From Planctomycetia bacterium (GTDB taxonomy: Bacteria > Planctomycetota > GCA-002687715): a DNA stretch of 64,000 nt. Both the position numbers and the translations under genes were made by a program. Below, piece by piece: positions 1 to 64,000 of the stretch. The first letter of the stretch is position 1. Each line of letters begins with the position of its first letter. The notes below the pieces were generated by a model. The model worked only from the letters and a program-made list of their open reading frames with translations. It was not told the DNA's origin and searched no databases. The DNA is taken from positions 1 through 64,000 of the forward strand of contig SXUL01000037.1 in NCBI GenBank assembly GCA_005790545.1. The letters are read 5' to 3'.

Positions 1-1440
1 GGCGCCATCGCAGGCCTTGAGGTCGTGCGCATCATCTACGAGCCCTCGGCGGCCGCACTCGCCTACGGAGTCGACAAGAAGAAGGACGAGTAGATCGCCA
101 TCTACGATCTCGGTGGCGGCACGTTCGACATCAGTATCCTCGAAGTGGCTGATGCTGCTGGAGAAGGACGCACGTTCGAGGTCCTCGCCATCAATGGCGA
201 CACCCATCTCGGCGGTGACGACTTCGATCAGTACTTGATCGATTACGTTGCCGATGAGTTCCTGAAGGAGTCGGGGATTGATCTCCGCAAGGACCAGATG
301 GCGACGCAGCGCTTGAAGGAAGCGTGCGAGAAGGCGAAGTGCGAACTCAGCTCTTCGTTGCAGACGGAAATCAATCTTCCGTTCATCACGGCGGATGCGA
401 CCGGTCCGAAGCACTTGCAGAGGACCATCCGTCGCGCTGACTTCGAGCGTCTCGTGGACCCGCTTGTTGAGCGTTCGCGTCAACCCTGTCTGAAGGCGCT
501 TGAGGATGCAGGACTGAAGCCGGAGCAGATCGACGAGGTGATCCTCGTAGGTGGCTCGACTCGTATTCCCGCGGTGCAGGCTGCGGTGAAGCAGATCTTC
601 CGCAAGGAGCCCAACAGAAGCGTGAACCCGGATGAAGTGGTCGCCATGGGGGCCGCCATCCAGGGCGCGATTCTCGCGGGCGAGCGCAAGGACGTGCTCC
701 TCCTGGATGTGACCCCTCTCAGCCTCGGCATCGAAACGCTGGGTGGGGTGTTCACCAAGCTCATTGAGCGCAACACGACCATCCCCACGCGGAAGTCGCA
801 AGTGTTCAGTACGGCTGCTGACAACCAGCCCGCGGTGACGATTCACGTGCTGCAAGGCGAGCGGCCCATGTCTTCGGACAACCGCACTCTCAATCGTTTC
901 GATCTGGACGGCATCCCTCCCTCGCGAAGGGGACTGCCTCAGATCGAAGTCAGCTTCGACATTGATGCCAACGGCATCCTGAACGTCACGGCGAAGGATC
1001 TCGGGACCGGCAAGGAACAGCATGTGCGCGTCACGCCTTCCAGTGGACTCAGCAAGGATGACGTGGAGCGCATGAAGCGCGATGCAGATGCCCACTCGGA
1101 AGAGGATCGCCGCCGCCAGGAACTCATCGAGTCGCGCAACAAGTCGGATGCCATGCTTTACGAGGTCGAGAAGACCATGAAGGAACATGGCAGCAAGCTG
1201 GACGATGCCGGTCGTGCCGCTGTGGAGCAGGCTTCGACAGAGCTCAAGGATGCCATCAAGGGTGAGGACGTTGCGGCGATGGAGCGCGGTGTCGAGGCAT
1301 TGCAAAAGGCCGTCATGCCGCTCTCCGAAATCCTCTACAAGGAAGCGTCTGCCAAGCCTGCAGAAGGCGCCAGTGCCGGACCTTCCGGCAAGCCGCCAGG
1401 GGACGACGTGGTGGATGCCGATTTCGAAGTGAAGAAGTGA
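1..1440 (+). CDS. dnaK: Hsp70 chaperone DnaK, 3' part, with an in-frame TAG
   Basis: This is the C-terminal ~480 codons of DnaK, the ATP-dependent Hsp70 folding chaperone; the start lies left of the window. The reading shows the nucleotide-binding signature [10 protein letters not shown], the phosphate loop [22 protein letters not shown], the [10 protein letters not shown] segment, the interdomain linker [12 protein letters not shown] at nt 691-726, a full substrate-binding domain and the usual acidic tail ([10 protein letters not shown]). Codon 31 (nt 91-93) is TAG, where DnaK normally has Lys just before IAxYDLGGG. The first start codon after it is GTG at 145, so a shortened product would lack the phosphate loop. 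The rest of the frame is intact and well conserved. This is either a sequencing error near a contig end or a newly broken copy. Confidence 0.9.
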
Positions 1441-1484
1441 ACATGGTGGCCGCTTGAAGCGGCCGCCCGCTTCCTTCAGACTCT

Positions 1485-1517
1485 GGGCCCCGTTCCCTGC
1501 GGGGCCCGTCTCTTTTT
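1485..1517 (+). terminator. Rho-independent terminator after dnaK
   Basis: GGGCCCCG (1485-1492) pairs with CGGGGCCC (1500-1507) and is followed by GTCTCTTTTTG. A second GC-rich inverted repeat, GGCCGC...GCGGCC, lies just upstream at about 1448-1464. The site separates dnaK from the ABC transporter genes. Confidence 0.8.
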
Positions 1518-1526
1518 GTTGCACCG

Positions 1527-2411
1527 ATGATCAACGTCGAGAACCTGAGCAAGCACTACGGAGCCTTCACGGCACTGGACGGAGTTTCGTTCCACGTCGC
1601 AACCGGACGTGTGGTCGGTTTTCTGGGAGCGAACGGTGCGGGCAAGACCACCACGCTGCGCATTCTCTCCTGCTTCATGCCGCCGAGCGCGGGAATGGCC
1701 ACCGTCGGAGGGTTCGACACTGTGCGGGCGAGCGACGACGTGCGACGGCTCATCGGCTACATGCCGGAATCGGTTCCTCTCTACGGGGACATGCGCGTGG
1801 TGGAGTATCTTCGTTTCCGCGCGCGCCTGAAGGGTGTCGCCAGTGACTGTGTGAGCGCCGCGCTTGAGCGGGTGATCTCTCAGTGCCACTTGCAGGAGAA
1901 GCGCAGAAGCCTCATCCGCGCCTTGTCCAAAGGCCAACGCCAGCGCGTCGGACTCGCGGATGCACTCATCCATGATCCACGCTTGCTGATTCTCGATGAA
2001 CCCACATCCGGTCTCGACCCGGATCAGCGTGTTGAAGTTCGTTCTCTCATCGCCGCGCTTGCAGGCGAGCACACGGTGTTGCTGTCGACCCATATTCTCC
2101 CGGAGGCTGAGGCCAGTTGCTCGGACGTGATCATCATCCACAAGGGCCGCATCGCGGCCTCGACATCAATCGCGGAAGTGACTGGTGGCGAACAACGCTG
2201 GCGTGTGCGTGTCGCGGATCGCGACTATGCCGTGACAACAGGAGCGTCCGCTGCAGGAACGCTCACACGCTGGGACAGCGCGGAGGCCGCATCCCAGCAC
2301 GCTGCACGCGAAGTGTCGGCGGGGCGAGTGCTGCTCGAGGTCGGCCCGGAGAAGCGCACGTTGGAGGATTTGTTCATGAGCGTTGTGGCGGAACGGATCC
2401 CGACACCATGA
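1527..2411 (+). CDS. ABC transporter ATP-binding protein (GldA/NatA type)
   Basis: Cytoplasmic ATPase subunit of an ABC-2 type exporter, 294 residues. Walker A is GANGAGKTT at residues 34-42. The ABC signature is LSKGQ near residue 133, Walker B plus D-loop is LLILDEPTSGLDP near 153-165, and the H-loop is STHI near 188. The C-terminal ~90 residues are the variable accessory region found in this subfamily. It overlaps the permease gene at 2408 by ATGA and heads a four-gene unit (ATPase, permease, GldG-like, DUF4340) that recurs in Bacteroidota and Planctomycetota. The substrate is unknown; in Flavobacterium the related GldA/F/G proteins are needed for gliding. Confidence 0.9.
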   Translation: MINVENLSKHYGAFTALDGVSFHVATGRVVGFLGANGAGKTTTLRILSCFMPPSAGMATVGGFDTVRASDDVRRLIGYMPESVPLYGDMRVVEYLRFRARLKGVASDCVSAALERVISQCHLQEKRRSLIRALSKGQRQRVGLADALIHDPRLLILDEPTSGLDPDQRVEVRSLIAALAGEHTVLLSTHILPEAEASCSDVIIIHKGRIAASTSIAEVTGGEQRWRVRVADRDYAVTTGASAAGTLTRWDSAEAASQHAAREVSAGRVLLEVGPEKRTLEDLFMSVVAERIPTP

Positions 2412-3136
2412 ATCGCCTCTGGACTCTGGCTGTACGTGAGTGGCGCGCGCATGTTCACGCGCCCGGGACGTGGGTCTTGTTGGGGCTCGCCTGGTTCTGG
2501 CTGGCGGCCATGTATTGCTGGCAAGTGCTGCCTGCGAGCGGCCACGGCGACATCCAGTACATGCTCTGGCAAGGTGCACTGCACATTGCGAACCTCCAGA
2601 TCCTGTTCATTCCACTTCTGACGATGCGCACCATCGCGGAGGAGCGCCGCAGTGGAACCCTCGAGATGCTCCTCACAGCACCCGTGCGAGATCACGAAAT
2701 TGTGCTCGCGAAATTCCTGGGTGCGTTTGGCGTGGCGGCCCTGATGTGGATGCTCCTGCCGTTTCTCATGTTGCTCGCAGTCATGTCGGGCGGAGATCCG
2801 GATTGGGGGCCGGTGGCGTCGGCAACGCTCGCGCTGGCAGGGACGGCGGGCGTGCTGACTGCCCTCGGCGTTCTCGCGTCAGCGCTGACTCACAACCAGC
2901 TTCTGGCCGGGTTTCTGGGGCTGATCCTCAGCTTTGCATTCATGTACCTGCCACGCCTCGTGCCCTCGGACTGGCAGACATTGCAAGAGGTGCTCTCGTC
3001 GGGCGACCTCCTGCAGCAGGTGGAGGAATCCGCTCGGGGCATCGTGGACCTCACGAACGTCGCCTTCCAGATCAGCATGACCCTGCTGTTTCTCTTTTTT
3101 GCGACACGCAGCCTGGAGTCACGGAAATGGCTCTGA
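2408..3136 (+). CDS. ABC-2 type permease (GldF-like)
   Basis: Membrane subunit of the exporter, 242 residues with about six hydrophobic segments, including ones near residues 20-37, 100-118, 133-155, 165-182 and 220-235. The cytoplasmic motif EERRSGTLEMLLTAPV, typical of GldF/NosY-like ABC-2 permeases, lies between the first pair of helices. I chose the ATG at 2408 because it overlaps the ATPase stop (ATGA) and gives the standard N-terminus 'MNRLWTLAVREWRAH'; longer in-frame extensions run through the ATPase gene. It overlaps the next gene by 10 bases. Confidence 0.88.
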   Translation: MNRLWTLAVREWRAHVHAPGTWVLLGLAWFWLAAMYCWQVLPASGHGDIQYMLWQGALHIANLQILFIPLLTMRTIAEERRSGTLEMLLTAPVRDHEIVLAKFLGAFGVAALMWMLLPFLMLLAVMSGGDPDWGPVASATLALAGTAGVLTALGVLASALTHNQLLAGFLGLILSFAFMYLPRLVPSDWQTLQEVLSSGDLLQQVEESARGIVDLTNVAFQISMTLLFLFFATRSLESRKWL

Positions 3137-4722
3137 ACCGGGGAGGGATGACGGGAGGCTGGAGGGCAGGCGCCTTCGCTCATGTGGTTCTGGCGTCCGT
3201 TCTCGCCACGGCGATCACGATCGGATTTCTCGTCCTGATGCGACGCATCGCCTGGGTGACAGACTTGCGCTTCGATCTCACGGCGGAAGGGACCTACGCC
3301 GTTGCACCCGAGGACACGCATCTTCTGCGCGGGCTCGAAGTCCCGGTGCACGCGACCTTCATCTGGGGATTTGATGCTGATATTCAGCAGCGGGTTCTGG
3401 ACGCACAGGGTGAACCTCGTTCAGATCTCCTGTGGCAGCACTATCGTCCTGTTCTGGAGGATGCACGCCGCCGTGTGCAGCGCGTGCTGGACGAGTGGAG
3501 CCACGTCTCCCCGCACTTCACCTATGCAATCATCGATGGTGAAACGGAGCCGAGAAGGGCTGAAGCAGCGGCCGAGGCACTTGCGGTCACGCCCGAAGAG
3601 GCGCTGAATAGAGTCATCCTGGTGCAAGGGTCCAATCGCCGTGAAGTCCCGATCCGGCGCATGATGCGTGACATGCAGTGGGGGAGCTTCCCCCCGTGGC
3701 CAGGCGCACAAATGGCACGTCCGGTCGGTCCGGGAGGGTGGAGCGTAGCCGCCGAGTTGGGCAGCGCGGTGCGCACGCTCAATACCGGTGAGCGGACTCG
3801 CATCGGGATTGTTGCCGGGCTGAACGGGTTCGCTGAACCTGGAAGCGAGATGCACCGCATTCTGGTGCGCACGCTGGAGGCCGAGGGCTGCCAGTGCGAG
3901 AGCCTTGAGCTCGGAAAGACGGCCGACCTCAGCGCATTCACTGCGATCATCGTTGCTGCTCCGCGCATGCTCCTGGACCGGAAGTCTCTCGAGCACCTCA
4001 GGGCGCGTGAGGCCAACGGTGGCCGGTTTCTGCTCCTTGCGGATCCCCGCTTTGGCGAAAACTACACCGGGCTCCTCGAGCCCTATGGCGCCGTTCTTCA
4101 GAACGTCATGATCGAGGATCGCACGCTGGCTGAGCCCACGCGCTCCGGTCCGGCGGAGTTGCAGTCCATGCGTTTCTGTGTGGGCCGTCACCCGATCGAC
4201 GCACCTCTGAAGGACCGTGTCCCGCTGTATCTCGGACTTTCCCGCAGTGTGCTTCTGCAGAACGTGCACGCGCATGGAGTGGAACAGACAGCTCTGCTCT
4301 GTGCATCGCAGGACGCGGAGAGTGTTCCAGTGCGGTTGGACGCAACCAAGGGCGTTGCGGAGCCGCTGCCGGCCGAGCGCAAGAAGACCCCGGCACCGAT
4401 CCTGGCTGCGGCCCTCTCGCGGAAGGTACACGGCGGCGCCGCAGAGAGTCGCATTGTCCTGTTCGGGAGTGCAGGTCTGCTGGCACCCGACGAGATGACG
4501 CTCTCGGCTCACTTCGGAAACCGTGACTGCCTGCTGAACTGCATGAGCTGGCTGACGGACCGGCCATTCGCGGCGCCCACCACGGCGCGGGCGGAGGCTC
4601 GGGTTAGGCTCGTCAGCGTTGCCAGCTACGAGAAGCCCGTGCGCTGGATCGGGGTGATTTGTCTGCCGCTGTTTGCCATGGCCACAGCGTTGGCCGTCTG
4701 GTTTGCGCGTCGGAGCATGTGA
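3127..4722 (+). CDS. GldG-like ABC transporter auxiliary protein
   Basis: A 531-residue protein with a transmembrane helix near residues 17-39, a large extracytoplasmic region and a second helix at the C-terminus (about 507-527), the GldG topology. The early segment DLRFDLTAEGTYAVAP corresponds to the 'R.DLTxxKxYxLS' region seen after the first helix in GldG relatives. The middle contains the family's ThuA/DUF-like fold (IGIVAGLNGF, then ILVRTLEAEGC). The start ATG at 3127 overlaps the permease by 10 bases, and the stop overlaps the next start. It probably couples the GldA/F-like transporter to periplasmic partners; the substrate is not known. Confidence 0.78.
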   Translation: MALNRGGMTGGWRAGAFAHVVLASVLATAITIGFLVLMRRIAWVTDLRFDLTAEGTYAVAPEDTHLLRGLEVPVHATFIWGFDADIQQRVLDAQGEPRSDLLWQHYRPVLEDARRRVQRVLDEWSHVSPHFTYAIIDGETEPRRAEAAAEALAVTPEEALNRVILVQGSNRREVPIRRMMRDMQWGSFPPWPGAQMARPVGPGGWSVAAELGSAVRTLNTGERTRIGIVAGLNGFAEPGSEMHRILVRTLEAEGCQCESLELGKTADLSAFTAIIVAAPRMLLDRKSLEHLRAREANGGRFLLLADPRFGENYTGLLEPYGAVLQNVMIEDRTLAEPTRSGPAELQSMRFCVGRHPIDAPLKDRVPLYLGLSRSVLLQNVHAHGVEQTALLCASQDAESVPVRLDATKGVAEPLPAERKKTPAPILAAALSRKVHGGAAESRIVLFGSAGLLAPDEMTLSAHFGNRDCLLNCMSWLTDRPFAAPTTARAEARVRLVSVASYEKPVRWIGVICLPLFAMATALAVWFARRSM

Positions 4723-6506
4723 TGCGCCTGAAGACTCTGTTCATTCTTGCGTTGCTCGGGCTGATGGTGGGTGCCGGTCTGTTCTTGATGCCGCGTCCGT
4801 CAAAGACAGGCCCGGGAGAGAGCGCGCGTATCGATCCTGACGCTGTGCAGAGCATCGTGATTCAACGTGCAAGTGGCGAACCGACCGCGCTCCGACGTGA
4901 GGCGGATGGGCATTGGTCGCTTGACCACGGTGGACGCCGTTGTCGCGCGCGCGGTCTCATGCTCGAACAGTTGTTGCAAGCAGTCCGCGAGATTCGCGCG
5001 CGGCGTGTTCTGGTCGAGAGTCCGGGTTCAGCGGCTCTGGACGGGTACGGTCTGGCGCGACCGGACAAGGTGACACTGTTGATCCGCGGTGGTGTGGAGC
5101 ACAGTGTGGCTCTGGGTGCGACCCTGCCGAGTGGAGGCACTGCGGCTCTGATCACAGGGCGCGACGCCGTCGTACTGGTCCCTGCGGAGTTGCGCCCGTT
5201 GTTGATTCCGCCCGCTGCCGACTTTGTCGATCCCGCGCTCCTGCAACTGCGTGCGCTTGATATCGAACGTATGACGTTCGAACCGCGTGGTTCAGCGCCT
5301 TTCACATTGCTGCGCCAGTTCACGCGCTGGATTCAGGTGGGTGTGCGCGAGCTCCCCTGTGACGCCGCAGCATGCGATCAACTCCGCAACACACTGGGAG
5401 CCTTGAGCGTGAGCGCCGTTGCACCGTCCACTCCAGAATTGCTGGCTGATTTCGCGCGCTTTGCCCAAGGAGTCCGCGTCAGGGTCGAGGGTGCCGGGAG
5501 AAGTGAAGTGTTTGAGCTGGCCGAGAACTCGGAAGGCCGTTGCTTCGCCATGATGGCGGGCGGACACGAGATCTTCGAATTGGCTGAGAGTGCGCGCGAG
5601 TTATTGGTGGTGCGCGTCGAGGACTTGCGTGATCGACGCGTGCTTCGGGCAGAGACATCCGAGGTCGTGCGCGTCGAGATTCATCGCGCTGGTCATGCAG
5701 CGGAGGGGGCACTCGTACGCACCGGCGAGCTCTGGGATGCGCAATGGCCTGTGGCCGGAGCGTTGGTCTCAAGGCCTCTGGATGCTCTGGAGCGCGCGCG
5801 CCACCTGGAGCGATTGGCGAGCCTGCGCTGGCGCAGTTTCATGGCAGCCGGGCCTTCAGGGCCTCCGGACTTCCTGCTCACAGTGACGAGCGGGAGTGCC
5901 GGGGATCGCCGGCAGGTGCTTGAGTTCCGCAGCGTGGCGGACGGTTGGGTTGTGTCTGATCTCGATCTGGGCATGACAGGTACGCTTGCGTCCGGGGATG
6001 TGCGTTTTCTCGAAGAGCCACTCACCGGGCTGCTCGACAGGTCCATGCTGGGTGCAGGCGCCTATTTCGCTGTGGGGGGCGTGCGCCTGCGCGTTGCGGG
6101 GCATGCAGAAGTCTGCGTGAAGACCACCATCCCGAAACCGGGAGAGGATGTGCATGGTTGCGTGACCCATGGCGCTCTCGAACGAACGATTCCTGAGGAA
6201 ATCTGGCGTCCCGTCGTGACCCGCCTCATCGCCCCCACAACTCCGCGCGTGCTCGGTCGTGAGCGCCTGCCGGAATACGGCTTCGATCAGCCCCAGGTGG
6301 ATGCAGCCTTTCTGGAGCTGGAGCGTCCGAGCGCCGACGGGATTGCGGAGGAGCGCAAGGGCCAGTGGCGCAGTCTCCGAATTGGAGGACCTGTCGAAGG
6401 CGGATTTGCGGCCACCTTTGATCAGGATCCCGCTGGATTGGTGTTCGTGCTCACGGAGCAGGACGTGGCGGTGTTCACGACGCTGGCCATATTCGGCGCG
6501 CGGTGA
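4722..6506 (+). CDS. DUF4340 domain protein
   Basis: A 594-residue protein with one N-terminal membrane anchor (residues about 5-24) and a long extracytoplasmic part. The repeat-like pattern 'GYGLARPDKVTLLIRGG...LGATLPSG' and later 'YGFDQPQVDAAFLELE' is characteristic of DUF4340, which typically follows gldG-like genes. The ATG at 4722 shares one base with the previous stop (TGATG). The family has no defined enzymatic role; its position makes it an accessory protein of the exporter. It ends one base before the convergent diguanylate cyclase gene, with no visible terminator between them. Confidence 0.78.
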   Translation: MRLKTLFILALLGLMVGAGLFLMPRPSKTGPGESARIDPDAVQSIVIQRASGEPTALRREADGHWSLDHGGRRCRARGLMLEQLLQAVREIRARRVLVESPGSAALDGYGLARPDKVTLLIRGGVEHSVALGATLPSGGTAALITGRDAVVLVPAELRPLLIPPAADFVDPALLQLRALDIERMTFEPRGSAPFTLLRQFTRWIQVGVRELPCDAAACDQLRNTLGALSVSAVAPSTPELLADFARFAQGVRVRVEGAGRSEVFELAENSEGRCFAMMAGGHEIFELAESARELLVVRVEDLRDRRVLRAETSEVVRVEIHRAGHAAEGALVRTGELWDAQWPVAGALVSRPLDALERARHLERLASLRWRSFMAAGPSGPPDFLLTVTSGSAGDRRQVLEFRSVADGWVVSDLDLGMTGTLASGDVRFLEEPLTGLLDRSMLGAGAYFAVGGVRLRVAGHAEVCVKTTIPKPGEDVHGCVTHGALERTIPEEIWRPVVTRLIAPTTPRVLGRERLPEYGFDQPQVDAAFLELERPSADGIAEERKGQWRSLRIGGPVEGGFAATFDQDPAGLVFVLTEQDVAVFTTLAIFGAR

Positions 6507-6507
6507 G

Positions 6508-7998
6508 TCACTCGTCCTCGTTGCCCGTTCCTTGTTGTTCTGGCAACTCCTCGCGAGCACGCACCACCATGCTGGGCGAACAGCGCTTGGCTCTCTGGAG
6601 GGCCAGATTGACGGCCGCGAACAAGGTGTCGCGATCCTCGCCGTCCTCTGGATAGACGGCCACACCAGCACTGACCGTCACTTTGCCGCGCAGCCGCGGC
6701 AGCAGCTTCGCGAAGTGCGTGCGCTCCACAAGGGTCCGCACGCGTTGAACAGGGTCGCTGATCTCCTGAACGCCAGCCTTCTGCAGCCTGGGCTTGCGCG
6801 CGTCCGGAAGGAGAATGGCAAATTCGTCGCCGCCCCAGCGTGTCACCACGTCGACATCGCGAAAGCCGCGCCGGATCACATCGGCCACGGCTCGAATCAC
6901 GCCGTCACCGGTGGCGTACCCGTTCAAGTCATTGATTGTCTTGAATTTGTCCACATCCATCAGCACAAGAGTGAGGTGCCGCCCGTGGCGCTCGGCACGC
7001 TTCAGCTCCACTGCAAACTGGCGGTCGAAGTAGCGGCGATTGAACAAGCCTGTGAGCGGGTCGACGACCGCCATGTTGTTGAGCTCGTCGAAACGGTGGG
7101 AATTCCGGAGACAGGCGACAAGATGCGAAGCCAACGCGTCGAGTTCCGTCAGGATGCTGGAAGGGAATGTTCCTGAACGGGGTTCAGCCAGCAGAATCAG
7201 GCCGTGGAGCGTGCGCTGCTCATCCGTCGGAATGCTGAGTGGCACGAGGACAACTTCGGCTGAGGATCGGCACGGCTCAAGCGGGACCAGCGTCGTGTCC
7301 GCCAACGCAGAACGTCCATTGTGCAGGGCGGCGAACACGGCGCCGCTTCCTGGTGCCCGGGCGAGCAGGGATTCCTCCACGCCCTCGGTTTGCATGAGTT
7401 CGATGTTCTTCTCGGGGGCCAGGGCCAGCCACAGCGCACCAGCTCGCGCGTCCGCCATGTCTCCAAACATCTCGAGTGCCAGCTCGAGCAACTTCTCGCG
7501 GTCGGATTCAGCGAGGGAGAGACCGCGGGCGTAGTCGACAACCCGTTGCCAATTGTGATGCCCCCCGCTGGGCGCGCTGGGTTCCGGAGCAACAGCATCT
7601 GTCCGCGGTGCGGGCTGCGCCGCGTGCAACTGTGGAAGATCGCGGCATCCAAGGGCATCACGCAATGCTGAGTAGAGGTAAGGCTCCCGCAGTGCGACAT
7701 CGATGAACGGTGTTGCTGCCCCGAGATCCGTACTCAGGGCGGCTGTCAGCACGACGAAGGGGCGATCCATGAGAGCTCGTGCCTTGAGCAGGAAGTCCAC
7801 GGCAGAATCGCGGAGAGCCGCGTGGCGAATCAGCAGAGCCGCATCGGGGCGCCGGGCGAGCTCCGCCATGACTTCGTAGGGCCGGGCAGTGGCCAGAACC
7901 CGCAGACCTTCTTCCCTCAACAGATCCACATAGTGGGCGAGGTTTCCATCCCCGTCGGTGAGGACGATCAGTACTGCGGCCGGCTGTCGTTGGGTCAC
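6508..7998 (-). CDS. GAF-GGDEF diguanylate cyclase
   Basis: Predicted cytoplasmic enzyme making cyclic di-GMP from GTP, 496 residues. Residues ~1-115 resemble a receiver fold without a clear phospho-acceptor Asp. Residues ~150-315 form a GAF-like sensory domain, and ~325-480 a GGDEF domain that begins with DPLTGLFNRRYFD. The active-site GGDEF is intact (389-393), and an RxxD inhibitory site (RDVD) sits five residues before it, so product inhibition is expected. I chose the GTG start because it overlaps the stop of the upstream kinase-like gene (GTGA), indicating translational coupling. A longer N-terminal extension inside the upstream gene is unlikely. Confidence 0.88.
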   Translation of the reverse strand: MTQRQPAAVLIVLTDGDGNLAHYVDLLREEGLRVLATARPYEVMAELARRPDAALLIRHAALRDSAVDFLLKARALMDRPFVVLTAALSTDLGAATPFIDVALREPYLYSALRDALGCRDLPQLHAAQPAPRTDAVAPEPSAPSGGHHNWQRVVDYARGLSLAESDREKLLELALEMFGDMADARAGALWLALAPEKNIELMQTEGVEESLLARAPGSGAVFAALHNGRSALADTTLVPLEPCRSSAEVVLVPLSIPTDEQRTLHGLILLAEPRSGTFPSSILTELDALASHLVACLRNSHRFDELNNMAVVDPLTGLFNRRYFDRQFAVELKRAERHGRHLTLVLMDVDKFKTINDLNGYATGDGVIRAVADVIRRGFRDVDVVTRWGGDEFAILLPDARKPRLQKAGVQEISDPVQRVRTLVERTHFAKLLPRLRGKVTVSAGVAVYPEDGEDRDTLFAAVNLALQRAKRCSPSMVVRAREELPEQQGTGNEDE

Positions 7999-9053
7999 GT
8001 GGCCGACTCCGCCTCGTGTTCGATCATGCGCAGGGAGAGCTGCATGAGAGAGCCACCGCCTCGGCGCGTGATGGCCGCGGCACCTCCAGCGGATTCTGCG
8101 CAGTGCACAAGGAGCGCCCACCCCAGCGCAAGCGGCATGCGCACGCTCGCAAGGAGTTCAGTGAAGGTCCCGCGCTGTGCGGCGAGGTGTCTGAGGACTT
8201 CACCTGATTCTTCCAGGGAGACGGAGGCGCCTTGGGGAGTCCGAGCCAATTCGACGATCAGTTCGCGATCGTCACGGCGTCCTTCGAGAAGTGCGTGGAG
8301 CAGGAGTCTCAGAGCGAGGGCGAGCGCCTCTGCGGGTGCACACACCTGCAAGCTCTGATCACGAACCACGATTTTCAACCGGAATCCCTCGCGCTCCAGA
8401 GCGACGCGCGCGTTCTGCACGGCCAGAACCAGATCCGTGCCCTGCTGCTGTGCATCCAATGGGCGCGCGAGCATGGATAGCGCTTGCAACATGAGTTCGA
8501 GCTTGGCGAGTTGGGCTTGCGCGCTCCGCACAGCTCGCGTCTTCAGTTCGGGTGGTGTCGCACCTTCGAGAATTTGCAGCCACCCGGCAGCGCCGCCCAG
8601 TGGGTTGTTGAACCCGTGGCAGAGCGTGCGAAGGAGTGCGTGCGACGAAACCTCGGGCAAGATGCTGCCGTGTGCGCTCGAGGTCTTGTCCTCCATGGGG
8701 GGCGTTGTCCGCCGCGGCGTCGATTGAAGTGCGGCGCGCAGCGCCGCACGCACGTCCGCCAGAAAATAGGGCACTGCGAAGCGGGCCTTGGGTGCAAAGG
8801 TCCCGAGATCCCGTTCCTTCCCGATCACGAAGGTCGGGTGTGTATCCAGCAGGCCAGGTGCGACCTCGTCAGACCACAGATCCTCGTGGATCAGAATGAC
8901 AACAGGTTCCGGGAGTTCCGGGAGTTGCTTTGCGCTGCGGGAGAGCGGGCCCGCGGTGCTCAGGACGTGGATTTCCCCGGCACTGGGTTCGAGAAACGAA
9001 ACCAGCGCATCAAGATCGGGACCCGATTCGTGCAGAATGAGGATGCTGGACAT
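7995..9053 (-). CDS. Histidine-kinase-like protein with degenerate ATPase domain
   Basis: A 352-residue soluble protein. Residues 1-115 look like a receiver-type alpha/beta domain that lacks the acidic pocket. Residues ~137-200 contain a kinase H-box (LCHGFNNPLGG, His146). The C-terminal region still carries a G2-like segment (LALGWALLVHCAESAGG), but I cannot find the N-box Asn or the G1 DxGxG motif. ATP binding may therefore be lost. The ATG at 9053 starts 'MSSILILHES'. It is translationally coupled to the diguanylate cyclase downstream, so it may act as that enzyme's partner or scaffold. The transmitter family is recognised; kinase activity is doubtful. Confidence 0.7.
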   Translation of the reverse strand: MSSILILHESGPDLDALVSFLEPSAGEIHVLSTAGPLSRSAKQLPELPEPVVILIHEDLWSDEVAPGLLDTHPTFVIGKERDLGTFAPKARFAVPYFLADVRAALRAALQSTPRRTTPPMEDKTSSAHGSILPEVSSHALLRTLCHGFNNPLGGAAGWLQILEGATPPELKTRAVRSAQAQLAKLELMLQALSMLARPLDAQQQGTDLVLAVQNARVALEREGFRLKIVVRDQSLQVCAPAEALALALRLLLHALLEGRRDDRELIVELARTPQGASVSLEESGEVLRHLAAQRGTFTELLASVRMPLALGWALLVHCAESAGGAAAITRRGGGSLMQLSLRMIEHEAESAT

Positions 9054-9147
9054 GCTGCCCCCGCGGAAGAATCGTCGGGGACTCCGGCCATAAGTACCAA
9101 CCGCGCCAAGCGTTCGGGTAGTTCTCTGGCCGCGGGAGTTTACTCCC

Positions 9148-9166
9148 ACTGGTTCGCCCACTGCAA
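9148..9166 (+). promoter_or_regulatory. Possible weak sigma-54 promoter before the glycosyltransferase genes
   Basis: ACTGGTTCGCCCACTGCAA has GG and GC separated by exactly ten bases (GG 9151-9152, GC 9163-9164) and a TGCA -12 element. The -24 box is TGGTTC rather than TGGCAC. It lies about 150 bases before the start at 9314, in the 260-base divergent spacer between the kinase-like gene and the glycosyltransferase genes. Nothing else stands out in that spacer. Confidence 0.25.
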
Positions 9167-9313
9167 GTCGGAAGCGTCTACAGAGAACGTGTGTGGCGCC
9201 CCGATAGACTCCTCGCGCCGCGGGAGGGCTCCGGGCGCTGCTTCCCGGCCCGCGCCGCGTTTCACTCTGGGGTACTACTCACGGCGGAATCCCGCTGCCT
9301 GTCACGAGTTGCG

Positions 9314-10261
9314 ATGCTCATGGATCCAGAAGTCTCGATTGTCGTCCCCATCTTTGACGAGGAGGAGTGCATCCCCGCGTTGTTGGAGATGCTGGATCGC
9401 TTTCACGCTTCGTTCGAACGAACGATGGAGGTCGTGTGTGTCGATGACGGGAGCAGGGACGGTTCTCTGGTGTCACTGCGGAGTGCCACGACGCACCGCG
9501 CCTGGCTGCGTGTGGTGAAGTTGCGTGCGAACAGCGGTCAGACGGCTGCCATGGCGGCCGGCCTTGAGGTCGCGCGCGGCGAGATCGTCGTTTTCATGGA
9601 TGCCGACATGCAGAATGATCCTGCGGACATCCCGCGTTTGATCGCAAAACTCGACGAGGGCTATGACCTCGTCTCGGGGTGGCGTCGTCAACGCAAAGAC
9701 CGCGCCTTCACGCGCAAGCTCCCGAGTTGGGTGGCCAACCGCATCATCGGCTTGTTTATCGGAGTTCGCGTGCATGACTACGGCTGCACACTCAAGGCCT
9801 ATCGCGCCAAGATCCTGAAGCCGTTGCATCTCTACTCTGACATGCATCGCTTCCTGCCGGCCCTGTGTTCGAGCGCTGGTGCGCGGATCACCGAGATCGA
9901 GGTGCGTCACCACCCTCGCCGGCTCGGCAGCAGCAAGTACGGACTGGACCGCGTTCTGAAAGTCATGGGTGACCTCATCGTGATCAAGCTCATTGTTGCC
10001 TTCGCTGATCGTCCCATGCACTACTTCGGCCCCTTCAGTGCAGCGTTCATGCTTCTCGGTGGCGCAGCGGCCGGCCTGCATGTCCTCAATCAGGCCGCCG
10101 GATACCACGAACAGAGCATCGTGCTTCCAGCGCTGGCAGTGCTGAGCCTCGTCTGCAGCCTCTACTTCCTTTTCATGGGCTTGCTCGCGGATCTGATCGT
10201 GCGTGTCGGGCGGCGCGACCCGCATGCACTGCGGCGTGGCGCGGTGGAGTTTGTTGCATGA
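9314..10261 (+). CDS. GT2 glycosyltransferase (DPM1/GtrB type)
   Basis: Family 2 glycosyltransferase, 315 residues, probably moving a sugar from a nucleotide donor to polyprenyl phosphate on the inner membrane face. The N-terminus is canonical (SIVVPIFDEEE). The nucleotide pocket carries VCVDDGSRDGS, and the metal-binding DXD is intact as MDADMQNDP at residues 95-103. RRxxSKYG-like residues (RRLGSSKYG) are present, and two C-terminal membrane helices (about 235-255 and 270-295) match the GtrB layout. ATG 9314 is preferred over the longer reading; Met at 9320 is also possible. It overlaps the next gene by ATGA. Confidence 0.88.
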   Translation: MLMDPEVSIVVPIFDEEECIPALLEMLDRFHASFERTMEVVCVDDGSRDGSLVSLRSATTHRAWLRVVKLRANSGQTAAMAAGLEVARGEIVVFMDADMQNDPADIPRLIAKLDEGYDLVSGWRRQRKDRAFTRKLPSWVANRIIGLFIGVRVHDYGCTLKAYRAKILKPLHLYSDMHRFLPALCSSAGARITEIEVRHHPRRLGSSKYGLDRVLKVMGDLIVIKLIVAFADRPMHYFGPFSAAFMLLGGAAAGLHVLNQAAGYHEQSIVLPALAVLSLVCSLYFLFMGLLADLIVRVGRRDPHALRRGAVEFVA

Positions 10262-11223
10262 CGCGGGGGCCTGTCGACATCTCGGTGGTCATCATCTGCG
10301 CAGAGCCGCGCAAGCTCGAGCAGTTCGCCGAACTCATGCGGGCTGTGCGCACGGAGCTGGAATCGCTCGGGCGGAGCCACGAAGTGCTCGTTGTTGATGA
10401 TGGCGCCGGTGCGAGCTTCGCCGCTCAAGTCCTCGAGATGCGTGCGGAATGGCCGTGCATCACTCTGCTGCGATTCCGGCGCACATTTGGTGGAAGCGTC
10501 GCCCTCGATGCCGCTGTGGATCACGCGCGCGGGCGCTACATCGTGGTCTCCACCTGGTATCTGCAGGTTGACCTGCACGGGATCCACGAGATGGTGCGGT
10601 TGCTGGATTCCGGCACCGACTATGTCGCGGCGCGGCGTGAGCCTCGCGTCGACGGACTGCTCGGCCGCTTCCAATCGTGGTTATTCAACGCATACACAAG
10701 ACGCATGACGGGGATCGAGGTGCGCGACCTCAACTGCACGTTGCGAGCCTTTCGGCGCGAGGTGGTCGAGGAAATCTCACTGCACGGTGACCTGTTCCGA
10801 TTCATGAGCATCCTCGCCATCCGGCGTGGCTTCCGTTTCAAGGAAATCCCGCTGCCTCACCTGCGCGAAGAAGGCAGCCGCGGGCTCCTGCATCCGGGGC
10901 TCTACGTCAGACGGTTCCTCGACATCATCTCGCTCTTCTTTCTCGTCAAGTTCACGAACAAGCCACTGCGTTTCTTCGGACTTGCGGGCCTGGTCTTCGG
11001 GACCATCGGTATCGGGATCTGCGCCTACATGGCGTGGCTGCGCATCTTCCACGATCTTGGGCTCACGGAGAGGCCATTGTTGATTCTTGGCCTGTTCCTC
11101 GTGGTGCTCGGCGTCATCGTGGGCAGTATCGGGCTCATCGGCGAGATCATCATCTTCACCCAGGGACGCTCGCTGCGCGATTACCATATTGATGAGATTC
11201 ATGGCGGAGGTGAGGAGCGGTGA
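10258..11223 (+). CDS. GT2-like protein with DXD motif lost
   Basis: A 321-residue paralogue of the preceding enzyme with the same two C-terminal membrane helices. The N-terminus ISVVIICAEP lacks the usual NE(E) residues. At the position of DXD, the aligned residues 100-102 read WYL in the context IVVSTWYLQVDL. The nucleotide-binding VVDDGAG segment is kept. By family knowledge, loss of both DXD aspartates should abolish metal-dependent sugar transfer, so it may be a non-catalytic partner of its neighbour. It overlaps both neighbours by four bases (ATGA, GTGA), suggesting a fixed stoichiometric unit. Confidence 0.8.
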   Translation: MTRGPVDISVVIICAEPRKLEQFAELMRAVRTELESLGRSHEVLVVDDGAGASFAAQVLEMRAEWPCITLLRFRRTFGGSVALDAAVDHARGRYIVVSTWYLQVDLHGIHEMVRLLDSGTDYVAARREPRVDGLLGRFQSWLFNAYTRRMTGIEVRDLNCTLRAFRREVVEEISLHGDLFRFMSILAIRRGFRFKEIPLPHLREEGSRGLLHPGLYVRRFLDIISLFFLVKFTNKPLRFFGLAGLVFGTIGIGICAYMAWLRIFHDLGLTERPLLILGLFLVVLGVIVGSIGLIGEIIIFTQGRSLRDYHIDEIHGGGEER

Positions 11224-12263
11224 GTGCCGCGGGCGTGGTGCAATTGACGTCGGAGCGCGAGGCCGCGTGGACCGCGTATTTGACGAGTCACGCCGGCGGG
11301 ACATTGTTTCATGATCTGCTCTGGCGCGAATTCTTGCAGCGCGCATTCAGGCATCGCTGCACTTATCTGCTTGCGATGCGCGCTGGAGTGGTCAAAGGTG
11401 TTCTGCCTCTGGTGGTGATTCGTTCCCTGTTCTTTGGACGCTCTGTCATCAGTGTCCCCTTTGGTGTCTATGGGGGAGTGCTGGCGGATGATGCCGATGC
11501 GACGGCCGCATTGCTGCGCGCTGCAGGCGAGGTGGCCGCGGATGCACGAGCGGACTACGTCGAGTTGAGACATCTGGTCGCGCCCGAAGGCAGTACGCTT
11601 CCGGAATCCGGCTCGCATTCGACGTTCATCAGAGACCTGCCCCTGACGGTGGATGAGGTTCTTCTCACCTTGCCGCGAAAGGCACGCGCCGAGGCTCGCA
11701 AAGCACGGACTGCGGGCGTGCTGTTGCCGGGGTCCGAACCGCTCTCCATTCCCGCGTTTCATGCGCTCTTCGCAGAGAACAAGCGCAAGCTGGGGTCGCC
11801 GGTTTTTCCGGAGAGCATGTTCTGGCATTTGAAGGATCTGTTGGGGGAGCGCCTGCACCTCTTTGCGCTCGAGAAGAATGGTGAGCCGGTTGCGGCCCTG
11901 ATGAGTTTTCTCTGGCGGGACGACTGGATGGCGTACTACTCCGGCGCCACAGACGAGGCCAACAAGCTCTCCGCCAACAACCTCATGTACCTCTCTGTCA
12001 TGGAGGAAGCGGTGCGGCGCGGGCTCAAGCGTTTCGATTTTGGCCGCAGCCGGAACGGCACTGGCGCCTTCTCATTCAAGGTGAATCAGGGCTTTGAGCC
12101 GGCGCCGCTCCACTACCAGTTCATCACGGCACGCGGGAAGCCGCTGCCGAGTGTGAATGCCGGCAATCCGCGCTACGACCTTGCCAAGCGCGTGTTCCGG
12201 TCGTTGCCCATGTGCGCTGCGAGCAGGCTTGGGTCCTTCGTCGCGAAGCGCATGCCGGTGTGA
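11220..12263 (+). CDS. FemAB-like GNAT acyltransferase
   Basis: A 347-residue protein of the FemAB/lipid-II aminoacyltransferase superfamily (two GNAT folds). The C-terminal half holds the family's best-conserved stretch: MAYYSGATDEANKLSANN, then RFDFGRSRNGTGAFSFK. This form is close to FemAB proteins associated with exopolysaccharide/exosortase gene clusters, not the peptidoglycan FemX proteins. The GTG start at 11220 overlaps the previous stop (GTGA). It probably transfers an acyl or aminoacyl group to a glycan or lipid made by the adjacent glycosyltransferases. Confidence 0.75.
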   Translation: MSAAGVVQLTSEREAAWTAYLTSHAGGTLFHDLLWREFLQRAFRHRCTYLLAMRAGVVKGVLPLVVIRSLFFGRSVISVPFGVYGGVLADDADATAALLRAAGEVAADARADYVELRHLVAPEGSTLPESGSHSTFIRDLPLTVDEVLLTLPRKARAEARKARTAGVLLPGSEPLSIPAFHALFAENKRKLGSPVFPESMFWHLKDLLGERLHLFALEKNGEPVAALMSFLWRDDWMAYYSGATDEANKLSANNLMYLSVMEEAVRRGLKRFDFGRSRNGTGAFSFKVNQGFEPAPLHYQFITARGKPLPSVNAGNPRYDLAKRVFRSLPMCAASRLGSFVAKRMPV

Positions 12264-12293
12264 TCCCGTGCCGAGCGCGGTAGGCTCGGATCC

Positions 12294-13676
12294 ATGCTGT
12301 CCGATGCGCTGCTGCTGGAACTGAGGAGCCTGCTGCCGCATTGCGTTTCCACGGACGCAGCCACGCTCCTGGCCGCATCCTTGGACGCTTCTGACGTTCA
12401 GGGTGCATGCTCTGCGGTGGTGCGCGTTGCGTCGGAAGAGGATGTGGTCCGCTTGTTGCGCTGGGCGGAAGAGCGACGTGTTGCCATCGTGCCGCGCGGC
12501 GCGGCGACCTCCGCGACAGGCGCCGCGCGTCCCATGCCGGGGAGCGTGGCGCTCGACCTCCGAGGTCTCAATCGCATTCTCGACCTCGATGCGCGGGACA
12601 TGGTGGCGGTTGTCGAGCCGGGAGTGATCACGGCCACACTGCAACGCGCTGCCGAGGCTGAGGGATTGCTGTACCCACCCGATCCCGCTTCTGCTGCTGA
12701 ATGCACGCTGGGTGGCAACGTCGCGACGTGCGCGGGAGGGTTGCGAGCTGTCAAGTATGGCGTGACGCGTGACTACGTTCTCGGCTTGCGCTGCGTGCTG
12801 CCCGGTGGACGCATTCTCGAGTGCGGGGGGCGCAATCTGAAGGACGTGACCGGCTACGACCTGACGCGATTGTTGACTGGCTCTGAAGGGACACTGGCCG
12901 TCTTTACGCGCATCGTGCTGAAGCTCGTCCCACTGCCGCCGGCGCACGGGACATTGCTTTGTTCGTTTGCGGATGAGGATGGCGCTTTCACCGCGGCGGA
13001 CGCGATTCTCGCTGCGGGACTCTGGCCGCGCGCGCTCGAGAGCATGGATGAACCGGCGGCTCGACTTGCCGCGGCAGGCGCGGGGCTCGAGCTTCTTCCC
13101 GAAACACGTTCACAATTGCTGGTGGAGTTGGATGGCGAGGCGACGAGTGTGCGTGAGGCGATGGAGCGTTTGCGTTTGCTGCTTGGAAAGACCTGTCTCG
13201 ACTGCCGGGATGTGTCGAGCGGTGAAGCGTTTGCCGCTGTGTGGCAGGGTCGCCGCGGCATCAGCCGCGCTGCGCGTGCACTCGCACCCGCCAAGCATTC
13301 AGAGGACATCGGTGTGCCCCGCGGAAAACTGGCCCTCGTGGTGCGACAGTTGAAGGAACTCGGTCGGGCTCACGGCATCCCGATGCTCATTTACGGGCAT
13401 GCCGGGGATGCCAACTTGCACTGCAACTTCCTGCACGATCCCGGTGGGGAAGGCGCAGATCGACGGCTCGATGCCTGCGTGCGTGGAGCCTGGGAGCTCG
13501 TCTTGAGCCACGGCGGTACACTCACCGGCGAGCACGGAGTCGGGCTGCGCAAGCGGGATGAACTGCCGCGCATCCTCGGCGCCGAGCGCATGAGGCTCAT
13601 GCACGCCATCAAACAGGCATTTGATCCAGGCAACATCATGAATCCCGGCAAGGTGCTGCGCGAGAATCAGGCATGA
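12294..13676 (+). CDS. FAD-binding oxidoreductase (glycolate/lactate dehydrogenase GlcD type)
   Basis: A 460-residue flavoenzyme of the PCMH/vanillyl-alcohol-oxidase family. The FAD-binding domain spans residues ~45-225 (PRGAATSATGAA, then GGNVATCAGGLRAVKYG). The C-terminal cap ends with the diagnostic GEHGVGLRKRDELP and FDPGNIMNPGKVL motifs. It most likely oxidises glycolate, D-lactate or another 2-hydroxyacid. A separate iron-sulphur GlcF partner is not in the window. It follows femAB by 30 bases and overlaps the response regulator gene by ATGA. Confidence 0.87.
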   Translation: MLSDALLLELRSLLPHCVSTDAATLLAASLDASDVQGACSAVVRVASEEDVVRLLRWAEERRVAIVPRGAATSATGAARPMPGSVALDLRGLNRILDLDARDMVAVVEPGVITATLQRAAEAEGLLYPPDPASAAECTLGGNVATCAGGLRAVKYGVTRDYVLGLRCVLPGGRILECGGRNLKDVTGYDLTRLLTGSEGTLAVFTRIVLKLVPLPPAHGTLLCSFADEDGAFTAADAILAAGLWPRALESMDEPAARLAAAGAGLELLPETRSQLLVELDGEATSVREAMERLRLLLGKTCLDCRDVSSGEAFAAVWQGRRGISRAARALAPAKHSEDIGVPRGKLALVVRQLKELGRAHGIPMLIYGHAGDANLHCNFLHDPGGEGADRRLDACVRGAWELVLSHGGTLTGEHGVGLRKRDELPRILGAERMRLMHAIKQAFDPGNIMNPGKVLRENQA

Positions 13677-15028
13677 AGGTCCTCATTGCCGATGACGAAC
13701 CGAGTCTCACGGAACTTCTCGTCGAGGACTTGCGTGAGCGCGGGCACGAAGTCGAATCCGTGGCGCGCGGTGATCTCGCTCTGCAGAGGATCGGAGCAGG
13801 TTCCTTCGATATTCTCATCACGGACATCAACATGCCGGGGATGAGCGGTGACCAACTGCTGGCAGAGGTGAGGCGTGTACGTCCTGACATCGCCGTGGTG
13901 GTGATCACGGGTTATGGCACGGTGCAGTCGGCTGTTGCGGCCATGCAAGCTGGCGCATCCGACTACATCCTGAAGCCGTTCGTCAATGAACAACTCGCGC
14001 TCATTCTGGACCGGCTCCAGCACGTCCGGGACCTCGAGGCGGAGAATCGGGACCTGCGCGAACGCGTCGAGGAAGCACCCGGATTCCGGGAGATGACCGG
14101 TTCGAGCGCGGTGATGCACGCCTTGTTTCGCACTGTGCGCACCGTCGCGTCTTCCGACAGCAATATCCTTATCACGGGCGAGACAGGTACCGGCAAGGAG
14201 GTTCTGGCCCGGGCTCTGCACAAGCTTTCGCTCCGCGCCACAGGCCCGTTGGTGTCGGTTTCTTGCGCCGCCATCCCGAGCACTCTGCTGGAAGATGAGT
14301 TGTTCGGCCACGAGAAAGGGGCGTTCACGGACGCCCGTGAGAAGAAGCTCGGGCGCATTGAGCGCGCCAGCGGCGGCACGTTTTTCCTTGATGATATTGA
14401 TGACATGCCTCTCGCGACGCAAGTGAAGCTGCTGCGCGTCTTGCAGGAGCGCGAGGTCGAGCGCCTCGGCGGAAGCGGGCCAGTGAAGGTGGATATTCGT
14501 GTGGTGGCCGCCTCCAAGGTGGACCTGCGCATGATGGTGCGCGAGGGGCGTTTTCGCGAAGACCTTTTCTACCGCTTGAATGTGGTGCCACTGAGGCTGC
14601 CACCGCTGCGCGAACGGCAGGGCGATGTTCCGCTGCTGGTGCAGCATTTCATTCGCAAGTACGGGCACGGGGTGCAGTACATCGTGCCCGAGAAGTTGAT
14701 GCTGCAACTCGAGGAATACCACTGGCCTGGAAATGTGCGTGAGCTCGAGCATGCCGTGGAGCGCGCCATTGCTCTTGCCGCTGACGATCAGATTCTCCTG
14801 CGCGACCACATGCTGGAACGGGATGAAACCCATCCGCAGACGACGCCGCCGCCCACAGGTGTCGAACCACTTCTGGATTTGCTCTCACGCACCGAGAAGG
14901 AGCATCTCCAGAAGGTGCTGCGCTTGTGCGTGCAGAAATCGCAGGCAGCAGAAGTTCTCGGCATCAGCAGAAAATCTCTCTGGCATCGCATGCGCATTCA
15001 CGGAATCAGTGATCCTGAAGCTCCATGA
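13673..15028 (+). CDS. Sigma-54-dependent response regulator (NtrC family)
   Basis: A 451-residue enhancer-binding activator. The receiver domain is complete (acidic pair Asp7/Asp8, phospho-acceptor Asp51 in LITDINMPG). The AAA+ domain has Walker A GETGTGKE at 169-176 and a Walker-B-like FFLDDIDDMP. The sigma-54 contact loop reads GAFTDA near 216-221, where GAFTGA is the common form. A C-terminal Fis-type helix-turn-helix (~410-445, SQAAEVLGISRKSLWHRM) should bind DNA upstream of sigma-54 promoters. ATG 13673 overlaps the oxidase stop. A strong sigma-54 promoter with dyads lies near 29.3-29.5 kb and is a plausible, untested target. Confidence 0.9.
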   Translation: MKVLIADDEPSLTELLVEDLRERGHEVESVARGDLALQRIGAGSFDILITDINMPGMSGDQLLAEVRRVRPDIAVVVITGYGTVQSAVAAMQAGASDYILKPFVNEQLALILDRLQHVRDLEAENRDLRERVEEAPGFREMTGSSAVMHALFRTVRTVASSDSNILITGETGTGKEVLARALHKLSLRATGPLVSVSCAAIPSTLLEDELFGHEKGAFTDAREKKLGRIERASGGTFFLDDIDDMPLATQVKLLRVLQEREVERLGGSGPVKVDIRVVAASKVDLRMMVREGRFREDLFYRLNVVPLRLPPLRERQGDVPLLVQHFIRKYGHGVQYIVPEKLMLQLEEYHWPGNVRELEHAVERAIALAADDQILLRDHMLERDETHPQTTPPPTGVEPLLDLLSRTEKEHLQKVLRLCVQKSQAAEVLGISRKSLWHRMRIHGISDPEAP

Positions 15029-15768
15029 ACAGGGACGTGCTGGAGCCTCCAGTTATTTTTGTCAGCGATGTACATCTGAAACAGGGAGACGCTGAGTATC
15101 TTGCCCGGTTTATCGAGTTCCTCCGCGGTCCGTGCATGGGCGCACGACACCTCGTGATTCATGGCGACCTGTTCGAGTTCTATGTAGGGCCGCGGCAAGG
15201 TCGCGACCCATGGTGGGCCCCGCTGCATGCAGCTTTCCGCGCGCTCGCGGGGAACGGGACATCGATCACCGTTCTGCACGGCAACCGGGACTATCAGATC
15301 GAGCCGGGGTTCGCGGGCGGTGTGTTGCAGGTGCGCCCTGGCGATTGGAGTTGCCTCGCGGGTGGCAAGCGTCTGCGCATCAGCCATGGCGACGAGCTCT
15401 GCGTGGATGACTGGAGCTACCAGATCTTCGGACGTTGGCTGTTGCGTCTCGCGCCCCTCCGTTGGTTGTTGCGAACGCTGCCGTTTGGTCTCAGCTGTCA
15501 GTTGGCGGTGAGCTATCGCCGGTTCTCAAGAGCACGTTGGCGGGGACACACCCCCGGGCGCCTCGACTCCATTCTGAAGGGGGCAAAGATGCGGCTTGGG
15601 GAGGAGGACATCCTCGTCGCCGGACACATCCATCAGCTCGCGGCCACCGACCTGGATGGGCGGGGGACCACCGTGCTCTACACGACCGGTGCATGGGAGG
15701 ATGGGGCCAATCACATCCTCTGGGATGGCAGGGATTTCCGGCTTGTGATGGCTGCGTCGAGAGGCTGA
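15025..15768 (+). CDS. LpxH-like UDP-2,3-diacylglucosamine diphosphatase
   Basis: A 247-residue calcineurin-type metallophosphoesterase. The metal-binding blocks are all visible in order: VSDVHL, HGDLFEF, HGNRDY, SHGDE and AGHIHQ. This order and the ~240-residue length match LpxH, which cleaves UDP-2,3-diacylglucosamine to lipid X in lipid A synthesis at the inner membrane. Other UDP-sugar hydrolases of the same fold cannot be excluded. The start ATG overlaps the response regulator stop (ATGA), so it is cotranscribed with the regulator and the envelope genes before it. Confidence 0.78.
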   Translation: MNRDVLEPPVIFVSDVHLKQGDAEYLARFIEFLRGPCMGARHLVIHGDLFEFYVGPRQGRDPWWAPLHAAFRALAGNGTSITVLHGNRDYQIEPGFAGGVLQVRPGDWSCLAGGKRLRISHGDELCVDDWSYQIFGRWLLRLAPLRWLLRTLPFGLSCQLAVSYRRFSRARWRGHTPGRLDSILKGAKMRLGEEDILVAGHIHQLAATDLDGRGTTVLYTTGAWEDGANHILWDGRDFRLVMAASRG

Positions 15769-15840
15769 GAGCTCCGGTTTTCCGGCGGCCTGCGCGTGGT
15801 TAGCATCGTTCTCCATGGCGGATCTTCGCCATATGGATGC

Positions 15841-16515
15841 ATGCCCCACGTGATTGCCATTGATGGACCCGCCGGCGCGGGAAAGAGCACCGTTGCACGC
15901 CTTCTGGCGCGGCGACTGGGTTGGCGCTATCTCGACACAGGTGCTCTGTATCGAGCCGTCGCTTTGGCCAGCATGGAAGCGGGTGTGAGCGAGCATGAAG
16001 GCGGAGCGATCGCGCATCTCGCGGCAAGCCTCGATCTCCGTCAGGACGCCGAGGGCAGGACCTCCCTTGGCGCACGCGACGTGTCACCATTGATCCGGAC
16101 AGAGGCGGTCACGCAGCGTGCAAGTGGAGTCAGCGCACTCCCGGAAGTGCGTGCGGCTCTGCTCGCCGTCCAGCGCAACGCCGCGCTGCAGGAGAATCTT
16201 GTGTGCGAAGGCCGGGATATGGCCAGCGTTGTCTTTCCACAGGCGACGTTGAAGGTCTACCTCGATGCGCGCGAAGAAGTGCGCGCTGGTCGCCGCGCAA
16301 CTGAGCTGGAAGGTCGGGACGGCCACGCGGACAGAGCGCGTGTGCGCCATGAAATGAATGCGCGCGATCATGCGGACAGCACGCGTGCTGCTGCGCCGTT
16401 GCGTCGCATGGATGATCAGATTCTGCTGGACACATCAGCACTCACGATCGAGGACGTTGTGTCGGCACTGGAAATCATGGTGAAGGAGCGTCTCCTTCAC
16501 CGACAGCCCCGCTGA
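15841..16515 (+). CDS. cmk: Cytidylate kinase
   Basis: A 224-residue (d)CMP kinase phosphorylating CMP/dCMP with ATP. The P-loop GPAGAGKST is at residues 9-17, followed by the family motif YLDTGALYRAVA. The CMP-specific insert and GRDMASVVFP (standing for GRDIGTVVFP) follow. The C-terminal lid has RRATE and RDHADSTR. I chose the ATG at 15841 (MPHVIAIDGPAGAG). It is followed by rpsA, the classical cmk-rpsA pairing. Confidence 0.92.
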   Translation: MPHVIAIDGPAGAGKSTVARLLARRLGWRYLDTGALYRAVALASMEAGVSEHEGGAIAHLAASLDLRQDAEGRTSLGARDVSPLIRTEAVTQRASGVSALPEVRAALLAVQRNAALQENLVCEGRDMASVVFPQATLKVYLDAREEVRAGRRATELEGRDGHADRARVRHEMNARDHADSTRAAAPLRRMDDQILLDTSALTIEDVVSALEIMVKERLLHRQPR

Positions 16516-16533
16516 AGCGGGAATCGCGCTGAG

Positions 16534-16585
16534 CCGGTGGAGGAGCCCACACCGGACAGGGCGAGTCGTGGTGGAGTACACCACG
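16534..16585 (+). promoter_or_regulatory. Two stem-loops in the rpsA leader
   Basis: CCGGTG (16534-16539) pairs with CACCGG (16550-16555), and CGTGGTG (16567-16573) pairs with CACCACG (16579-16585) around a GAGTA loop. Both fall in the 128-base cmk-rpsA gap, 59 or more bases before the rpsA ATG. E. coli S1 represses its own translation through a structured leader; a similar role here is inference. Confidence 0.35.
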
Positions 16586-16643
16586 CGAACTGGAAGGTGG
16601 CCCGTCGGCTCGGCGCTCGGCGCTGCGCGGACGCAGGATCGTC

Positions 16644-18389
16644 ATGAAACAGAACGAATCGCGTCGGACCATCAAACGCCTCACCTCCGGAAGTGACGCA
16701 GGTGAACTGGACCGTCTCTTGAATGAGGCCATGGAAGGCCTCGGGGACTTCAGCCAGGCGGTGATGCATGGCGAGGAAATCGACTTCAAGCCCCAGACCA
16801 TCGTGAAGGGTCGTGTGGTGCGCGTGAAGCCTGATTCCGCCATGGTGGACATCAAGTACAAGGCCGATGGCGAGGTCGCGCTTGGCGAGTGGGGCGACAA
16901 GCCACCGGCCGTGGGCGATGAGGTCGAGGTCTACCTCGAATCCATCAGCAGCGTGGACGGCACGCCGGAGCTCAGCAAGCGCCGCGCCGACCGCATTCGC
17001 GGCTGGGAGCGCATCATCACCACCTACAAGGAGGGCGATGTGGTCAAGGGAGTGTGCACGCGGAAGATCAAGGGTGGATTGCTCATGGACATCGGGTTCC
17101 CCGTGTTCCTGCCAGCCAGCCAGATCGAGATCCGCCGTGCGGGCGACATCAACGCCTGGATGGGCAAGGAAGTCGAAGCCCGGATCATCAAGATCGATGC
17201 TCCGCGGATGAACATCGTGGCTTCGCGGAGGAAACTCCTCGAGGAAACGCGCGAGAAGAAGAAGCAGGATCTCCTCGCGAGTCTCACGGAAAATCAGGTG
17301 CGTCGCGGTGTGGTCAAGAACATCGCCGAATTCGGCGCGTTCGTGGACCTCGGTGGCATCGATGGACTCCTGCACATCACGGACATGTCGTGGGGGCGCA
17401 TCAACCACCCCGCCGACATGCTTGCCATCGACGAGGTGCTCGATGTCATGGTGCTCAAGTTCGACAAGGACTCGGAGCGCATCGCACTCGGTTTGAAGCA
17501 GAAGACGCCTTCACCTTGGGAGAACATCGAGGCTCGCTACACCCCTGGGACGCGCATGCAGGGTGAGGTCGTGACGGTCATGAACTACGGCGCCTTCGTG
17601 AAGCTCGAAGAGGGCGTCGAAGGGCTAGTCCACGTCAGCGAGATGTCCTGGACCCGCCGTGTTAATCACCCCAATGAGTTGGTGAATCCCGGCGACATCG
17701 TGGACGTGATCGTGTTGAGCGTGAACGCCCAGAAGCAGGAAGTCTCCCTCGGCATGAAGCAGACCGAGGAGAACCCGTGGGATCAGGTGCAGGGGCGCTA
17801 CCCCGTCGGCACCATCATCCGCGGTCGGGTGCGCAACCTCACCAACTACGGCGCCTTCATCGAGATCGAGGAAGGCATCGACGGCCTGCTCCACGTCTCC
17901 GACATGTCCTGGACCCGCAAGGTCGGGCACCCCAGCGAGATGCTGAAGAAGAGCCAGGAGATCGAGGCCATCGTGCTCTCTGTCGATCAGGAGAAACGCC
18001 GGGTCGCCCTGGGCATGAAGCAACTGAAGGAAGATCCGTGGGAGTACGACATCCCGAACCGCTTCCTTGTGGGTGCGGACCTCGAAGGCCGCGTGACGAA
18101 GGTCACGAACTTCGGTGTGTTCGTCAGCCTCGAGGACGAACTCGAAGGATTGCTCCACATCTCCGAACTCTCGGAAACCAAGGTGGACAACCCCGAGGAA
18201 GTTGTCACCGTCGGAGATCTCCTGCGCGTGAAGGTCATCAAGGTGAATCAGGACGATCGCAAGATCGGACTCACGCTGCTCGAAGTCCTCGAGTCGGCCA
18301 AGGGCAAGGCTCCGGCGTCCTACGAACTCATGGATGACGTGGACGACGGCACCAGCAAGGTCGAGGAATCCGCGCCACCAGATGCCTGA
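16644..18389 (+). CDS. rpsA: Ribosomal protein S1
   Basis: A 581-residue S1 protein that captures mRNA on the 30S subunit. Six S1 (OB-fold) repeats are visible: a divergent first (about 50-115), a second with GVCTRKIKGGLLMDIG, then four close copies with FGAFVDL, YGAFVKL, YGAFIEI and FGVFVSL. The four-to-five repeat pattern 'GLLHVSDMSWTRKVGHP' is typical of the mRNA-binding repeats. It starts at ATG 16644 after cmk. The codon choice (strong GAG/AAG/CTC/GTG preference) fits high expression. Confidence 0.95.
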   Translation: MKQNESRRTIKRLTSGSDAGELDRLLNEAMEGLGDFSQAVMHGEEIDFKPQTIVKGRVVRVKPDSAMVDIKYKADGEVALGEWGDKPPAVGDEVEVYLESISSVDGTPELSKRRADRIRGWERIITTYKEGDVVKGVCTRKIKGGLLMDIGFPVFLPASQIEIRRAGDINAWMGKEVEARIIKIDAPRMNIVASRRKLLEETREKKKQDLLASLTENQVRRGVVKNIAEFGAFVDLGGIDGLLHITDMSWGRINHPADMLAIDEVLDVMVLKFDKDSERIALGLKQKTPSPWENIEARYTPGTRMQGEVVTVMNYGAFVKLEEGVEGLVHVSEMSWTRRVNHPNELVNPGDIVDVIVLSVNAQKQEVSLGMKQTEENPWDQVQGRYPVGTIIRGRVRNLTNYGAFIEIEEGIDGLLHVSDMSWTRKVGHPSEMLKKSQEIEAIVLSVDQEKRRVALGMKQLKEDPWEYDIPNRFLVGADLEGRVTKVTNFGVFVSLEDELEGLLHISELSETKVDNPEEVVTVGDLLRVKVIKVNQDDRKIGLTLLEVLESAKGKAPASYELMDDVDDGTSKVEESAPPDA

Positions 18390-18399
18390 TGGATGGATC

Positions 18400-18421
18400 G
18401 GGGGCGCTCTCAGGCGCCCCC
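18400..18421 (+). terminator. GC-rich hairpin after rpsA
   Basis: GGGGGCGC (18400-18407) and GCGCCCCC (18414-18421) form an 8-bp perfect stem with the loop TCTCAG, 10 bases after the rpsA stop. No T-run follows, so it may be an RNA 3'-end stabiliser or a partial terminator. It lies just before the ATG of the next gene. Confidence 0.5.
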
Positions 18422-18430
18422 GGACCGCGC

Positions 18431-19387
18431 ATGCGCACCACGCCAGGGTTGATCCTCCTGTTGGCCATGACTGCCTGCAAGGCTCCTGAATCCGGGGGCG
18501 TGCAGGATGTGTCGAAGCCGGAGGATCCCCGCGTGGTGGAGGCGCCCATCCCGCTCGAGAACAGAGTGGTGCTTGCGCGTACTGCGTTGGCTCAGGGCGA
18601 CTACAGAAAAGTCCTTGCCTTGCTCGCCGACGGGGATTCCCTCGCTGCGGAGAGCGCGCGGGCCGAGCAGGCGCTGCTGCGGACGGAAGCGCATCGCCAC
18701 CTGCTGCAATCCGAAATCGTGGACGCGTGGATCGAGTGTGCACCGCGCACAACATTGGGCGAGGCACTGGAGCTCCGGCTCGTTCTCGCCAACGTTGGTG
18801 CTGAGCCTGTACTCATCAAGGATCGACCCCAGAATGGCGCGAGTGCCAGCACGTTGCGCATCGAAGCGAGTTGTCGCGAGTGGCCGGCCGACGGGTCCTT
18901 TGTGGAGCACCGCTTGACGCGCAGCCTTGAGCTCGGCGCCGACGTGCGTCTCGACAAGGCCGGCCGGTTTGCTGCCCGTTGCGCATTCGACACCCTTGAG
19001 ATTGCTGCCGAGAGTCCGACCTTGCGGACCTACGACATCAAGGCGGTGTTGCATACGGCGGGCCTTGAAGCAGGAGCGGCACGACACCTTGCAGCTATCC
19101 AGTTTCGTCCCACGCACGTCTTGGTGTTGCCGAAGAACTGGCAGCCGCTCGCTACGGCACCGTTGAGCTCTCTGCTCGAGGCAGTGAAACGCCGGGCCAC
19201 GCTGCATTTGCCCGTGATTGCAGCTTTGATGCCCGCGGCGGATATGGTCGAAGCGCGCCGGATTCTCGAGGCAGTCCGGACAGGCGAGGATGCAATCCTC
19301 GCTCACTCAGCCGGTGTTGCCTTGCTGGTATTGGCGCAGAACACGGCAAGTGTTCCCGGCGTGAGAGAAGGGGGAGAGGGACGGTGA
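18431..19387 (+). CDS. Hypothetical lipoprotein
   Basis: A 318-residue protein of unknown function. The N-terminus (MRTTPGLILLLAMTAC) is a lipoprotein signal with Cys16 as the probable lipidated residue. The first third contains a short tetratricopeptide-like helical stretch (residues ~40-80). The middle resembles a beta-sandwich domain (LELRLVLANVGAEPVLI...). The end is an alpha-helical HEAT-like segment. The start ATG 18431 is chosen for the lipobox. The stop overlaps tyrS by GTGA. No catalytic motif is seen. Confidence 0.65.
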   Translation: MRTTPGLILLLAMTACKAPESGGVQDVSKPEDPRVVEAPIPLENRVVLARTALAQGDYRKVLALLADGDSLAAESARAEQALLRTEAHRHLLQSEIVDAWIECAPRTTLGEALELRLVLANVGAEPVLIKDRPQNGASASTLRIEASCREWPADGSFVEHRLTRSLELGADVRLDKAGRFAARCAFDTLEIAAESPTLRTYDIKAVLHTAGLEAGAARHLAAIQFRPTHVLVLPKNWQPLATAPLSSLLEAVKRRATLHLPVIAALMPAADMVEARRILEAVRTGEDAILAHSAGVALLVLAQNTASVPGVREGGEGR

Positions 19388-20631
19388 AGGACAATGCAGG
19401 AGACGCTCTCGACAACGCGGAGGTCGAGCGTCAGCTCCAGATTCTCCTGCGTGGCACGGAGCAGGTGATTTCGCGCGAGCAACTCGCCGAACGTCTGGGC
19501 CGGAGTCTCGCGCGCCGGGAGCCTTTGCGCGTGAAGCTCGGTGTGGATCCCACGGCCGCAGCCCTGCACCTCGGATTCACGCTGGGTTTGCGCAAGCTGC
19601 GTCAGTTTCAGGACCTCGGACACATCGCAGTCCTGATCATCGGTGATGCGACGGCCATGGTCGGAGATCCCACCGGACGCAACAAGGCCCGCCCTCGGCT
19701 CGACGCGGCAACGGTGGACGCCAACGCAACACACTATCTCGAGCAGGCCATGAAGGTTCTCTCGCCGGAGCGTCTGGAAGTGCGACGCAATGGCGAGTGG
19801 TTGAAGCGCCTCGACTTCGACGGGTTCATTGACCTTGCATCGCGGAGCACCGTGGCACGCATGTTGGAGCGTGATGACTTCTCGAAACGCTGGAATGGAG
19901 GCGTTGCAATCCAACTCCACGAGTTTCTCTATCCCTTGCTCCAGGGTGCGGACAGTGTGGCGGTTCGAGCCGATGTGGAGCTGGGCGGCAGGGACCAGTT
20001 GTTCAATCTTCTGGTTGGGCGAGACCTCCAGGAACAACACGGTCAGGTTCCGCAAATCTGCATGACCACGCCGCTGCTGCTCGGCCTTGATGGCCAGCGC
20101 AAGATGAGCAAGACCTACGACAATTGGATCGGCATCAATGAGTCGCCCGAGGAGATGATGCTGAAGGTGATGCGCATCACGGACGGCATGCTGCGCGACT
20201 GGATGTTGCTGTTGACGGATCTTGATGAGGCGGCGATTGCCGGACTTCTCGCCGTGGGCGTGAATCCACGCGATGCCAAACTGGAACTGGGGCGTCGGAT
20301 TGTGGCTTGCTACTGGGGCGAGGCCGCTGCAATGGCCGCAGCGGAAGCATGGCTGCGCCGTGTTTCGCGCAAGGAAACAGATGCGACAGTTCCGGTGCTC
20401 TTGCTGCCGGGGGAGTGGCAGGGACGTGAGGTGTCGCTGCTGGAGCTCCTCGTGCACACAGGATGGTTTCAGAGCAAGGGCGAGGCGCGGCGTCAGCTCG
20501 AACAGCGCGCTGTGAGCCTCGGGGAACGGCGCATCGAGAACCCCGCCGAGCGCGTGTGCTGCGAAGCCGGGATGCTCCTGCGCGTCGGCAAACAACGCCT
20601 CGCCATGCTGCAGTGGAAGGAGCTCGCGTGA
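19384..20631 (+). CDS. tyrS: Tyrosyl-tRNA synthetase
   Basis: A 415-residue class I aminoacyl-tRNA synthetase that charges tRNA-Tyr. The HIGH-type motif is HLGF at residues 62-65. The KMSKS-type motif is KMSKT at 240-244, and the substrate-discriminating IIGDATAMVGDPTGR is present. The C-terminal ~65 residues form an S4-like RNA-binding domain (HTGWFQSKGEARRQL). The spacing and C-terminal arrangement point to the TyrZ-type subgroup. The GTG start overlaps the lipoprotein stop. Confidence 0.94.
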   Translation: MKDNAGDALDNAEVERQLQILLRGTEQVISREQLAERLGRSLARREPLRVKLGVDPTAAALHLGFTLGLRKLRQFQDLGHIAVLIIGDATAMVGDPTGRNKARPRLDAATVDANATHYLEQAMKVLSPERLEVRRNGEWLKRLDFDGFIDLASRSTVARMLERDDFSKRWNGGVAIQLHEFLYPLLQGADSVAVRADVELGGRDQLFNLLVGRDLQEQHGQVPQICMTTPLLLGLDGQRKMSKTYDNWIGINESPEEMMLKVMRITDGMLRDWMLLLTDLDEAAIAGLLAVGVNPRDAKLELGRRIVACYWGEAAAMAAAEAWLRRVSRKETDATVPVLLLPGEWQGREVSLLELLVHTGWFQSKGEARRQLEQRAVSLGERRIENPAERVCCEAGMLLRVGKQRLAMLQWKELA

Positions 20632-21953
20632 CTCTCGACCTGCTGCTCCGTGGTGGTGAGGTGTTCATCGACGGTGAACTGCGGCGCGGCGATCTCGGCA
20701 TCAGTGCTGGGCGAGTCGTGTGGCCTGTTTCTGCGGATGCAACAGCCCGGCGCACCCTGGATGTGCATGGCTGCATGATTCTCCCGGGCATGATCGATAC
20801 CCACGTGCATTTCCGGGAACCGGGTCGTACGGACAAGGAGGATTTCGAGAGCGGTACTCGGGCCGCGGTGCTCGGCGGTGTCACCACGGTTCTGGAGATT
20901 CAGAACAACGAACCGTTGATGACGGACGTGGCGTCATTGCGCGCGAAGCATGCCCTCGTGGGTCCCAAGTCATGGTGTCACTACGGCCTCTACGCCAATG
21001 TCGGCTTGGAGAATCTTCCGAAGCTCGTCGAGCTTGCGGAGGAGGTCTGCGCCTTCAAGGTGTTCATGACGCAGAGCGTCGGGCCGCTCACAGTCACCGG
21101 GCTCGGCGACCTGTGGCGCGCCATGCAGGCCGTGCGTGCGACCGGCCGCGTACTCGCTGTTCACGCCGAGGCTGACAGCATCTGCAAGATTGCTCGCGAG
21201 GGCTTGCCCGACACATTCGCCTCGCACGCCCGCTCCAGGCCGGCGCTTGCTGAGGCTGCGGCCGTTGCTGAGGCGTTGGAACTCGCCGCCGCGACCGGGG
21301 TGCCTGTGAACCTCGCGCATCTTTCGACGGCACGCGCGGTCGCATTGGTGGCAGACGCGAAGCATCGCGGTATCGCTGTGAGCGCCGCTACCTGTGCGCA
21401 CTACCTCCGCTTCACCGAGGACGACGTGGCACGCGAAGGTGCTGTTCTCAAGGTGAACCCACCGATCAAGGCAGCCAGTGATAGGGCTGCACTCCTGAAG
21501 GGCCTTCGCGAAGGCGTGATTGATCACGTCCACAGCGACCACGCTCCGCACACTCCGGGAGAGAAGGCGCGGCCATGGAGCGGTGCGCCCTCCGGAATTG
21601 CCGGTATTCAGTATCAGTTGCTGGAGCTGCTCGAAATCCACTGGCGTGGTGAACTGCCTCTCGCCGATCTCGTGCGGGCTGTTTCAGCGGCACCTGCGCG
21701 GGCTTTCGGCCTCAGGGATCGCGGCACGCTGGCAGCCGGCAGCGTCGCGGACCTTGTGGTCATCAGCAAGAACGAGCCTTCGACGGTCCGTGCAGAAGAC
21801 ATTGCTTCGCGTTCCGGAGCCACGCCCTGGATGGGATGCCATTTCCGTTCCTCGATCAAGGCGACTTTGGTGGGCGGAGTGGTGGCTGTGGAAAATGGTC
21901 GCGTGATCGGTCGCCCGGCCGGGAGCCGCGTGTCCGTGGACCGTATGATCTGA
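20628..21953 (+). CDS. pyrC: Dihydroorotase, amidohydrolase family
   Basis: A 441-residue amidohydrolase that closes carbamoyl-aspartate to dihydroorotate in pyrimidine synthesis. It has the zinc motif HVHFREPG (residues ~58-65), a conserved Lys in the 'FKVFM' block (the carbamylated lysine position), HAE and HLS motifs for later zinc ligands, and DHAPHTPGEK with the catalytic Asp near residue 305. This is the long, class I type (PyrC/AllB family). Dihydroorotase fits better than allantoinase because of the motif details. The GTG start at 20628 overlaps tyrS (GTGA). Confidence 0.85.
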   Translation: MTLDLLLRGGEVFIDGELRRGDLGISAGRVVWPVSADATARRTLDVHGCMILPGMIDTHVHFREPGRTDKEDFESGTRAAVLGGVTTVLEIQNNEPLMTDVASLRAKHALVGPKSWCHYGLYANVGLENLPKLVELAEEVCAFKVFMTQSVGPLTVTGLGDLWRAMQAVRATGRVLAVHAEADSICKIAREGLPDTFASHARSRPALAEAAAVAEALELAAATGVPVNLAHLSTARAVALVADAKHRGIAVSAATCAHYLRFTEDDVAREGAVLKVNPPIKAASDRAALLKGLREGVIDHVHSDHAPHTPGEKARPWSGAPSGIAGIQYQLLELLEIHWRGELPLADLVRAVSAAPARAFGLRDRGTLAAGSVADLVVISKNEPSTVRAEDIASRSGATPWMGCHFRSSIKATLVGGVVAVENGRVIGRPAGSRVSVDRMI

Positions 21954-21968
21954 CGGCGAGGTGTCCTC

Positions 21969-23453
21969 ATGCGCGCGTTGCTCTTGCTGCTGGTCCTCGG
22001 GAGTCTCCTCCCGGCCGACGATGTCACTCTGAAGAACGGTCAGGTCCACAAGAACCTGACCCTCGTGAAGGAAATGCCCAAGCAGTTTCAGTACGAAACG
22101 CTGGACGGGCGCGTGCTTACCTTCATGAAGGATGCGGTTCAGGACCGCATCGTGGCTGCCACTCCACTGGATGAGTTCCGCAAGCGCAGAGGCGCGCTTC
22201 CGGCCGGAAACGTTGCCGCGATGGTGGAGCTTGCGGCGTGGGGCCAGGAGCAGGGAGTCAGCAAGGAGACCAAGAAACTCTGGGACGCCGCGCTGAAGGC
22301 TGATCCAGAGAATGCCGCAGCGCGCGCTGCGCTCGGGTTTCACAGGCTGGACGGAAAGTGGTTGAGTGAAGCGGAGTTCGCGAAGGCGCGTGATGCGAGT
22401 CTCGAAGCAGGTTGGAAGCTGCGTGGCTGGCGCAAGGTGAAGGACAAATGGTTGCGCCCTGTCGAGGCCTTTCGCGCGGAAAAGGGCCTCGTCGAAGTGC
22501 AGGGGCAATGGGTGACGGTGGCTCAGCAGAAGAAGATCGAGACCGAAAAGCTGAACTGGTGCGCGTATGGCACGTGGGTCAGTGCCGATGACAAGCAACA
22601 ACTGGATGCCGGCCTGCTGAAGGAAAAGGGCAAATGGGTTCCGGCCGCAAATCTGGATGCGGCTCATGCAGATCAGAAGAACCCTTGGACTTTGACCACG
22701 GGCACCGTTGCACTCAACACCAACGTGCGCCATGAGCGCGCGCTGAAGATCCTGAGTGTCGCTGACGACATCTATAGCGGGCTGGTGAAGGTCGGCGGGG
22801 TGCACCCAGACAGCAACGGCAAGTGGATGCCACTGCTGCTGCTCGTCGGACGCGGCATCAAGTCGTACCAAGGCATGGGTGCAGCATTCGGTGCCAGCGA
22901 TCGCGAAGCGAACCACTCCAGCGGGTACGGCGCTTTCATGAGCAGCAAGGGACTGGGCGATTTCGGCGGGCTTGCCCTGACCTATGACAACGATGACGAT
23001 GACTGGATGAGAGTCTGGGTTGGTCACGCACTCGGGCATGCCTATCTCGACCGGTTCAAGCCGGAAGACACGCACGAAGAACGACTCACGGAAGCGTTCG
23101 CGGGGTACGCCGCGGCGTTGCACGGCGGGTCATGGCAACCGACTTGGTGGTACTGGTGCCGTTGGTTGAAGGATGGCCCGATTCCGGATGCGAGCAGAAT
23201 CATCGAAGCTGCGAGCTACCGGGATGACAAGTCGCTTGCATGGGCTGGCACGCTGCTGCATTGGCTTTCGAAAAAGAATGAGACTGCATTCGGCGAGTTC
23301 TGGGAGACGTTCGGCATGGGCCGCGGGAACGCGGCTGATCTGCTGAAGGCCTGCTGCAGCGTGGACGGAAAACTCGACGCGAAGGCCATGGACGAGGAGT
23401 TTCAAGCTTGGGTCACGAAGATGCGCGGAACCTTCAGGCCATGGGACAAGTAG
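21969..23453 (+). CDS. Secreted protein resembling a gluzincin metallopeptidase with HEXXH changed
   Basis: A 494-residue exported protein (signal peptide 1-16, cut before DDVTL). Residues ~20-70 form a short 'SHOCT/LKNG'-like beta segment (LKNGQVHKNLTLVKE). Residues ~95-220 are helical and contain repeated 'GKW' elements. The C-terminal half resembles planctomycete DUF1570-type peptidases. At residues 353-357 the zinc motif reads HALGH instead of HExxH, with a Glu at 375 (18 residues later) where the third ligand normally lies. Two His and one Glu could still bind zinc, but the catalytic Glu is Ala. The role is unknown. Confidence 0.6.
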   Translation: MRALLLLLVLGSLLPADDVTLKNGQVHKNLTLVKEMPKQFQYETLDGRVLTFMKDAVQDRIVAATPLDEFRKRRGALPAGNVAAMVELAAWGQEQGVSKETKKLWDAALKADPENAAARAALGFHRLDGKWLSEAEFAKARDASLEAGWKLRGWRKVKDKWLRPVEAFRAEKGLVEVQGQWVTVAQQKKIETEKLNWCAYGTWVSADDKQQLDAGLLKEKGKWVPAANLDAAHADQKNPWTLTTGTVALNTNVRHERALKILSVADDIYSGLVKVGGVHPDSNGKWMPLLLLVGRGIKSYQGMGAAFGASDREANHSSGYGAFMSSKGLGDFGGLALTYDNDDDDWMRVWVGHALGHAYLDRFKPEDTHEERLTEAFAGYAAALHGGSWQPTWWYWCRWLKDGPIPDASRIIEAASYRDDKSLAWAGTLLHWLSKKNETAFGEFWETFGMGRGNAADLLKACCSVDGKLDAKAMDEEFQAWVTKMRGTFRPWDK

Positions 23454-23598
23454 TGCGCGGCGCTTGACTTCCACGGCCATGCACCTCTAGGCTCCCGCAT
23501 CGGGAGTGGGCTCCGCGCGCGAACAGTGCTTCGTGCTGCAGGGCGCCTGATGGCCTTTGGTGGCATTCAAGGGTTGGCAATTCAGAACTCAGGTAGTC

Positions 23599-23916
23599 AT
23601 GTCTCAAAGAAAGTGCCACCACTGTGGTGCGGTGTACAAGGATGCAGCTGCACCCGGGTTCAACAACCTGTGCGCCTGCGGGGCTTCGTTGCATTCATGC
23701 GCGAACTGCGTCCACTTTGTGCCGCGTGGCAAGCTCTGGTGCCTGAAGCCAGGGGTGCCGGTGATCCGTGACCCCAACGCATCCAACCGCTGCGAGGGGT
23801 TCGAATTCCTGATGGACCATCACGGCGGGAACGCTCCGGCGCGAGATCCAGGGGCCGGGCAGCGCGGTGGTGATGCCCTGCAGCGTTGGAACGACTTGTT
23901 CAAACCCGAGAACTGA
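23599..23916 (+). CDS. Small eight-cysteine metal-binding protein
   Basis: A 105-residue basic protein. The cysteines form two modules: C6-H-H-C9 with C25-A-C27, typical of a zinc ribbon; and C34-A-N-C37, C48, C65. The spacing of the second set, with 'CxxCxxF...C...C.GF', recalls the small FeS subunits or domains of the HiPIP-like benzylsuccinate synthase type. I chose ATG 23599 (MSQRKCHHCG) over an upstream GTG. The C-terminal 30 residues are Gly-rich and end with RWNDLFKPEN. It stands alone between the peptidase-like gene and convergent ino1. Function unknown. Confidence 0.55.
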   Translation: MSQRKCHHCGAVYKDAAAPGFNNLCACGASLHSCANCVHFVPRGKLWCLKPGVPVIRDPNASNRCEGFEFLMDHHGGNAPARDPGAGQRGGDALQRWNDLFKPEN

Positions 23917-24005
23917 GAGTTGCTCCGGTGTCCTTACATAACAAGGATTATCGGACCATTGGTTCCGCCCAACACATCAAAACAAGGCACAATTGAACGC
24001 GGCTC

Positions 24006-25214
24006 TCAGCGTGTCTGACCCGCGGCCAGCCACCGTTCCAGGCGATGAAACTGGCTGTGCAGATCGTCCTCGGCAACATCGAGCGGGGCTTTGAAGAACA
24101 CCCCGAGTTGGGGCATGGCTCCCGACTCCCCGCGCTCTTTCGCGACGAGCGCCATCCTGATCATGTCGAGGATCAGTGGCGCAGCGAGCACGCTGTCCGT
24201 TCCAGCCCACGTAAACTGAAGCGACATGCGATGGCCGAGGAACCCGGCAAAGTGAACGAAGTCCCAAGCCGTCTTGTTGTCTTCGAGGCTCGGAACGTAG
24301 TCGATCCGCACCAGTGAGTCCGGGGTGTAGCCGAGGATGCGCCCGAGGATGCCGTCCTTGTTGCGCACCTTGGCAGCCTTGTGTGCGGGATCACGAAGAA
24401 CCTCGCCATCGCGATCGCCCAGGAGGTTGTAGCCCATCCACGAAAGCACTTGCAGATTGCGGTAGCGGAACATCGGAGCCAATGCTGACTTCACCAACGT
24501 CTCGCCCGTCTTGCCGTCATTGCCCATGTAGAGGACGCCACGCAGGTTCGCGATCTCGCGCACTCCTTGCGTCAGGAAGGCTTCGTTGGGTGTGAAGTTG
24601 AGAATGGCATCCGCTTCAAGAGCGGCAGCCGCGCCATAGATCTCTGACGAACGCAAGCGATCCGTGTTCTTCCGGACCGCCCCCAGCAGCGCATCCATCG
24701 AGCGATGGTGCGCTGCTGGCCGCAGCGGCGGCTCGGTGCTGGCCACGTTGACGACAATGAGCTGGTCCAGAGACTCCCGCTCTCGGAACTGACGCAGGTC
24801 TTTCCTGAACTGGCCGAGCATCGCTCGCGGCAGGAGGTTTCGCACACTCTTCTTTTCGGCAAGACGCCGGATAGCCGGTCCACAGTTGAGCACCGCACCC
24901 TTAACAATCCGGCTCTCGACTGCATCCAAGTCGCGGCGAATGGCAGCCAGAGAGTCCTGAGGGAAACAATGCGTGGCGGCGGCCACGGCTGCAGCCGAAG
25001 CGTGCAGCGAGCAGCCGCGGATGTCATGTCCCCCGAAGACAAAGGAAGAAAATGGCGCCCACGCAACACTGCGCCCGGATGGGCCTTCGGTCAACAGCCC
25101 CGTGGCCGGAACGAGGCCGTGCGCAAGCATGCGCGTGCCGGCGACAAGTGTGGTGGCAAGACCTCCCCGGGCGCCTATGAGCCACACACCGATGCGAGGT
25201 TGCTTGCGCGCCAT
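24006..25214 (-). CDS. ino1: Myo-inositol-1-phosphate synthase
   Basis: A 402-residue NAD-dependent enzyme that isomerises glucose-6-phosphate to inositol-1-phosphate. It has an N-terminal dinucleotide site (GARGGLATT), the family-wide SSxxG-like GNDGKTGET segment, GYNLLGDRDGEVL, and the KVRNKDGIL and VRIDYVPSLEDNKTAWDF motifs of INO1. The start ATG 25214 gives 'MARKQPRIGVWLIG'; a start six codons upstream is possible. Bacterial homologues supply inositol for lipids or compatible solutes. Its stop is separated by ~90 bases from the convergent small-protein gene. Confidence 0.85.
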   Translation of the reverse strand: MARKQPRIGVWLIGARGGLATTLVAGTRMLAHGLVPATGLLTEGPSGRSVAWAPFSSFVFGGHDIRGCSLHASAAAVAAATHCFPQDSLAAIRRDLDAVESRIVKGAVLNCGPAIRRLAEKKSVRNLLPRAMLGQFRKDLRQFRERESLDQLIVVNVASTEPPLRPAAHHRSMDALLGAVRKNTDRLRSSEIYGAAAALEADAILNFTPNEAFLTQGVREIANLRGVLYMGNDGKTGETLVKSALAPMFRYRNLQVLSWMGYNLLGDRDGEVLRDPAHKAAKVRNKDGILGRILGYTPDSLVRIDYVPSLEDNKTAWDFVHFAGFLGHRMSLQFTWAGTDSVLAAPLILDMIRMALVAKERGESGAMPQLGVFFKAPLDVAEDDLHSQFHRLERWLAAGQTR

Positions 25215-25240
25215 GGTTCTGTTTTTTAGCAAAGCTCTTG

Positions 25241-26932
25241 TCAGTTCACTGACGAGCGATGTTCACGGTCGAGGAACGCCGAGGTGGCGCCCACCAGCGG
25301 CATGCGCCGCCCGACTCCGAATGCTTTCGCCGACAGTTTCAGTCCCGGAGCGGCCTGGCGGCGTTTGTACTCGGCGCGGGCCACCAGACTGAGCACGCGA
25401 TCCACCAACTCTGCTTCCAAGCTCTGCTCGCGATCGAGGATGGCTCGCACACCCAGCCCCTCCTCAATGTGCAGTTGCAGGATGCGATCGAGGACTTCGT
25501 AGGGCGGCAGCGAATCCTGATCCAGTTGCCCCGGCCTCAATTCCGCTGAGGGTGGCTTGGTCATGCTGTTCGCGGGGATCCAGCCTTGCGCCGCGTAGCC
25601 TGCGGCAAGGGCATAAACTTCCGTCTTCCAGAGATCCGCGAGCGGTGCAAGGCCCCCGCACATGTCGCCATAGAGTGTGCAGTAGCCCGTGGCTAGTTCA
25701 GACTTGTTCCCCGTGCTGAGAACCATGAAGCGCGTTTCGTTGCTCAGAGCCATGAGCAGCACACCGCGCAGCCGCGCTTGGAGGTTTTCCTCGGTCAGGC
25801 CGAACTCGTGCGGACTCGTCACCTTTGCGAGCGTGCCGAGCGCGGCTTCAAACATGGGCTCGATACTGACTTCGTCACAGCGAATGCCGAGCGCCTGAGC
25901 AAGGGCGAGCGCATCGTGAAGGCTGCCAGCAGAACTGAAGCGGGACGGCATGGCCAGCCCCCGCACGCGGGCAGCCCCGAGGGCATCGACGGCCAAGGCC
26001 GCCGTGAGAGCAGAATCAATGCCTCCGGAGAGTCCCAGCAAGACGCCCGGAAACCCGCACTTGTCCACATAGTCGCGCAACCCGAGCACGACCGCGGAAC
26101 GCAGCTCCCCTGCCGGATCTCGCTTGTCCCCGTGCTGCGCGCGGGAGTGGACGATCGCTTCCTCGCAATGTGGGCCTCGAGCAATCTCGGCACCGTGTTC
26201 ATCGACAATGATCGAGTTGCCGTCGAAGATGATGTCGTCGCAACCACCGACGAGATTGCACAACGCCATGGGAACGCCGAGGCGTCGGGCCGTGGCGGTA
26301 ACCAATGCACGACGACGCTCGGGTTTGCCACGAGCGAAAGGTGAAGCTGAGAGATTGAGAATCATGCGCGCTCCCGCAGCGACCAAGCGCGCCGCCGGAT
26401 CACGGGCGTAGGGCTGTGCCTCCGGCGTGCAGGGATCAACCCACAAGTCCTCGCAGATGGTGACACCGACTGGAACGCCATTGATCTCCACGACGCAGGA
26501 ATCCGCCGCAGGTTCGAAATAGCGCCCCTCATCGAATACATCGTAGTTCGGGAGAAGTTCCTTGCCCCACACGGCGCGAACCCGCCCCTGGTCGAGGAGC
26601 AAAGCCGCATTGGTGAACGTCTTGCCGTGACCTGTGCGAGGGAGTGCGGTTCCCAGAATCAGTGGAATGCGCAGACGTGACGCCAACAGAGTCGTCAATT
26701 CAGCCGCGCGGGCCACGAACCCCTGACGGAACAGGAGATCTCTTGGCGGGTATCCAAGAAGCGCCAGTTCGGGAGTTACCGCAAGGGCAGCTCCTTCCTC
26801 TGCTGCCCTCCGGGCCGCGGCCTCGATGCGCTGTGCGTTGCCCTCAAGGTCTCCGGGCGTGCAATTCAATTGCAAAAGTGCGATCGCGTTCGTGTGCACG
26901 CACGACTGTAAGTCATGGCTGCGGGGTTTCAT
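25241..26932 (-). CDS. nadE: Glutamine-dependent NAD+ synthetase
   Basis: A 563-residue bifunctional enzyme. The N-terminal nitrilase-fold glutaminase (about 15-260) has Glu55 (TPELALLGYPP), the catalytic Lys in KELLPNYDVFDEGRYF and the nucleophile Cys in TICEDLW. The C-terminal NAD synthetase domain carries the ATP pyrophosphatase P-loop LGLSGGIDSALT and the STGNKSELATGYCTLYGD signature. It makes NAD from deamido-NAD, ATP and glutamine. The ATG at 26932 places 'IALLQLNCTPGDLEGN' close to the N-terminus, as is usual. It is transcribed divergently from the HEAT genes. Confidence 0.9.
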   Translation of the reverse strand: MKPRSHDLQSCVHTNAIALLQLNCTPGDLEGNAQRIEAAARRAAEEGAALAVTPELALLGYPPRDLLFRQGFVARAAELTTLLASRLRIPLILGTALPRTGHGKTFTNAALLLDQGRVRAVWGKELLPNYDVFDEGRYFEPAADSCVVEINGVPVGVTICEDLWVDPCTPEAQPYARDPAARLVAAGARMILNLSASPFARGKPERRRALVTATARRLGVPMALCNLVGGCDDIIFDGNSIIVDEHGAEIARGPHCEEAIVHSRAQHGDKRDPAGELRSAVVLGLRDYVDKCGFPGVLLGLSGGIDSALTAALAVDALGAARVRGLAMPSRFSSAGSLHDALALAQALGIRCDEVSIEPMFEAALGTLAKVTSPHEFGLTEENLQARLRGVLLMALSNETRFMVLSTGNKSELATGYCTLYGDMCGGLAPLADLWKTEVYALAAGYAAQGWIPANSMTKPPSAELRPGQLDQDSLPPYEVLDRILQLHIEEGLGVRAILDREQSLEAELVDRVLSLVARAEYKRRQAAPGLKLSAKAFGVGRRMPLVGATSAFLDREHRSSVN

Positions 26933-26975
26933 GCTCAGCACGGCAGTGCTGTCCTCTCCGCACAACACAACCGCC

Positions 26976-27005
26976 TTGACTGATCCAGCGGAATCCCTGT
27001 ACTCT
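26976..27005 (+). promoter_or_regulatory. Possible sigma-70-type promoter before the first HEAT gene
   Basis: TTGACT (26976-26981) and TACTCT (27000-27005) are spaced by 18 bases, 56 bases before the start codon at 27061. The -10 box matches TATAAT at only three of six positions, so this is a weak prediction. The site lies in the spacer between divergent nadE and the HEAT genes. Confidence 0.3.
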
Positions 27006-27060
27006 TCCAGCAGCTGCGGCTTGCGAAGCATGTTGGCGCTCCCTGCGCAACCAGCATCGG

Positions 27061-29190
27061 ATGCTCACGAGAGGTTCACGTCGCGTGAAAAACTGCACCC
27101 TTTCCGCTTTGCTCACTGGGGTCATTGCGTTGTGGATTGCGAGTCCAGCTTGGGCTCATGGTGGGGCGTACCAAGGACCCGTTCCCACGCCTTATCCCGT
27201 GCCGCCTCCCTTTCAGCCACCAACCACGCCGGGCACCAATCTGCCACCAACGCAGCCCGTTGGACCGCTGCCTCCACCAGGAACAACGCCGGGACCTGCA
27301 CCCACCACGCCCACGCCTGGTGACGGGGGAAGTTACGCCGGGCCTCGTGGCGGCGGCACTCCGGGGTACAGCGGCCCGGTTGGAGGTGGCAGTCCCGGCT
27401 ACTCCGGACCGGCTGGCGGCGGGACCATTCCAGTGGGCGCGGGCGGAACGACGCCTGTCTCTGGTGGCAGCCCAGCCCGCCCCGCACCAAGGTCGCGCGC
27501 CTCGGGTTCTGGTCCGAGCGCACCTGCAGGACGCGGATTTGGCGGCAGCACGGGAGCACGTGCTCACGCCAAAGCGAGCGAGCGTTCAGAGAGCTGGGAT
27601 TGTTGGTGGGCTCTCAACGAAGCGCGCTACCTCAACCTCAAGAACAAGGTTCGGAGCGAGCCATCCCGTTCCGGAACGGAAGATGACTTTCTTGGTGGGA
27701 CGCTCTCAGGCAGTGTTGCACGTGTGGGTGCGCTCCAGATCCGAAAGGAGATTCTTCCTTCTTTGCGCGCGGCGCTGAAGGACCCGTTCTACGACGCACG
27801 TGCCGGAGCCGTGATTGCCCTCGGCAAAGTGGCCGACAGCTCCATGCCTGATGTACTCGCGGACATCCGACTCCTGCTCGCGGACGGCAACAGGGTGGTT
27901 CAGGAGTCGGCCTGTCTGGCGTTGGGCATTCTCGGAAACAAGAACGCGCTTCGGGACCTCTCGGATGTCTACCGGGACACCCCTCGCGGGCGCCAACTGG
28001 CCGGCAAAGCCGGTGCCGAAGTCCCTGTGCGTATGCGCACTTTCGCGTCCGTCGCTGTCGGTCTCATCGGAGCTCGCGAGGGTTTTGGCCCAGGCGAATA
28101 CCATCTCGAAGATCTCGTTGCGCGCGCGACCATCAAAGCTGCAAACCACGACTTGCAGGTCGGCGCGGCCTTGGCGCTTCAGTCATCACAATTCATGAGC
28201 AGTGCCCCCGAAGTGCTCAGGGCATTCAAGAACGAGAAACTGGATCCTGCCGTGCGCGCACATGCCGGCGTGGCACTCGGAAAAATCGGCGCGAAGGCCG
28301 CGATTCCGGAACTCGTGAACGGTCTCGATGACCAGGATTCGAGCGTTGCCAACTCGTCAGCCATCAGTCTCGGTCTGTTGGCCGAGCGACGTGACCACCA
28401 TGCCATCGAGAGCTTGATTCGCTGCGCTGAGTCCGCACCAGCTCGATCCACACGCAACTTCTGCCTCATCGCACTCGGTGAAATCGGTGATCCGAAGGGC
28501 ATGGCGCTCCTCTTGGCACGGCTTGACAAGGGGCAGACTCAGGGGCTGACCTTCTCTGCTCTGGCTCTTGGCATCATGGGGAGCAAGTTCGAAGACTGCA
28601 GAGAGACCGTCGGCAGTGCTTTGTTCGGGGCTTACAGGAGGCTCAAGTCCGATCAGGAGAAGGCAGCCGTCGCCATCGGCCTTGCACTCTGCGGTCATGA
28701 GCCCGCAGGCACCATGTTGGCAGAAGATCTCGTGAAGGGGCAAGGCAACCAGGACCTCAAGGGGCACCTCTGCACCGCACTTGGTCTCCTCCATCACGCG
28801 GACAGCATCTCCGCTATTCAAGAGCTCGCCGCGCAGCGCGGCGACCAGGATCTGCGCAAACGAGCGGCCATGGCACTCGGCCTCCTCAAGGATCCGGATG
28901 CCGTGAGTGTGCTTGCCAGAGTCATCAGCGATTCATCAGCCAGCAAAGCCATCCTCGGCGCGGCAACCGTCGCCATTGGATACATCGGCGACCGGCGTGC
29001 GGTGCCGATCCTCGTTTCCATGCTGGAGAACAGGCAGGGCGATGTGCAGGATGTAACGCGCGCGTTTGCAACAGTGGCCCTTGGCATCCTCGGCGACAAA
29101 GACGACATCCCCTGCATCTCGAAGGTGCAAGAGAACTCGAACTACCTCGCCCCGACCGAAGCTCTCGCGGAACTCCTGACGATCCTCTGA
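27061..29190 (+). CDS. Secreted HEAT-repeat protein, copy 1
   Basis: A 709-residue exported protein. The signal peptide ends near residue 32 (SPAWA/HGG). A long Pro/Gly-rich low-complexity region (about 35-165) contains repeated 'GYSGPxGGG' units. A Trp-rich box follows (SWDCWWALNEARYLNLKNK). From ~225 to the end there are roughly a dozen HEAT/PBS-lyase-type helical repeats, recognisable by 'AGVALGKIGAKAAIPEL', 'IALGEIGDPKG' and 'VAIGYIGDRRAVPIL'. HEAT solenoids bind proteins; the partner is unknown. The downstream paralogue is strikingly similar, especially over the last ~170 residues. Copy 1 has a larger Pro-rich arm (PTPYPVPPPFQPP). Confidence 0.85.
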   Translation: MLTRGSRRVKNCTLSALLTGVIALWIASPAWAHGGAYQGPVPTPYPVPPPFQPPTTPGTNLPPTQPVGPLPPPGTTPGPAPTTPTPGDGGSYAGPRGGGTPGYSGPVGGGSPGYSGPAGGGTIPVGAGGTTPVSGGSPARPAPRSRASGSGPSAPAGRGFGGSTGARAHAKASERSESWDCWWALNEARYLNLKNKVRSEPSRSGTEDDFLGGTLSGSVARVGALQIRKEILPSLRAALKDPFYDARAGAVIALGKVADSSMPDVLADIRLLLADGNRVVQESACLALGILGNKNALRDLSDVYRDTPRGRQLAGKAGAEVPVRMRTFASVAVGLIGAREGFGPGEYHLEDLVARATIKAANHDLQVGAALALQSSQFMSSAPEVLRAFKNEKLDPAVRAHAGVALGKIGAKAAIPELVNGLDDQDSSVANSSAISLGLLAERRDHHAIESLIRCAESAPARSTRNFCLIALGEIGDPKGMALLLARLDKGQTQGLTFSALALGIMGSKFEDCRETVGSALFGAYRRLKSDQEKAAVAIGLALCGHEPAGTMLAEDLVKGQGNQDLKGHLCTALGLLHHADSISAIQELAAQRGDQDLRKRAAMALGLLKDPDAVSVLARVISDSSASKAILGAATVAIGYIGDRRAVPILVSMLENRQGDVQDVTRAFATVALGILGDKDDIPCISKVQENSNYLAPTEALAELLTIL

Positions 29191-29209
29191 AGCCAGCCCA
29201 GCTGGACTC

Positions 29210-29243
29210 GACGCCCGGATGCGACCCGACGCATCCAGGCGTC
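29210..29243 (+). terminator. Long hairpin after HEAT copy 1
   Basis: Arms 29210-29223 (GACGCCCGGATGCG) and 29230-29243 (CGCATCCAGGCGTC) form a 14-position stem with one C/A mismatch, followed by TTGCGTT. It is 20 bases after the stop and probably ends the first HEAT transcript, leaving copy 2 dependent on its own promoter. Confidence 0.6.
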
Positions 29244-29316
29244 TTGCGTTGAGGCGGACAAGCTCTCATTTCGCCCTGTCGGGGGGTGTGGGAGCCCTGA
29301 TCCTGAGCAACGGGGA

Positions 29317-29334
29317 TGTTCCCTCAAGGGAACA
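29317..29334 (+). promoter_or_regulatory. Dyad element 1 upstream of HEAT copy 2
   Basis: TGTTCCCTCAAGGGAACA: two perfect 8-base arms around a 2-base centre (29325.5). It lies about 187 bases before the predicted sigma-54 transcription start, a normal distance for an enhancer-binding activator. A stable RNA hairpin is an alternative, but the promoter prediction puts it upstream of the transcript. Confidence 0.5.
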
Positions 29335-29347
29335 CGTGTGCGATTTG

Positions 29348-29363
29348 GAAACAAAGTTGTTTC
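29348..29363 (+). promoter_or_regulatory. Dyad element 2 upstream of HEAT copy 2
   Basis: GAAACAAAGTTGTTTC: two 7-base arms around AG, centred at 29355.5, exactly 30 bases after the centre of dyad 1 (about three helical turns). The half-sites GGAAACA and TGTTTC resemble GGGAACA and TGTTCCC of dyad 1 but in the opposite order. This suggests repeated recognition of one TGTTYC-like half-site. Confidence 0.45.
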
Positions 29364-29486
29364 GGAGTGAGGGCCGAGAGCCAGCGGGCTTTGAGAAGCT
29401 CATTTCGCAGCACTCATTAGTCGTTGCCCGATGGCAAGTTACGAGCGTACTTTTTATTGAGCGCTCCGACCATGTTCAGTGCAGTT

Positions 29487-29503
29487 TGGCACAGACTTTG
29501 CTT
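29487..29503 (+). promoter_or_regulatory. Sigma-54 (-24/-12) promoter for HEAT copy 2
   Basis: TTGGCACAGACTTTGCTTG around this position matches the consensus TGGCAC-N5-TTGC exactly. GG is at 29488-29489 and GC at 29500-29501, with the required ten-base gap. Transcription would start near 29513, leaving a ~50-base leader with GGAGAAAG as ribosome-binding site before ATG 29564. A sigma-54 activator gene is present at 13673-15028. Confidence 0.72.
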
Positions 29504-29563
29504 GTGTCTTTTTAGCCCCCTGCGGCTGCACTCGCCTGAAACGCGGGTGTCTGGAGAAAGATC

Positions 29564-31501
29564 ATGCGCAACACGTTCTTTGCTGCGGCCTTGCTGCTGA
29601 CCTTGGGTCTGGTGGCAAACGTCGCTCTGGCCCACGGTGGCACCTATCAGGGGCCGTCCGGCGGTGGCACCCCTGGTTACACCGGCCCCATCGGTGGCGG
29701 CACCGTCGGTCCTCAACCCGGTGGCACGACTCCTCCCGGCACGGGCGGTTCGACGCCTCCCCCGGGCGGCGGTGCAACCCCGCCCCCGAGCTCCGCACCG
29801 ACTCCGCGTCCGGTGGCTCGCAACACCGGTCCTGCGGCAGGCCGCGGCTTCGGTGGTTCCACGGGCGGTCGCGCCAAGGCGAAGTCCGATGATCGCACCA
29901 GCGAATGGGATTGGTGGTGGGATCTCAATGAGGAGCGCTACCTGAACCTCAAGAACAAGGTGCGTAGCCAGGAGGCCAGCTCCGACAACAAGGACACCTT
30001 CCTCGGTGGCAGCCTCGGTGGCGGTGCCTCCAAGGTGAGCGCGAACCAGATCCGCAAAGACATTCTTCCTTCGCTGCGCCTCGCGCTGAAGGATGCTTTC
30101 TATGACGCTCGCGCCGGTGCGGTGATCGCGCTCGGCAAGGTTGGCGATAAGTCCATGCCGGAAGTGCTCGCGGATCTCCGCGGCATGCTCGCCGACAAGG
30201 ACAAGATCGTGCAGGAGGCTGCTTGCCTCGCCCTCGGCGTCCTTGGCAACAAGGAAGCTCTCGCGGATCTCTCTGATCTCGCACGCGACAGCAAGCGTGG
30301 CCAGAAGCTCGCCGGCAAGGAAGGCGCGGAAGTGCCTGTGCGCATGCGCACGTTTGCGGCGGTGGGTATCGGTCTCATCGGTGGGCGTGAAGGCTTTGCG
30401 GCTGGCGAGACCTACCTCAAGGACCTCGTCACTCTCGCGACGACCAAGTCGCCCAACCAGGACGTGCAGGTCGGACCCGCAGTGGCACTCCAGGTCGTCA
30501 AGACCCAGGATGCCGTGCCCTCCCTGATCAACATGTTCAAGGACGAGGAACTGGACAAGTGGGTGCGCGCTCACGCGGGCGTGGCTCTCGGCAAGATCGG
30601 CGCGAAGGCGGCGATTCCGGAACTCGTGAAGGGCCTTGATGACAAGGAATCGTTTGTTGCGAACTCGTCGGCCATCAGCCTCGGTCTTCTAACCGACCAG
30701 AGCGACCGCGAGACCATCAACAAGCTCATCCGTTACGCGAAGAGCGCGCCCGAGCGTTCGACGCGCAACTTCTGCATCATCGCGCTCGGCGAAATCGGCG
30801 ATCCGAAGGGCAAGGCTCTGCTTCTCGAAAACCTGCAGAAGGGCCAGATGCACGACCGCACCTTCTCCGCCATCGCGCTCGGCATCATGGGCAACAAGTT
30901 CGAAGAAGGTCGCAGCGAATCCGGCCAGGTGCTGGTGGAAACCTACAAGGCCCTCAAGGCCGATCAGGAGAAGTCAGCCGTCGCCATCGGCCTCGCACTC
31001 TGCGGTTATGAACCCGCTCGCGAAATGCTCGCGGAAGATCTCGTGAAGGGTCAGGGCAACCAGGACCTCAAGGGTCACCTCTGCACCGCCCTCGGTCTCC
31101 TCAATCACGCCGACAGCATTCCAGCCATCCAGGAACTCGCACGCCAGAAGGGTGACCAGGATCTGCGCAAGCGCGCAGCCATCGCCCTCGGCCTCCTGAA
31201 GGACCCGGATGCGGTGGATGTGCTCGAGAAGGTCATCACGGAATCGTCGGCCAGCAAAGCCATCCTCGGCGCGGCAACCGTCGCCCTCGGATACATCGGC
31301 GACCGCCGTGCGGTGCCGATCCTCGTGAGCATGGTGGAGAACAAGAAGGGTGACGTGCAAGACGTGACCCGCGCGTTTGCCACCGTGGCCCTCGGCATCC
31401 TCGGCGACAAGGACGATATTTCCTGCATCTCGAAGGTGCAGGAGAACTCGAACTACCTCGCCCAGACTGAAGCTCTCGCGGAACTCCTGACGATCCTCTG
31501 A
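29564..31501 (+). CDS. Secreted HEAT-repeat protein, copy 2 (sigma-54 controlled)
   Basis: A 645-residue exported paralogue of copy 1. The signal peptide (1-23) ends ANVALA/HGG. A shorter Gly/Pro/Thr-rich arm with 'GYTGPIGGG' follows, then the Trp box (EWDWWWDLNEERYLNLKNK) and about a dozen HEAT repeats. The codon usage is cleaner than copy 1 (almost uniform CTC, AAG, GTG, GGC), which with a strong SD (GGAG, about nine bases before ATG) suggests high expression. A near-consensus sigma-54 promoter and two dyads precede it. The C-terminal third is nearly identical to copy 1 in protein and DNA. Its role is unknown; a periplasmic or surface scaffold is one possibility. Confidence 0.87.
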   Translation: MRNTFFAAALLLTLGLVANVALAHGGTYQGPSGGGTPGYTGPIGGGTVGPQPGGTTPPGTGGSTPPPGGGATPPPSSAPTPRPVARNTGPAAGRGFGGSTGGRAKAKSDDRTSEWDWWWDLNEERYLNLKNKVRSQEASSDNKDTFLGGSLGGGASKVSANQIRKDILPSLRLALKDAFYDARAGAVIALGKVGDKSMPEVLADLRGMLADKDKIVQEAACLALGVLGNKEALADLSDLARDSKRGQKLAGKEGAEVPVRMRTFAAVGIGLIGGREGFAAGETYLKDLVTLATTKSPNQDVQVGPAVALQVVKTQDAVPSLINMFKDEELDKWVRAHAGVALGKIGAKAAIPELVKGLDDKESFVANSSAISLGLLTDQSDRETINKLIRYAKSAPERSTRNFCIIALGEIGDPKGKALLLENLQKGQMHDRTFSAIALGIMGNKFEEGRSESGQVLVETYKALKADQEKSAVAIGLALCGYEPAREMLAEDLVKGQGNQDLKGHLCTALGLLNHADSIPAIQELARQKGDQDLRKRAAIALGLLKDPDAVDVLEKVITESSASKAILGAATVALGYIGDRRAVPILVSMVENKKGDVQDVTRAFATVALGILGDKDDISCISKVQENSNYLAQTEALAELLTIL

Positions 31502-31511
31502 GGATTTCGCC

Positions 31512-32300
31512 ATGACGAATCAACGCCCGAAAGCCCATCCGCGCCTTCGGGCGTTGTTCGTTGGTGCGAGCCTGTGTCTCTTGATGTGCCGTCCCGCTCA
31601 GGCCCAGGATCCATTTGGTGCAGCCTATGGAGTCGCGTCCGGCAGTTATGTGGGCGGCGCAACGACAGTTCCGGTGCCCGTGCCGGTCGTTCCCGGAACG
31701 CTCTACGGGACGACGAGCGAACCTGGCAGCTCTGCGTCCGCGGGTTCGGCGTCGGGGACAGCGACTCCTTCGAGCAGTACAAACTCATCGTCCACGACCA
31801 GCAAGTTTGGTGCGGGAGGCCGCTCGCGCGCCAAGTCCAGCGCAGCCAGCCCTGACTGGCGCCATTGGTGGGCCAACAACTCTGAATCCTGGATCAGGAC
31901 GCGCGCTCACATTCGCGACATCAGCCTGCGTCGCACGGACAGTGCGGGCACTGAATCACTCCGGGGGTTCGATCCCATCGGTCCATCGCGCGCACGGCGG
32001 GAGATTCTCCCGCTGTTGCAACAGGCGCTGCGTTCAGACGAGCCGGCCCTGCGTGCGGCCGCAGCGGTTGCGTGCGGCCGCATCGGAGGACCTGGAGACG
32101 ACGCGCTGCGCCAGAGCATGACGACGCTTCTCGGAGATCCTCTGCTTGATGTTCAGGCTTCGACGCTCCTCGGGCTCGGATTCCAAAGACATGAGGATTC
32201 CATTGCCCTTCTCGCAGCGATTGCGACCGACAGCGGCCTCGGGCGTCAGCTCTTGCGTCAGCCGGATGGAGTCCCGACTCAACTCCGCTCAGTGGCGTGA
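31512..32300 (+). CDS. HEAT-repeat protein copy 3, 5' part before an in-frame TGA
   Basis: The first 262 codons of a third, divergent paralogue. It has a signal peptide ending RPAQA/QDP, a Ser/Gly/Thr-rich arm and a Trp box (WRHWWANNSESWIRTR) aligned with the WWxxN box of copies 1 and 2. The opening HEAT repeats follow (REILPLLQQALRSDEPALRAAAAVACGRIG). The frame stops at TGA 32298-32300 inside the segment matching 'RMRTFAAVGIGLIGG' of copy 2. The same frame continues directly into the next entry, so the pair represents one broken or misread gene. It lies 10 bases after copy 2 and is probably cotranscribed with it. Confidence 0.75.
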   Translation: MTNQRPKAHPRLRALFVGASLCLLMCRPAQAQDPFGAAYGVASGSYVGGATTVPVPVPVVPGTLYGTTSEPGSSASAGSASGTATPSSSTNSSSTTSKFGAGGRSRAKSSAASPDWRHWWANNSESWIRTRAHIRDISLRRTDSAGTESLRGFDPIGPSRARREILPLLQQALRSDEPALRAAAAVACGRIGGPGDDALRQSMTTLLGDPLLDVQASTLLGLGFQRHEDSIALLAAIATDSGLGRQLLRQPDGVPTQLRSVA

Positions 32301-32306
32301 ACATCT

Positions 32307-33428
32307 TTGGCCATGGTTGTCGCCAGGACGAGATCCCCACTCGCCGACGGTGTCGCTGCGCTGCTCATGCGCATCGCTCTTGCGGATCTTCCATCCATGG
32401 ATCTGCGCGGTTCTGCTGTGCTGGCCACCGGGCTGGTCGGAGATGACGCCATCGTTCCACAACTGGTCGCGCTCGTGCGCGATGAAACGGCCGAGAGATC
32501 CCTGCGTGCCAACGCCTGCACGGCGCTCGCCAAGCTCGGTGGTGCGAGCGCCGTTCCAGTGCTTGCAGAAATCACACTCTCAGGGAGCGCACTCCTCGCG
32601 CCAGCGGCTGCAGCGGGCCTCGGGATGGCCTGCGCTCCAGGCGACGAGTCGGCGTTGCGGACTCTGACGAACGCGGCCTCGAGTTCCGATCGGGCCATGC
32701 TGAGCGCCGCCATTGCGGCATTGGGAGAGATCAAGAGCCCGCGGAGCGTGACGGCGCTGGAGTCCATCGTTCAGAAGGGGGACAACTTTGCCTCTGCCCA
32801 GGCCGCCATTTCCCTCGCGCTCGCACTGGGAACGACGGCCAACGGAAGACAACTCGAGCTCCTGGCTGCAGCGCTGAAGACTTGTGGGAATCAGGAGGAT
32901 CGCCCAGCCTTTACGCTGGCACTCGCCATCGTGCATCACCCCGATGCCGCTGCGGAAATCGAATCTGTGTTGACCCGGAAAAATCCCGACCGGGAGTTGG
33001 CATGGCACCACTGCACCGCAGCCGGGGTCCTTGGAGACCGTCGCCTCGTGGAGGCTCTCTCACCGTGGGTGCGTCAGTCGCGGGACCCCGCTCTGAGACA
33101 GAAGGCATCCCAAGCCCTGGCGGCATTGCACAGTGAACCGTTGCTGCCGGATCTGCTGGACGTTCTCAGCGAATCCAAGGCCAATCAGACGTCTCTCTTC
33201 GCGACCCTTGGCGCCATCGCCACCATCGGTGATGCGCGCGCCATTGCGCCTCTGACCAAACTGCTGGGCAAGGACGCCGGTCTTCCAGAACTGTCCCGTG
33301 CGGCCGTTTTCTCGGCATTCGGCCTTCTCGCCGACAAGGATTCCGAGCCGCTGCTGCAGCGCTGGCGGCATGGCGTTCAGCCCGCGGCGGCGGGTGCTGT
33401 CGTCAGGAGTTTGCTCAGGGTTCACTGA
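32307..33428 (+). CDS. HEAT-repeat protein copy 3, 3' part after the in-frame TGA
   Basis: In the same frame as the preceding entry, beginning two codons after the TGA. The first usable codons are TTG 32307 and ATG 32313. It consists only of HEAT-type repeats, such as LRANACTALAKLGGASAVPVLAEI and GAIATIGDARAIAPLTKLLG. It aligns position by position with the middle and C-terminal repeats of copies 1 and 2, without a signal peptide of its own. If translated alone it would stay cytoplasmic. The intact reading frame argues that the stop is recent or a base-calling error. The end overlaps the convergent gene at 33415 by 14 bases. Confidence 0.75.
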   Translation: MAMVVARTRSPLADGVAALLMRIALADLPSMDLRGSAVLATGLVGDDAIVPQLVALVRDETAERSLRANACTALAKLGGASAVPVLAEITLSGSALLAPAAAAGLGMACAPGDESALRTLTNAASSSDRAMLSAAIAALGEIKSPRSVTALESIVQKGDNFASAQAAISLALALGTTANGRQLELLAAALKTCGNQEDRPAFTLALAIVHHPDAAAEIESVLTRKNPDRELAWHHCTAAGVLGDRRLVEALSPWVRQSRDPALRQKASQALAALHSEPLLPDLLDVLSESKANQTSLFATLGAIATIGDARAIAPLTKLLGKDAGLPELSRAAVFSAFGLLADKDSEPLLQRWRHGVQPAAAGAVVRSLLRVH

Positions 33429-33990
33429 GCGCAGCGGGCGTCATGGTGACGAAGCGCTTCCACAAGAGGGCGGCTACGCCAGCCGCCAGAAGCGTTGCTC
33501 CCGCCAGCCACAGCCACTGACGCATGCGGACGGCTTCAAGCGAGGCTCTGTGCGCGGCGAGGCCTGTCGCTGCGGCGCTGCGCGTCTCCCCCGCACGTGT
33601 CCATGCTGCAAGAGCGGCGCGGGTGTCAAAATCGCGCAGCGCGATGTCCCCTTCCTGAGCGTTGAGTGCGGGGGCGGTCGGATCGGCGGCGAGTAGTGCT
33701 CGATTCGAGCTCGCGGCGCGGGTGAGCTGCCGCATCAACAGCAAGGCCTCTCCACGCCACCATTGGACGGCCGGGTCTGCACCGCGCCCAGCGAGCAGCG
33801 CGTCCTCCGCCTTCAGAAGCCTCTCCATGCCCCCGGGCTCGGTGGCAGCCGTTCTGTGAGCATCCGCGAGTGCCTGGTTGCGGGCGTTCAATGAGGAAGC
33901 AGCAGTGACAGCGCCCCAACCTCGGGGTTCCTGTGCGTGCACGGCCAGTGCAAACAGCAAGAGGGGTATCCATCGGGCAATAGCTGGCAT
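33415..33990 (-). CDS. Small exported membrane-anchored helical protein
   Basis: 191 residues: a signal peptide (1-19, cut before QEPRG), a helical TPR-like central domain (about 30-140, rich in Ala/Leu) and one C-terminal membrane helix (WLWLAGATLLAAGVAALLW), ending in a short basic tail. The layout resembles BatE-like proteins, but no signature clearly supports that. It begins three bases after the stop of the membrane spermidine-synthase-like gene, so it is probably cotranscribed. Function unknown. Confidence 0.6.
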   Translation of the reverse strand: MPAIARWIPLLLFALAVHAQEPRGWGAVTAASSLNARNQALADAHRTAATEPGGMERLLKAEDALLAGRGADPAVQWWRGEALLLMRQLTRAASSNRALLAADPTAPALNAQEGDIALRDFDTRAALAAWTRAGETRSAAATGLAAHRASLEAVRMRQWLWLAGATLLAAGVAALLWKRFVTMTPAALSEP

Positions 33991-33993
33991 GGC

Positions 33994-35502
33994 TCAACGC
34001 TGCCGGGACAGCGCCTCCAGAGGTGCGATGTCGTCCATGAGAACTCGTGCAGCAGAGTGGGCGGGACGCCAGCGGAAGGACCGTGCCGCCGTTGCTGCAC
34101 CGCCGATGTCGCGTGTCGACGAGTGCACGGCGTGGGCGACGCTGCGTGTCGCCAGCACGACCGCACTCCAGGAATCCTTGACTGGCCAGATCGACAGGCC
34201 ATCGAAGGTCGTCTGCAGGGTGGCAAGAATGGCCTGCATCAGTGGACCTTCCAGATTCCCGGCGCTGACATTGAGGGCAAACACGCCGTCATCCGCGAGA
34301 TGAGTGACGACCTCGGAGAGGAACTCACGACTGCCCAGATGCGCAGGCAGTGCAAGTTGGTGCGCGAAGGCATCGAGGAAAATCGCATCGAATCTGGTCG
34401 CGGACGAGGCGAGCCCTCGTCGCGCGTCCCCTGCCATCCAGCGATCTCTCACGTTTCTCTGAGGAGCAAACAGACGGATGAAAGATGCAAGCTTCGGATC
34501 GATCTCAAGCGAGTGAATGCTCTCGATGTGCGCTCCGTACTGTGCGCGGAGGACCGCCTCCTGAGTCCCTGCACCTCCTCCGAGGACCAGCACCCTCGCT
34601 CCGGGACGAGACTCTGCCAGAGCGATCCCCATCAGGTCGTAGTACTGCCCTGTGAAATCGGATCCATCAATCCGCAGAGAGTGAAACTCTCCAAGCCCTT
34701 CATCCAGTGCCAGTCGCGTCTCGGATGCGCCATCCGGCCTCAGCACGCGCGAGAGATGGACATGCTGATAGTCCGTCTCCGCCAGCGCCAGCACTTCCGC
34801 CTCCGTGCAGCCGTCAGGCGACTCAGTCCAGCGACGAGCGTCCGGACCCTCGTGAACAAGCGGGATCAGGATCAACAAGAGGATCCATCCCACCATGCGG
34901 AGGCGTCCAGTGACCGGCAGCAACATGGCTGCGAGCGAGAACAGGATGGCGCACCCCGTCAGGGCGCCGCGGGGCCCGAGGCTGTTCAAGATGCCCCCTG
35001 CAGTGAGGGGCAATGCCAGAAGGCCTCCCAGTGTGGAAGCGGCAAGTGTGGTTCCCAATGGAAGCCCGAGCCCTGCCAGAAGCGGACTTGTCATGCTCAT
35101 CAAGAGGACCGGGAGTGCGAGCATGAGAACGGCCACGCTGAGGCTCCCGATACTGAGGAGAGGAGAAGCATCAGCAGGATTGGTGCCGAGGGGAGGCGCG
35201 AGCGTTTCGGCCAGGGAGGTCAATCCTGAGCAAGAGATGGCAATCCATGCAGATGCCGATGTGAGTGCCAGGAACAAGGTCCGTGCGGCATGGCCTCGGC
35301 TTGAAGCTCGAGCACCCAGCAGAGCTCCCGCGGAACCCGCCACGAGCACCACGGCGATCACGCGCGTCCACACCCCGCCGGATGTGCCAAACCAGGGCGC
35401 GAGGGCTCGTACAGAGACAAGCTCGGTGCCCATCCAGCCACAGCCAACCAATCCGGAAACGAGAGCGAGCCGCCAGCGTCCGGTGCGATCAGATCCGGGC
35501 AC
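33994..35502 (-). CDS. Membrane spermidine-synthase-like methyltransferase-fold protein
   Basis: A 502-residue two-part protein. Residues 1-210 hold six or seven hydrophobic segments. Residues ~235-460 form a Rossmann-like polyamine-synthase domain, with YQHVHLSRV, the S-adenosyl binding motif LVLGGGAGTQEAVL, the acidic LEIDPKL that binds the ligand ribose, and a DAFAHQLALP loop where spermidine synthases have the catalytic D(S/A)(T/S)DP. Family members with this membrane extension usually lack known polyamine activity. The change of the catalytic loop here makes aminopropyl transfer doubtful. It lies between the pseudo-esterase gene and the small membrane protein gene. Confidence 0.75.
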   Translation of the reverse strand: MPGSDRTGRWRLALVSGLVGCGWMGTELVSVRALAPWFGTSGGVWTRVIAVVLVAGSAGALLGARASSRGHAARTLFLALTSASAWIAISCSGLTSLAETLAPPLGTNPADASPLLSIGSLSVAVLMLALPVLLMSMTSPLLAGLGLPLGTTLAASTLGGLLALPLTAGGILNSLGPRGALTGCAILFSLAAMLLPVTGRLRMVGWILLLILIPLVHEGPDARRWTESPDGCTEAEVLALAETDYQHVHLSRVLRPDGASETRLALDEGLGEFHSLRIDGSDFTGQYYDLMGIALAESRPGARVLVLGGGAGTQEAVLRAQYGAHIESIHSLEIDPKLASFIRLFAPQRNVRDRWMAGDARRGLASSATRFDAIFLDAFAHQLALPAHLGSREFLSEVVTHLADDGVFALNVSAGNLEGPLMQAILATLQTTFDGLSIWPVKDSWSAVVLATRSVAHAVHSSTRDIGGAATAARSFRWRPAHSAARVLMDDIAPLEALSRQR

Positions 35503-35508
35503 GAGACC

Positions 35509-36951
35509 TCACCCTCCAGACTTCGCTGGCTCGGGCGCTTTCTCTTCGGGGACGGTGACGCGCACTTCCCCGACCATGATGGCGCTGGCATCCATGGGAT
35601 TCTCGTTGGCGTAGTTCAGCATGTAATCCATGCTGCGTTCCACCTTCGTCTCGAGGAGCTCCTTGTCATTGACAAACACCTTCACGGGCTTGTCGAGATC
35701 CAGCAGGCGATCGTTCAAGTACACGCGACACGACTGGAGATTCGTGCTCTTGATCCTGACCGCATTGGCGGCGCGATCGACTGATGCCTCCACGACGACA
35801 CTCAAGCCCGCATCCTTGTCGGCGTCACCGCGGTCGATCACGAACCAGGCCGTGCGTTTGTACTGACCGAGGTCATCGGTGATGTAGGTGATCGACTCCG
35901 GGAAAGGGCGCCGCGCGCGACCAGCGAACCAGGTCAGGATGTCGCGATTCGCATCGACGACCGGATCAACCTTCTGCGATCCGAGGGCGGCCCGTTCCTT
36001 CCCCGGCTCGAGGGCAGCCAGCGTCTTGAACTGCAGATCCACACCAGCTGAGGTTTGCACGTTCTCCAGTTGCGATTTCAGAATGCCACCGTCCGTGGTT
36101 GCAAACAGCTGGTTGCCGCGCGTGATGAACATCACTCCTGATTGGCCCTTCAGGTTTCCGAGAATCGCCTGGCTTCGTGGCCCCGCGTTCCGGACAGCCA
36201 CGGAGGCAAACAGCTTGGGCTGCAAGGACGCGAGGTCGAGTGCGGCGCGGGCGCCGTCGCCACAGCCGTCGAGATGAATCCTGCTCGTGTCAATATTGCA
36301 GATGCGCAGCGCTTCCCCGAGGCACTTGCGGATTCCGAAGTAATGCACCGGCCCGAACCAGTCGATGCGCATCTGATCGCCGGCTTTCTTGCCCGCCGTT
36401 CTCTCGCCAATGCTCGGCGCAATGATGACGAACTGATCCCGCAACTCGCGCAGATCCTTGTCATTTCTGAGCAGTGTCTCCTCAAGGTACTTCTTGCCGT
36501 TGCTGCCCTTGTCGTGCAGCGCGACGATGAGAGGCCAGCTCTTCCTGCCGTCGTAGTTCGGAGGCAGATAAATCGTGTATTCAAATCCGAATTCCTTGCC
36601 GCGTTCGGTGTGATCCACGCGATCCTCGCGGGCCCGGCCGCACCCATCCGGCTTCTGCACTTTCCCATGGGCATTGACCCGCGCAAACACCTCCATCCAA
36701 TCCTCGACGGAACGCAAGAGGTCCTTGTCCTTGTGAGCTGACTTGGCCTTCTCAAGGGAAGCTTTGAGAGCCTCAGTGGCCTTCTCGATTCCCTTCTCGC
36801 CCTTGCTGCCTTTGACAAGCCGCGCAGTGCGGAGTTCGGCAACGCAAGCGGCAAGTCCGTCCTTCTCGGCTTCCGTGAGGACGCCGGTTCCTTGAGCGAC
36901 AACGGACACGAGAGAGAGGACAAGAGCGAACGCGGTGAGAATTGGTCTCAT
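35509..36951 (-). CDS. Exported alpha/beta-hydrolase-like protein with changed nucleophile elbow
   Basis: A 480-residue protein: signal peptide (1-19, SVVA/QGT), helical stretch (~25-90), then a PHB-depolymerase/esterase-type alpha/beta-hydrolase domain (EYTIYLPPNYDGRKSWPLIVALHDKG). The nucleophile elbow, normally GxSxG after a His/Leu strand, reads HLDGCGDGARAAL near residues 223-235: the Ser position is Gly. The C-terminal ~90 residues form a beta-rich domain (VYLNDRLLDLDKPVKVFVN). The protein is likely non-catalytic by the standard mechanism. The ATG 36951 is chosen for the signal peptide. It belongs to a minus-strand cluster with a TPR protein upstream. Confidence 0.65.
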   Translation of the reverse strand: MRPILTAFALVLSLVSVVAQGTGVLTEAEKDGLAACVAELRTARLVKGSKGEKGIEKATEALKASLEKAKSAHKDKDLLRSVEDWMEVFARVNAHGKVQKPDGCGRAREDRVDHTERGKEFGFEYTIYLPPNYDGRKSWPLIVALHDKGSNGKKYLEETLLRNDKDLRELRDQFVIIAPSIGERTAGKKAGDQMRIDWFGPVHYFGIRKCLGEALRICNIDTSRIHLDGCGDGARAALDLASLQPKLFASVAVRNAGPRSQAILGNLKGQSGVMFITRGNQLFATTDGGILKSQLENVQTSAGVDLQFKTLAALEPGKERAALGSQKVDPVVDANRDILTWFAGRARRPFPESITYITDDLGQYKRTAWFVIDRGDADKDAGLSVVVEASVDRAANAVRIKSTNLQSCRVYLNDRLLDLDKPVKVFVNDKELLETKVERSMDYMLNYANENPMDASAIMVGEVRVTVPEEKAPEPAKSGG

Positions 36952-37022
36952 GAATGATTCCGAGGGGGCGCCGGCCAGGACACCGTGCTTGTGCGGATCG
37001 TAGGGCGCTGCGCAAGGAAGCG

Positions 37023-38564
37023 TCAACGGCTGCTCCGGGCCAGCCACGGATGCTTGGCGACAAGGTGGAGATACAGCGCGCGTGACCGAGCAGGATCCTC
37101 TTGCAGCACAGCCGCCGCCTCCTGCACGGCTTCATCGCGGGCCCCTCTTTGCAACAGCAATGCCGCCAGATTTTCGCGGGCATCCAGACCGGTTTCGAGT
37201 GTTCGCAGACTCTCGCGGAAGGCAGCCTCGGCGGCACTGAGGTCTCCCTGACCCAAGAGTGCCAATCCGAGGTAGTTCCAGGCCCGTGCGTGGGACGCGA
37301 GGTCAAGATCCTCACGGGCAACCAACGCGCGATAGGTGGCCAAGGCATCCTCCCTGCGCCCGGCTTGCAACTGCAAGACCCCGAGGTTCAGGGTGTCCAT
37401 GTCATCCTTGCTGATGGCCAACGCGAGTTCCTGAACAACAACGGCATCCCCGAACTCGCGTCGGGCGACATGCGCGCCCGCGAGCCCCCGCAGTGCCGCT
37501 GTAACAGAGCTCTCGTCAAGACTGCCGGCCGCGTGCGCCTTGAGGAGGGCGCTCTTCGCTTCAGACAAACGACCCAGCGCGATCAGCACAGAACCGCGCT
37601 TGAACTCACCTTCCGGAGCGTTGGGCCGTCTGGCGAGATACGACTCGAAACCCGCGAGTGCTGCGTCGTTCCTGGAGCCAGCTTCATCTACAGCGGCCGC
37701 AAACCAGATGAACACTGCGTCACGTCCGCTTGGAACGACGGGCTTCATGCGTGCGAGAGCTGTGACCAGAAATGTGTCCGGCTTCTCCGCCTCGAATGCG
37801 CCAATGAAGGCACGAAAAATGGCCGGCGATTCGGGGATGTGCGGCAGGCACTCAAGCAGCACGTCGAGAGCGGTGTCCCGGTTCCGTGTCGCAAGAGCTG
37901 CGCGCAAACTGACCAGTGCAATGGCCTCGTCGGCTGGATGCCTCTGGCGCGCGCGTGCCAATCCCTCCAGAGCAATGGCGGACCTGTTGCTCGCGAGCAG
38001 AACCTCGCCCCGCAGCCGGTCCACCTGTGCGCTTCCAGGCCGGGCGTTCTCTGCGACATCCAGCACCGCCAGCGCGCTCTCAAACTCCTCTGACCTGAAG
38101 CGTGCGTCGGCTTCCCACCACGCGAGATCAAACGCCTCTCCGCCACATTTCCGCGCGACGGCATACGACGCAGCCGCGTCAGTATAGGTGGCCCGGATGA
38201 AACTCCCCCCACCGCGCGCCCTGGAACCGGCGTCTTCCGCCATCGCGAACAACGCATGCCCGGCGAGCGTGTGTGTGCGAGGATCCTCAGGTGCGGTTGC
38301 AACGGCCAGATCGGACATGCCCCGGGCGTCCACGAACCGCGCTGCTGTGATGGCCGCTTCGGTCCCGAGCAGGAGCGCGTCCACGCTCACCGTGCGGGCT
38401 CCGATGGCACGCCGCACGGCATCCACGACTCCTGTCGCATCGCCTGCCACCAGTTGTGCGCGCAGCGCGACAACATCGGGGCCCTGGGCCTGGAGCAGCC
38501 ACATGGAACCAGTGCAAGTGAGAAGAAGGAGTGCCAGCAAGATGCGGTGCATGCGTTCTTTCAT
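37023..38564 (-). CDS. Exported TPR-repeat protein
   Basis: About 513 residues. The signal peptide (RILLALLLLTCTGSMWLLQAQ) may be a lipoprotein-like or Sec signal. The rest is a run of ~10 tetratricopeptide-type helix pairs, with clear TPR lines near the end (AWNYLGLALLGQGDLSAAEAAFRESL). The start is ambiguous: GTG 38573, ATG 38564 or ATG 38552; I use ATG 38564. It is the first gene of the minus-strand cluster that continues to 33415 and is divergent from dxr. A partner-binding role is likely; no specific partner can be named. Confidence 0.7.
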   Translation of the reverse strand: MKERMHRILLALLLLTCTGSMWLLQAQGPDVVALRAQLVAGDATGVVDAVRRAIGARTVSVDALLLGTEAAITAARFVDARGMSDLAVATAPEDPRTHTLAGHALFAMAEDAGSRARGGGSFIRATYTDAAASYAVARKCGGEAFDLAWWEADARFRSEEFESALAVLDVAENARPGSAQVDRLRGEVLLASNRSAIALEGLARARQRHPADEAIALVSLRAALATRNRDTALDVLLECLPHIPESPAIFRAFIGAFEAEKPDTFLVTALARMKPVVPSGRDAVFIWFAAAVDEAGSRNDAALAGFESYLARRPNAPEGEFKRGSVLIALGRLSEAKSALLKAHAAGSLDESSVTAALRGLAGAHVARREFGDAVVVQELALAISKDDMDTLNLGVLQLQAGRREDALATYRALVAREDLDLASHARAWNYLGLALLGQGDLSAAEAAFRESLRTLETGLDARENLAALLLQRGARDEAVQEAAAVLQEDPARSRALYLHLVAKHPWLARSSR

Positions 38565-38646
38565 ACGTCGCACGGCTGATTGAAGCGAGGGGCTTCGCCG
38601 CTACGATGCACCCAGTATAAGTCCGCGGCCACCATCCCGTCACATC

Positions 38647-39786
38647 ATGCAGCGCATCGCCGTCCTCGGTTCAACAGGTTCTGTGGGCCGGCAGGCTCTG
38701 GACGTGATTGCCGCACATCCGTCGGCCTTCGAGGTCGACAGCCTTGCAGCGGGGAGCAACGTAGCGGAACTGGCGCGTCAAGCGAAGCTCTTCAATCCGC
38801 GCCGGGCCATCATCGCTGACACATCGAAATGGGAACTTCTGAGGAGTGCACTGGCAGACCTCTCCATCGAAGTTGCTGCTGGTGCTGAAGCCATCGCGGA
38901 AGCTGCTGGCCACCGCGACGTGGATTGTGTCGTCGCCGCCATGACAGGCGTGGTCGGCTTGCCCTCGTCTCTCGCGGCAGTGAGGGCTGGCAAACGACTC
39001 GCTCTCGCCAACAAGGAGAGCATGGTGGCCGCAGGGCCGCTCCTCCGCGCTGCGGCGGCAGCCAGCGGAGCCGTCATTCTTCCGGTCGATTCTGAACACT
39101 CGGCCATTTTTCAGTGCCTCATGGCTGGTCAGCACGCAGAGGTGAAACGACTCATCCTCACCGCCTCGGGCGGGCCGTTCCGACAGCGGCCTCGCGATTC
39201 CTTTGACGCCATCACCGTGGAAGAGGCGCTCCGTCATCCGACCTGGAACATGGGCCCGAAGATCAGCGTGGATTCCGCCACCATGATGAACAAGGCCCTC
39301 GAGGTGATTGAAGCGCGGTTTCTCTTCGACCTCCCGGCAGCCCAAATCGAGGTCGTGGTGCACCCACAGTCCATCGTGCATTCGATGGTGGAGTTCCAGG
39401 ACGGAACCGTGATGGCGCAGATGAGCCTCGCAGACATGCGCTTGCCGCTCCGTTACGCGCTGTCGTGGCCCGAGCGCTGGCAGGCCGATGCTCCCGGTTT
39501 CTCAGCCGCAAAGTTCGCGAACCTGCAGTTCGAGGAACCGGACGAGTTGAAGTTTCCTGCCTTGAGACTCGGAAAACTCGCCGCGGAGCGCGGCGGCACG
39601 GCCGGCGCTGTGCTGAACGCCGCCAACGAAGCGGCGGTGGCGCTGTTCATGGCGGGTACGTTGACATTCCCTGAGATCACGCGTCGGGTCGGAGCCGTTC
39701 TTGAGGCGCATCGCGTCATCGACGCGCCTGATCTGCAGGAAATCATGAACGCGGACCGCTGGGCCCGCGAGGAGGTCGTGCGCTGA
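38647..39786 (+). CDS. dxr: 1-deoxy-D-xylulose 5-phosphate reductoisomerase
   Basis: A 379-residue NADPH enzyme of the MEP pathway to isoprenoids. The N-terminal nucleotide site is GSTGSVGRQALDV. The metal-binding and catalytic segments are PVDSEHSAIFQCL, LTASGGPF, WNMGPKISVDSATMMNK and VVHPQSIVHSMVEF. The order and length are standard. Its stop shares a base with the next ATG (TGATG), so it is coupled to the site-2 protease gene, a common neighbour in bacteria. Confidence 0.95.
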   Translation: MQRIAVLGSTGSVGRQALDVIAAHPSAFEVDSLAAGSNVAELARQAKLFNPRRAIIADTSKWELLRSALADLSIEVAAGAEAIAEAAGHRDVDCVVAAMTGVVGLPSSLAAVRAGKRLALANKESMVAAGPLLRAAAAASGAVILPVDSEHSAIFQCLMAGQHAEVKRLILTASGGPFRQRPRDSFDAITVEEALRHPTWNMGPKISVDSATMMNKALEVIEARFLFDLPAAQIEVVVHPQSIVHSMVEFQDGTVMAQMSLADMRLPLRYALSWPERWQADAPGFSAAKFANLQFEEPDELKFPALRLGKLAAERGGTAGAVLNAANEAAVALFMAGTLTFPEITRRVGAVLEAHRVIDAPDLQEIMNADRWAREEVVR

Positions 39787-41657
39787 TGGAGAATCTCCCG
39801 TTCATGCTTTTCACTGCAGCCGGGATCGGCTTCATCATCTTCGTGCACGAGCTCGGGCACTTCCTTGCTGCACGCAGTGTCGGCGTCCGCGTCGAGGCCT
39901 TCTCCATCGGTTTCGGCCCCAAGCTCCTCGCCTGGACGCGAGGCAACACGCAGTACCGATTGGGACTCATCCCTCTCGGTGGCTATGTGAAGATGGCTGG
40001 AGAAGACCCGACGCGCCCGACCACCGGCAAGGACGATGAGTTCGGGAGCAAGACCGTTGCGCAGCGCGTGCTCGTCATCTCCGCCGGCGTGATCATGAAC
40101 ATGATCTTCGCGCTCGTGGCGATCCCGCTGGCGTTCACGATCGGCGTTCCCTTCGAAAGCCCCGAACTCGGGGCGGTGCAGCACGGAGGCGTGGCCTGGC
40201 GTGCCGGGCTCCTCCCCGGGGATCGCATCGTCGCCATCAACGCGCGGCGCGTGCTCACGTTCGAAGACATCCCCCTCGATCTGGCCGTGGCAGACGGGCC
40301 TGTGGATCTCGAGGTCCAACGCGGCCTGAGCCGACTGCACATCGAGGTGACGCCTGAACCGGATCCGGTCCGCGGTGTGCCCATGATCGGGGTTTCACCT
40401 GCAGCCGGCCTGGTGCGCATCCCGGCCTCAGCGTTCACGGAGCAGTCCAACGATCGTTCCGCGATGCAGCGCAAGGCTGCCCTGGAAGCCGGTGGACTTG
40501 CGGCCGGAACCGAAATCGTGCGCCTCAATGGGCTTCCCTATCGCAGAGATCACTGGGACGCGGAGGCGGCGCGCATTCGCACCAGTACGGAGCCCGTTGT
40601 CCTCGACGTTCTCGACGGCGGCAAGCTCCGCAGCGTGAGCCTGGCACCCCTGCGCGAGGACCAGCCGCAGGATGGGTGGCGCATCGGCGTGGCGCTGCGC
40701 AGGGATCGCGTGTCGCGAGTCCGTCCCGATTCTGCCGCCGACACGGCGGGTGTTCGCGCGGGAGACATTCTCGCTCAGGTCAATGGGCGCCCCTTGGAGG
40801 TGAGCGGAGATCTCGCGCTGCTGGTTGGCGGCGGCGAAGACCCACGGCGCCATGGAGCAAATGCGTCCGTCCGCGCACTCGAACTCGTCGTCACCAGAGA
40901 TGGCCGCGCGTTGCCTCTCACTCTGGCCGGCCTCGACCAAGCGGGCCGCGCTGCATTCCTTGATGATATTGCGCTTGAGTCTCAGCACGCACTCACCATT
41001 GACGTGCTGGCTGGCAGCGTGGCCGCAAGTGCTGGGCTGCGTTCTGGCGACGTGGTGCAGGCCGCGAATGGCGCCTCTCTCAGCTCTTGGGACGCATTCC
41101 GTGACGCCATCAAGGCCTCCGCTGGCAACGCGTTGACTCTGCGTGTCAGCCGGGGCTCTGAACAAGTGGATTGCAGCGTCACTGCGCAGAATGAGGCCGA
41201 GAACATCATTCTTCCCGCTCTCGAAGAGGTCCCGAAGAGCGAGACGGTGTGTCTGCCAGTCGGTGAGGCGATTCAGACCGGCTTCCTGCACACAGGACGC
41301 GTCGTGCGTCGAGTGGTCGAGACCTTGCGTTCCGTCTTCACGGGCAGGGTCTCAGGCAAGCACCTCGGTGGCATCATCACCATCTTCCGTGCCTCTGTGA
41401 CCTACTCGCAGATTGCCATCACGCGCGGCCTGCTCTTCATGGCACTGGTCTCCATCAACCTCGCGATCCTGAACATCCTGCCCATTCCGGTCCTCGACGG
41501 AGGGTGGCTGATGTTCCTCATCATCGAACGCGTGCGCGGCAAACCCTTGCCCGAGCGCGCCATGGGCTGGTTCCAGTACGGCGGACTCGCGCTGGTCCTC
41601 GGATTGATGATCTACGTCACCTGGAACGACATCGCGCGTCTCGTGGGCTGGATGTGA
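39786..41657 (+). CDS. rseP: RseP-type site-2 intramembrane protease with extra PDZ domains
   Basis: A 623-residue zinc protease in the membrane. The HELGH active site is at residues 21-25 in the first helix. The second metal ligand is in the NILPIPVLDGG motif near residue 560, in the penultimate membrane region. Between them are about four PDZ-like modules instead of the usual one or two: ~125-200, ~240-300, ~315-390 and ~405-470. RseP family proteins cut anti-sigma factors or signal peptides after a first cleavage. It is ~170 residues longer than E. coli RseP, all from the extra PDZ modules. It follows dxr and overlaps the next gene by GTGA. Confidence 0.88.
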   Translation: MENLPFMLFTAAGIGFIIFVHELGHFLAARSVGVRVEAFSIGFGPKLLAWTRGNTQYRLGLIPLGGYVKMAGEDPTRPTTGKDDEFGSKTVAQRVLVISAGVIMNMIFALVAIPLAFTIGVPFESPELGAVQHGGVAWRAGLLPGDRIVAINARRVLTFEDIPLDLAVADGPVDLEVQRGLSRLHIEVTPEPDPVRGVPMIGVSPAAGLVRIPASAFTEQSNDRSAMQRKAALEAGGLAAGTEIVRLNGLPYRRDHWDAEAARIRTSTEPVVLDVLDGGKLRSVSLAPLREDQPQDGWRIGVALRRDRVSRVRPDSAADTAGVRAGDILAQVNGRPLEVSGDLALLVGGGEDPRRHGANASVRALELVVTRDGRALPLTLAGLDQAGRAAFLDDIALESQHALTIDVLAGSVAASAGLRSGDVVQAANGASLSSWDAFRDAIKASAGNALTLRVSRGSEQVDCSVTAQNEAENIILPALEEVPKSETVCLPVGEAIQTGFLHTGRVVRRVVETLRSVFTGRVSGKHLGGIITIFRASVTYSQIAITRGLLFMALVSINLAILNILPIPVLDGGWLMFLIIERVRGKPLPERAMGWFQYGGLALVLGLMIYVTWNDIARLVGWM

Positions 41658-42508
41658 ACACACGCGAGTGGCTGCGGTTCCTGCGTATCCCGAACGCTGT
41701 GACCGCAGCCGTGGATGTGCTTGCTGGTGCCCTCGTGGCTGGGTGCCCATGGAGCCTCGGACTCGGCGTTGCAGCCGCTGGTTCCGCAAGCCTCTACGCC
41801 GGGGGCATCGCACTGAACGACGTGATGGATGCAGAGCGCGATGCGCGGGAGCACCCCGAACGGGCGCTCCCCTCCGGCAGACTCTCACGCGCCGTTGCGC
41901 TGCGCACAGCCATCCTGCTCCTCGGCCTTGGCGTGCTCCCTGCAGCGCTTGCACCGGAGCGCCTGCCCGTCGTCCTCGTCATGCTGACAGGCATCGTGCT
42001 CTATGACCTGCTGCCGGACACCATCCCGTGGCTGCAGGCTCTCGCTCTCGGCACCGTGCGCGGCTGCAATATCCTGTCAGGAGCACTGCTTGCGGAAAGC
42101 CCGCTCGACCCACGTGTGGCTGCAGCCTGTGCGGGATACGGAATCCTCATCCTCGTGCTCACGCGCGCCAGTCAGTGTGAAGGCACCGGACGCTCGGTGC
42201 GGATTCATGGCAGGTTTCTCTTCTGGGCGTTTCTTCTCCCTTTTGCCCTGTGGCTGAATCCGGACACCCTCGGAGCGCATCTGCCGGAATTCGCAGCCAC
42301 ACTGGCGCTTGCCGCTTTTCCGCTCTACACCGCCTGGCGCGTCGACAGTTCACCGGCGGAACTCGTGCGCACGACGCTGCGCCTGATCATTCCATGGATG
42401 GCGCTGCTCCTGTGGTGCTCAGGCCACGCTCTGGATGCGCTGCTGATTGCCGGGTTTGCCCTGCTTCAACTCGCCGCGATCCGCTGCCTGCAATTCAGGG
42501 CGAGTTGA
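41654..42508 (+). CDS. UbiA-family prenyltransferase (EboC-like)
   Basis: A 284-residue integral membrane protein with about eight helices. The first aspartate-rich motif NDVMDAERD is intact (residues ~55-63), followed by HPERALPSG. The second motif, normally DxxxD, reads YDLLPDTIPW. The segment RGCNILSGALL resembles EboC-type UbiA proteins. It could move an isoprenyl group to an aromatic or polyol acceptor. The GTG 41654 start overlaps the rseP stop. The C-terminal end overlaps the convergent CCA gene by 14 bases. Confidence 0.72.
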   Translation: MNTREWLRFLRIPNAVTAAVDVLAGALVAGCPWSLGLGVAAAGSASLYAGGIALNDVMDAERDAREHPERALPSGRLSRAVALRTAILLLGLGVLPAALAPERLPVVLVMLTGIVLYDLLPDTIPWLQALALGTVRGCNILSGALLAESPLDPRVAAACAGYGILILVLTRASQCEGTGRSVRIHGRFLFWAFLLPFALWLNPDTLGAHLPEFAATLALAAFPLYTAWRVDSSPAELVRTTLRLIIPWMALLLWCSGHALDALLIAGFALLQLAAIRCLQFRAS

Positions 42509-43733
42509 TGAGACCACGTTGCACCAGGATGCGCACGGCATCCTCACGTGTCTTGATGCGCCCTTCCAACTGACTCCAGCGCAGGCGCCGCAGCCAATGT
42601 CCGAGATCACGGCCACGGGGCAGGCCGAGAGCCATGAGGTCATTGCCATCACAGAGAGGTGCCGGGAGTTCATGGCCGTGCGTCTGCCGCAGGGCCTCCA
42701 GGCGCGCCAGAATTCCGGCGGCACCGCCTTCCGCACACAGGAGGTCTTCGTGGAGACAAGCACCCGGGCGCGTGGCCAGCAGGCGCTGTCGAGCAAGGCT
42801 GCAGTCCCCCAACGCGGCGTACCTGCGACGGCTCGCCAGCAATTCCTCGAGGGTGCGCGCTTCTTCGCGGGACAAACGCAGCGCAACGCACAACTGCTCG
42901 CAACGTCGACCAAGCTCGCGGCGAGTCTCAAAGAACGGGACGCGCAGAACGACGGCAAGAAATGCTGTCAGAGAGCGCTGCTGGAGGCGATCGGCGCAGA
43001 GGGCCTGCTCTTCCACGGCAGCGAAGGAAGCTCCGGGCAAGGTGAAGCGGGCGAGCCCGGTGGCCGCGAGAGTGCGCAGCGCATCACCGCGCCGCGCCAG
43101 TGGCCGCTCGGCAATCTTCCGCAGTTCATCGTGAATGCGCTCGCCGGCCACGAGCGTCATCCGCTCGCGACACTCCGCGATCGCGGCCAGCGTCGCGGCC
43201 TCGATCGTGAAATCGGCGCTGGTCCCGAAACGAACGGCGCGCAGCAAGCGGAGGGCATCCTCGCCGAACCGGGCGGCCGGATCGCCGATGCAGCGGATGA
43301 GGCGGAGTTCGAGATCCCTCCTGCCTCCAATCAGATCCAACACCGTGCGCTGTCGCACATCGAAGAGCAAGGCATTCACCGTGAAGTCGCGGCGTTGAAC
43401 GTCTTCTTCCACGGTCCCGAAGCGCACCTCTTCCGGCCGACGGCCATCGCGGTAAGCACCATCACTTCGGAAGGTGGCGACTTCAAACCACCGACCGCAT
43501 GTGCGCACTTGCATGACGCCGAACGCCTTTCCGATGGGAAGCGTGGACTTGAAGAGCTCGGCCAGACGGTCGGGGCGCGCATCCGTCGTGATGTCAATCT
43601 CCGTGGCCTCTTCGATGGGCTGACCGAGCAGGTGATCGCGCACCGCACCACCGACAATCCAGGCGCTGTGCCCATGAGCCAACAACCGCTCGATCACCGT
43701 CACGGCGGCGGCGTATGTGCTGACGGTGCTCAT
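42495..43733 (-). CDS. cca: CCA tRNA nucleotidyltransferase / poly(A) polymerase family
   Basis: A 412-residue class II nucleotidyltransferase that builds or repairs the 3' CCA of tRNA. It has the family motifs GGAVRDHLLG (residues 28-37), the metal site EIDITTDARP (first acidic residue Glu45 rather than Asp, second Asp47), and the nucleotide-selecting RRDFTVNALLFD. The helical neck starts with GEDALRLLRAVRF. The Asp-to-Glu change is conservative but unusual. No HD domain is seen. The reaction could instead be poly(A) addition, because the two are hard to separate by sequence. Confidence 0.87.
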   Translation of the reverse strand: MSTVSTYAAAVTVIERLLAHGHSAWIVGGAVRDHLLGQPIEEATEIDITTDARPDRLAELFKSTLPIGKAFGVMQVRTCGRWFEVATFRSDGAYRDGRRPEEVRFGTVEEDVQRRDFTVNALLFDVRQRTVLDLIGGRRDLELRLIRCIGDPAARFGEDALRLLRAVRFGTSADFTIEAATLAAIAECRERMTLVAGERIHDELRKIAERPLARRGDALRTLAATGLARFTLPGASFAAVEEQALCADRLQQRSLTAFLAVVLRVPFFETRRELGRRCEQLCVALRLSREEARTLEELLASRRRYAALGDCSLARQRLLATRPGACLHEDLLCAEGGAAGILARLEALRQTHGHELPAPLCDGNDLMALGLPRGRDLGHWLRRLRWSQLEGRIKTREDAVRILVQRGLINSP

Positions 43734-43806
43734 GGGGCGAGGTTACGGCGCGGCTCCGGTGCCGTCCACGCTGGCGTCGAAGCCGCGGTCATGGCACGAT
43801 CGGCAC

Positions 43807-44367
43807 ATGGACTCGACGTGGCGCCGACTCGGCTGGTGCGATTGCGGCGCGTTCGTGCTGTTGGTCGCCGCGGCGCTCGTGCCTTGGCGCGCTGGCGACA
43901 GGGCGGAGCTGATGCTCGACAACGAGGTTCAAGTCCAGCGTCGCCTCGCGGAGGTGGAGGTGCTGGTCCGGCGCGCCGAAGGTCGCGTGCGCACGCCCGA
44001 CCTGCAGCGCTTGTGGCCGGATGAGTGGGACAAGGCCTCCCGGACGGTGCTGCTCCACGGGTACCGGTTCGCCGTGTGGCATCCACGGCGCGGCGGCGGC
44101 GCCACACAGGAACTTGCTTCCCGCGACGGCAGCGCGGATGCGAAGGAATTCGTCCTCCTCGCCTGGCCTGAGCAACACGGGGTCACAGGACGAAGGCTCT
44201 TCGCGATGCATGGTCCTCAGCGCTTCGCCGTCGAGAATCTCACGGATCCGTGCGAGGGTGTGGTGGATATGCCACCGGCGGTCATCCTCGGACCGAGGTT
44301 GCAGAAGTTCTGGGGGCCGGTGCCCGCATGGGCCGGCAAGCTCGCCTGGCGAGCAGTCAGGGATTGA
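43807..44367 (+). CDS. Hypothetical single-pass membrane protein
   Basis: 186 residues with an N-terminal membrane helix (FVLLVAAALVPW, residues ~14-27) and an extracytoplasmic mixed domain without a recognised motif. It shows a charged helical stretch after the helix (~28-60). The start ATG 43807 is favoured by the helix position. It overlaps the convergent HEAT gene by 11 bases. The layout resembles general secretion pseudopilin-like or DUF2950-like proteins, but the match is weak, so I give no function. Confidence 0.5.
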   Translation: MDSTWRRLGWCDCGAFVLLVAAALVPWRAGDRAELMLDNEVQVQRRLAEVEVLVRRAEGRVRTPDLQRLWPDEWDKASRTVLLHGYRFAVWHPRRGGGATQELASRDGSADAKEFVLLAWPEQHGVTGRRLFAMHGPQRFAVENLTDPCEGVVDMPPAVILGPRLQKFWGPVPAWAGKLAWRAVRD

Positions 44368-45778
44368 CGCCACGGCGCCGCGCCGCGAGATCCAACAGGC
44401 GCACCTGCTGTTCCACGAGTTGCGGAAACTGACCGTGTCGATCCAGGATCAACTGACGCGCCGCGCGCGTCTCGACGATTCCGGCCATGCCAATGAGAAA
44501 TGCAGCCCGCGAGAGGTCCTGCGTAGCATCCAAGAGGCGGGCAATGAGCGGCAAGATGGCGTCACCGTTCGCTGACACCAGCGCAGAGACCTGTCCTGGA
44601 TGCGATATTTCGCCGTCGAAGAGCAATGCGAGGATCTCGGCGGAACAGGGTGAACCACGCGCATTGAAGCCCGCGGCAGCAGCCTGGGCATCGCCACTCC
44701 TCCGTTCTTCCAACACGGAGGTAATGCGCAGGAGGTCCTCGGTATTGCCCGCTGCGGCAAGAACCTGGACAGCCATCCAGCGGTCGCGGCGTCCGGGAGG
44801 TGCACTCACGAGCACGCGGCGCATCTCGCCCAGCACGGACTCATCACCGAGCAATGCGCTCGTCGTCGCCAGCAGGCTCTCCTCTCCGACCGGAACAGCG
44901 CAGCGCAAAGCTGCCAGCTGAGGCAGCAGGCCGCAGAGCTTGCGCGCCAGGATGCATGCCAGCGCGAAGTTGCGCTCGGGCCCCATCTCAGGCACCAAGG
45001 CCAGTTTCAGCTCGCGCTCAAACTCGGCCGCCGCATCTGACCCGAGAGCTGCAAGTGCTCGCAGTCGCACCGCCAACTCAGGTGCGGACTTGAGAGTCAG
45101 GAGCTTCTCGCGAAACCCCCCGATGGGCTGTGAAGCCAGCAAATCCAGTGCGCAGCAGCGCACGTTGGCATCAGAATCTGCCAGGCCCGCCTCGAGAATG
45201 AGGGGCAGCTCATTGCCCCCGCAGGCGGCGGCTGCGCCGAGGATGCTCAGCCGTGTTTGGGTGCCCTCGCCGGGATGTTCGCGTTCCAAGTCCCTGTAGA
45301 AACGCAGCAACGGAGCGGCGAGGGACGCATGTGCCTGGGTTGCGGCGACCTGCGGCCCCTTGGAACGCACCTCAAACTCCGGATGCAGGAAGATCTCGCG
45401 CGCAGGCCCGACGAATTCCGGTGCACGCACGAGCATGAAGATGTCTGCGAACGCGGCCGCCTCGTACTTGCTGATCCTCCAGCGCGACTCATAGGCGCTG
45501 ACAACTTTCTTGCGCACCTCTTCGTCATCGCACAGCAGTGCAATGTCGTCCTTGTGTGCGCCCAGGCTCTGCGCCGTCGCGGACGTGAGGACGTCCAGAC
45601 TCTTCTGCAATTCGGCTGCGCGCCCGGCCTGCGAAACGAATGTGTGAAACGCAGGTGTACGACCGGAGGCGACGGGAGCAGCGGGCCCCGCAACCGGGTC
45701 CGGCTCTCGCAGCATGACGACGAGCAACACTGCCGCCAGGATGCCGGCCAGCACGGCGATGATGGCTTGTGGGCGCAT
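44357..45778 (-). CDS. Membrane-anchored HEAT-like repeat protein
   Basis: A 473-residue protein with an N-terminal anchor (AIIAVLAGILAAVLLVVML, residues ~5-23) and a Pro/Ala linker. The remaining ~400 residues are helical repeats, with HEAT-type pairs such as 'DSDANVRCCALDLLASQPIGG' and 'LAVRLRALAALG'. The Trp box and Gly arm of the 27-33 kb proteins are absent, so it is a different family. It lies four bases from the next minus-strand gene and is probably cotranscribed with it. Confidence 0.62.
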   Translation of the reverse strand: MRPQAIIAVLAGILAAVLLVVMLREPDPVAGPAAPVASGRTPAFHTFVSQAGRAAELQKSLDVLTSATAQSLGAHKDDIALLCDDEEVRKKVVSAYESRWRISKYEAAAFADIFMLVRAPEFVGPAREIFLHPEFEVRSKGPQVAATQAHASLAAPLLRFYRDLEREHPGEGTQTRLSILGAAAACGGNELPLILEAGLADSDANVRCCALDLLASQPIGGFREKLLTLKSAPELAVRLRALAALGSDAAAEFERELKLALVPEMGPERNFALACILARKLCGLLPQLAALRCAVPVGEESLLATTSALLGDESVLGEMRRVLVSAPPGRRDRWMAVQVLAAAGNTEDLLRITSVLEERRSGDAQAAAAGFNARGSPCSAEILALLFDGEISHPGQVSALVSANGDAILPLIARLLDATQDLSRAAFLIGMAGIVETRAARQLILDRHGQFPQLVEQQVRLLDLAARRRGVNP

Positions 45779-45782
45779 GCAG

Positions 45783-46946
45783 TCAGTATCTCCGCGTGCC
45801 AGCGCGGCGCAATCCTTCTGCCTTGCGGAACTCGGCGCTCAAGAGATGTGTGACAAGCAGCCGGAGTTGTTGTCCTTGAGTATCAACGGGAGCCTTCTCA
45901 GCGAGCGTGCGCAACAGATCGTCGCCCTCTGCGAGTTGCAAACGCGCGATGGCGGTCAAGGTCTGCTCGCGGCAACGGGCTTCCATGCTGCGCTTGCGGA
46001 GCCACGGAAGCTCTGCCGCTCCCCCGGTTCGTCCGACAACCTCGATGCGCAATCCGAGCTCTTCATCTGTCACGCCTGCAGGAAGCTCGAAAAGTTCCGC
46101 AGGGGGATCGCCGGACCAGGCATGCATGCAGCATTCAAGCCCGGCCCTGCGCAGCAGAGGACTTGCATCCAACAGCACCATCCGGAGAAGCGAATGCCGC
46201 AACGACTCCATGGCTGCGATCTGCACGGGCAGCGCTGCGGTCGGGTTCGCGGCAGCACGCAGCCGTTGCAGAGCCAGTCCCAGCTTGTTTCTGTCGGAGG
46301 CACTGGTCACATCCTCGAGAATGCGTGCGCCAGGCCCGAGCACCTTCTTCCGCACAGCGCTGACAAGGGAATGCCTCACCTCCCGGAGATCGCGTGGAAC
46401 TTCCGCCTCTTCGATCCGCACCAAGTCATCCCAAGTGAAGGGGGGTCTCGCCTGCTGCGCAAGCGCCCGCAGGTCATGCAAGGCTGCGCGGCGAGCGAGT
46501 CCCAGGGGATTGCTCAAATTGGTGCAGGCATCCAGCTTCAGCGTTTCATCGCGCGCTGGTGAATGAGGCATGCCCGCCAGCTTCAACTGCCCGTCCATGA
46601 AGTGGATCGCCAACAACACCTGTGACGCATCGAGCGTGATCATCTCGAGCGTTGAGTGAACAAAGCCCGAAGCGCCCTCTTTGAGAAAAAGAAGCGCCGG
46701 CGTTCCCTTGGAGATGCGGGCCATGTCCGCGAGATCTCCGACACGAACGATGTCACGGTCCCCGCCCTTGAAGGCTCTCTCTACTGCGAAGCGGGACAGT
46801 TGCACGACAGCAGAGACTTGACTCACGCCCTCGAAGCGCGCGAGAACAACGACCCCCGACCGGTCGAGGAGTTCGCGCTGCAGCCAAGGGGCCACCTGCC
46901 CCGAGACGATGCCGATCAAGAACAGCAGAGCGCCGATGATGCGCAT
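45783..46946 (-). CDS. Exported HEAT-like protein of unknown function
   Basis: A 387-residue exported protein. A signal peptide covers residues 1-16 (MRIIGALLFLIGIVSG). The N-terminal ~120 residues form a beta-rich domain (VVVLARFEGVSQVSAVVQL...FLKEGASGFVHST). The rest is helical and HEAT-like, including a cysteine pair 'GLECCMHAW'. It is directly upstream of the membrane-anchored HEAT gene on the same strand. No catalytic motif is seen. Confidence 0.6.
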   Translation of the reverse strand: MRIIGALLFLIGIVSGQVAPWLQRELLDRSGVVVLARFEGVSQVSAVVQLSRFAVERAFKGGDRDIVRVGDLADMARISKGTPALLFLKEGASGFVHSTLEMITLDASQVLLAIHFMDGQLKLAGMPHSPARDETLKLDACTNLSNPLGLARRAALHDLRALAQQARPPFTWDDLVRIEEAEVPRDLREVRHSLVSAVRKKVLGPGARILEDVTSASDRNKLGLALQRLRAAANPTAALPVQIAAMESLRHSLLRMVLLDASPLLRRAGLECCMHAWSGDPPAELFELPAGVTDEELGLRIEVVGRTGGAAELPWLRKRSMEARCREQTLTAIARLQLAEGDDLLRTLAEKAPVDTQGQQLRLLVTHLLSAEFRKAEGLRRAGTRRY

Positions 46947-47001
46947 GAAACGATCATAGGCGTTGCTGCGCCCCGCGTGTCGGCGTTGCGCTCGGCAGGG
47001 T

Positions 47002-47187
47002 TCAGGATGCGGCGCGCAACCCGGAGAGCACGTTGGCTTCAGCTGCCTCGCGCTGGCGGATCTTCTCGTTGTGGATCTCGATGAAGCACTTCACTTCCTC
47101 AAGGGTTCCACTGAAGAGCCGATCGCTGCCGAGAATGACCGCGTAGATCTTCTTGCCACGGATGGATGCGACGTAGGTGATGCGCAT
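47002..47187 (-). CDS. Small conserved-looking protein (61 residues)
   Basis: The ATG at 47187 gives 'MRITYVASIRGKKIYAVILG', with a compact beta-beta-alpha pattern: two short strands, 'GSDRLFSGTLEEVKCFIEIHNEKI' as strand plus helix, and a charged tail. A longer in-frame reading upstream has an atypical composition, so I chose the short form. I know no family. The region between 47188 and 47428 shows no other gene. Confidence 0.5.
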   Translation of the reverse strand: MRITYVASIRGKKIYAVILGSDRLFSGTLEEVKCFIEIHNEKIRQREAAEANVLSGLRAAS

Positions 47188-47428
47188 GGGTTCTCTGCAC
47201 GACACATGGTCGGTGCATGCAGATCCAAGCAAAGGTCGTGCCTCGGGCACCGGACCATTACCGCTTCTGCTGCAAGCCGCGTCCGAACAAGCACTTGCGT
47301 CAACGCTGCCAAGTCGGAAGCTCACAACGCGACCCTGCAACGTGGCCGTTCAGGTCCAAACGATGCCTCTGGTGTGCACCATTCGGTGCAAGGCGTGGCT
47401 ACCCGGTCTCACGGTCCGTGGCAGAACT

Positions 47429-47914
47429 TTACGTTCGCAGCGCTGACAGGAGCCCCTCGAGCAGACCCTCTGCAGCACTGAGCTCGAACGTGAAGCGGAG
47501 TCTTCGTCCTGTGTCCCCGACGGGAACAAGAGACACCCTCACTAGAGCCCGCTCCTGCAGTGCGCCGAGTACACCCGGCCATTCCACCACTGTGATGGCC
47601 TCGTGGTCATCGAGGGACTCGATGATTCCTTGGCGGTGCATGCTGGACTCATCTTCGATGCGGTACAGGTCGAGGTGATTCAGCGGCAAGCGCCCGCCCT
47701 CATAACGGTGGTGCAGTGCAAAGGTGGGTGAGGCGACCTCGCGCGGATCGGGATGTCCCAGACCCGCCAGAAACCCACGGGTGAAAGTGGTCTTGCCAGC
47801 GCCCATGCAGCCATCCAACAGCACGAGGCTGCCAGCGGGAAGTCTTGCGGCCAGAGCGCCTGCCAATGCCCGGGTCGTTTCGACGCTGTCACTCCAGAAC
47901 TCAGCGATGCACAT
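47429..47914 (-). CDS. tsaE: tRNA threonylcarbamoyladenosine biosynthesis protein TsaE
   Basis: A 161-residue ATPase working with TsaB and TsaD to make t6A37 in tRNAs. The P-loop GCMGAGKT is at residues 35-42. ASPTFALHHRY and LNHLDLYRI are the TsaE-specific blocks, and VEWPGVL matches the 'i.i.EW.e' segment. The start ATG at 47914 overlaps the end of thiL by 14 bases. A start ten codons upstream is possible. It closes the long minus-strand unit that begins with the fatty-acid genes. Confidence 0.88.
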   Translation of the reverse strand: MCIAEFWSDSVETTRALAGALAARLPAGSLVLLDGCMGAGKTTFTRGFLAGLGHPDPREVASPTFALHHRYEGGRLPLNHLDLYRIEDESSMHRQGIIESLDDHEAITVVEWPGVLGALQERALVRVSLVPVGDTGRRLRFTFELSAAEGLLEGLLSALRT

Positions 47915-48788
47915 GTCCGGTGCTCCCCGGCCACCATGCGGCACCAGCGCGCAGGATGCGCTGCCCTGTCGTCGTTACGGATCCAATGCGCGTCAGCGGG
48001 ATCGTCCTGGACCATGCCCCTTCCAGGTGGGCCCAACGCTCCGCCGGCAGTGCAACGATCAACTCGAAATCCTCGCCATCACTCAGGGCACGTTCGAGAG
48101 GATCTCCCGGGAGGGCCACGGCGTCAGCATGCACAGGAATGAGCGCTGCATCCAACTCGAAGCCGCAGTGGCTGGCGTCGACCAAACGCTGCAAGTCCAG
48201 CAAGAGTCCGTCACTCACATCCATCATCGCGCTCGGTGGGCCGAGTTGCACAAGTTCCCGAGCGGCTGCGAGGCGTGGTGCGATGGCAAGGTGGCGTCCT
48301 TGCCCGGAACCGCCCAACGCTCCCGTCACGGCGAGAACATCGCCGGGCCTGGCACCATCGCGACGAATGACGCGCTCCCCCATCGGACGTCCGAGGAGTG
48401 TCACGTTCACCACGATGCCGCCCTCGTGCGTTGTCGTGTCTCCGCCCACGATGTCGGCCCCGGTCTTCTCGAGTTCCTGCCGGCAACCGCGCATGATTTT
48501 CTGCGGCAACGCATCGGGACACGCACGCGGGAGAATCAACGCCACCAGCGCACCCAGAGGTTCAGCACCCATGGCAGCCAGATCCGAGAGATTGCGCGCC
48601 ACGGCTTTCCTGCCGATCAGCACCGGATCCGTTCCGCTCACAAAGTGTGTCCCTTCGGCCACGCTGTCGGTGCATACCACTGTCACGGGGCCACAGCACA
48701 AGGCTGCAGCATCGTCGCCGATGCCGAGCATGCCGGGTTTGTCTGGCCATTCACTCCGCAGCCAGCGATGGAACGCGAGCTCATCCAT
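47901..48788 (-). CDS. thiL: Thiamine-monophosphate kinase
   Basis: A 295-residue kinase of the AIR-synthase/PurM superfamily, converting thiamine phosphate to thiamine diphosphate with ATP. It has GIGDDAAAL, the substrate loop DSVAEGTHF, NLSDLAAMGAEP and the metal/nucleotide-binding VGGDTT. The C-terminal MMDVSDGLLLDL and SDGEDFELI complete the family order. The start ATG 48788 overlaps thiE by eight bases. Together with thiE it gives the last two steps of thiamine diphosphate synthesis. Confidence 0.92.
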   Translation of the reverse strand: MDELAFHRWLRSEWPDKPGMLGIGDDAAALCCGPVTVVCTDSVAEGTHFVSGTDPVLIGRKAVARNLSDLAAMGAEPLGALVALILPRACPDALPQKIMRGCRQELEKTGADIVGGDTTTHEGGIVVNVTLLGRPMGERVIRRDGARPGDVLAVTGALGGSGQGRHLAIAPRLAAARELVQLGPPSAMMDVSDGLLLDLQRLVDASHCGFELDAALIPVHADAVALPGDPLERALSDGEDFELIVALPAERWAHLEGAWSRTIPLTRIGSVTTTGQRILRAGAAWWPGSTGHVHR

Positions 48789-49365
48789 GTGGCTGGCGGC
48801 GGCTCACATCCTGAAAGGCTCGAATCGCAGCGAGGCCCGCGGCGCCGGTCGCGAGCACATCCGGCAGGTCCGGGAGCTCCAGGCCACCGATGGCAATCAC
48901 CGGCACCGGACGCGCCATGCAAACAGCGTCGCGCAACACGTCGTACCCGCGCCCCCGTTGCAGCCCGTGTGACTTCATCGTGTCGTGCACCGGCCCGAAA
49001 ACGATCCAGTCGCTCTGCAGCGAGGCCAGCTCCCGGATGCTCTCGGGACTGTGCGCAGAGCCGCCCACGAGCAGCCCTTTCTCGCGCGCGTCCAGCGCGA
49101 ATGATGCGCGCAGATCGTCGTCCCGTAGTTGCACACCATCCGCCCCCGCGGCGGCCGCATCCGCCGGGTCAAGAGATACGACGATCGGCAGTGACACTTC
49201 GCGCCGCATGCGCTGCAGGAGATCGCGCAGTCCTTCCACATCGAGCGTGCGGTCTCGCAACCAGATGAGGTCCACGGCATGCAGGCGGCAGCGCAGACCG
49301 AGATCTCTCGCGACGTTGCGCGCGTCGCCAACGAGCATGCGTTCCATGGCAACGGGTCTCTTCAC
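48781..49365 (-). CDS. thiE: Thiamine phosphate synthase (ThiE/TenI family)
   Basis: A 194-residue TIM-barrel protein. Visible motifs are 'GADGVQLRDDDL' (phosphate and pyrimidine side), 'GGSAHSPESI', 'YDWIVFGPV'-like 'SDWIVFGPVHDT', and 'VIAIGGLEL'. ThiE joins hydroxymethylpyrimidine diphosphate with thiazole phosphate. TenI-like relatives that only isomerise the thiazole cannot be excluded, since the protein is short and the KxR motif typical of ThiE is not obvious. The GTG start at 49365 overlaps the ddl stop; an internal ATG seven codons on is an alternative. Confidence 0.75.
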   Translation of the reverse strand: MKRPVAMERMLVGDARNVARDLGLRCRLHAVDLIWLRDRTLDVEGLRDLLQRMRREVSLPIVVSLDPADAAAAGADGVQLRDDDLRASFALDAREKGLLVGGSAHSPESIRELASLQSDWIVFGPVHDTMKSHGLQRGRGYDVLRDAVCMARPVPVIAIGGLELPDLPDVLATGAAGLAAIRAFQDVSRRQPHG

Positions 49366-50417
49366 GCGCTTCTCCTCTCATGCTGTCTGAAGGCATCAGC
49401 AACAAGAATGTCCATCAGCGCGGCCATGTCGATGCCCGCCACGCGCGCTGACTTCGGAGCAAGGGACTGTTCGGTCATCCCGGGCAGCGTGTTGAGCTCG
49501 ATGACCTGCAGTGAGCCGTCAGCCGCTTCGAGGATGTCCGTGCGGGTGAGGCCCGTTGCGCCCACCGCGCGATGTGTGAGCACAGCCAGACGCATGAGTT
49601 CCACTTGCACGTTGTCCGCAACAGGAGCAGGGCAGAGTTCCTCGGCTCCTCCGGGTGTGTACTTGCTCTTCAGATCGAAGAAGTCCGCCAGTTTCGGGAT
49701 GATCGCGATGGTGGGCAACGCGCGGCAGCTTTCGCCACTGCCGAGCACCGGAACGCTGAACTCCCGGCCCGAGAGGAATCCCTCAGCCAGCACATCAGTT
49801 CCGCTTCCGAGATCCGCGAGTGCTCGTGCAGCTTCCGCCATTGTGCGCGCAATATGGACGCCCACCGAACTGCCGAGGCCCGGGGCCTTCAGCACCATGG
49901 GCCAACCGAGGACGCTCCCCAGTCGCTCGATCGTCGCGCTCGTCTGCCGCGAGCCGGCAGGCACGACGTGCCATGGTGGTGTGGGAATGCCCTCGGCCAC
50001 GAGGATGCGCTTGGTGAGGATCTTGTCCATGGCCAGAGCGCTGGCGAGAACCCCGCAGCCGGTGTACGCGAATCCATGCTGCTGCAGGAACCCCTGCATG
50101 CTCCCGTCCTCGCCAGAACGACCGTGGAGTCCCAACACGACGCAAGCAACGCCTTGCCGCTGCCAGCGCAACATGGCTTCAGCCGCATTCCCGCTCCAGG
50201 CGGAGCCCGCGAAACCGGTTTCGACGTGCTCTGGGCGCGCGCTCTCTTCTGGAAGAACGTGCCACGATCCATCGCAGGCGATGATGCACTCGTCCACCCT
50301 CTGCCCGGACGCTTCCAACGCGCGGCGCATGCAGGCTGCACTGCGCAACGAAATGTCGTGCTCGGACCGGTGGCCGCCGCTCAAGAGTCCGAGCGCTCGG
50401 GATGATGACCGCGACAT
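49362..50417 (-). CDS. ddl: D-alanine-D-alanine ligase
   Basis: A 351-residue ATP-grasp enzyme making the D-Ala-D-Ala dipeptide of peptidoglycan. Visible elements are GLHGRSGEDG (D-Ala binding), the 'YTGCGVLASALAMDK' block, KAPGLGSSVGV (ATP phosphate loop), FLSGREFSVPVLG and the metal site VIELNTLPGMTEQS. The start ATG 50417 (MSRSSSRAL) is chosen because upstream sequence is unlike a coding region. The stop overlaps thiE. It confirms that the cell makes peptidoglycan. Confidence 0.9.
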   Translation of the reverse strand: MSRSSSRALGLLSGGHRSEHDISLRSAACMRRALEASGQRVDECIIACDGSWHVLPEESARPEHVETGFAGSAWSGNAAEAMLRWQRQGVACVVLGLHGRSGEDGSMQGFLQQHGFAYTGCGVLASALAMDKILTKRILVAEGIPTPPWHVVPAGSRQTSATIERLGSVLGWPMVLKAPGLGSSVGVHIARTMAEAARALADLGSGTDVLAEGFLSGREFSVPVLGSGESCRALPTIAIIPKLADFFDLKSKYTPGGAEELCPAPVADNVQVELMRLAVLTHRAVGATGLTRTDILEAADGSLQVIELNTLPGMTEQSLAPKSARVAGIDMAALMDILVADAFRQHERRSA

Positions 50418-50445
50418 GATGGCTCCCCTGAGGGAGTCTAGCGTT

Positions 50446-51813
50446 TCAGAGAACCACGTCGCCTGTGGGCAACCCGCGTCCCTTGAACGCGGCGAGATCT
50501 TCCGGCCCCAACGCCGTGAGCGGGGAGATTTCGACGGACCCCACAGCACCGGCTGCATCACGCGGGAGAGGCACGCCAGCCGCGTCCAGCCAGCGCAGCC
50601 ACTGAGCCATCTGGTCCCGGCGACAAGATTCCGGGGAATCCTCGCCAGCCCGGTTCTTGATGGGTGAGAACTCGTCCTCGCGCCGGACCACCACCAGCAG
50701 CGGATGGGCCGCAGTGCGCATCGCATCAAAGATGAATGTCTCGAACTTGATGCCCGGGCGCAGGTGCACCGCACCATCGGGCCCCATGGAGGGAATGTCC
50801 TTGCGGGCCAGATGGAGCGGCAGACGTTCCTGACCACTCACGATTCTCTTGACGAAGGAGAGCTCGATGGCATGGATGGCGATGTTGCCTGCTCCGAACC
50901 GGAGCGTTCCATCCTCGTTCCTGGCCTCACGGACCACAGCAGGCAGGTCGGAGTATTCGATCACGCCAGGGACACCATTCACGCGCCCCAGCACGCCGAC
51001 TTTTTCATCCGGTCCGCGCTTGAGCACGGCCTTGGATGAGAACTCGCTTCCCCGCAAGGCATGCATTCCGATGAACCACGGGTCGCACACATCCACGAGG
51101 GGGTTGTCGACCTGGAAGTAGAAGAGTGTCTTGATGCCGGCGCGTTCCAATGCACCCAGGAGTCCGGAAACCTGCAACGCACGCAGCGTGCCTCCGTGGC
51201 CATCAGGACTGCGGAACAGCGCTGTAGGCGACTTCAACAGAAGCGCACCATCGGCATCCACGGCTGGCAGCGTGCCTTGCACAAAGAAATGGACGCACGC
51301 GGGATCGAGCCCGAAGCAACCGTGCTCGGCGAAATGAGCGCGGGTCTCGGCGTCGTTGTCCGGGCCGGTCATGACACAAAGCGGGATCGAACGACCGGCA
51401 TCGCGACTCCGGCGCAAGACCTTCCGCGCGAGAATGCTGAAGAGGGATGCGCCGGTGACCGGGCCCGCAGGGAACTTCCCCTTCGGGCCGGAGAGGCCGA
51501 GACGCGTCCCCTGACCACCAGCCACGATGAGTGCCGCCACCTCGCCACGTGCGAGCATTGCTCGCCCCAGTGTGAGCGCCTCGGCGTCCCGTTCCACGTT
51601 CTCGCCGCGACGGAGCACCTCCATCTGTTCGAAGCGGGTCTCCGCTGCGTTGGGCGCAGTCTTCAACGCGGCGCGGAGTTCCGACAACTCCGCAACAGAC
51701 AAAGTGGACAAGTCGGATTCCAAGGCCTGACGCTCGGCTGGAGAGAGCATTGCGAGGTGCTTCTCCAGTGCTCCCTGTCCAGCAGCGCGCAGCAGTTCCT
51801 CGGCGGAGGTCAT
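50446..51813 (-). CDS. UAP1-like UTP-sugar-1-phosphate uridylyltransferase
   Basis: A 455-residue nucleotidyltransferase of the UDPGP family. It has the nucleotide loop LIVAGGQGTRLG (residues 95-106), KGKFPAGP, the UDP-contacting 'DGHGGTLRAL', 'YFQVDNPLVDVCDPWFIG' and 'EYSDL'. This arrangement is that of eukaryotic UDP-N-acetylhexosamine pyrophosphorylase (UAP1/AGX), not of the bacterial GlmU or GalU. It would give UDP-GlcNAc, UDP-GalNAc or UDP-glucose for the envelope. The start ATG 51813 lies four bases after the fabF stop. Such UAP1-like genes occur in Planctomycetota. Confidence 0.8.
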   Translation of the reverse strand: MTSAEELLRAAGQGALEKHLAMLSPAERQALESDLSTLSVAELSELRAALKTAPNAAETRFEQMEVLRRGENVERDAEALTLGRAMLARGEVAALIVAGGQGTRLGLSGPKGKFPAGPVTGASLFSILARKVLRRSRDAGRSIPLCVMTGPDNDAETRAHFAEHGCFGLDPACVHFFVQGTLPAVDADGALLLKSPTALFRSPDGHGGTLRALQVSGLLGALERAGIKTLFYFQVDNPLVDVCDPWFIGMHALRGSEFSSKAVLKRGPDEKVGVLGRVNGVPGVIEYSDLPAVVREARNEDGTLRFGAGNIAIHAIELSFVKRIVSGQERLPLHLARKDIPSMGPDGAVHLRPGIKFETFIFDAMRTAAHPLLVVVRREDEFSPIKNRAGEDSPESCRRDQMAQWLRWLDAAGVPLPRDAAGAVGSVEISPLTALGPEDLAAFKGRGLPTGDVVL

Positions 51814-51817
51814 GGGA

Positions 51818-53056
51818 TCAGAGCGAGCGGAAGGCAAGCGTGCAATTGTGTCCGCCGAAGCCGAGGCTGTTCGACAGCGCACCGCGCAGACGCTTCTCGC
51901 GTGTCCCCTCGGGCACGTAGTCGAGAGTGCAACCCTCACCAGGGACCTCATGATTCAAGGTGCGGTGCACGACGCCGTGATGGAGCGAGAGCGCCGTTAC
52001 GACAGCCTCGACTGCGCCAGACGCGCCCAGCAAATGTCCGAGCATGGACTTGGTGCTGTTCACCCAGAGACGCGGCGCTTCCTCACCAAACACAGCGCGT
52101 ACCGCGGCGCTTTCGTTGGGATCGTTGATGGGCGTGCTGGTGCCGTGAGCGTTGATGTAATCCACGTCCGACGTGTTGAGCTTTGCATCCGCGAGCGCGA
52201 GACGCATGGAGCGCTGCGCACCCTCAGCATTCTCCGCGGGCGCCGTGATGTGGTGGGCATCCGCGGTGGCCCCGAAGCCGGCGAACTCGCAGTAGATCTT
52301 GGCGCCGCGCGCACGTGCGTGCTCGAGCGTTTCCAGCACGAGAAAGCCGGCGCCTTCACCCATCACGAATCCGTCGCGATCCTTGTCGAAGGGACGCGAA
52401 GCGCGCTGCGGATCATCATTCCGCGTGCTCATGGCCCGCAAGGCGCAGAAGCCTCCGATGCCAAGCGGGACAACGGTGGCCTCGGAACCACCACTCAAGA
52501 TGATGTCTGCTTCACCGGAGCGCAGGGTGCGGAGTGCCGTTCCCAGACCATGCGACGCGGATGCGCAGGCCGAAGCCGTGACCCAGTTGGGCCCCTTCAG
52601 GCCGAGCTCGATGCTGATCTCGCCACTCAAGGCGTTCATCATGAGCTTGGGGATGAAGAAAGGACTCATCCGCGACGGACCGCGCGACATGAGCACTTCC
52701 TTCTGCTCCTCCATCGTGCCAAGGCCGCCGATGCCTGAACCTGCGATCACACCGACGCGGGAGGCATCGAGGGTGTTCACGTCCAGCCCGGAGTCCTTCC
52801 AAGCCTGCAGGCCGGCGAACAAACCGAGCTGGCTGAAGCGATCGAGCTTCTTCGCGCGTTGCGGGCCAAGGGTGGCTGCTGCGTCGAAACCCTTCACTTC
52901 GCCTGCGATCCGCGTGGCGAAAGCGCTGGCGTCGAAGAGCGTGATGGCCCCCACCCCGGAACTGCCAGCCAGCAGCCCGTTCCAGGTGTCCTCGCAGGTG
53001 AGACCCAGCGGTGACACCAAACCGACTCCGGTCACGACGATCGTGCGCTCAGCCAT
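51818..53056 (-). CDS. fabF: 3-oxoacyl-ACP synthase II
   Basis: A 412-residue condensing enzyme that elongates acyl-ACP with malonyl-ACP. The nucleophile Cys is in TASACASASHG (about residue 163). The two active-site His are in NAHGTST (~303) and KSMLGHLLGASG (~340). The start 'MAERTIVVTGVGLVSPLG' is standard. It follows acpP by 39 bases in the minus-strand fab group. Confidence 0.93.
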   Translation of the reverse strand: MAERTIVVTGVGLVSPLGLTCEDTWNGLLAGSSGVGAITLFDASAFATRIAGEVKGFDAAATLGPQRAKKLDRFSQLGLFAGLQAWKDSGLDVNTLDASRVGVIAGSGIGGLGTMEEQKEVLMSRGPSRMSPFFIPKLMMNALSGEISIELGLKGPNWVTASACASASHGLGTALRTLRSGEADIILSGGSEATVVPLGIGGFCALRAMSTRNDDPQRASRPFDKDRDGFVMGEGAGFLVLETLEHARARGAKIYCEFAGFGATADAHHITAPAENAEGAQRSMRLALADAKLNTSDVDYINAHGTSTPINDPNESAAVRAVFGEEAPRLWVNSTKSMLGHLLGASGAVEAVVTALSLHHGVVHRTLNHEVPGEGCTLDYVPEGTREKRLRGALSNSLGFGGHNCTLAFRSL

Positions 53057-53095
53057 GCTCGGTACCCGGCCGCGCGCTGGCGGCCGCGGGGCGCA

Positions 53096-53332
53096 TCACT
53101 TGCCGCCCTTCTCCTTGATGTAGTTGACGGCTGCACCAACGGTCTGGATCTTCTCGGAATCTTCCGTGGGGATGGTGACACTGAACGCTTCTTCAAGCGC
53201 CATGACCAACTCAACGGTATCCAGTGAATCCGCTCCCAAGTCGTTCACGAAGGAGGAGTTCAACTTCACGTTCTCCTTCTTCTGGGAGAGCGTCTTGCAG
53301 ACGATGTCGATCACCTTGTCTTCGAGGCTCAT
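53096..53332 (-). CDS. acpP: Acyl carrier protein
   Basis: A 78-residue acidic four-helix protein. The phosphopantetheine attachment site is Ser36 in [10 protein letters not shown]. The start ATG at 53332 ([11 protein letters not shown]) gives the normal length; a longer reading of ten residues upstream is not ACP-like. It carries growing acyl chains for the Fab enzymes on both sides of it. Confidence 0.95.
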
Positions 53333-53433
53333 GCTTGTTCTCCCCTGCTCCCGCCGTCGCAAATCGCAACGGCGATTCCAGCTTGGGCGTCCGGCGTCAT
53401 ATCATGCGGGCTTGCGCGGATCAATCACGGGCC

Positions 53434-54180
53434 TCAAAGGCGAAGCCCCCCATCGATGACCAGAACCTGCCCGGTCACGTAATCCGAGAGGCCCGAGGCG
53501 AGGTACAGGACGCCACCGGCGACGTCTTCACCTCGGCCGCGGCGACCCACGGCGATGTCCCCGAGCATGGATTCCTTCTGCTCTTCCGTGAGCGCTGAGG
53601 TCATGTCGGTTTCAATGAAACCCGGTGCGATGGCATTCACCAGCACTCCGCGGCTTCCGAACTCCTTGGCAAGGGAACGGGTCATGGCGATGAGCCCACC
53701 CTTGCTGGCGGCGTAGTTCGCCTGACCTGCGTTGCCGTGGATTCCCACCACGGAGGCCATGTTGATGATCCGCGCGCCGCGGTTCTTCAGGAGCGTGCGG
53801 GCCAAAGCGCGAATGAGGGCGAACGCACCCTTCAGGTTCACGTCCACCACGGTGTCCCAATCATCCTCGCTCATGCGCATGACGAGTCCGTCACGCGTCA
53901 CGCCGGCGTTGTTGACAAGAACGTCCACACGACCAAGGTCCGCTTGCAACTGCGCAGCCAGCGCTTGCACGGCATCGAACGAACCCATGTTCACGCCGTA
54001 GGTAAAGACACGTCCACCGTGGACGCGGCACGCTTCCGCTGTGGCATCCACGTTGGAGGTTGAGGTGGCGATGAGCGCAAGATCACAGCCTTCACGTGCC
54101 AGAGCTTCGGCGACGGCACGGCCGATGCCACGCGACGAACCCGTCACCACTGCACACTTGCCCTTGAGACCGAGGTCCAT
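53434..54180 (-). CDS. fabG: 3-oxoacyl-ACP reductase
   Basis: A 248-residue NADPH short-chain dehydrogenase. The cofactor site TGSSRGIG is at residues 13-20, NNAG near 90, and the catalytic Ser (NMASVVG) and YAASK follow in the expected order. The end DYVTGQVLVIDGGLRL is the FabG C-terminus. The ATG 54180 shares one base with the fabD stop (TGATG). Confidence 0.94.
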   Translation of the reverse strand: MDLGLKGKCAVVTGSSRGIGRAVAEALAREGCDLALIATSTSNVDATAEACRVHGGRVFTYGVNMGSFDAVQALAAQLQADLGRVDVLVNNAGVTRDGLVMRMSEDDWDTVVDVNLKGAFALIRALARTLLKNRGARIINMASVVGIHGNAGQANYAASKGGLIAMTRSLAKEFGSRGVLVNAIAPGFIETDMTSALTEEQKESMLGDIAVGRRGRGEDVAGGVLYLASGLSDYVTGQVLVIDGGLRL

Positions 54181-55091
54181 CAGGCCTCCTCCTCGGGGAG
54201 CGCCAGCATGGCGATGCCCGGTGCACACTTCCTCGCGAGCGCAGAGAGCACACGTCCTGGAGGTGGTTCCGCCGCCTCATGGCAACCGGCCGCCTCCAGT
54301 CCACGCATGGTCTCTTCCCAACGGACCGGCTCCACGACCTGCCGCGCCAGCAACATGCGAATGGTCGTCACGTCCTGGACGGGCGCCGCCGTCACGTTGG
54401 ACCAGATCGGGATGCGCGGCGCGTGCATCGTGGTTGCAGCGAGCGCTGCTTCCAGCGCATCGCGCGCCGGAGCCATGAGGGGCGAGTGGAACGCCCCAGC
54501 CACGCTCAACGGGATGCAGCGGCGAATGCCCTCCGCTGTCGCTGCTTCGGGAACGCGCGCGAGGGCCTCGCAATCACCGGACAAGACCACCTGGCCAGGC
54601 GCATTCAGGTTGGCCACCACCAGCACGCCCGCACCGCGCGCGCGAGCACAGACGCGTTCTGCTGCGGCCGGATCGGCTCCCACCAGACTGGTCATCCCGG
54701 AAGGGATACGCGTCGCCGCGTCCTGCATGGCGAGCCCGCGTGCGCGCACAAGTTTCAGCCCGTCCTCGAAGCTGAATGTGCCGGCGAAACAATGAGCCGT
54801 GTATTCCCCCAGGGAAAGCCCCGCCGCTGCCTGGAAGGATGCGTCCTCGAACAGCCCCGCAGCGCGCCGACCGGCGAGCACCGCCAGTGAAGTCACGAAG
54901 ATGGCCGGCTGTGCGTACTCCGTGCGCGTGAGATCTTCGCCGGGCCCCTCACGGACAATGCGCGTGAGCGGGATTCCGAGGATCTCATCCGCCCTGAGAA
55001 AGAGATCCCGCGCTGCGGGGTGCTTCGCGCAGGCGAGCATCCCCATGCCGATCTCCTGGGCTCCCTGTCCGGGAAAGAGCAATGCGCGCAC
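54180..55091 (-). CDS. fabD: Malonyl-CoA:ACP transacylase
   Basis: A 303-residue transferase that loads malonyl onto ACP. The N-terminal FPGQGAQ, the nucleophile Ser93 in GLSLGEYTA, the catalytic His in VAGAFHSPLM (near 203) and the PIWSNVTA motif are in the expected places. It precedes fabG with a TGATG overlap and follows fabH by nine bases. Confidence 0.94.
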   Translation of the reverse strand: MRALLFPGQGAQEIGMGMLACAKHPAARDLFLRADEILGIPLTRIVREGPGEDLTRTEYAQPAIFVTSLAVLAGRRAAGLFEDASFQAAAGLSLGEYTAHCFAGTFSFEDGLKLVRARGLAMQDAATRIPSGMTSLVGADPAAAERVCARARGAGVLVVANLNAPGQVVLSGDCEALARVPEAATAEGIRRCIPLSVAGAFHSPLMAPARDALEAALAATTMHAPRIPIWSNVTAAPVQDVTTIRMLLARQVVEPVRWEETMRGLEAAGCHEAAEPPPGRVLSALARKCAPGIAMLALPEEEA

Positions 55092-55100
55092 GGGTGATCC

Positions 55101-56087
55101 TCACCAACGCAGCAGCACGGAGCCCCAAGTGAGCCCGGCGCCGAAGGCCAGCAGTGAAACGTATTTGTCCTCGAGCAGGCGGCCTGCACGGCGAGCTTCA
55201 TCCAGGGCGATACCCACACTGGCGCCAGACGTGTTGCCGTACTTCTCGAGGTTCATGAAGATGCGTTCTTCAGGAAAATCGAGTTTCCTCAAAGCCGATT
55301 CGATGATGCGGTAATTCACCTGATGCGGCACGACGAGCCCGAAGTCGTCCACCTTGAGCGCGTGCTGGCGCATCTGGCGTTCAACGAGTTCGCGGAATTT
55401 CTCGACAGCAAACTTGTAGGTCTCGTTGCCCTTGATGACGAGCTTGTTCTCGCGCGCATCAAGGAGTTCGTGCGTCAGCGGTTTTCTGGAGCCACCTGCG
55501 CGGATGTACATCGTCTCCACACCCGTGCCGTCCGCGCCGAGGAAACTCTCGAGGATGCGTCCGCGCGGAGCGTCGGGTGAGAGCACGACCGCTCCCGCTC
55601 CATCACCAAAGAGGATGCAACTCGAGCGATCTTCGTAGTTGGCGATGCGGCTCATGCATTCGCCGCCGATCACGAGTGCGCGTTCACTGCGGCCTGACTC
55701 GACCATGGCTGTGCCGAGCGTCAACGCGGTCACGAATCCGGGGCAAGCTGCGTTGATATCCAGCGCCATCGCCTCGCGGCAGCCCAGTGCTTTCTGCACA
55801 AAACAGGCCGTGCCCGGCACGTGCTGGTCCGGAGTGACGGTCGCCACGATGATGAGATCGATGCTCTCGGGCAGCACGCCTGCGTCCTCAAGCGCACGCC
55901 GACCAGCCGCAATGCAGAGGTCGCTCGTGGCCTGCTCTGGTGCAGCGATCCGTCGTTCACGCATGCCGGTGCGTGTAAAGATCCACTCGTCCGACGTGTC
56001 CACCATCTTCTCGAGATCGTGGTTGCTGAGAACCCTCTCGGGAACATAGGACCCGGTTCCCAAGATGCCGACCGGACGGGTCTTCAT
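55101..56087 (-). CDS. fabH: 3-oxoacyl-ACP synthase III
   Basis: A 328-residue enzyme that starts fatty-acid synthesis from acetyl-CoA and malonyl-ACP. The triad is visible: Cys115 in INAACPGF, His in VPHQVNYRI, Asn in YGNTSGAS. DEWIFTRTGMRERRI is the FabH CoA-side signature. The ATG overlaps the plsX stop (ATGA). Confidence 0.95.
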   Translation of the reverse strand: MKTRPVGILGTGSYVPERVLSNHDLEKMVDTSDEWIFTRTGMRERRIAAPEQATSDLCIAAGRRALEDAGVLPESIDLIIVATVTPDQHVPGTACFVQKALGCREAMALDINAACPGFVTALTLGTAMVESGRSERALVIGGECMSRIANYEDRSSCILFGDGAGAVVLSPDAPRGRILESFLGADGTGVETMYIRAGGSRKPLTHELLDARENKLVIKGNETYKFAVEKFRELVERQMRQHALKVDDFGLVVPHQVNYRIIESALRKLDFPEERIFMNLEKYGNTSGASVGIALDEARRAGRLLEDKYVSLLAFGAGLTWGSVLLRW

Positions 56088-57088
56088 GATGCCGACTCTT
56101 CGTGCGTGGCAGCGATGTCGCGGGTCATGGCCGCAAGAGCCCCGCTTCTGTGGATGCGCGCGGCCTGAAGAATCGCATTGCGGACCGCTTTCGGGCCCGA
56201 CCGCCCGTGAGCGATCAGGACCAGCTTGTTGATGCCAAGGAGCGGCGCCCCGCCATGCTCCGAGTAATCAAGAGCATGCTGGAAGCGCTTGTACGCATCC
56301 ATTGCTTCCGTTCCTGATGCGGCAATGATCTTGCCCAGATCACCGAGTCTGTGGGCCACCATTTCATGCAGGCCTTCGGCGGTTTTCAGAATCACGTTGC
56401 CCGTGAAACCCTCGGCAACAATCACATGGCAGTCGCCCGTGAAGACATCGTTGCCTTCAATGTTCCCGACAAAATCGATGTGTCCGATACCTGCGAGCAT
56501 CTCGCCCGTTTCCTGCAGAAGGGAGGTTCCCTTCCCTTCCTCGCTGCCGATGTTCATGAGCCCGACGCGCGGCTTCGCGACATCGAGCATGCGCCGCGCA
56601 TATTCTGCTGCGAGGATCCCGTAGTGAAAAAGATGGATCGACTTGCAGTGCAAGTTGGCGCCCGCGTCGCACAGCACCACCGGGCCGCGCAGGCTCGGCA
56701 GGGTGACGGCGATCCCGGGACGACGAACACCCGGGATGAGCCTGATGAACACCGTTGCAGCAGCCACGGCCGCGCCGGTGTTGCCAGCGGCGACGAGCCC
56801 GTCGGCTCGCTGATCGCGCACGAGTTCCGCGGCACGCCGGATGGAGGAGTCCTCTTTCCGTACGGCGTCGGTTGCGGCATCTCCTCCGCCGACGACCTCG
56901 CTGGCAGCGACCACCTCCAGGCGCGGCGAATCGAATCCACCGAGTTCCCGGCGTAGCGCCCCCGGATCTCCAACCAGGAGCACGGAGACTTCGGCGTCAC
57001 GCTCCAATGCTTCGCGCGCACCGGCGACAGTTGCCACGGGTGCGTGATCGCCTCCCATGGCGTCCAGTGCGATGCGCGCCGTGGTCAT
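56084..57088 (-). CDS. plsX: Phosphate acyltransferase PlsX
   Basis: A 334-residue peripheral membrane enzyme turning acyl-ACP into acyl-phosphate for phospholipid synthesis. It has 'IALDAMGGDHAP' at the N-terminus, 'ASGNTGA'-like AAGNTGAAV, 'DAGANLHCKSIHLFHYG', the 'NIGSEEGKG' motif and 'ALDYSEHGGAPLLG'. The ATG 57088 (MTTARIALDAMGG) is chosen; the longer reading overlaps rpmF. The order rpmF-plsX-fabH is widely conserved. Confidence 0.93.
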   Translation of the reverse strand: MTTARIALDAMGGDHAPVATVAGAREALERDAEVSVLLVGDPGALRRELGGFDSPRLEVVAASEVVGGGDAATDAVRKEDSSIRRAAELVRDQRADGLVAAGNTGAAVAAATVFIRLIPGVRRPGIAVTLPSLRGPVVLCDAGANLHCKSIHLFHYGILAAEYARRMLDVAKPRVGLMNIGSEEGKGTSLLQETGEMLAGIGHIDFVGNIEGNDVFTGDCHVIVAEGFTGNVILKTAEGLHEMVAHRLGDLGKIIAASGTEAMDAYKRFQHALDYSEHGGAPLLGINKLVLIAHGRSGPKAVRNAILQAARIHRSGALAAMTRDIAATHEESAS

Positions 57089-57111
57089 GCTCGCGGCAGC
57101 CTGCTCATAGC

Positions 57112-57294
57112 TCAGAAGCTCGAAGTTTCGACCACAGCCTTGCCGGCGTAGTGCCCGCAGTTGTGGCAGACGCGATGGGCCGGAATGGCCGCTTGGCAGT
57201 TGGCGCAACGTGCGAGGCAGAGCTTCGGCAATGCCTGATGCGAACGCCGCATGCGGCGGCGCATCTTGCTGGTCTTTTTCTTGGGTACGGCCAT
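57112..57294 (-). CDS. rpmF: Ribosomal protein L32
   Basis: A 60-residue 50S protein with the N-terminal MAVPKKKTSKMRRRMRRSH and a zinc ribbon formed by Cys30, Cys33, Cys43 and Cys46 (CANC, then HRVCHNCGHY). It lies 23 bases before plsX. The usual upstream yceD (DUF177) is absent; the 211 bases to recA hold no gene, only GC-rich inverted repeats. Confidence 0.93.
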   Translation of the reverse strand: MAVPKKKTSKMRRRMRRSHQALPKLCLARCANCQAAIPAHRVCHNCGHYAGKAVVETSSF

Positions 57295-57505
57295 GTCGTT
57301 TCTCCGCGCACCAGTCCCCGTTCAGAGAACGACCGGGACACCAGATCCCCCAACGAGATCCGGATGTGCGCCGGCATTGTGCCAACTCCCGGCAGATTTT
57401 CACGGGGCCACCTGGTGCCCCCCGGTTTTCAGAACCCTGTCACGCGGACCCAGCTCACGCCCCCTGTTGCGCAAGGGGCGCGGAGCCAGTCACTTGAGCA
57501 CCGGT

Positions 57506-58648
57506 TCAGGCAGCGCCGTCCGATTTGGCGACAACATCGGCCCCCTTGGCGAGCACGGCGGCACGGATCTTCGCGAGCAAGACCGGATTCTCTTTCATGA
57601 GATCACGGCTGCGTTCCCTTCCCTGCCCGAGCTTCTCCTCCCCGTAGCTGAACCACGAGCCGGACTTCTCAACGATGCCTGCGGCCACCGCAAGATCGAG
57701 CACATCTCCGGCCGCCGAGATCCCCTCGCTGTAAAGGATGTCGAACTCGACCACGCGGAATGGTGGCGCGATCTTGTTCTTGACAACCGTCACCTTGGTG
57801 CGGTTGCCGACCACTTCCTCTCCATCCTTGATCTTGCCAATGCGCCGGATGTCGAGACGGCATGTGGCATAGAACTTGAGCGCGCGTCCACCGGTGGTGG
57901 TTTCAGGGCTGCCAAACATCACCCCGATCTTCTCGCGGATCTGGTTGATGAAGATGAGACAGCAGTTGGAGCGCGCGACCGCTGCGGTGAGCTTTCTGAG
58001 CGCCTGAGACATGAGACGCGCCTGCAATCCCACGTGGGAATCGCCCATCTCACCTTCCAGTTCGGCCTTGGGAACCAGGGCGGCCACGGAGTCGACGACA
58101 ACAACATCCACGGCGCCGGAGCGCACCAGCATCTCGGTGATCTCGAGAGCTTGTTCCCCCGTGTCCGGCTGACTCACGAGCACATTCTGGAAGTCCACAC
58201 CGAGCTTCCGTGCATAAGCAGGATCGAGTGCGTGTTCGGCGTCGATGAATGCACAGACGCCGCCTTCCTTCTGAGCACTGGCCACTACGTGCAGTGTGAG
58301 TGTGGTCTTGCCCGAGGATTCCGGTCCGTAGATCTCGATGATGCGTCCGCGCGGAAGCCCCTTGCCGCCGAGCGCAAGATCGAGTGAGAGAGCACCCGTG
58401 CTGATGCCACGGATGTCTTCATTGCTTCTCTCACCGAGACGCATGATCGAGCCCTTGCCGAACTGCGTCTCGATCTGCACGAGCGTCGAACTCAGCATCT
58501 GGTTCTTGCCCGCTTGTTGCTTCTGCACGTCGCCAAGGCTTGGTGCCGCCAGCGGTTTCGCCACGACGCGTTCTGGCGTCTTGGCCGCTGCTGCCGGAAC
58601 CACAGGTTGTCTTGCCGCCGCCATCCCGCCCCGATCCGTTGTCACCAT
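57506..58648 (-). CDS. recA: Recombinase RecA with N-terminal extension
   Basis: A 380-residue ATP-dependent strand-exchange protein. Walker A is GPESSGKTT at 108-116. [47 protein letters not shown] and the GGRALKFYA segment all follow. Compared with E. coli the ATPase site is displaced by about 42 residues because of an Ala/Pro-rich head (residues 1-45). Met51 begins the conserved core, so a shorter start is possible, although the ATG at 58648 reads straight through. It should support repair and the SOS response. No recognised LexA box was found upstream. Confidence 0.94.
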
Positions 58649-58758
58649 GAAAAAACCTCCCGCTGGACCCCGCCGCACCTCGCGACGGACCGCGCCGTCA
58701 CGCATCTTCGCGACGTCGGCATCCTACCAGAGCGGGAGGACAGTGCCCATACAAATAC

Positions 58759-59331
58759 CTAACGCATGACGTAATGTTGCAAGGGCGTATAGCTGACCCC
58801 ATCGGGATGCTCAAAACTCTGGAAAAGACCAGCCTCGCGTGCCGCAAAGTGCCCGAATTCCCGCCGCACGGCGGGGCCCATCTTGGCCGCAAGCCCGAGG
58901 GTCTCCTTGCCCTTGCGAACGCGCCCCAAGGTGACGTGGGGACTCCAAACTCCGCGCTCCTGGCGCCAGCCGCAGAGTTCGAGATTCTCGTCGAGACGGG
59001 AGCGCAGTTGTCGCAGGCGCGCATCGTCATCCGGCGTGAGTCCGCGCACGCCACAATGAACAACACGCAACTCCTCCATGCTGGGTGAGCCGGTCAACCC
59101 GACCACGACGAGGTTCATGGCCTTGGTCCCGGCGAAGGCGCGTGCTCCCGCCCGCACAACGTCGACGAGGTCACGGTCAAGGACTTCGCCCACGAAGCGC
59201 ATGGTGATGTGAAGATTATCGTCGGGAACCCATGTGACACGTGCACCACCCGCCGCGAGCCGCTCTCCTTCTTCGACCAAGCGCGCCCGCAGTTTCACCG
59301 GCAGGGTGAGAGCAAAAAAAGTGCGTGCCAT
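58759..59331 (-). CDS. thpR: 2'-5' RNA ligase family / RNA 2',3'-cyclic phosphodiesterase
   Basis: A 190-residue 2H phosphoesterase. The two catalytic H-x-T motifs are at residues 41 (LHITM) and 132 (HVTLGRV). The start 'MARTFFALTLP' is the standard ThpR N-terminus. The family opens 2',3'-cyclic phosphates on RNA ends and can ligate 2'-5' bonds in reverse. The ATG 59331 shares a base with the upstream stop (TGATG). It is upstream of recA by ~110 bases on the same strand. Confidence 0.88.
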   Translation of the reverse strand: MARTFFALTLPVKLRARLVEEGERLAAGGARVTWVPDDNLHITMRFVGEVLDRDLVDVVRAGARAFAGTKAMNLVVVGLTGSPSMEELRVVHCGVRGLTPDDDARLRQLRSRLDENLELCGWRQERGVWSPHVTLGRVRKGKETLGLAAKMGPAVRREFGHFAAREAGLFQSFEHPDGVSYTPLQHYVMR

Positions 59332-61193
59332 CAGTTCAGCGTGACCACAACAGAGCTCTGAGTCGAACTCGCTGTCGTCTGCACCGCGAGCGTGAAAGTG
59401 TAAGTCCCCGCTGGCAGGCCTGTAGGAACAGTCCATTCGAGGCTCTGACATCCGTTGCCCGCATGAAGCACCGGGGTCATTTGCGGGAGCCACGGCAGAA
59501 GATCCAGATTCAGGAGGCCCAGATGCGGCGCCGTCATGCTGAGCCCCAGCCACTGCAACGAAGCGAGGCCTTGGCCAAGGCGCAAGGCCGCTTCAAGCTG
59601 GATGGCGGAACCGGCGGATGCCAATGTGCCAGCAGCCTGCACGGTGGCCAGATCGCCCGCCGCGGAGGAATTGAACGCAAGCACTTCCGCTGCAGCGGTC
59701 ACCAGTCCGGCTGGATCACGCACCAGCGGTTGCACGCGATAGAAGGCGCCCGGCAGGAGCCCTCCGAGCACCTCGCGCTGGCAGGCCCGCGCTCCGCGTT
59801 GTCCCGCGAGAGTCTGATTCAACAGCGGGGCCTTTCCCCAAGTTCCTTCGAGGGTCACGGGATCAGCCGGTCGCCCGAGGGTGTCGACGCTGACTTGCAA
59901 CGCGGTATTCGCCCCTCCTCCGGGAGCGAAAAGAACGCTGGGGACGGGTGGCGGGGTGGAGTCGAACACCACTGTCTTTCCTGGTGGCAACGGACAATAG
60001 AGCGGATCGCCCACAAACAACGAACGCCAGAGCACCGTCGGATCACTCACGGCAGCCGCCTCGGCAAAGGTCCGCCCGTCCAGAAGTCCCTTGATGAAGA
60101 GCTCCGGGAAAGGATGGCCCGTGAGATAAGGCTCGGCGATCACACCCACCACAGCACTTGCGCCGCGCCGAAGCGCCATGCCTCCAAAACTCCCCGGAGC
60201 CAAGTCGCGTACTCCCGCGAGGGAATTGCTGTTCAAGTCGCAGGCGGCGCTGCCAGCCTTCCACCACCACGCATCGTGATAGGTCGCGTAGTTGTACCAG
60301 CCGTAATAGAAGAGCGCGTCGAGAGCCGTCACCGCGCTGTTGCCGTTGCTGAACATCGCGCCCGGCTGTCCGATCTCGAGATCAGTGCTCGTGTTTTCCC
60401 ACCACAAAGGAAACCCGGTCATCCACTGGGTGGCATACGCCATGTCGCTGTCCGCCTGCGCATAGGACGGCGCATGAAACTGCGGCCACGGAAGCGCTGC
60501 GGGATTCGCATACGTGGAGAAACGGGTGTCGACGTAGATACGGCCACCGTAAGCACCCGCCGCCGTGTGGAGGTATTGATCGCCGTAGCGCGCACCCTCG
60601 ACGAGATCGAGCGCCTCCTCGGCCGTAGGGCCATCCAGCCGCGCCACGAGGTACATGTGCTGGCCGTTGAAGAAGAACTGATGCTGAAAATGGGCCCACT
60701 CCGGAGCCATTCCCGGCTGGGCATCAAACATTGTGTTGGCTGACCAGTACGTGGCGAACGGCATGCTCACAGCACTGGTGAAAACACTCGGCGTCATCAT
60801 GGCTTGATCCACAGAGCGTGTGGATGCAGCGCCGGCATTCATGGCATATGGAACACCATGGCAGAAAAGCAAGGTCGTGATCTGAGTGACCCCAAGGGCC
60901 TGTACGCGCGACATCACAGGCACCTTCAGCTCATTGTAGAAGGCCGCATAGCTCCCGAAGGTGGTGCCGGATGTGCTCAGCGCGAGCGGCATGAGGTTGC
61001 TGTATGGCACGCCACGCAAGGACGCGTAGCGCAAAGCAACATCGATCGAGTCCGAGACGCCATTCCCGTTGCCGTCCGGCATGGACGCATTCGAGATCAC
61101 GAGAATGCGCGCCGGATCCAGCCACGCGGGTACTTGTCCTGCAATGCCGGCACAGAGGATTCCGACTGTGAGTCCCGCGCTGAGCCAGTGCAT
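59331..61193 (-). CDS. TIGR03790-like exported protein
   Basis: A 620-residue exported protein. The signal peptide ends near residue 20 (GILCAGIAGQ). The N-terminal half has the TIGR03790 pattern: a first strand 'RILVISNASMPDGNGNGVSDSIDVALRYASLRGVPYSNLMPL', then 'THMLLCHGVP'-like LLFCHGVPYAMN, and 'GALAVVGVIAEPY'-like ASAVVGVIAEPYLTGH. The C-terminal ~200 residues form two beta-sandwich (fibronectin-like) segments ending in a Ser/Thr-rich tail. The family has no known reaction; its fold suggests a peptidase- or caspase-like origin. The ATG 61193 is chosen for the signal. Coupled to thpR. Confidence 0.7.
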   Translation of the reverse strand: MHWLSAGLTVGILCAGIAGQVPAWLDPARILVISNASMPDGNGNGVSDSIDVALRYASLRGVPYSNLMPLALSTSGTTFGSYAAFYNELKVPVMSRVQALGVTQITTLLFCHGVPYAMNAGAASTRSVDQAMMTPSVFTSAVSMPFATYWSANTMFDAQPGMAPEWAHFQHQFFFNGQHMYLVARLDGPTAEEALDLVEGARYGDQYLHTAAGAYGGRIYVDTRFSTYANPAALPWPQFHAPSYAQADSDMAYATQWMTGFPLWWENTSTDLEIGQPGAMFSNGNSAVTALDALFYYGWYNYATYHDAWWWKAGSAACDLNSNSLAGVRDLAPGSFGGMALRRGASAVVGVIAEPYLTGHPFPELFIKGLLDGRTFAEAAAVSDPTVLWRSLFVGDPLYCPLPPGKTVVFDSTPPPVPSVLFAPGGGANTALQVSVDTLGRPADPVTLEGTWGKAPLLNQTLAGQRGARACQREVLGGLLPGAFYRVQPLVRDPAGLVTAAAEVLAFNSSAAGDLATVQAAGTLASAGSAIQLEAALRLGQGLASLQWLGLSMTAPHLGLLNLDLLPWLPQMTPVLHAGNGCQSLEWTVPTGLPAGTYTFTLAVQTTASSTQSSVVVTLN

Positions 61194-61194
61194 C

Positions 61195-62430
61195 TCAGTC
61201 CTCGAGGAGCACGCCGGCGTTCTCGGGATCAAAGCTGCCATCGGGCGTCACGATGACCCAGTCGGCCATGCGCTCGAGGGAATGCCACGACTCTGAACCC
61301 TGACTGAGGGCCGGTACATCCCGCGGGACACTCAGCAACTTCGCCAGCACTTCTCCGGGGCGCAGAGCCAGTGCCTCAAACCACATGTACTCCGAGCCGG
61401 TGCTTTCGCTGGCGCGCTCGTAAGCGAGCTTGATGTGAAACTGCCAGCCGCAGCCACGACGCAGCGCGAACAATTGGCCGAAAACTGAAAACCGATGTTG
61501 AGAGAGCGAACGTTGACGATCCGATTCTTCGCGAGTCTTGAAGAGAACGACATCCTCAGCCATGCGCGCAATCGCATCCCTCGGACTGCCTGAGCCATCC
61601 TCCGCGAGCAGAATCCACGCTTTCAAATCGTGATCACCGCGACCATCGCGGCCGCCGGCAATGTCTGCGGGAAAGCGAGTCAGAGCTTCCTCAGCGTCCA
61701 TGATCCGGATACGGATGGATTCCCCGAGTTCCATGACGCCGTCGGAGTCGGGTTCCACGTTCCCGAGCAGGGCATCCACGACCGCATCAATGAGCTCACA
61801 TGCTTCGCGATGGTCATCGCCCGGCACGGCGAGGAGCTCGATTTCGGGGATGCCGGCTCGCGCAAGCCCGTGCGTGTGCAACCACGACCCGCCGCGCCCC
61901 GGCACATTGTGAATGGCGTAGAGCGCGCTGTTCCTGGGCGGCACCACCGAACTGGCCAATTCGCGCACGCTTCGCCCCGAGAGGACGCACAGTGCTCCGT
62001 CGTCATAAACCGCGGGCAACCCGGGTACGGATGCGGCAGCGAGCACACGCATCAGGTCGTGCAGGGTGTGTGCGGGGCGCTTCGGGTCGAGCTGTGAACG
62101 GACCCCGATCAACCAACTGGACTTCGCAGCTTCGCGCCGTTCCTCCTCGTCGTCGATCCAACTCTTCACGAGTTCGTCAGGAAGTTCGCCGCGCTCCTCA
62201 GCCCAGATCATCACCGGCTCATCGATGCCTCGAATTTCGATCACACGTCCCCATGGAGAATCATCCGTGGGGTCGAGTTCCTGAAGCTCTTTCACCGCGC
62301 CGAAGGTGCTCTCGATGGCGAGTCGGATCTCCTCCTCGTTCGGGCACTCACGCTCGGGCCAGAACCCGAAGAGCACACAGGGTTCCTGTGTTGCTTGCTC
62401 CTCTTCCTGGCGTGGTGCGTCTGACATCAC
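61195..62430 (-). CDS. DUF4026/DUF2314-like protein
   Basis: A 411-residue soluble protein. The N-terminal two thirds recall DUF4026 (WLHTHGLARAGIPEIELL block), and the C-terminal ~110 residues (EYMWFEALALRPGEVLAKLL, then SLERMADWVIVTPDG) match DUF2314-type domains. Neither family has a known biochemical role. The start is GTG 62430 (overlapping mltA as GTGA) or the ATG one codon on. A middle segment runs 'LIGVRSQLDPKRPAHTLHDL'. No signal peptide is present. Confidence 0.62.
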   Translation of the reverse strand: MMSDAPRQEEEQATQEPCVLFGFWPERECPNEEEIRLAIESTFGAVKELQELDPTDDSPWGRVIEIRGIDEPVMIWAEERGELPDELVKSWIDDEEERREAAKSSWLIGVRSQLDPKRPAHTLHDLMRVLAAASVPGLPAVYDDGALCVLSGRSVRELASSVVPPRNSALYAIHNVPGRGGSWLHTHGLARAGIPEIELLAVPGDDHREACELIDAVVDALLGNVEPDSDGVMELGESIRIRIMDAEEALTRFPADIAGGRDGRGDHDLKAWILLAEDGSGSPRDAIARMAEDVVLFKTREESDRQRSLSQHRFSVFGQLFALRRGCGWQFHIKLAYERASESTGSEYMWFEALALRPGEVLAKLLSVPRDVPALSQGSESWHSLERMADWVIVTPDGSFDPENAGVLLED

Positions 62431-63665
62431 TCAGTCTCTGGCTTCGAAGGCACACTACCCAGAACGTCCTTCGCGAAGAAATAGAACAACGCCCCTTCTT
62501 CCTGGGTGAAGCCCGCGAGACGCTCGGCTTCCGGGCCGGTGCCGATGAAGATGTCCGCCCGTCCGGCAGCCCGGATCGCGCCACCGCGGTCCTGATCGAA
62601 GAGCAGACAGGTGGCAGCTTCCATGCGCACCTCCGCGTCGCTCGCAGCGACTGGCAGCCGAGTTACGGCGAGGCACGGCCCCGCGCGCGGGAAGACATCC
62701 TTGTCCGTCGCGACACTGTGCCAAGGTGTCACACGAGCGCCGAGGCAACCCCATGGACCTGGCTCACACTCCAGGAAAAAGACGTAGCTCGGGTTCTGCC
62801 ACAGCACGGGTTGCACGTCCGCCGGATTTTCGGCGAAGTGCCGTTTCATGCGTGCCAGCGAGAGCTCCTTCTTGGTGAGCTTGCCAGCTTCGATCATGGC
62901 CTGACCGGCGCTGACGTAGGGATGCTGGGTCTTGCCCGCGTATCCGAGGCACAACTGCCTTCCGCCCGGCAGGTTCACGCGCACCGAACCCTGCACATGA
63001 GCGATGAAAGCCTCGAACGGGTCCGAGAGCCACACGATTTCGAGTCCCTTCAGCAAGCCACCCTCTTCGATGCCGCGCCGCTCTGGCCACGGCACGAGCG
63101 ATCCATCCCCGAGTCGGCGGCCGAGGCAGACACCGTCTTCATCTTTCTCGAGTTCTGGCGGAAGCGCGTAGAGCGGATGTTGAAACTTCCCCTCCGGCTG
63201 CAAGCGACCTTCGAAGATCGGTTCGCAGTACGCCGTGAAGAGCATGCGTCCTGTGCGTGCCGCGCCGACCGACTTGTAGATATCGAAGGAGTGCAGGCAC
63301 CAACCCTGGAACTCCTCCTCGCTGTTGCTCTTCAACAGGATCCCTCGCAGCATCTCGAGTGTGCGCAGCATGCGCTCATGCGAGATCACCGCGTCGTTGG
63401 TGCGGTAAGGAAACCACTTGTGCGACGAAGGCTTCCCGAGATAGATCACACTCTGGTCGAGCGCAGCGAGGATGCCTTCGCGCTCCCGGTAAGCCGCACG
63501 GAAATCGGGATTGCCTGCCGGATCGGTGACGCGCTCGAGATAGGGCCAAGCGCTCTCAGCACTGAAATCGAGTTCCGCCACGGGCGCGGGCTCAGACGCG
63601 CAGGCCGACAGGAATACCGTCATCGCCAGCGCCGCAAGGCTGCGCCGAGTTGCACTGCTGGACAT
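62427..63665 (-). CDS. mltA: MltA-type murein lytic transglycosylase lipoprotein
   Basis: A 412-residue outer-membrane-type lipoprotein. The lipobox ends at Cys22 (FLSAC). The central domain has the MltA line FTAYCEPIFEGRL. The C-terminal segment FDQDRGGAIRAAGRADIF matches the 3D-domain region carrying the catalytic Asp in MltA (DTGGAI...RVD). It would cleave peptidoglycan between MurNAc and GlcNAc, forming 1,6-anhydro ends. The start ATG 63665 is chosen for the lipoprotein signal. GGGGGAG lies eight bases upstream. Confidence 0.85.
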   Translation of the reverse strand: MSSSATRRSLAALAMTVFLSACASEPAPVAELDFSAESAWPYLERVTDPAGNPDFRAAYREREGILAALDQSVIYLGKPSSHKWFPYRTNDAVISHERMLRTLEMLRGILLKSNSEEEFQGWCLHSFDIYKSVGAARTGRMLFTAYCEPIFEGRLQPEGKFQHPLYALPPELEKDEDGVCLGRRLGDGSLVPWPERRGIEEGGLLKGLEIVWLSDPFEAFIAHVQGSVRVNLPGGRQLCLGYAGKTQHPYVSAGQAMIEAGKLTKKELSLARMKRHFAENPADVQPVLWQNPSYVFFLECEPGPWGCLGARVTPWHSVATDKDVFPRAGPCLAVTRLPVAASDAEVRMEAATCLLFDQDRGGAIRAAGRADIFIGTGPEAERLAGFTQEEGALFYFFAKDVLGSVPSKPETE

Positions 63666-63678
63666 GCTGGATCTCCCC

Positions 63679-63698
63679 CATCCGCGCTCGCGCGGATG
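63679..63698. promoter_or_regulatory. Perfect hairpin before mltA
   Basis: CATCCGCG-CTCG-CGCGGATG is an 8-bp perfect stem with a 4-base loop. In the mltA transcript it lies directly before the GGGGGAG ribosome-binding site, 14 bases from the ATG. It could affect initiation. It also lies between mltA and the divergent homocysteine methyltransferase gene. Confidence 0.4.
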
Positions 63699-63772
63699 TT
63701 CGCGGCGGCATGCTACCACCGATCTTCCCCGTGCTCCGGGCATGCGGGGCGGGCTATCCTCTTCAGCACCCC

Positions 63773-64000
63773 ATGACGCGCCCCACTGATCTCCTCGAGT
63801 ACTTGAAGTCCCGCCCCATCGTGTTCGACGGCGCCATGGGTACCGGTCTCTATGAACGCGGGTACTTCATCAACCGCCCCTTTGATGAAGCGAATCTCGT
63901 GCGCTCGGAAACCGTGGCCGAGATCCATGCCTCCCACAGGAAAGCCGGTGCGCAGATTCTCGAAACGAACACTTTCTCGGCCAACCGCATTCTCCTCGGA
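63773..64000 (+). CDS. Homocysteine S-methyltransferase / MetH N-terminus (partial)
   Basis: 76 codons are open to the window edge with no stop. The reading MTRPTDLLEYLKSRPIVFDG and then AMGTGLYERG, ANLVRSETVAEIHASHRKAG, ETNTFSANRILL is the N-terminal TIM barrel of the homocysteine-binding domain. Its zinc cysteines lie further on, outside the window. It may be MetH (B12-dependent methionine synthase) or a fused homocysteine methyltransferase/methylene-THF reductase; the fragment cannot decide. Divergent from mltA. Confidence 0.85.
   Translation, partial: MTRPTDLLEYLKSRPIVFDGAMGTGLYERGYFINRPFDEANLVRSETVAEIHASHRKAGAQILETNTFSANRILLG

Follow-up and report, generated by a model that had tools for sequence, protein, structure and literature searches.

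A conserved tandem palindrome upstream of a predicted sigma-54 promoter in Planctomycetota and its candidate NtrC-type activator

In a planctomycete genome, the gap in front of the second of three gene copies for exported HEAT-repeat proteins very probably contains a genuine and ancient genetic switch with a nameable controller, because the same arrangement precedes related genes in many distant planctomycetes. In our preferred reading, which we give a probability of approximately 80%, the gap would be an enhancer-controlled sigma-54 promoter worked, through tandem sites, by an NtrC-type regulator encoded 14 kb away. An earlier note on this DNA had regarded the gap as a likely controlled promoter of HEAT copy 2, and the conserved box and tandem, together with the presence of rpoN, support this proposal. 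Table 1 lists the features in the window, i.e., the whole 64-kb stretch of DNA that was analyzed.

Table 1. Features of the window that bear on the predicted switch
Feature	Position	Strand	Remarks
Weak histidine-kinase candidate	7995..9161	-	HisKA below the cut-off; in the same conserved block; candidate partner only
Best candidate activator, NtrC-type response regulator	13673..15028	+	Receiver, sigma-54 AAA+ domain with GAFTDA, Fis-type HTH
Arg439 codon, recognition helix SLWHRM	14987..14989	+	Lys in relatives with GTTACC sites
HEAT copy 1	27061..29190	+	Lineage-specific, fast-evolving duplicate; neither tandem nor sigma-54 box in front
Predicted intergenic control region of HEAT copy 2	29191..29563	+	373 bases; from sequence and the footprint of two congeners
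Hairpin after copy 1, GACGCCcGGATGCG/CGCATCCaGGCGTC	29210..29243	+	Strong; 20 bases past copy 1; no T-run
Predicted activator site 1, palindrome GTTCCC-TCAA-GGGAAC	29318..29333		From conservation; most relatives have GTTACC-N4-GGTAAC
Predicted activator site 2, TGTGCG-ATTT-GGAAAC	29337..29352		Starts 19 bp after site 1; register of the tandem of relatives
Second dyad of the earlier note, GAAACAA-AG-TTGTTTC	29348..29363		Center 29355.5; right arm not conserved
Sigma-54 -24/-12 box TGGCAC-AGACT-TTGC, TGGCACAGACTTTGC	29487..29501	+	Exact TGGCAC-N5-TTGC match
Predicted transcription start	29513	+	12 bp past the -12 box; from the box position
GGAG, likely ribosome-binding site of copy 2	29553..29556	+	From sequence
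HEAT copy 2, 645 aa	29564..31501	+	HEAT repeats; starts like a signal peptide, followed by an invariant HGG and a Gly/Pro-rich stretch
HEAT copy 3, two frames	31512..33428 (31512-32300, 32307-33428)	+	In-frame TGA between the frames

Conservation of the predicted promoter region

The gap of the two congeners, whose HEAT orthologue is 86-87% identical, keeps both the -24/-12 box and the 35-bp element (29318-29352) that ends 134 bp before the -24 box. The congener alignment conserves GTTNCC-N4-GGNAAC, a further GGNAACA half-site 13 bases on (29347-29353 in the window), and a box with TTGCTT, and the gap outside the tandem core and the box is mostly poorly alignable. The earlier note had named the lack of a conserved promoter upstream of orthologues as grounds for abandoning its proposal; the promoter was conserved there. 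With its GG and GC at -24/-12 spacing, an rpoN gene in the genome, and this conservation, the box has the properties of a putative sigma-54-dependent promoter. Similarly, the palindromes are conserved and lie approximately 100-200 bp upstream, as predicted for an NtrC-type enhancer.

In distant orthologues, the element consists of two 16-bp palindromes, GTTACC-N4-GGTAAC, arranged in tandem at 19 bp start to start; an example is GTTACC-GGGG-GGAAAC-GTT-GTTTCC-TGCC-GGTAAC in genome G004. The palindromes of two genomes of family f3, G007 and G011, are of the GTTCCC type and, by eye, are approximately 18 bp apart. When up to 3 mismatches in 20 positions were allowed, the tandem matched once in its own genome, at this gap, while the control matched nowhere. 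A search at the order level (12 genomes) found it at 8 places, 6 of which were upstream of HEAT genes, and its reversed control at 1 place. Among 294 genomes of the phylum, with up to 2 mismatches, there were 22 places versus 3 for the control.

In a follow-up test, the motif was fixed first and then applied to 28 usable HEAT loci that had been found by a protein search alone. Outside family f41, the tandem reached a shuffle p of 0.02 or less in 10 of 21 loci and the box a p of 0.03 or less in 8 of 21, values that are too small because the loci are partly from related genomes and not independent; several separate families matched nonetheless. Neither the tandem nor the box was found in the 7 HEAT loci of f41. 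HEAT loci without clear sites also occur in some genomes that carry the activator, such as G171.

Candidate activator

The best candidate for the controller has the receiver, AAA+, and HTH domains of an NtrC-type regulator (Table 1). A one-to-one orthologue (51-66% identical) was present in the other members of the order searched, as a cut fragment only in G007, and where contigs allow, its position within a conserved gene block is unchanged. Since the gene lies 14 kb from the gap and the whole block is conserved, place alone is weak evidence. The gene arrangement shared across the order spans 145-41657 and runs from hsp70 via glycosyltransferases, the activator, cmk, S1, and NAD synthase to the HEAT gene. 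A calcineurin-like phosphoesterase gene (15025-15768), LpxH-like by eye, overlaps the end of the activator gene and is its neighbor across the order.

Three other lines are stronger, the first being adjacency in genome G271. There, the tandem, a -24/-12 box, and a prepilin gene come immediately after the gene of the activator orthologue, and a second tandem and box precede a gene with a weak PilX match. In a tree constructed without the HTH, the activator orthologues form a clade (98% SH-aLRT). The recognition helix contains a Trp in each of the 28 clade members, and the LW helix was found in no other activator of the window's own genome. Residue 439 is Lys in 25 of the 28 and Arg in the other 3 (the own genome, G009, and G011); the genomes with Arg439 have GTTCC half-sites, whereas those with Lys439 mostly have GTTAC. 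This covariation of helix and site is suggestive of a link between the activator and the tandem, and only suggestive because it reflects at most two independent changes. Genome G054 of family f41 has HEAT genes and neither the activator orthologue nor the sites. The sites are also absent from the other f41 genomes, G054 being the one examined for the orthologue.

The contact loop for sigma-54 reads GAFTDA, not GAFTGA, and almost all members of the clade have Asp instead of Gly at its fifth position. FlgR, the only activator of this type in Campylobacter and other Epsilonproteobacteria, has Asp at the same loop position (PMC3162934), and a Desulfovibrio activator with GAFTDA has been listed together with its target operons (PMC4641369). 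The occurrence of this loop in reported working activators suggests that it is compatible with sigma-54 activation.

The most serious alternative is that the sigma-54 promoter and tandem enhancer are real, but that another NtrC-type activator of the genome acts on them and the protein at 13673-15028 is a mere neighbor. The genome offers 13 good sigma-54 activators, the surrounding block is conserved as a unit, and the loop is GAFTDA; these points lend the alternative some weight. However, we consider it unlikely, given the adjacency of orthologue, tandem, and box in G271, the covariation of helix and site, the joint absence of orthologue and sites in G054, and the restriction of the LW helix to this activator within the genome. 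The earlier note had guessed at the same regulator, and fixed-place orthology, the G271 adjacency, and the covariation argue that the guess was probably correct.

Histidine-kinase-like genes adjoin the activator orthologue in G171, G051, and G023 (loci L126, L127, and L128), and it is possible that they encode its partners.

Palindromes and promoter box

Palindromes such as those of the tandem are also bound by other regulator families. The tandem may then belong to an unrelated regulator, such as a dimeric repressor, and lie upstream of a sigma-54 promoter by coincidence. Within 500 bases of several tandem matches in the phylum there is no sigma-54 box, which would suit this explanation; these tandems may also be chance matches or repeats, and the matches in genome G036 are repeats. 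We regard an unrelated regulator as improbable, since the tandem occurs at a typical enhancer distance from the box in successive families, is distant from the start, which is the usual region of repressor action, and adjoins the activator gene in G271.

The earlier note had described two dyads 30 bases apart and took them to be activator sites. Both are present: the first reads in full TGTTCCC-TCAA-GGGAACA (29317-29334, center 29325.5), and the centers are exactly 30 bases apart, at -187 and -157 relative to the predicted start. This is all that can be said for the pair as the two activator sites, a reading that we find more doubtful still. The right arm of the second dyad, GTTTC, is absent even from the congeners, the spacing in relatives is fixed at 19 bp, and the half-sites of the two dyads have opposite orientations (TGTTCC..GGAACA versus GAAACA..TGTTTC). 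The 30-bp pair was therefore rejected as a functional unit on the basis of the congener footprint. Thus, the dyads and their centers stand as described, whereas neither the second dyad nor its spacing is conserved, and the predicted second site is the overlapping one at 29337-29352. In the own genome, the left half of this site is degenerate or lost and the right half, GGAAAC, is kept at 29347-29352. Its register matches the full tandem in G004, G005, G010, and G006, and its right half is conserved in the congeners.

The hairpin that the earlier note had called terminator-like is strong and lies where described, 20 bases past copy 1, but it lacks a T-run and did not score as an intrinsic terminator, and the reading as such a terminator was rejected. 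No known RNA family was found in the gap.

The TGGCAC-N5-TTGC promoter recognized in the earlier note is borne out as an exact match; the end given there, 29503, includes the following TT. The box begins 77 bases ahead of the start codon of copy 2. The window contains no other exact match, and sites with at most one mismatch (n=5) are at chance level. Genome-wide (2.87 Mb, 91% complete), there are 14 copies of the exact box and 8 of its reversed control, so the pattern by itself is weak evidence. The other 13 exact matches overlap long open frames, and only the copy at 29487-29501 is in an ordinary promoter position. This planctomycete MAG has one rpoN gene (one Sigma54_DBD match, 175.7 bits). 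The 14-to-8 ratio might prompt the view that the box is a chance match and that copy 2 is transcribed from a different, sigma-70-type promoter, but this is highly improbable because the box and tandem are conserved together and no sigma-70-like site was found in the gap region.

HEAT-repeat gene copies

Beyond the congeners, HEAT orthologues are 42-59% identical in other members of the order, and the value falls to approximately 30-40% in many families elsewhere in the phylum. In the congeners, a single close HEAT gene faces that for NAD synthase, whereas copy 1 has come to lie between the two in the own genome. Copies 1 and 2 are sisters in the tree (92% SH-aLRT), with a branch approximately 10 times longer for copy 1. 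A search in front of copy 1 did not reveal a separate sigma-54 promoter. From these sequences, it appears that the switch was retained by copy 2, not by copy 1, after a lineage-specific duplication.

Copies 2 and 3 are probably in one operon, with a gap of 10 bases between them. The TGA of copy 3 (32298-32300) is a Cys codon in congener G002; a pseudogene or a sequencing error could account for it, recoding being a less likely cause.

Once the signal peptide is removed, the predicted mature HEAT proteins would have an invariant His-Gly-Gly at their very N-terminus (29564-29650 and orthologues). An N-terminal His is able to bind copper in other protein families. No second invariant His was seen in the HEAT orthologues.

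Discussion

The boxes, with their conservation, order, and spacing, the rpoN gene, and the domains of the activator are read from the DNA itself. From these we infer binding, phosphorylation, looping, a start site, and the identity of the acting regulator as follows. Sigma-54 RNA polymerase would wait in a closed complex on the -24/-12 box. The phosphorylated regulator would bind the tandem 16-bp sites as two adjacent dimers, and these would assemble the AAA+ ring and contact the promoter, the -24 box of which is 134 bp beyond the sites, through DNA looping. ATP hydrolysis would then lead to the open complex and to transcription from near 29513. The promoter would drive HEAT copy 2 and probably also copy 3, the broken gene that follows after ten bases. 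These components and the distances between them are consistent with the standard sigma-54 mechanism.

Among the closest known parallels is the class of sigma-54 promoters with tandem enhancer sites for NtrC-type response regulators, such as glnA with NtrC, which shares the -24/-12 box, palindromes approximately 100-200 bp upstream, an NtrC-type activator, and a single rpoN. In contrast, the predicted switch has GTTACC-N4-GGTAAC sites, a 19-bp tandem spacing, an exported HEAT protein as its target, and a GAFTDA loop. Judged by the curated cut-offs of NCBIfam, the candidate activator is not NtrC proper (TIGR01818, 403.6 bits against 558.6), AtoC (PRK11361, 412.2 bits against 714), or a PEP-CTERM response regulator (TIGR02915, 379 bits against 502.6). 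The last of these is similar in its domain order and as a sigma-54 regulator tied to exported proteins (PMC1569441). FlgR of Campylobacter is alike as a working sigma-54 activator with Asp at the fifth GAFTGA position (PMC3162934). However, FlgR is flagellar, and the activator of the window falls far below the cut-off of an NCBIfam model.

We lean slightly towards a broader claim, taken as a whole: that these findings outline an undescribed sigma-54 regulon of Planctomycetota, in which one orthologous activator with an LWEK helix and a GAFTDA loop acts on tandem GTTACC-N4-GGTAAC sites, and which would control exported HEAT-repeat proteins across many families and, in other families, prepilin-like genes, the helix having changed in step with the site in two lineages. 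Our search of the open-access literature found no description of such a regulon in Planctomycetota and nothing relevant on the sequence of the tandem site. Within that literature, the regulon, its site, and its phylum-wide reach appear to be new.

Little is known about gene control in Planctomycetota, and the present case offers three elements that may be tested jointly, namely a candidate regulator, an exactly defined DNA site, and their target gene. It would also place exported HEAT proteins of unknown role under sigma-54. Sigma-54 has been proposed to mainly control the cell exterior (PMC3162934), and a HEAT family under its control agrees with that proposal. Moreover, the covariation may be an example from nature of joint drift between the helix of an activator and the DNA site that it reads.

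In Myxococcus, PilR and NmpR are sigma-54 regulators of type IV pili (PMC6211767). They resemble the candidate activator as NtrC-type regulators of surface structures, a likeness drawn from gene neighborhood, as orthologues of the candidate adjoin prepilin-type genes; however, the predicted target in this order is a HEAT gene rather than a pilin. Prepilin-type (N_methyl) genes adjoin the activator orthologues in G047, G271, and G070 (loci L120, L131, and L132), and the activator may thus have a broader role in construction of the cell exterior. In G070 (L084/L111), a tandem with one mismatch and an exact sigma-54 box stand ahead of a small gene, which encodes an 89-aa peptide of an unassigned kind.
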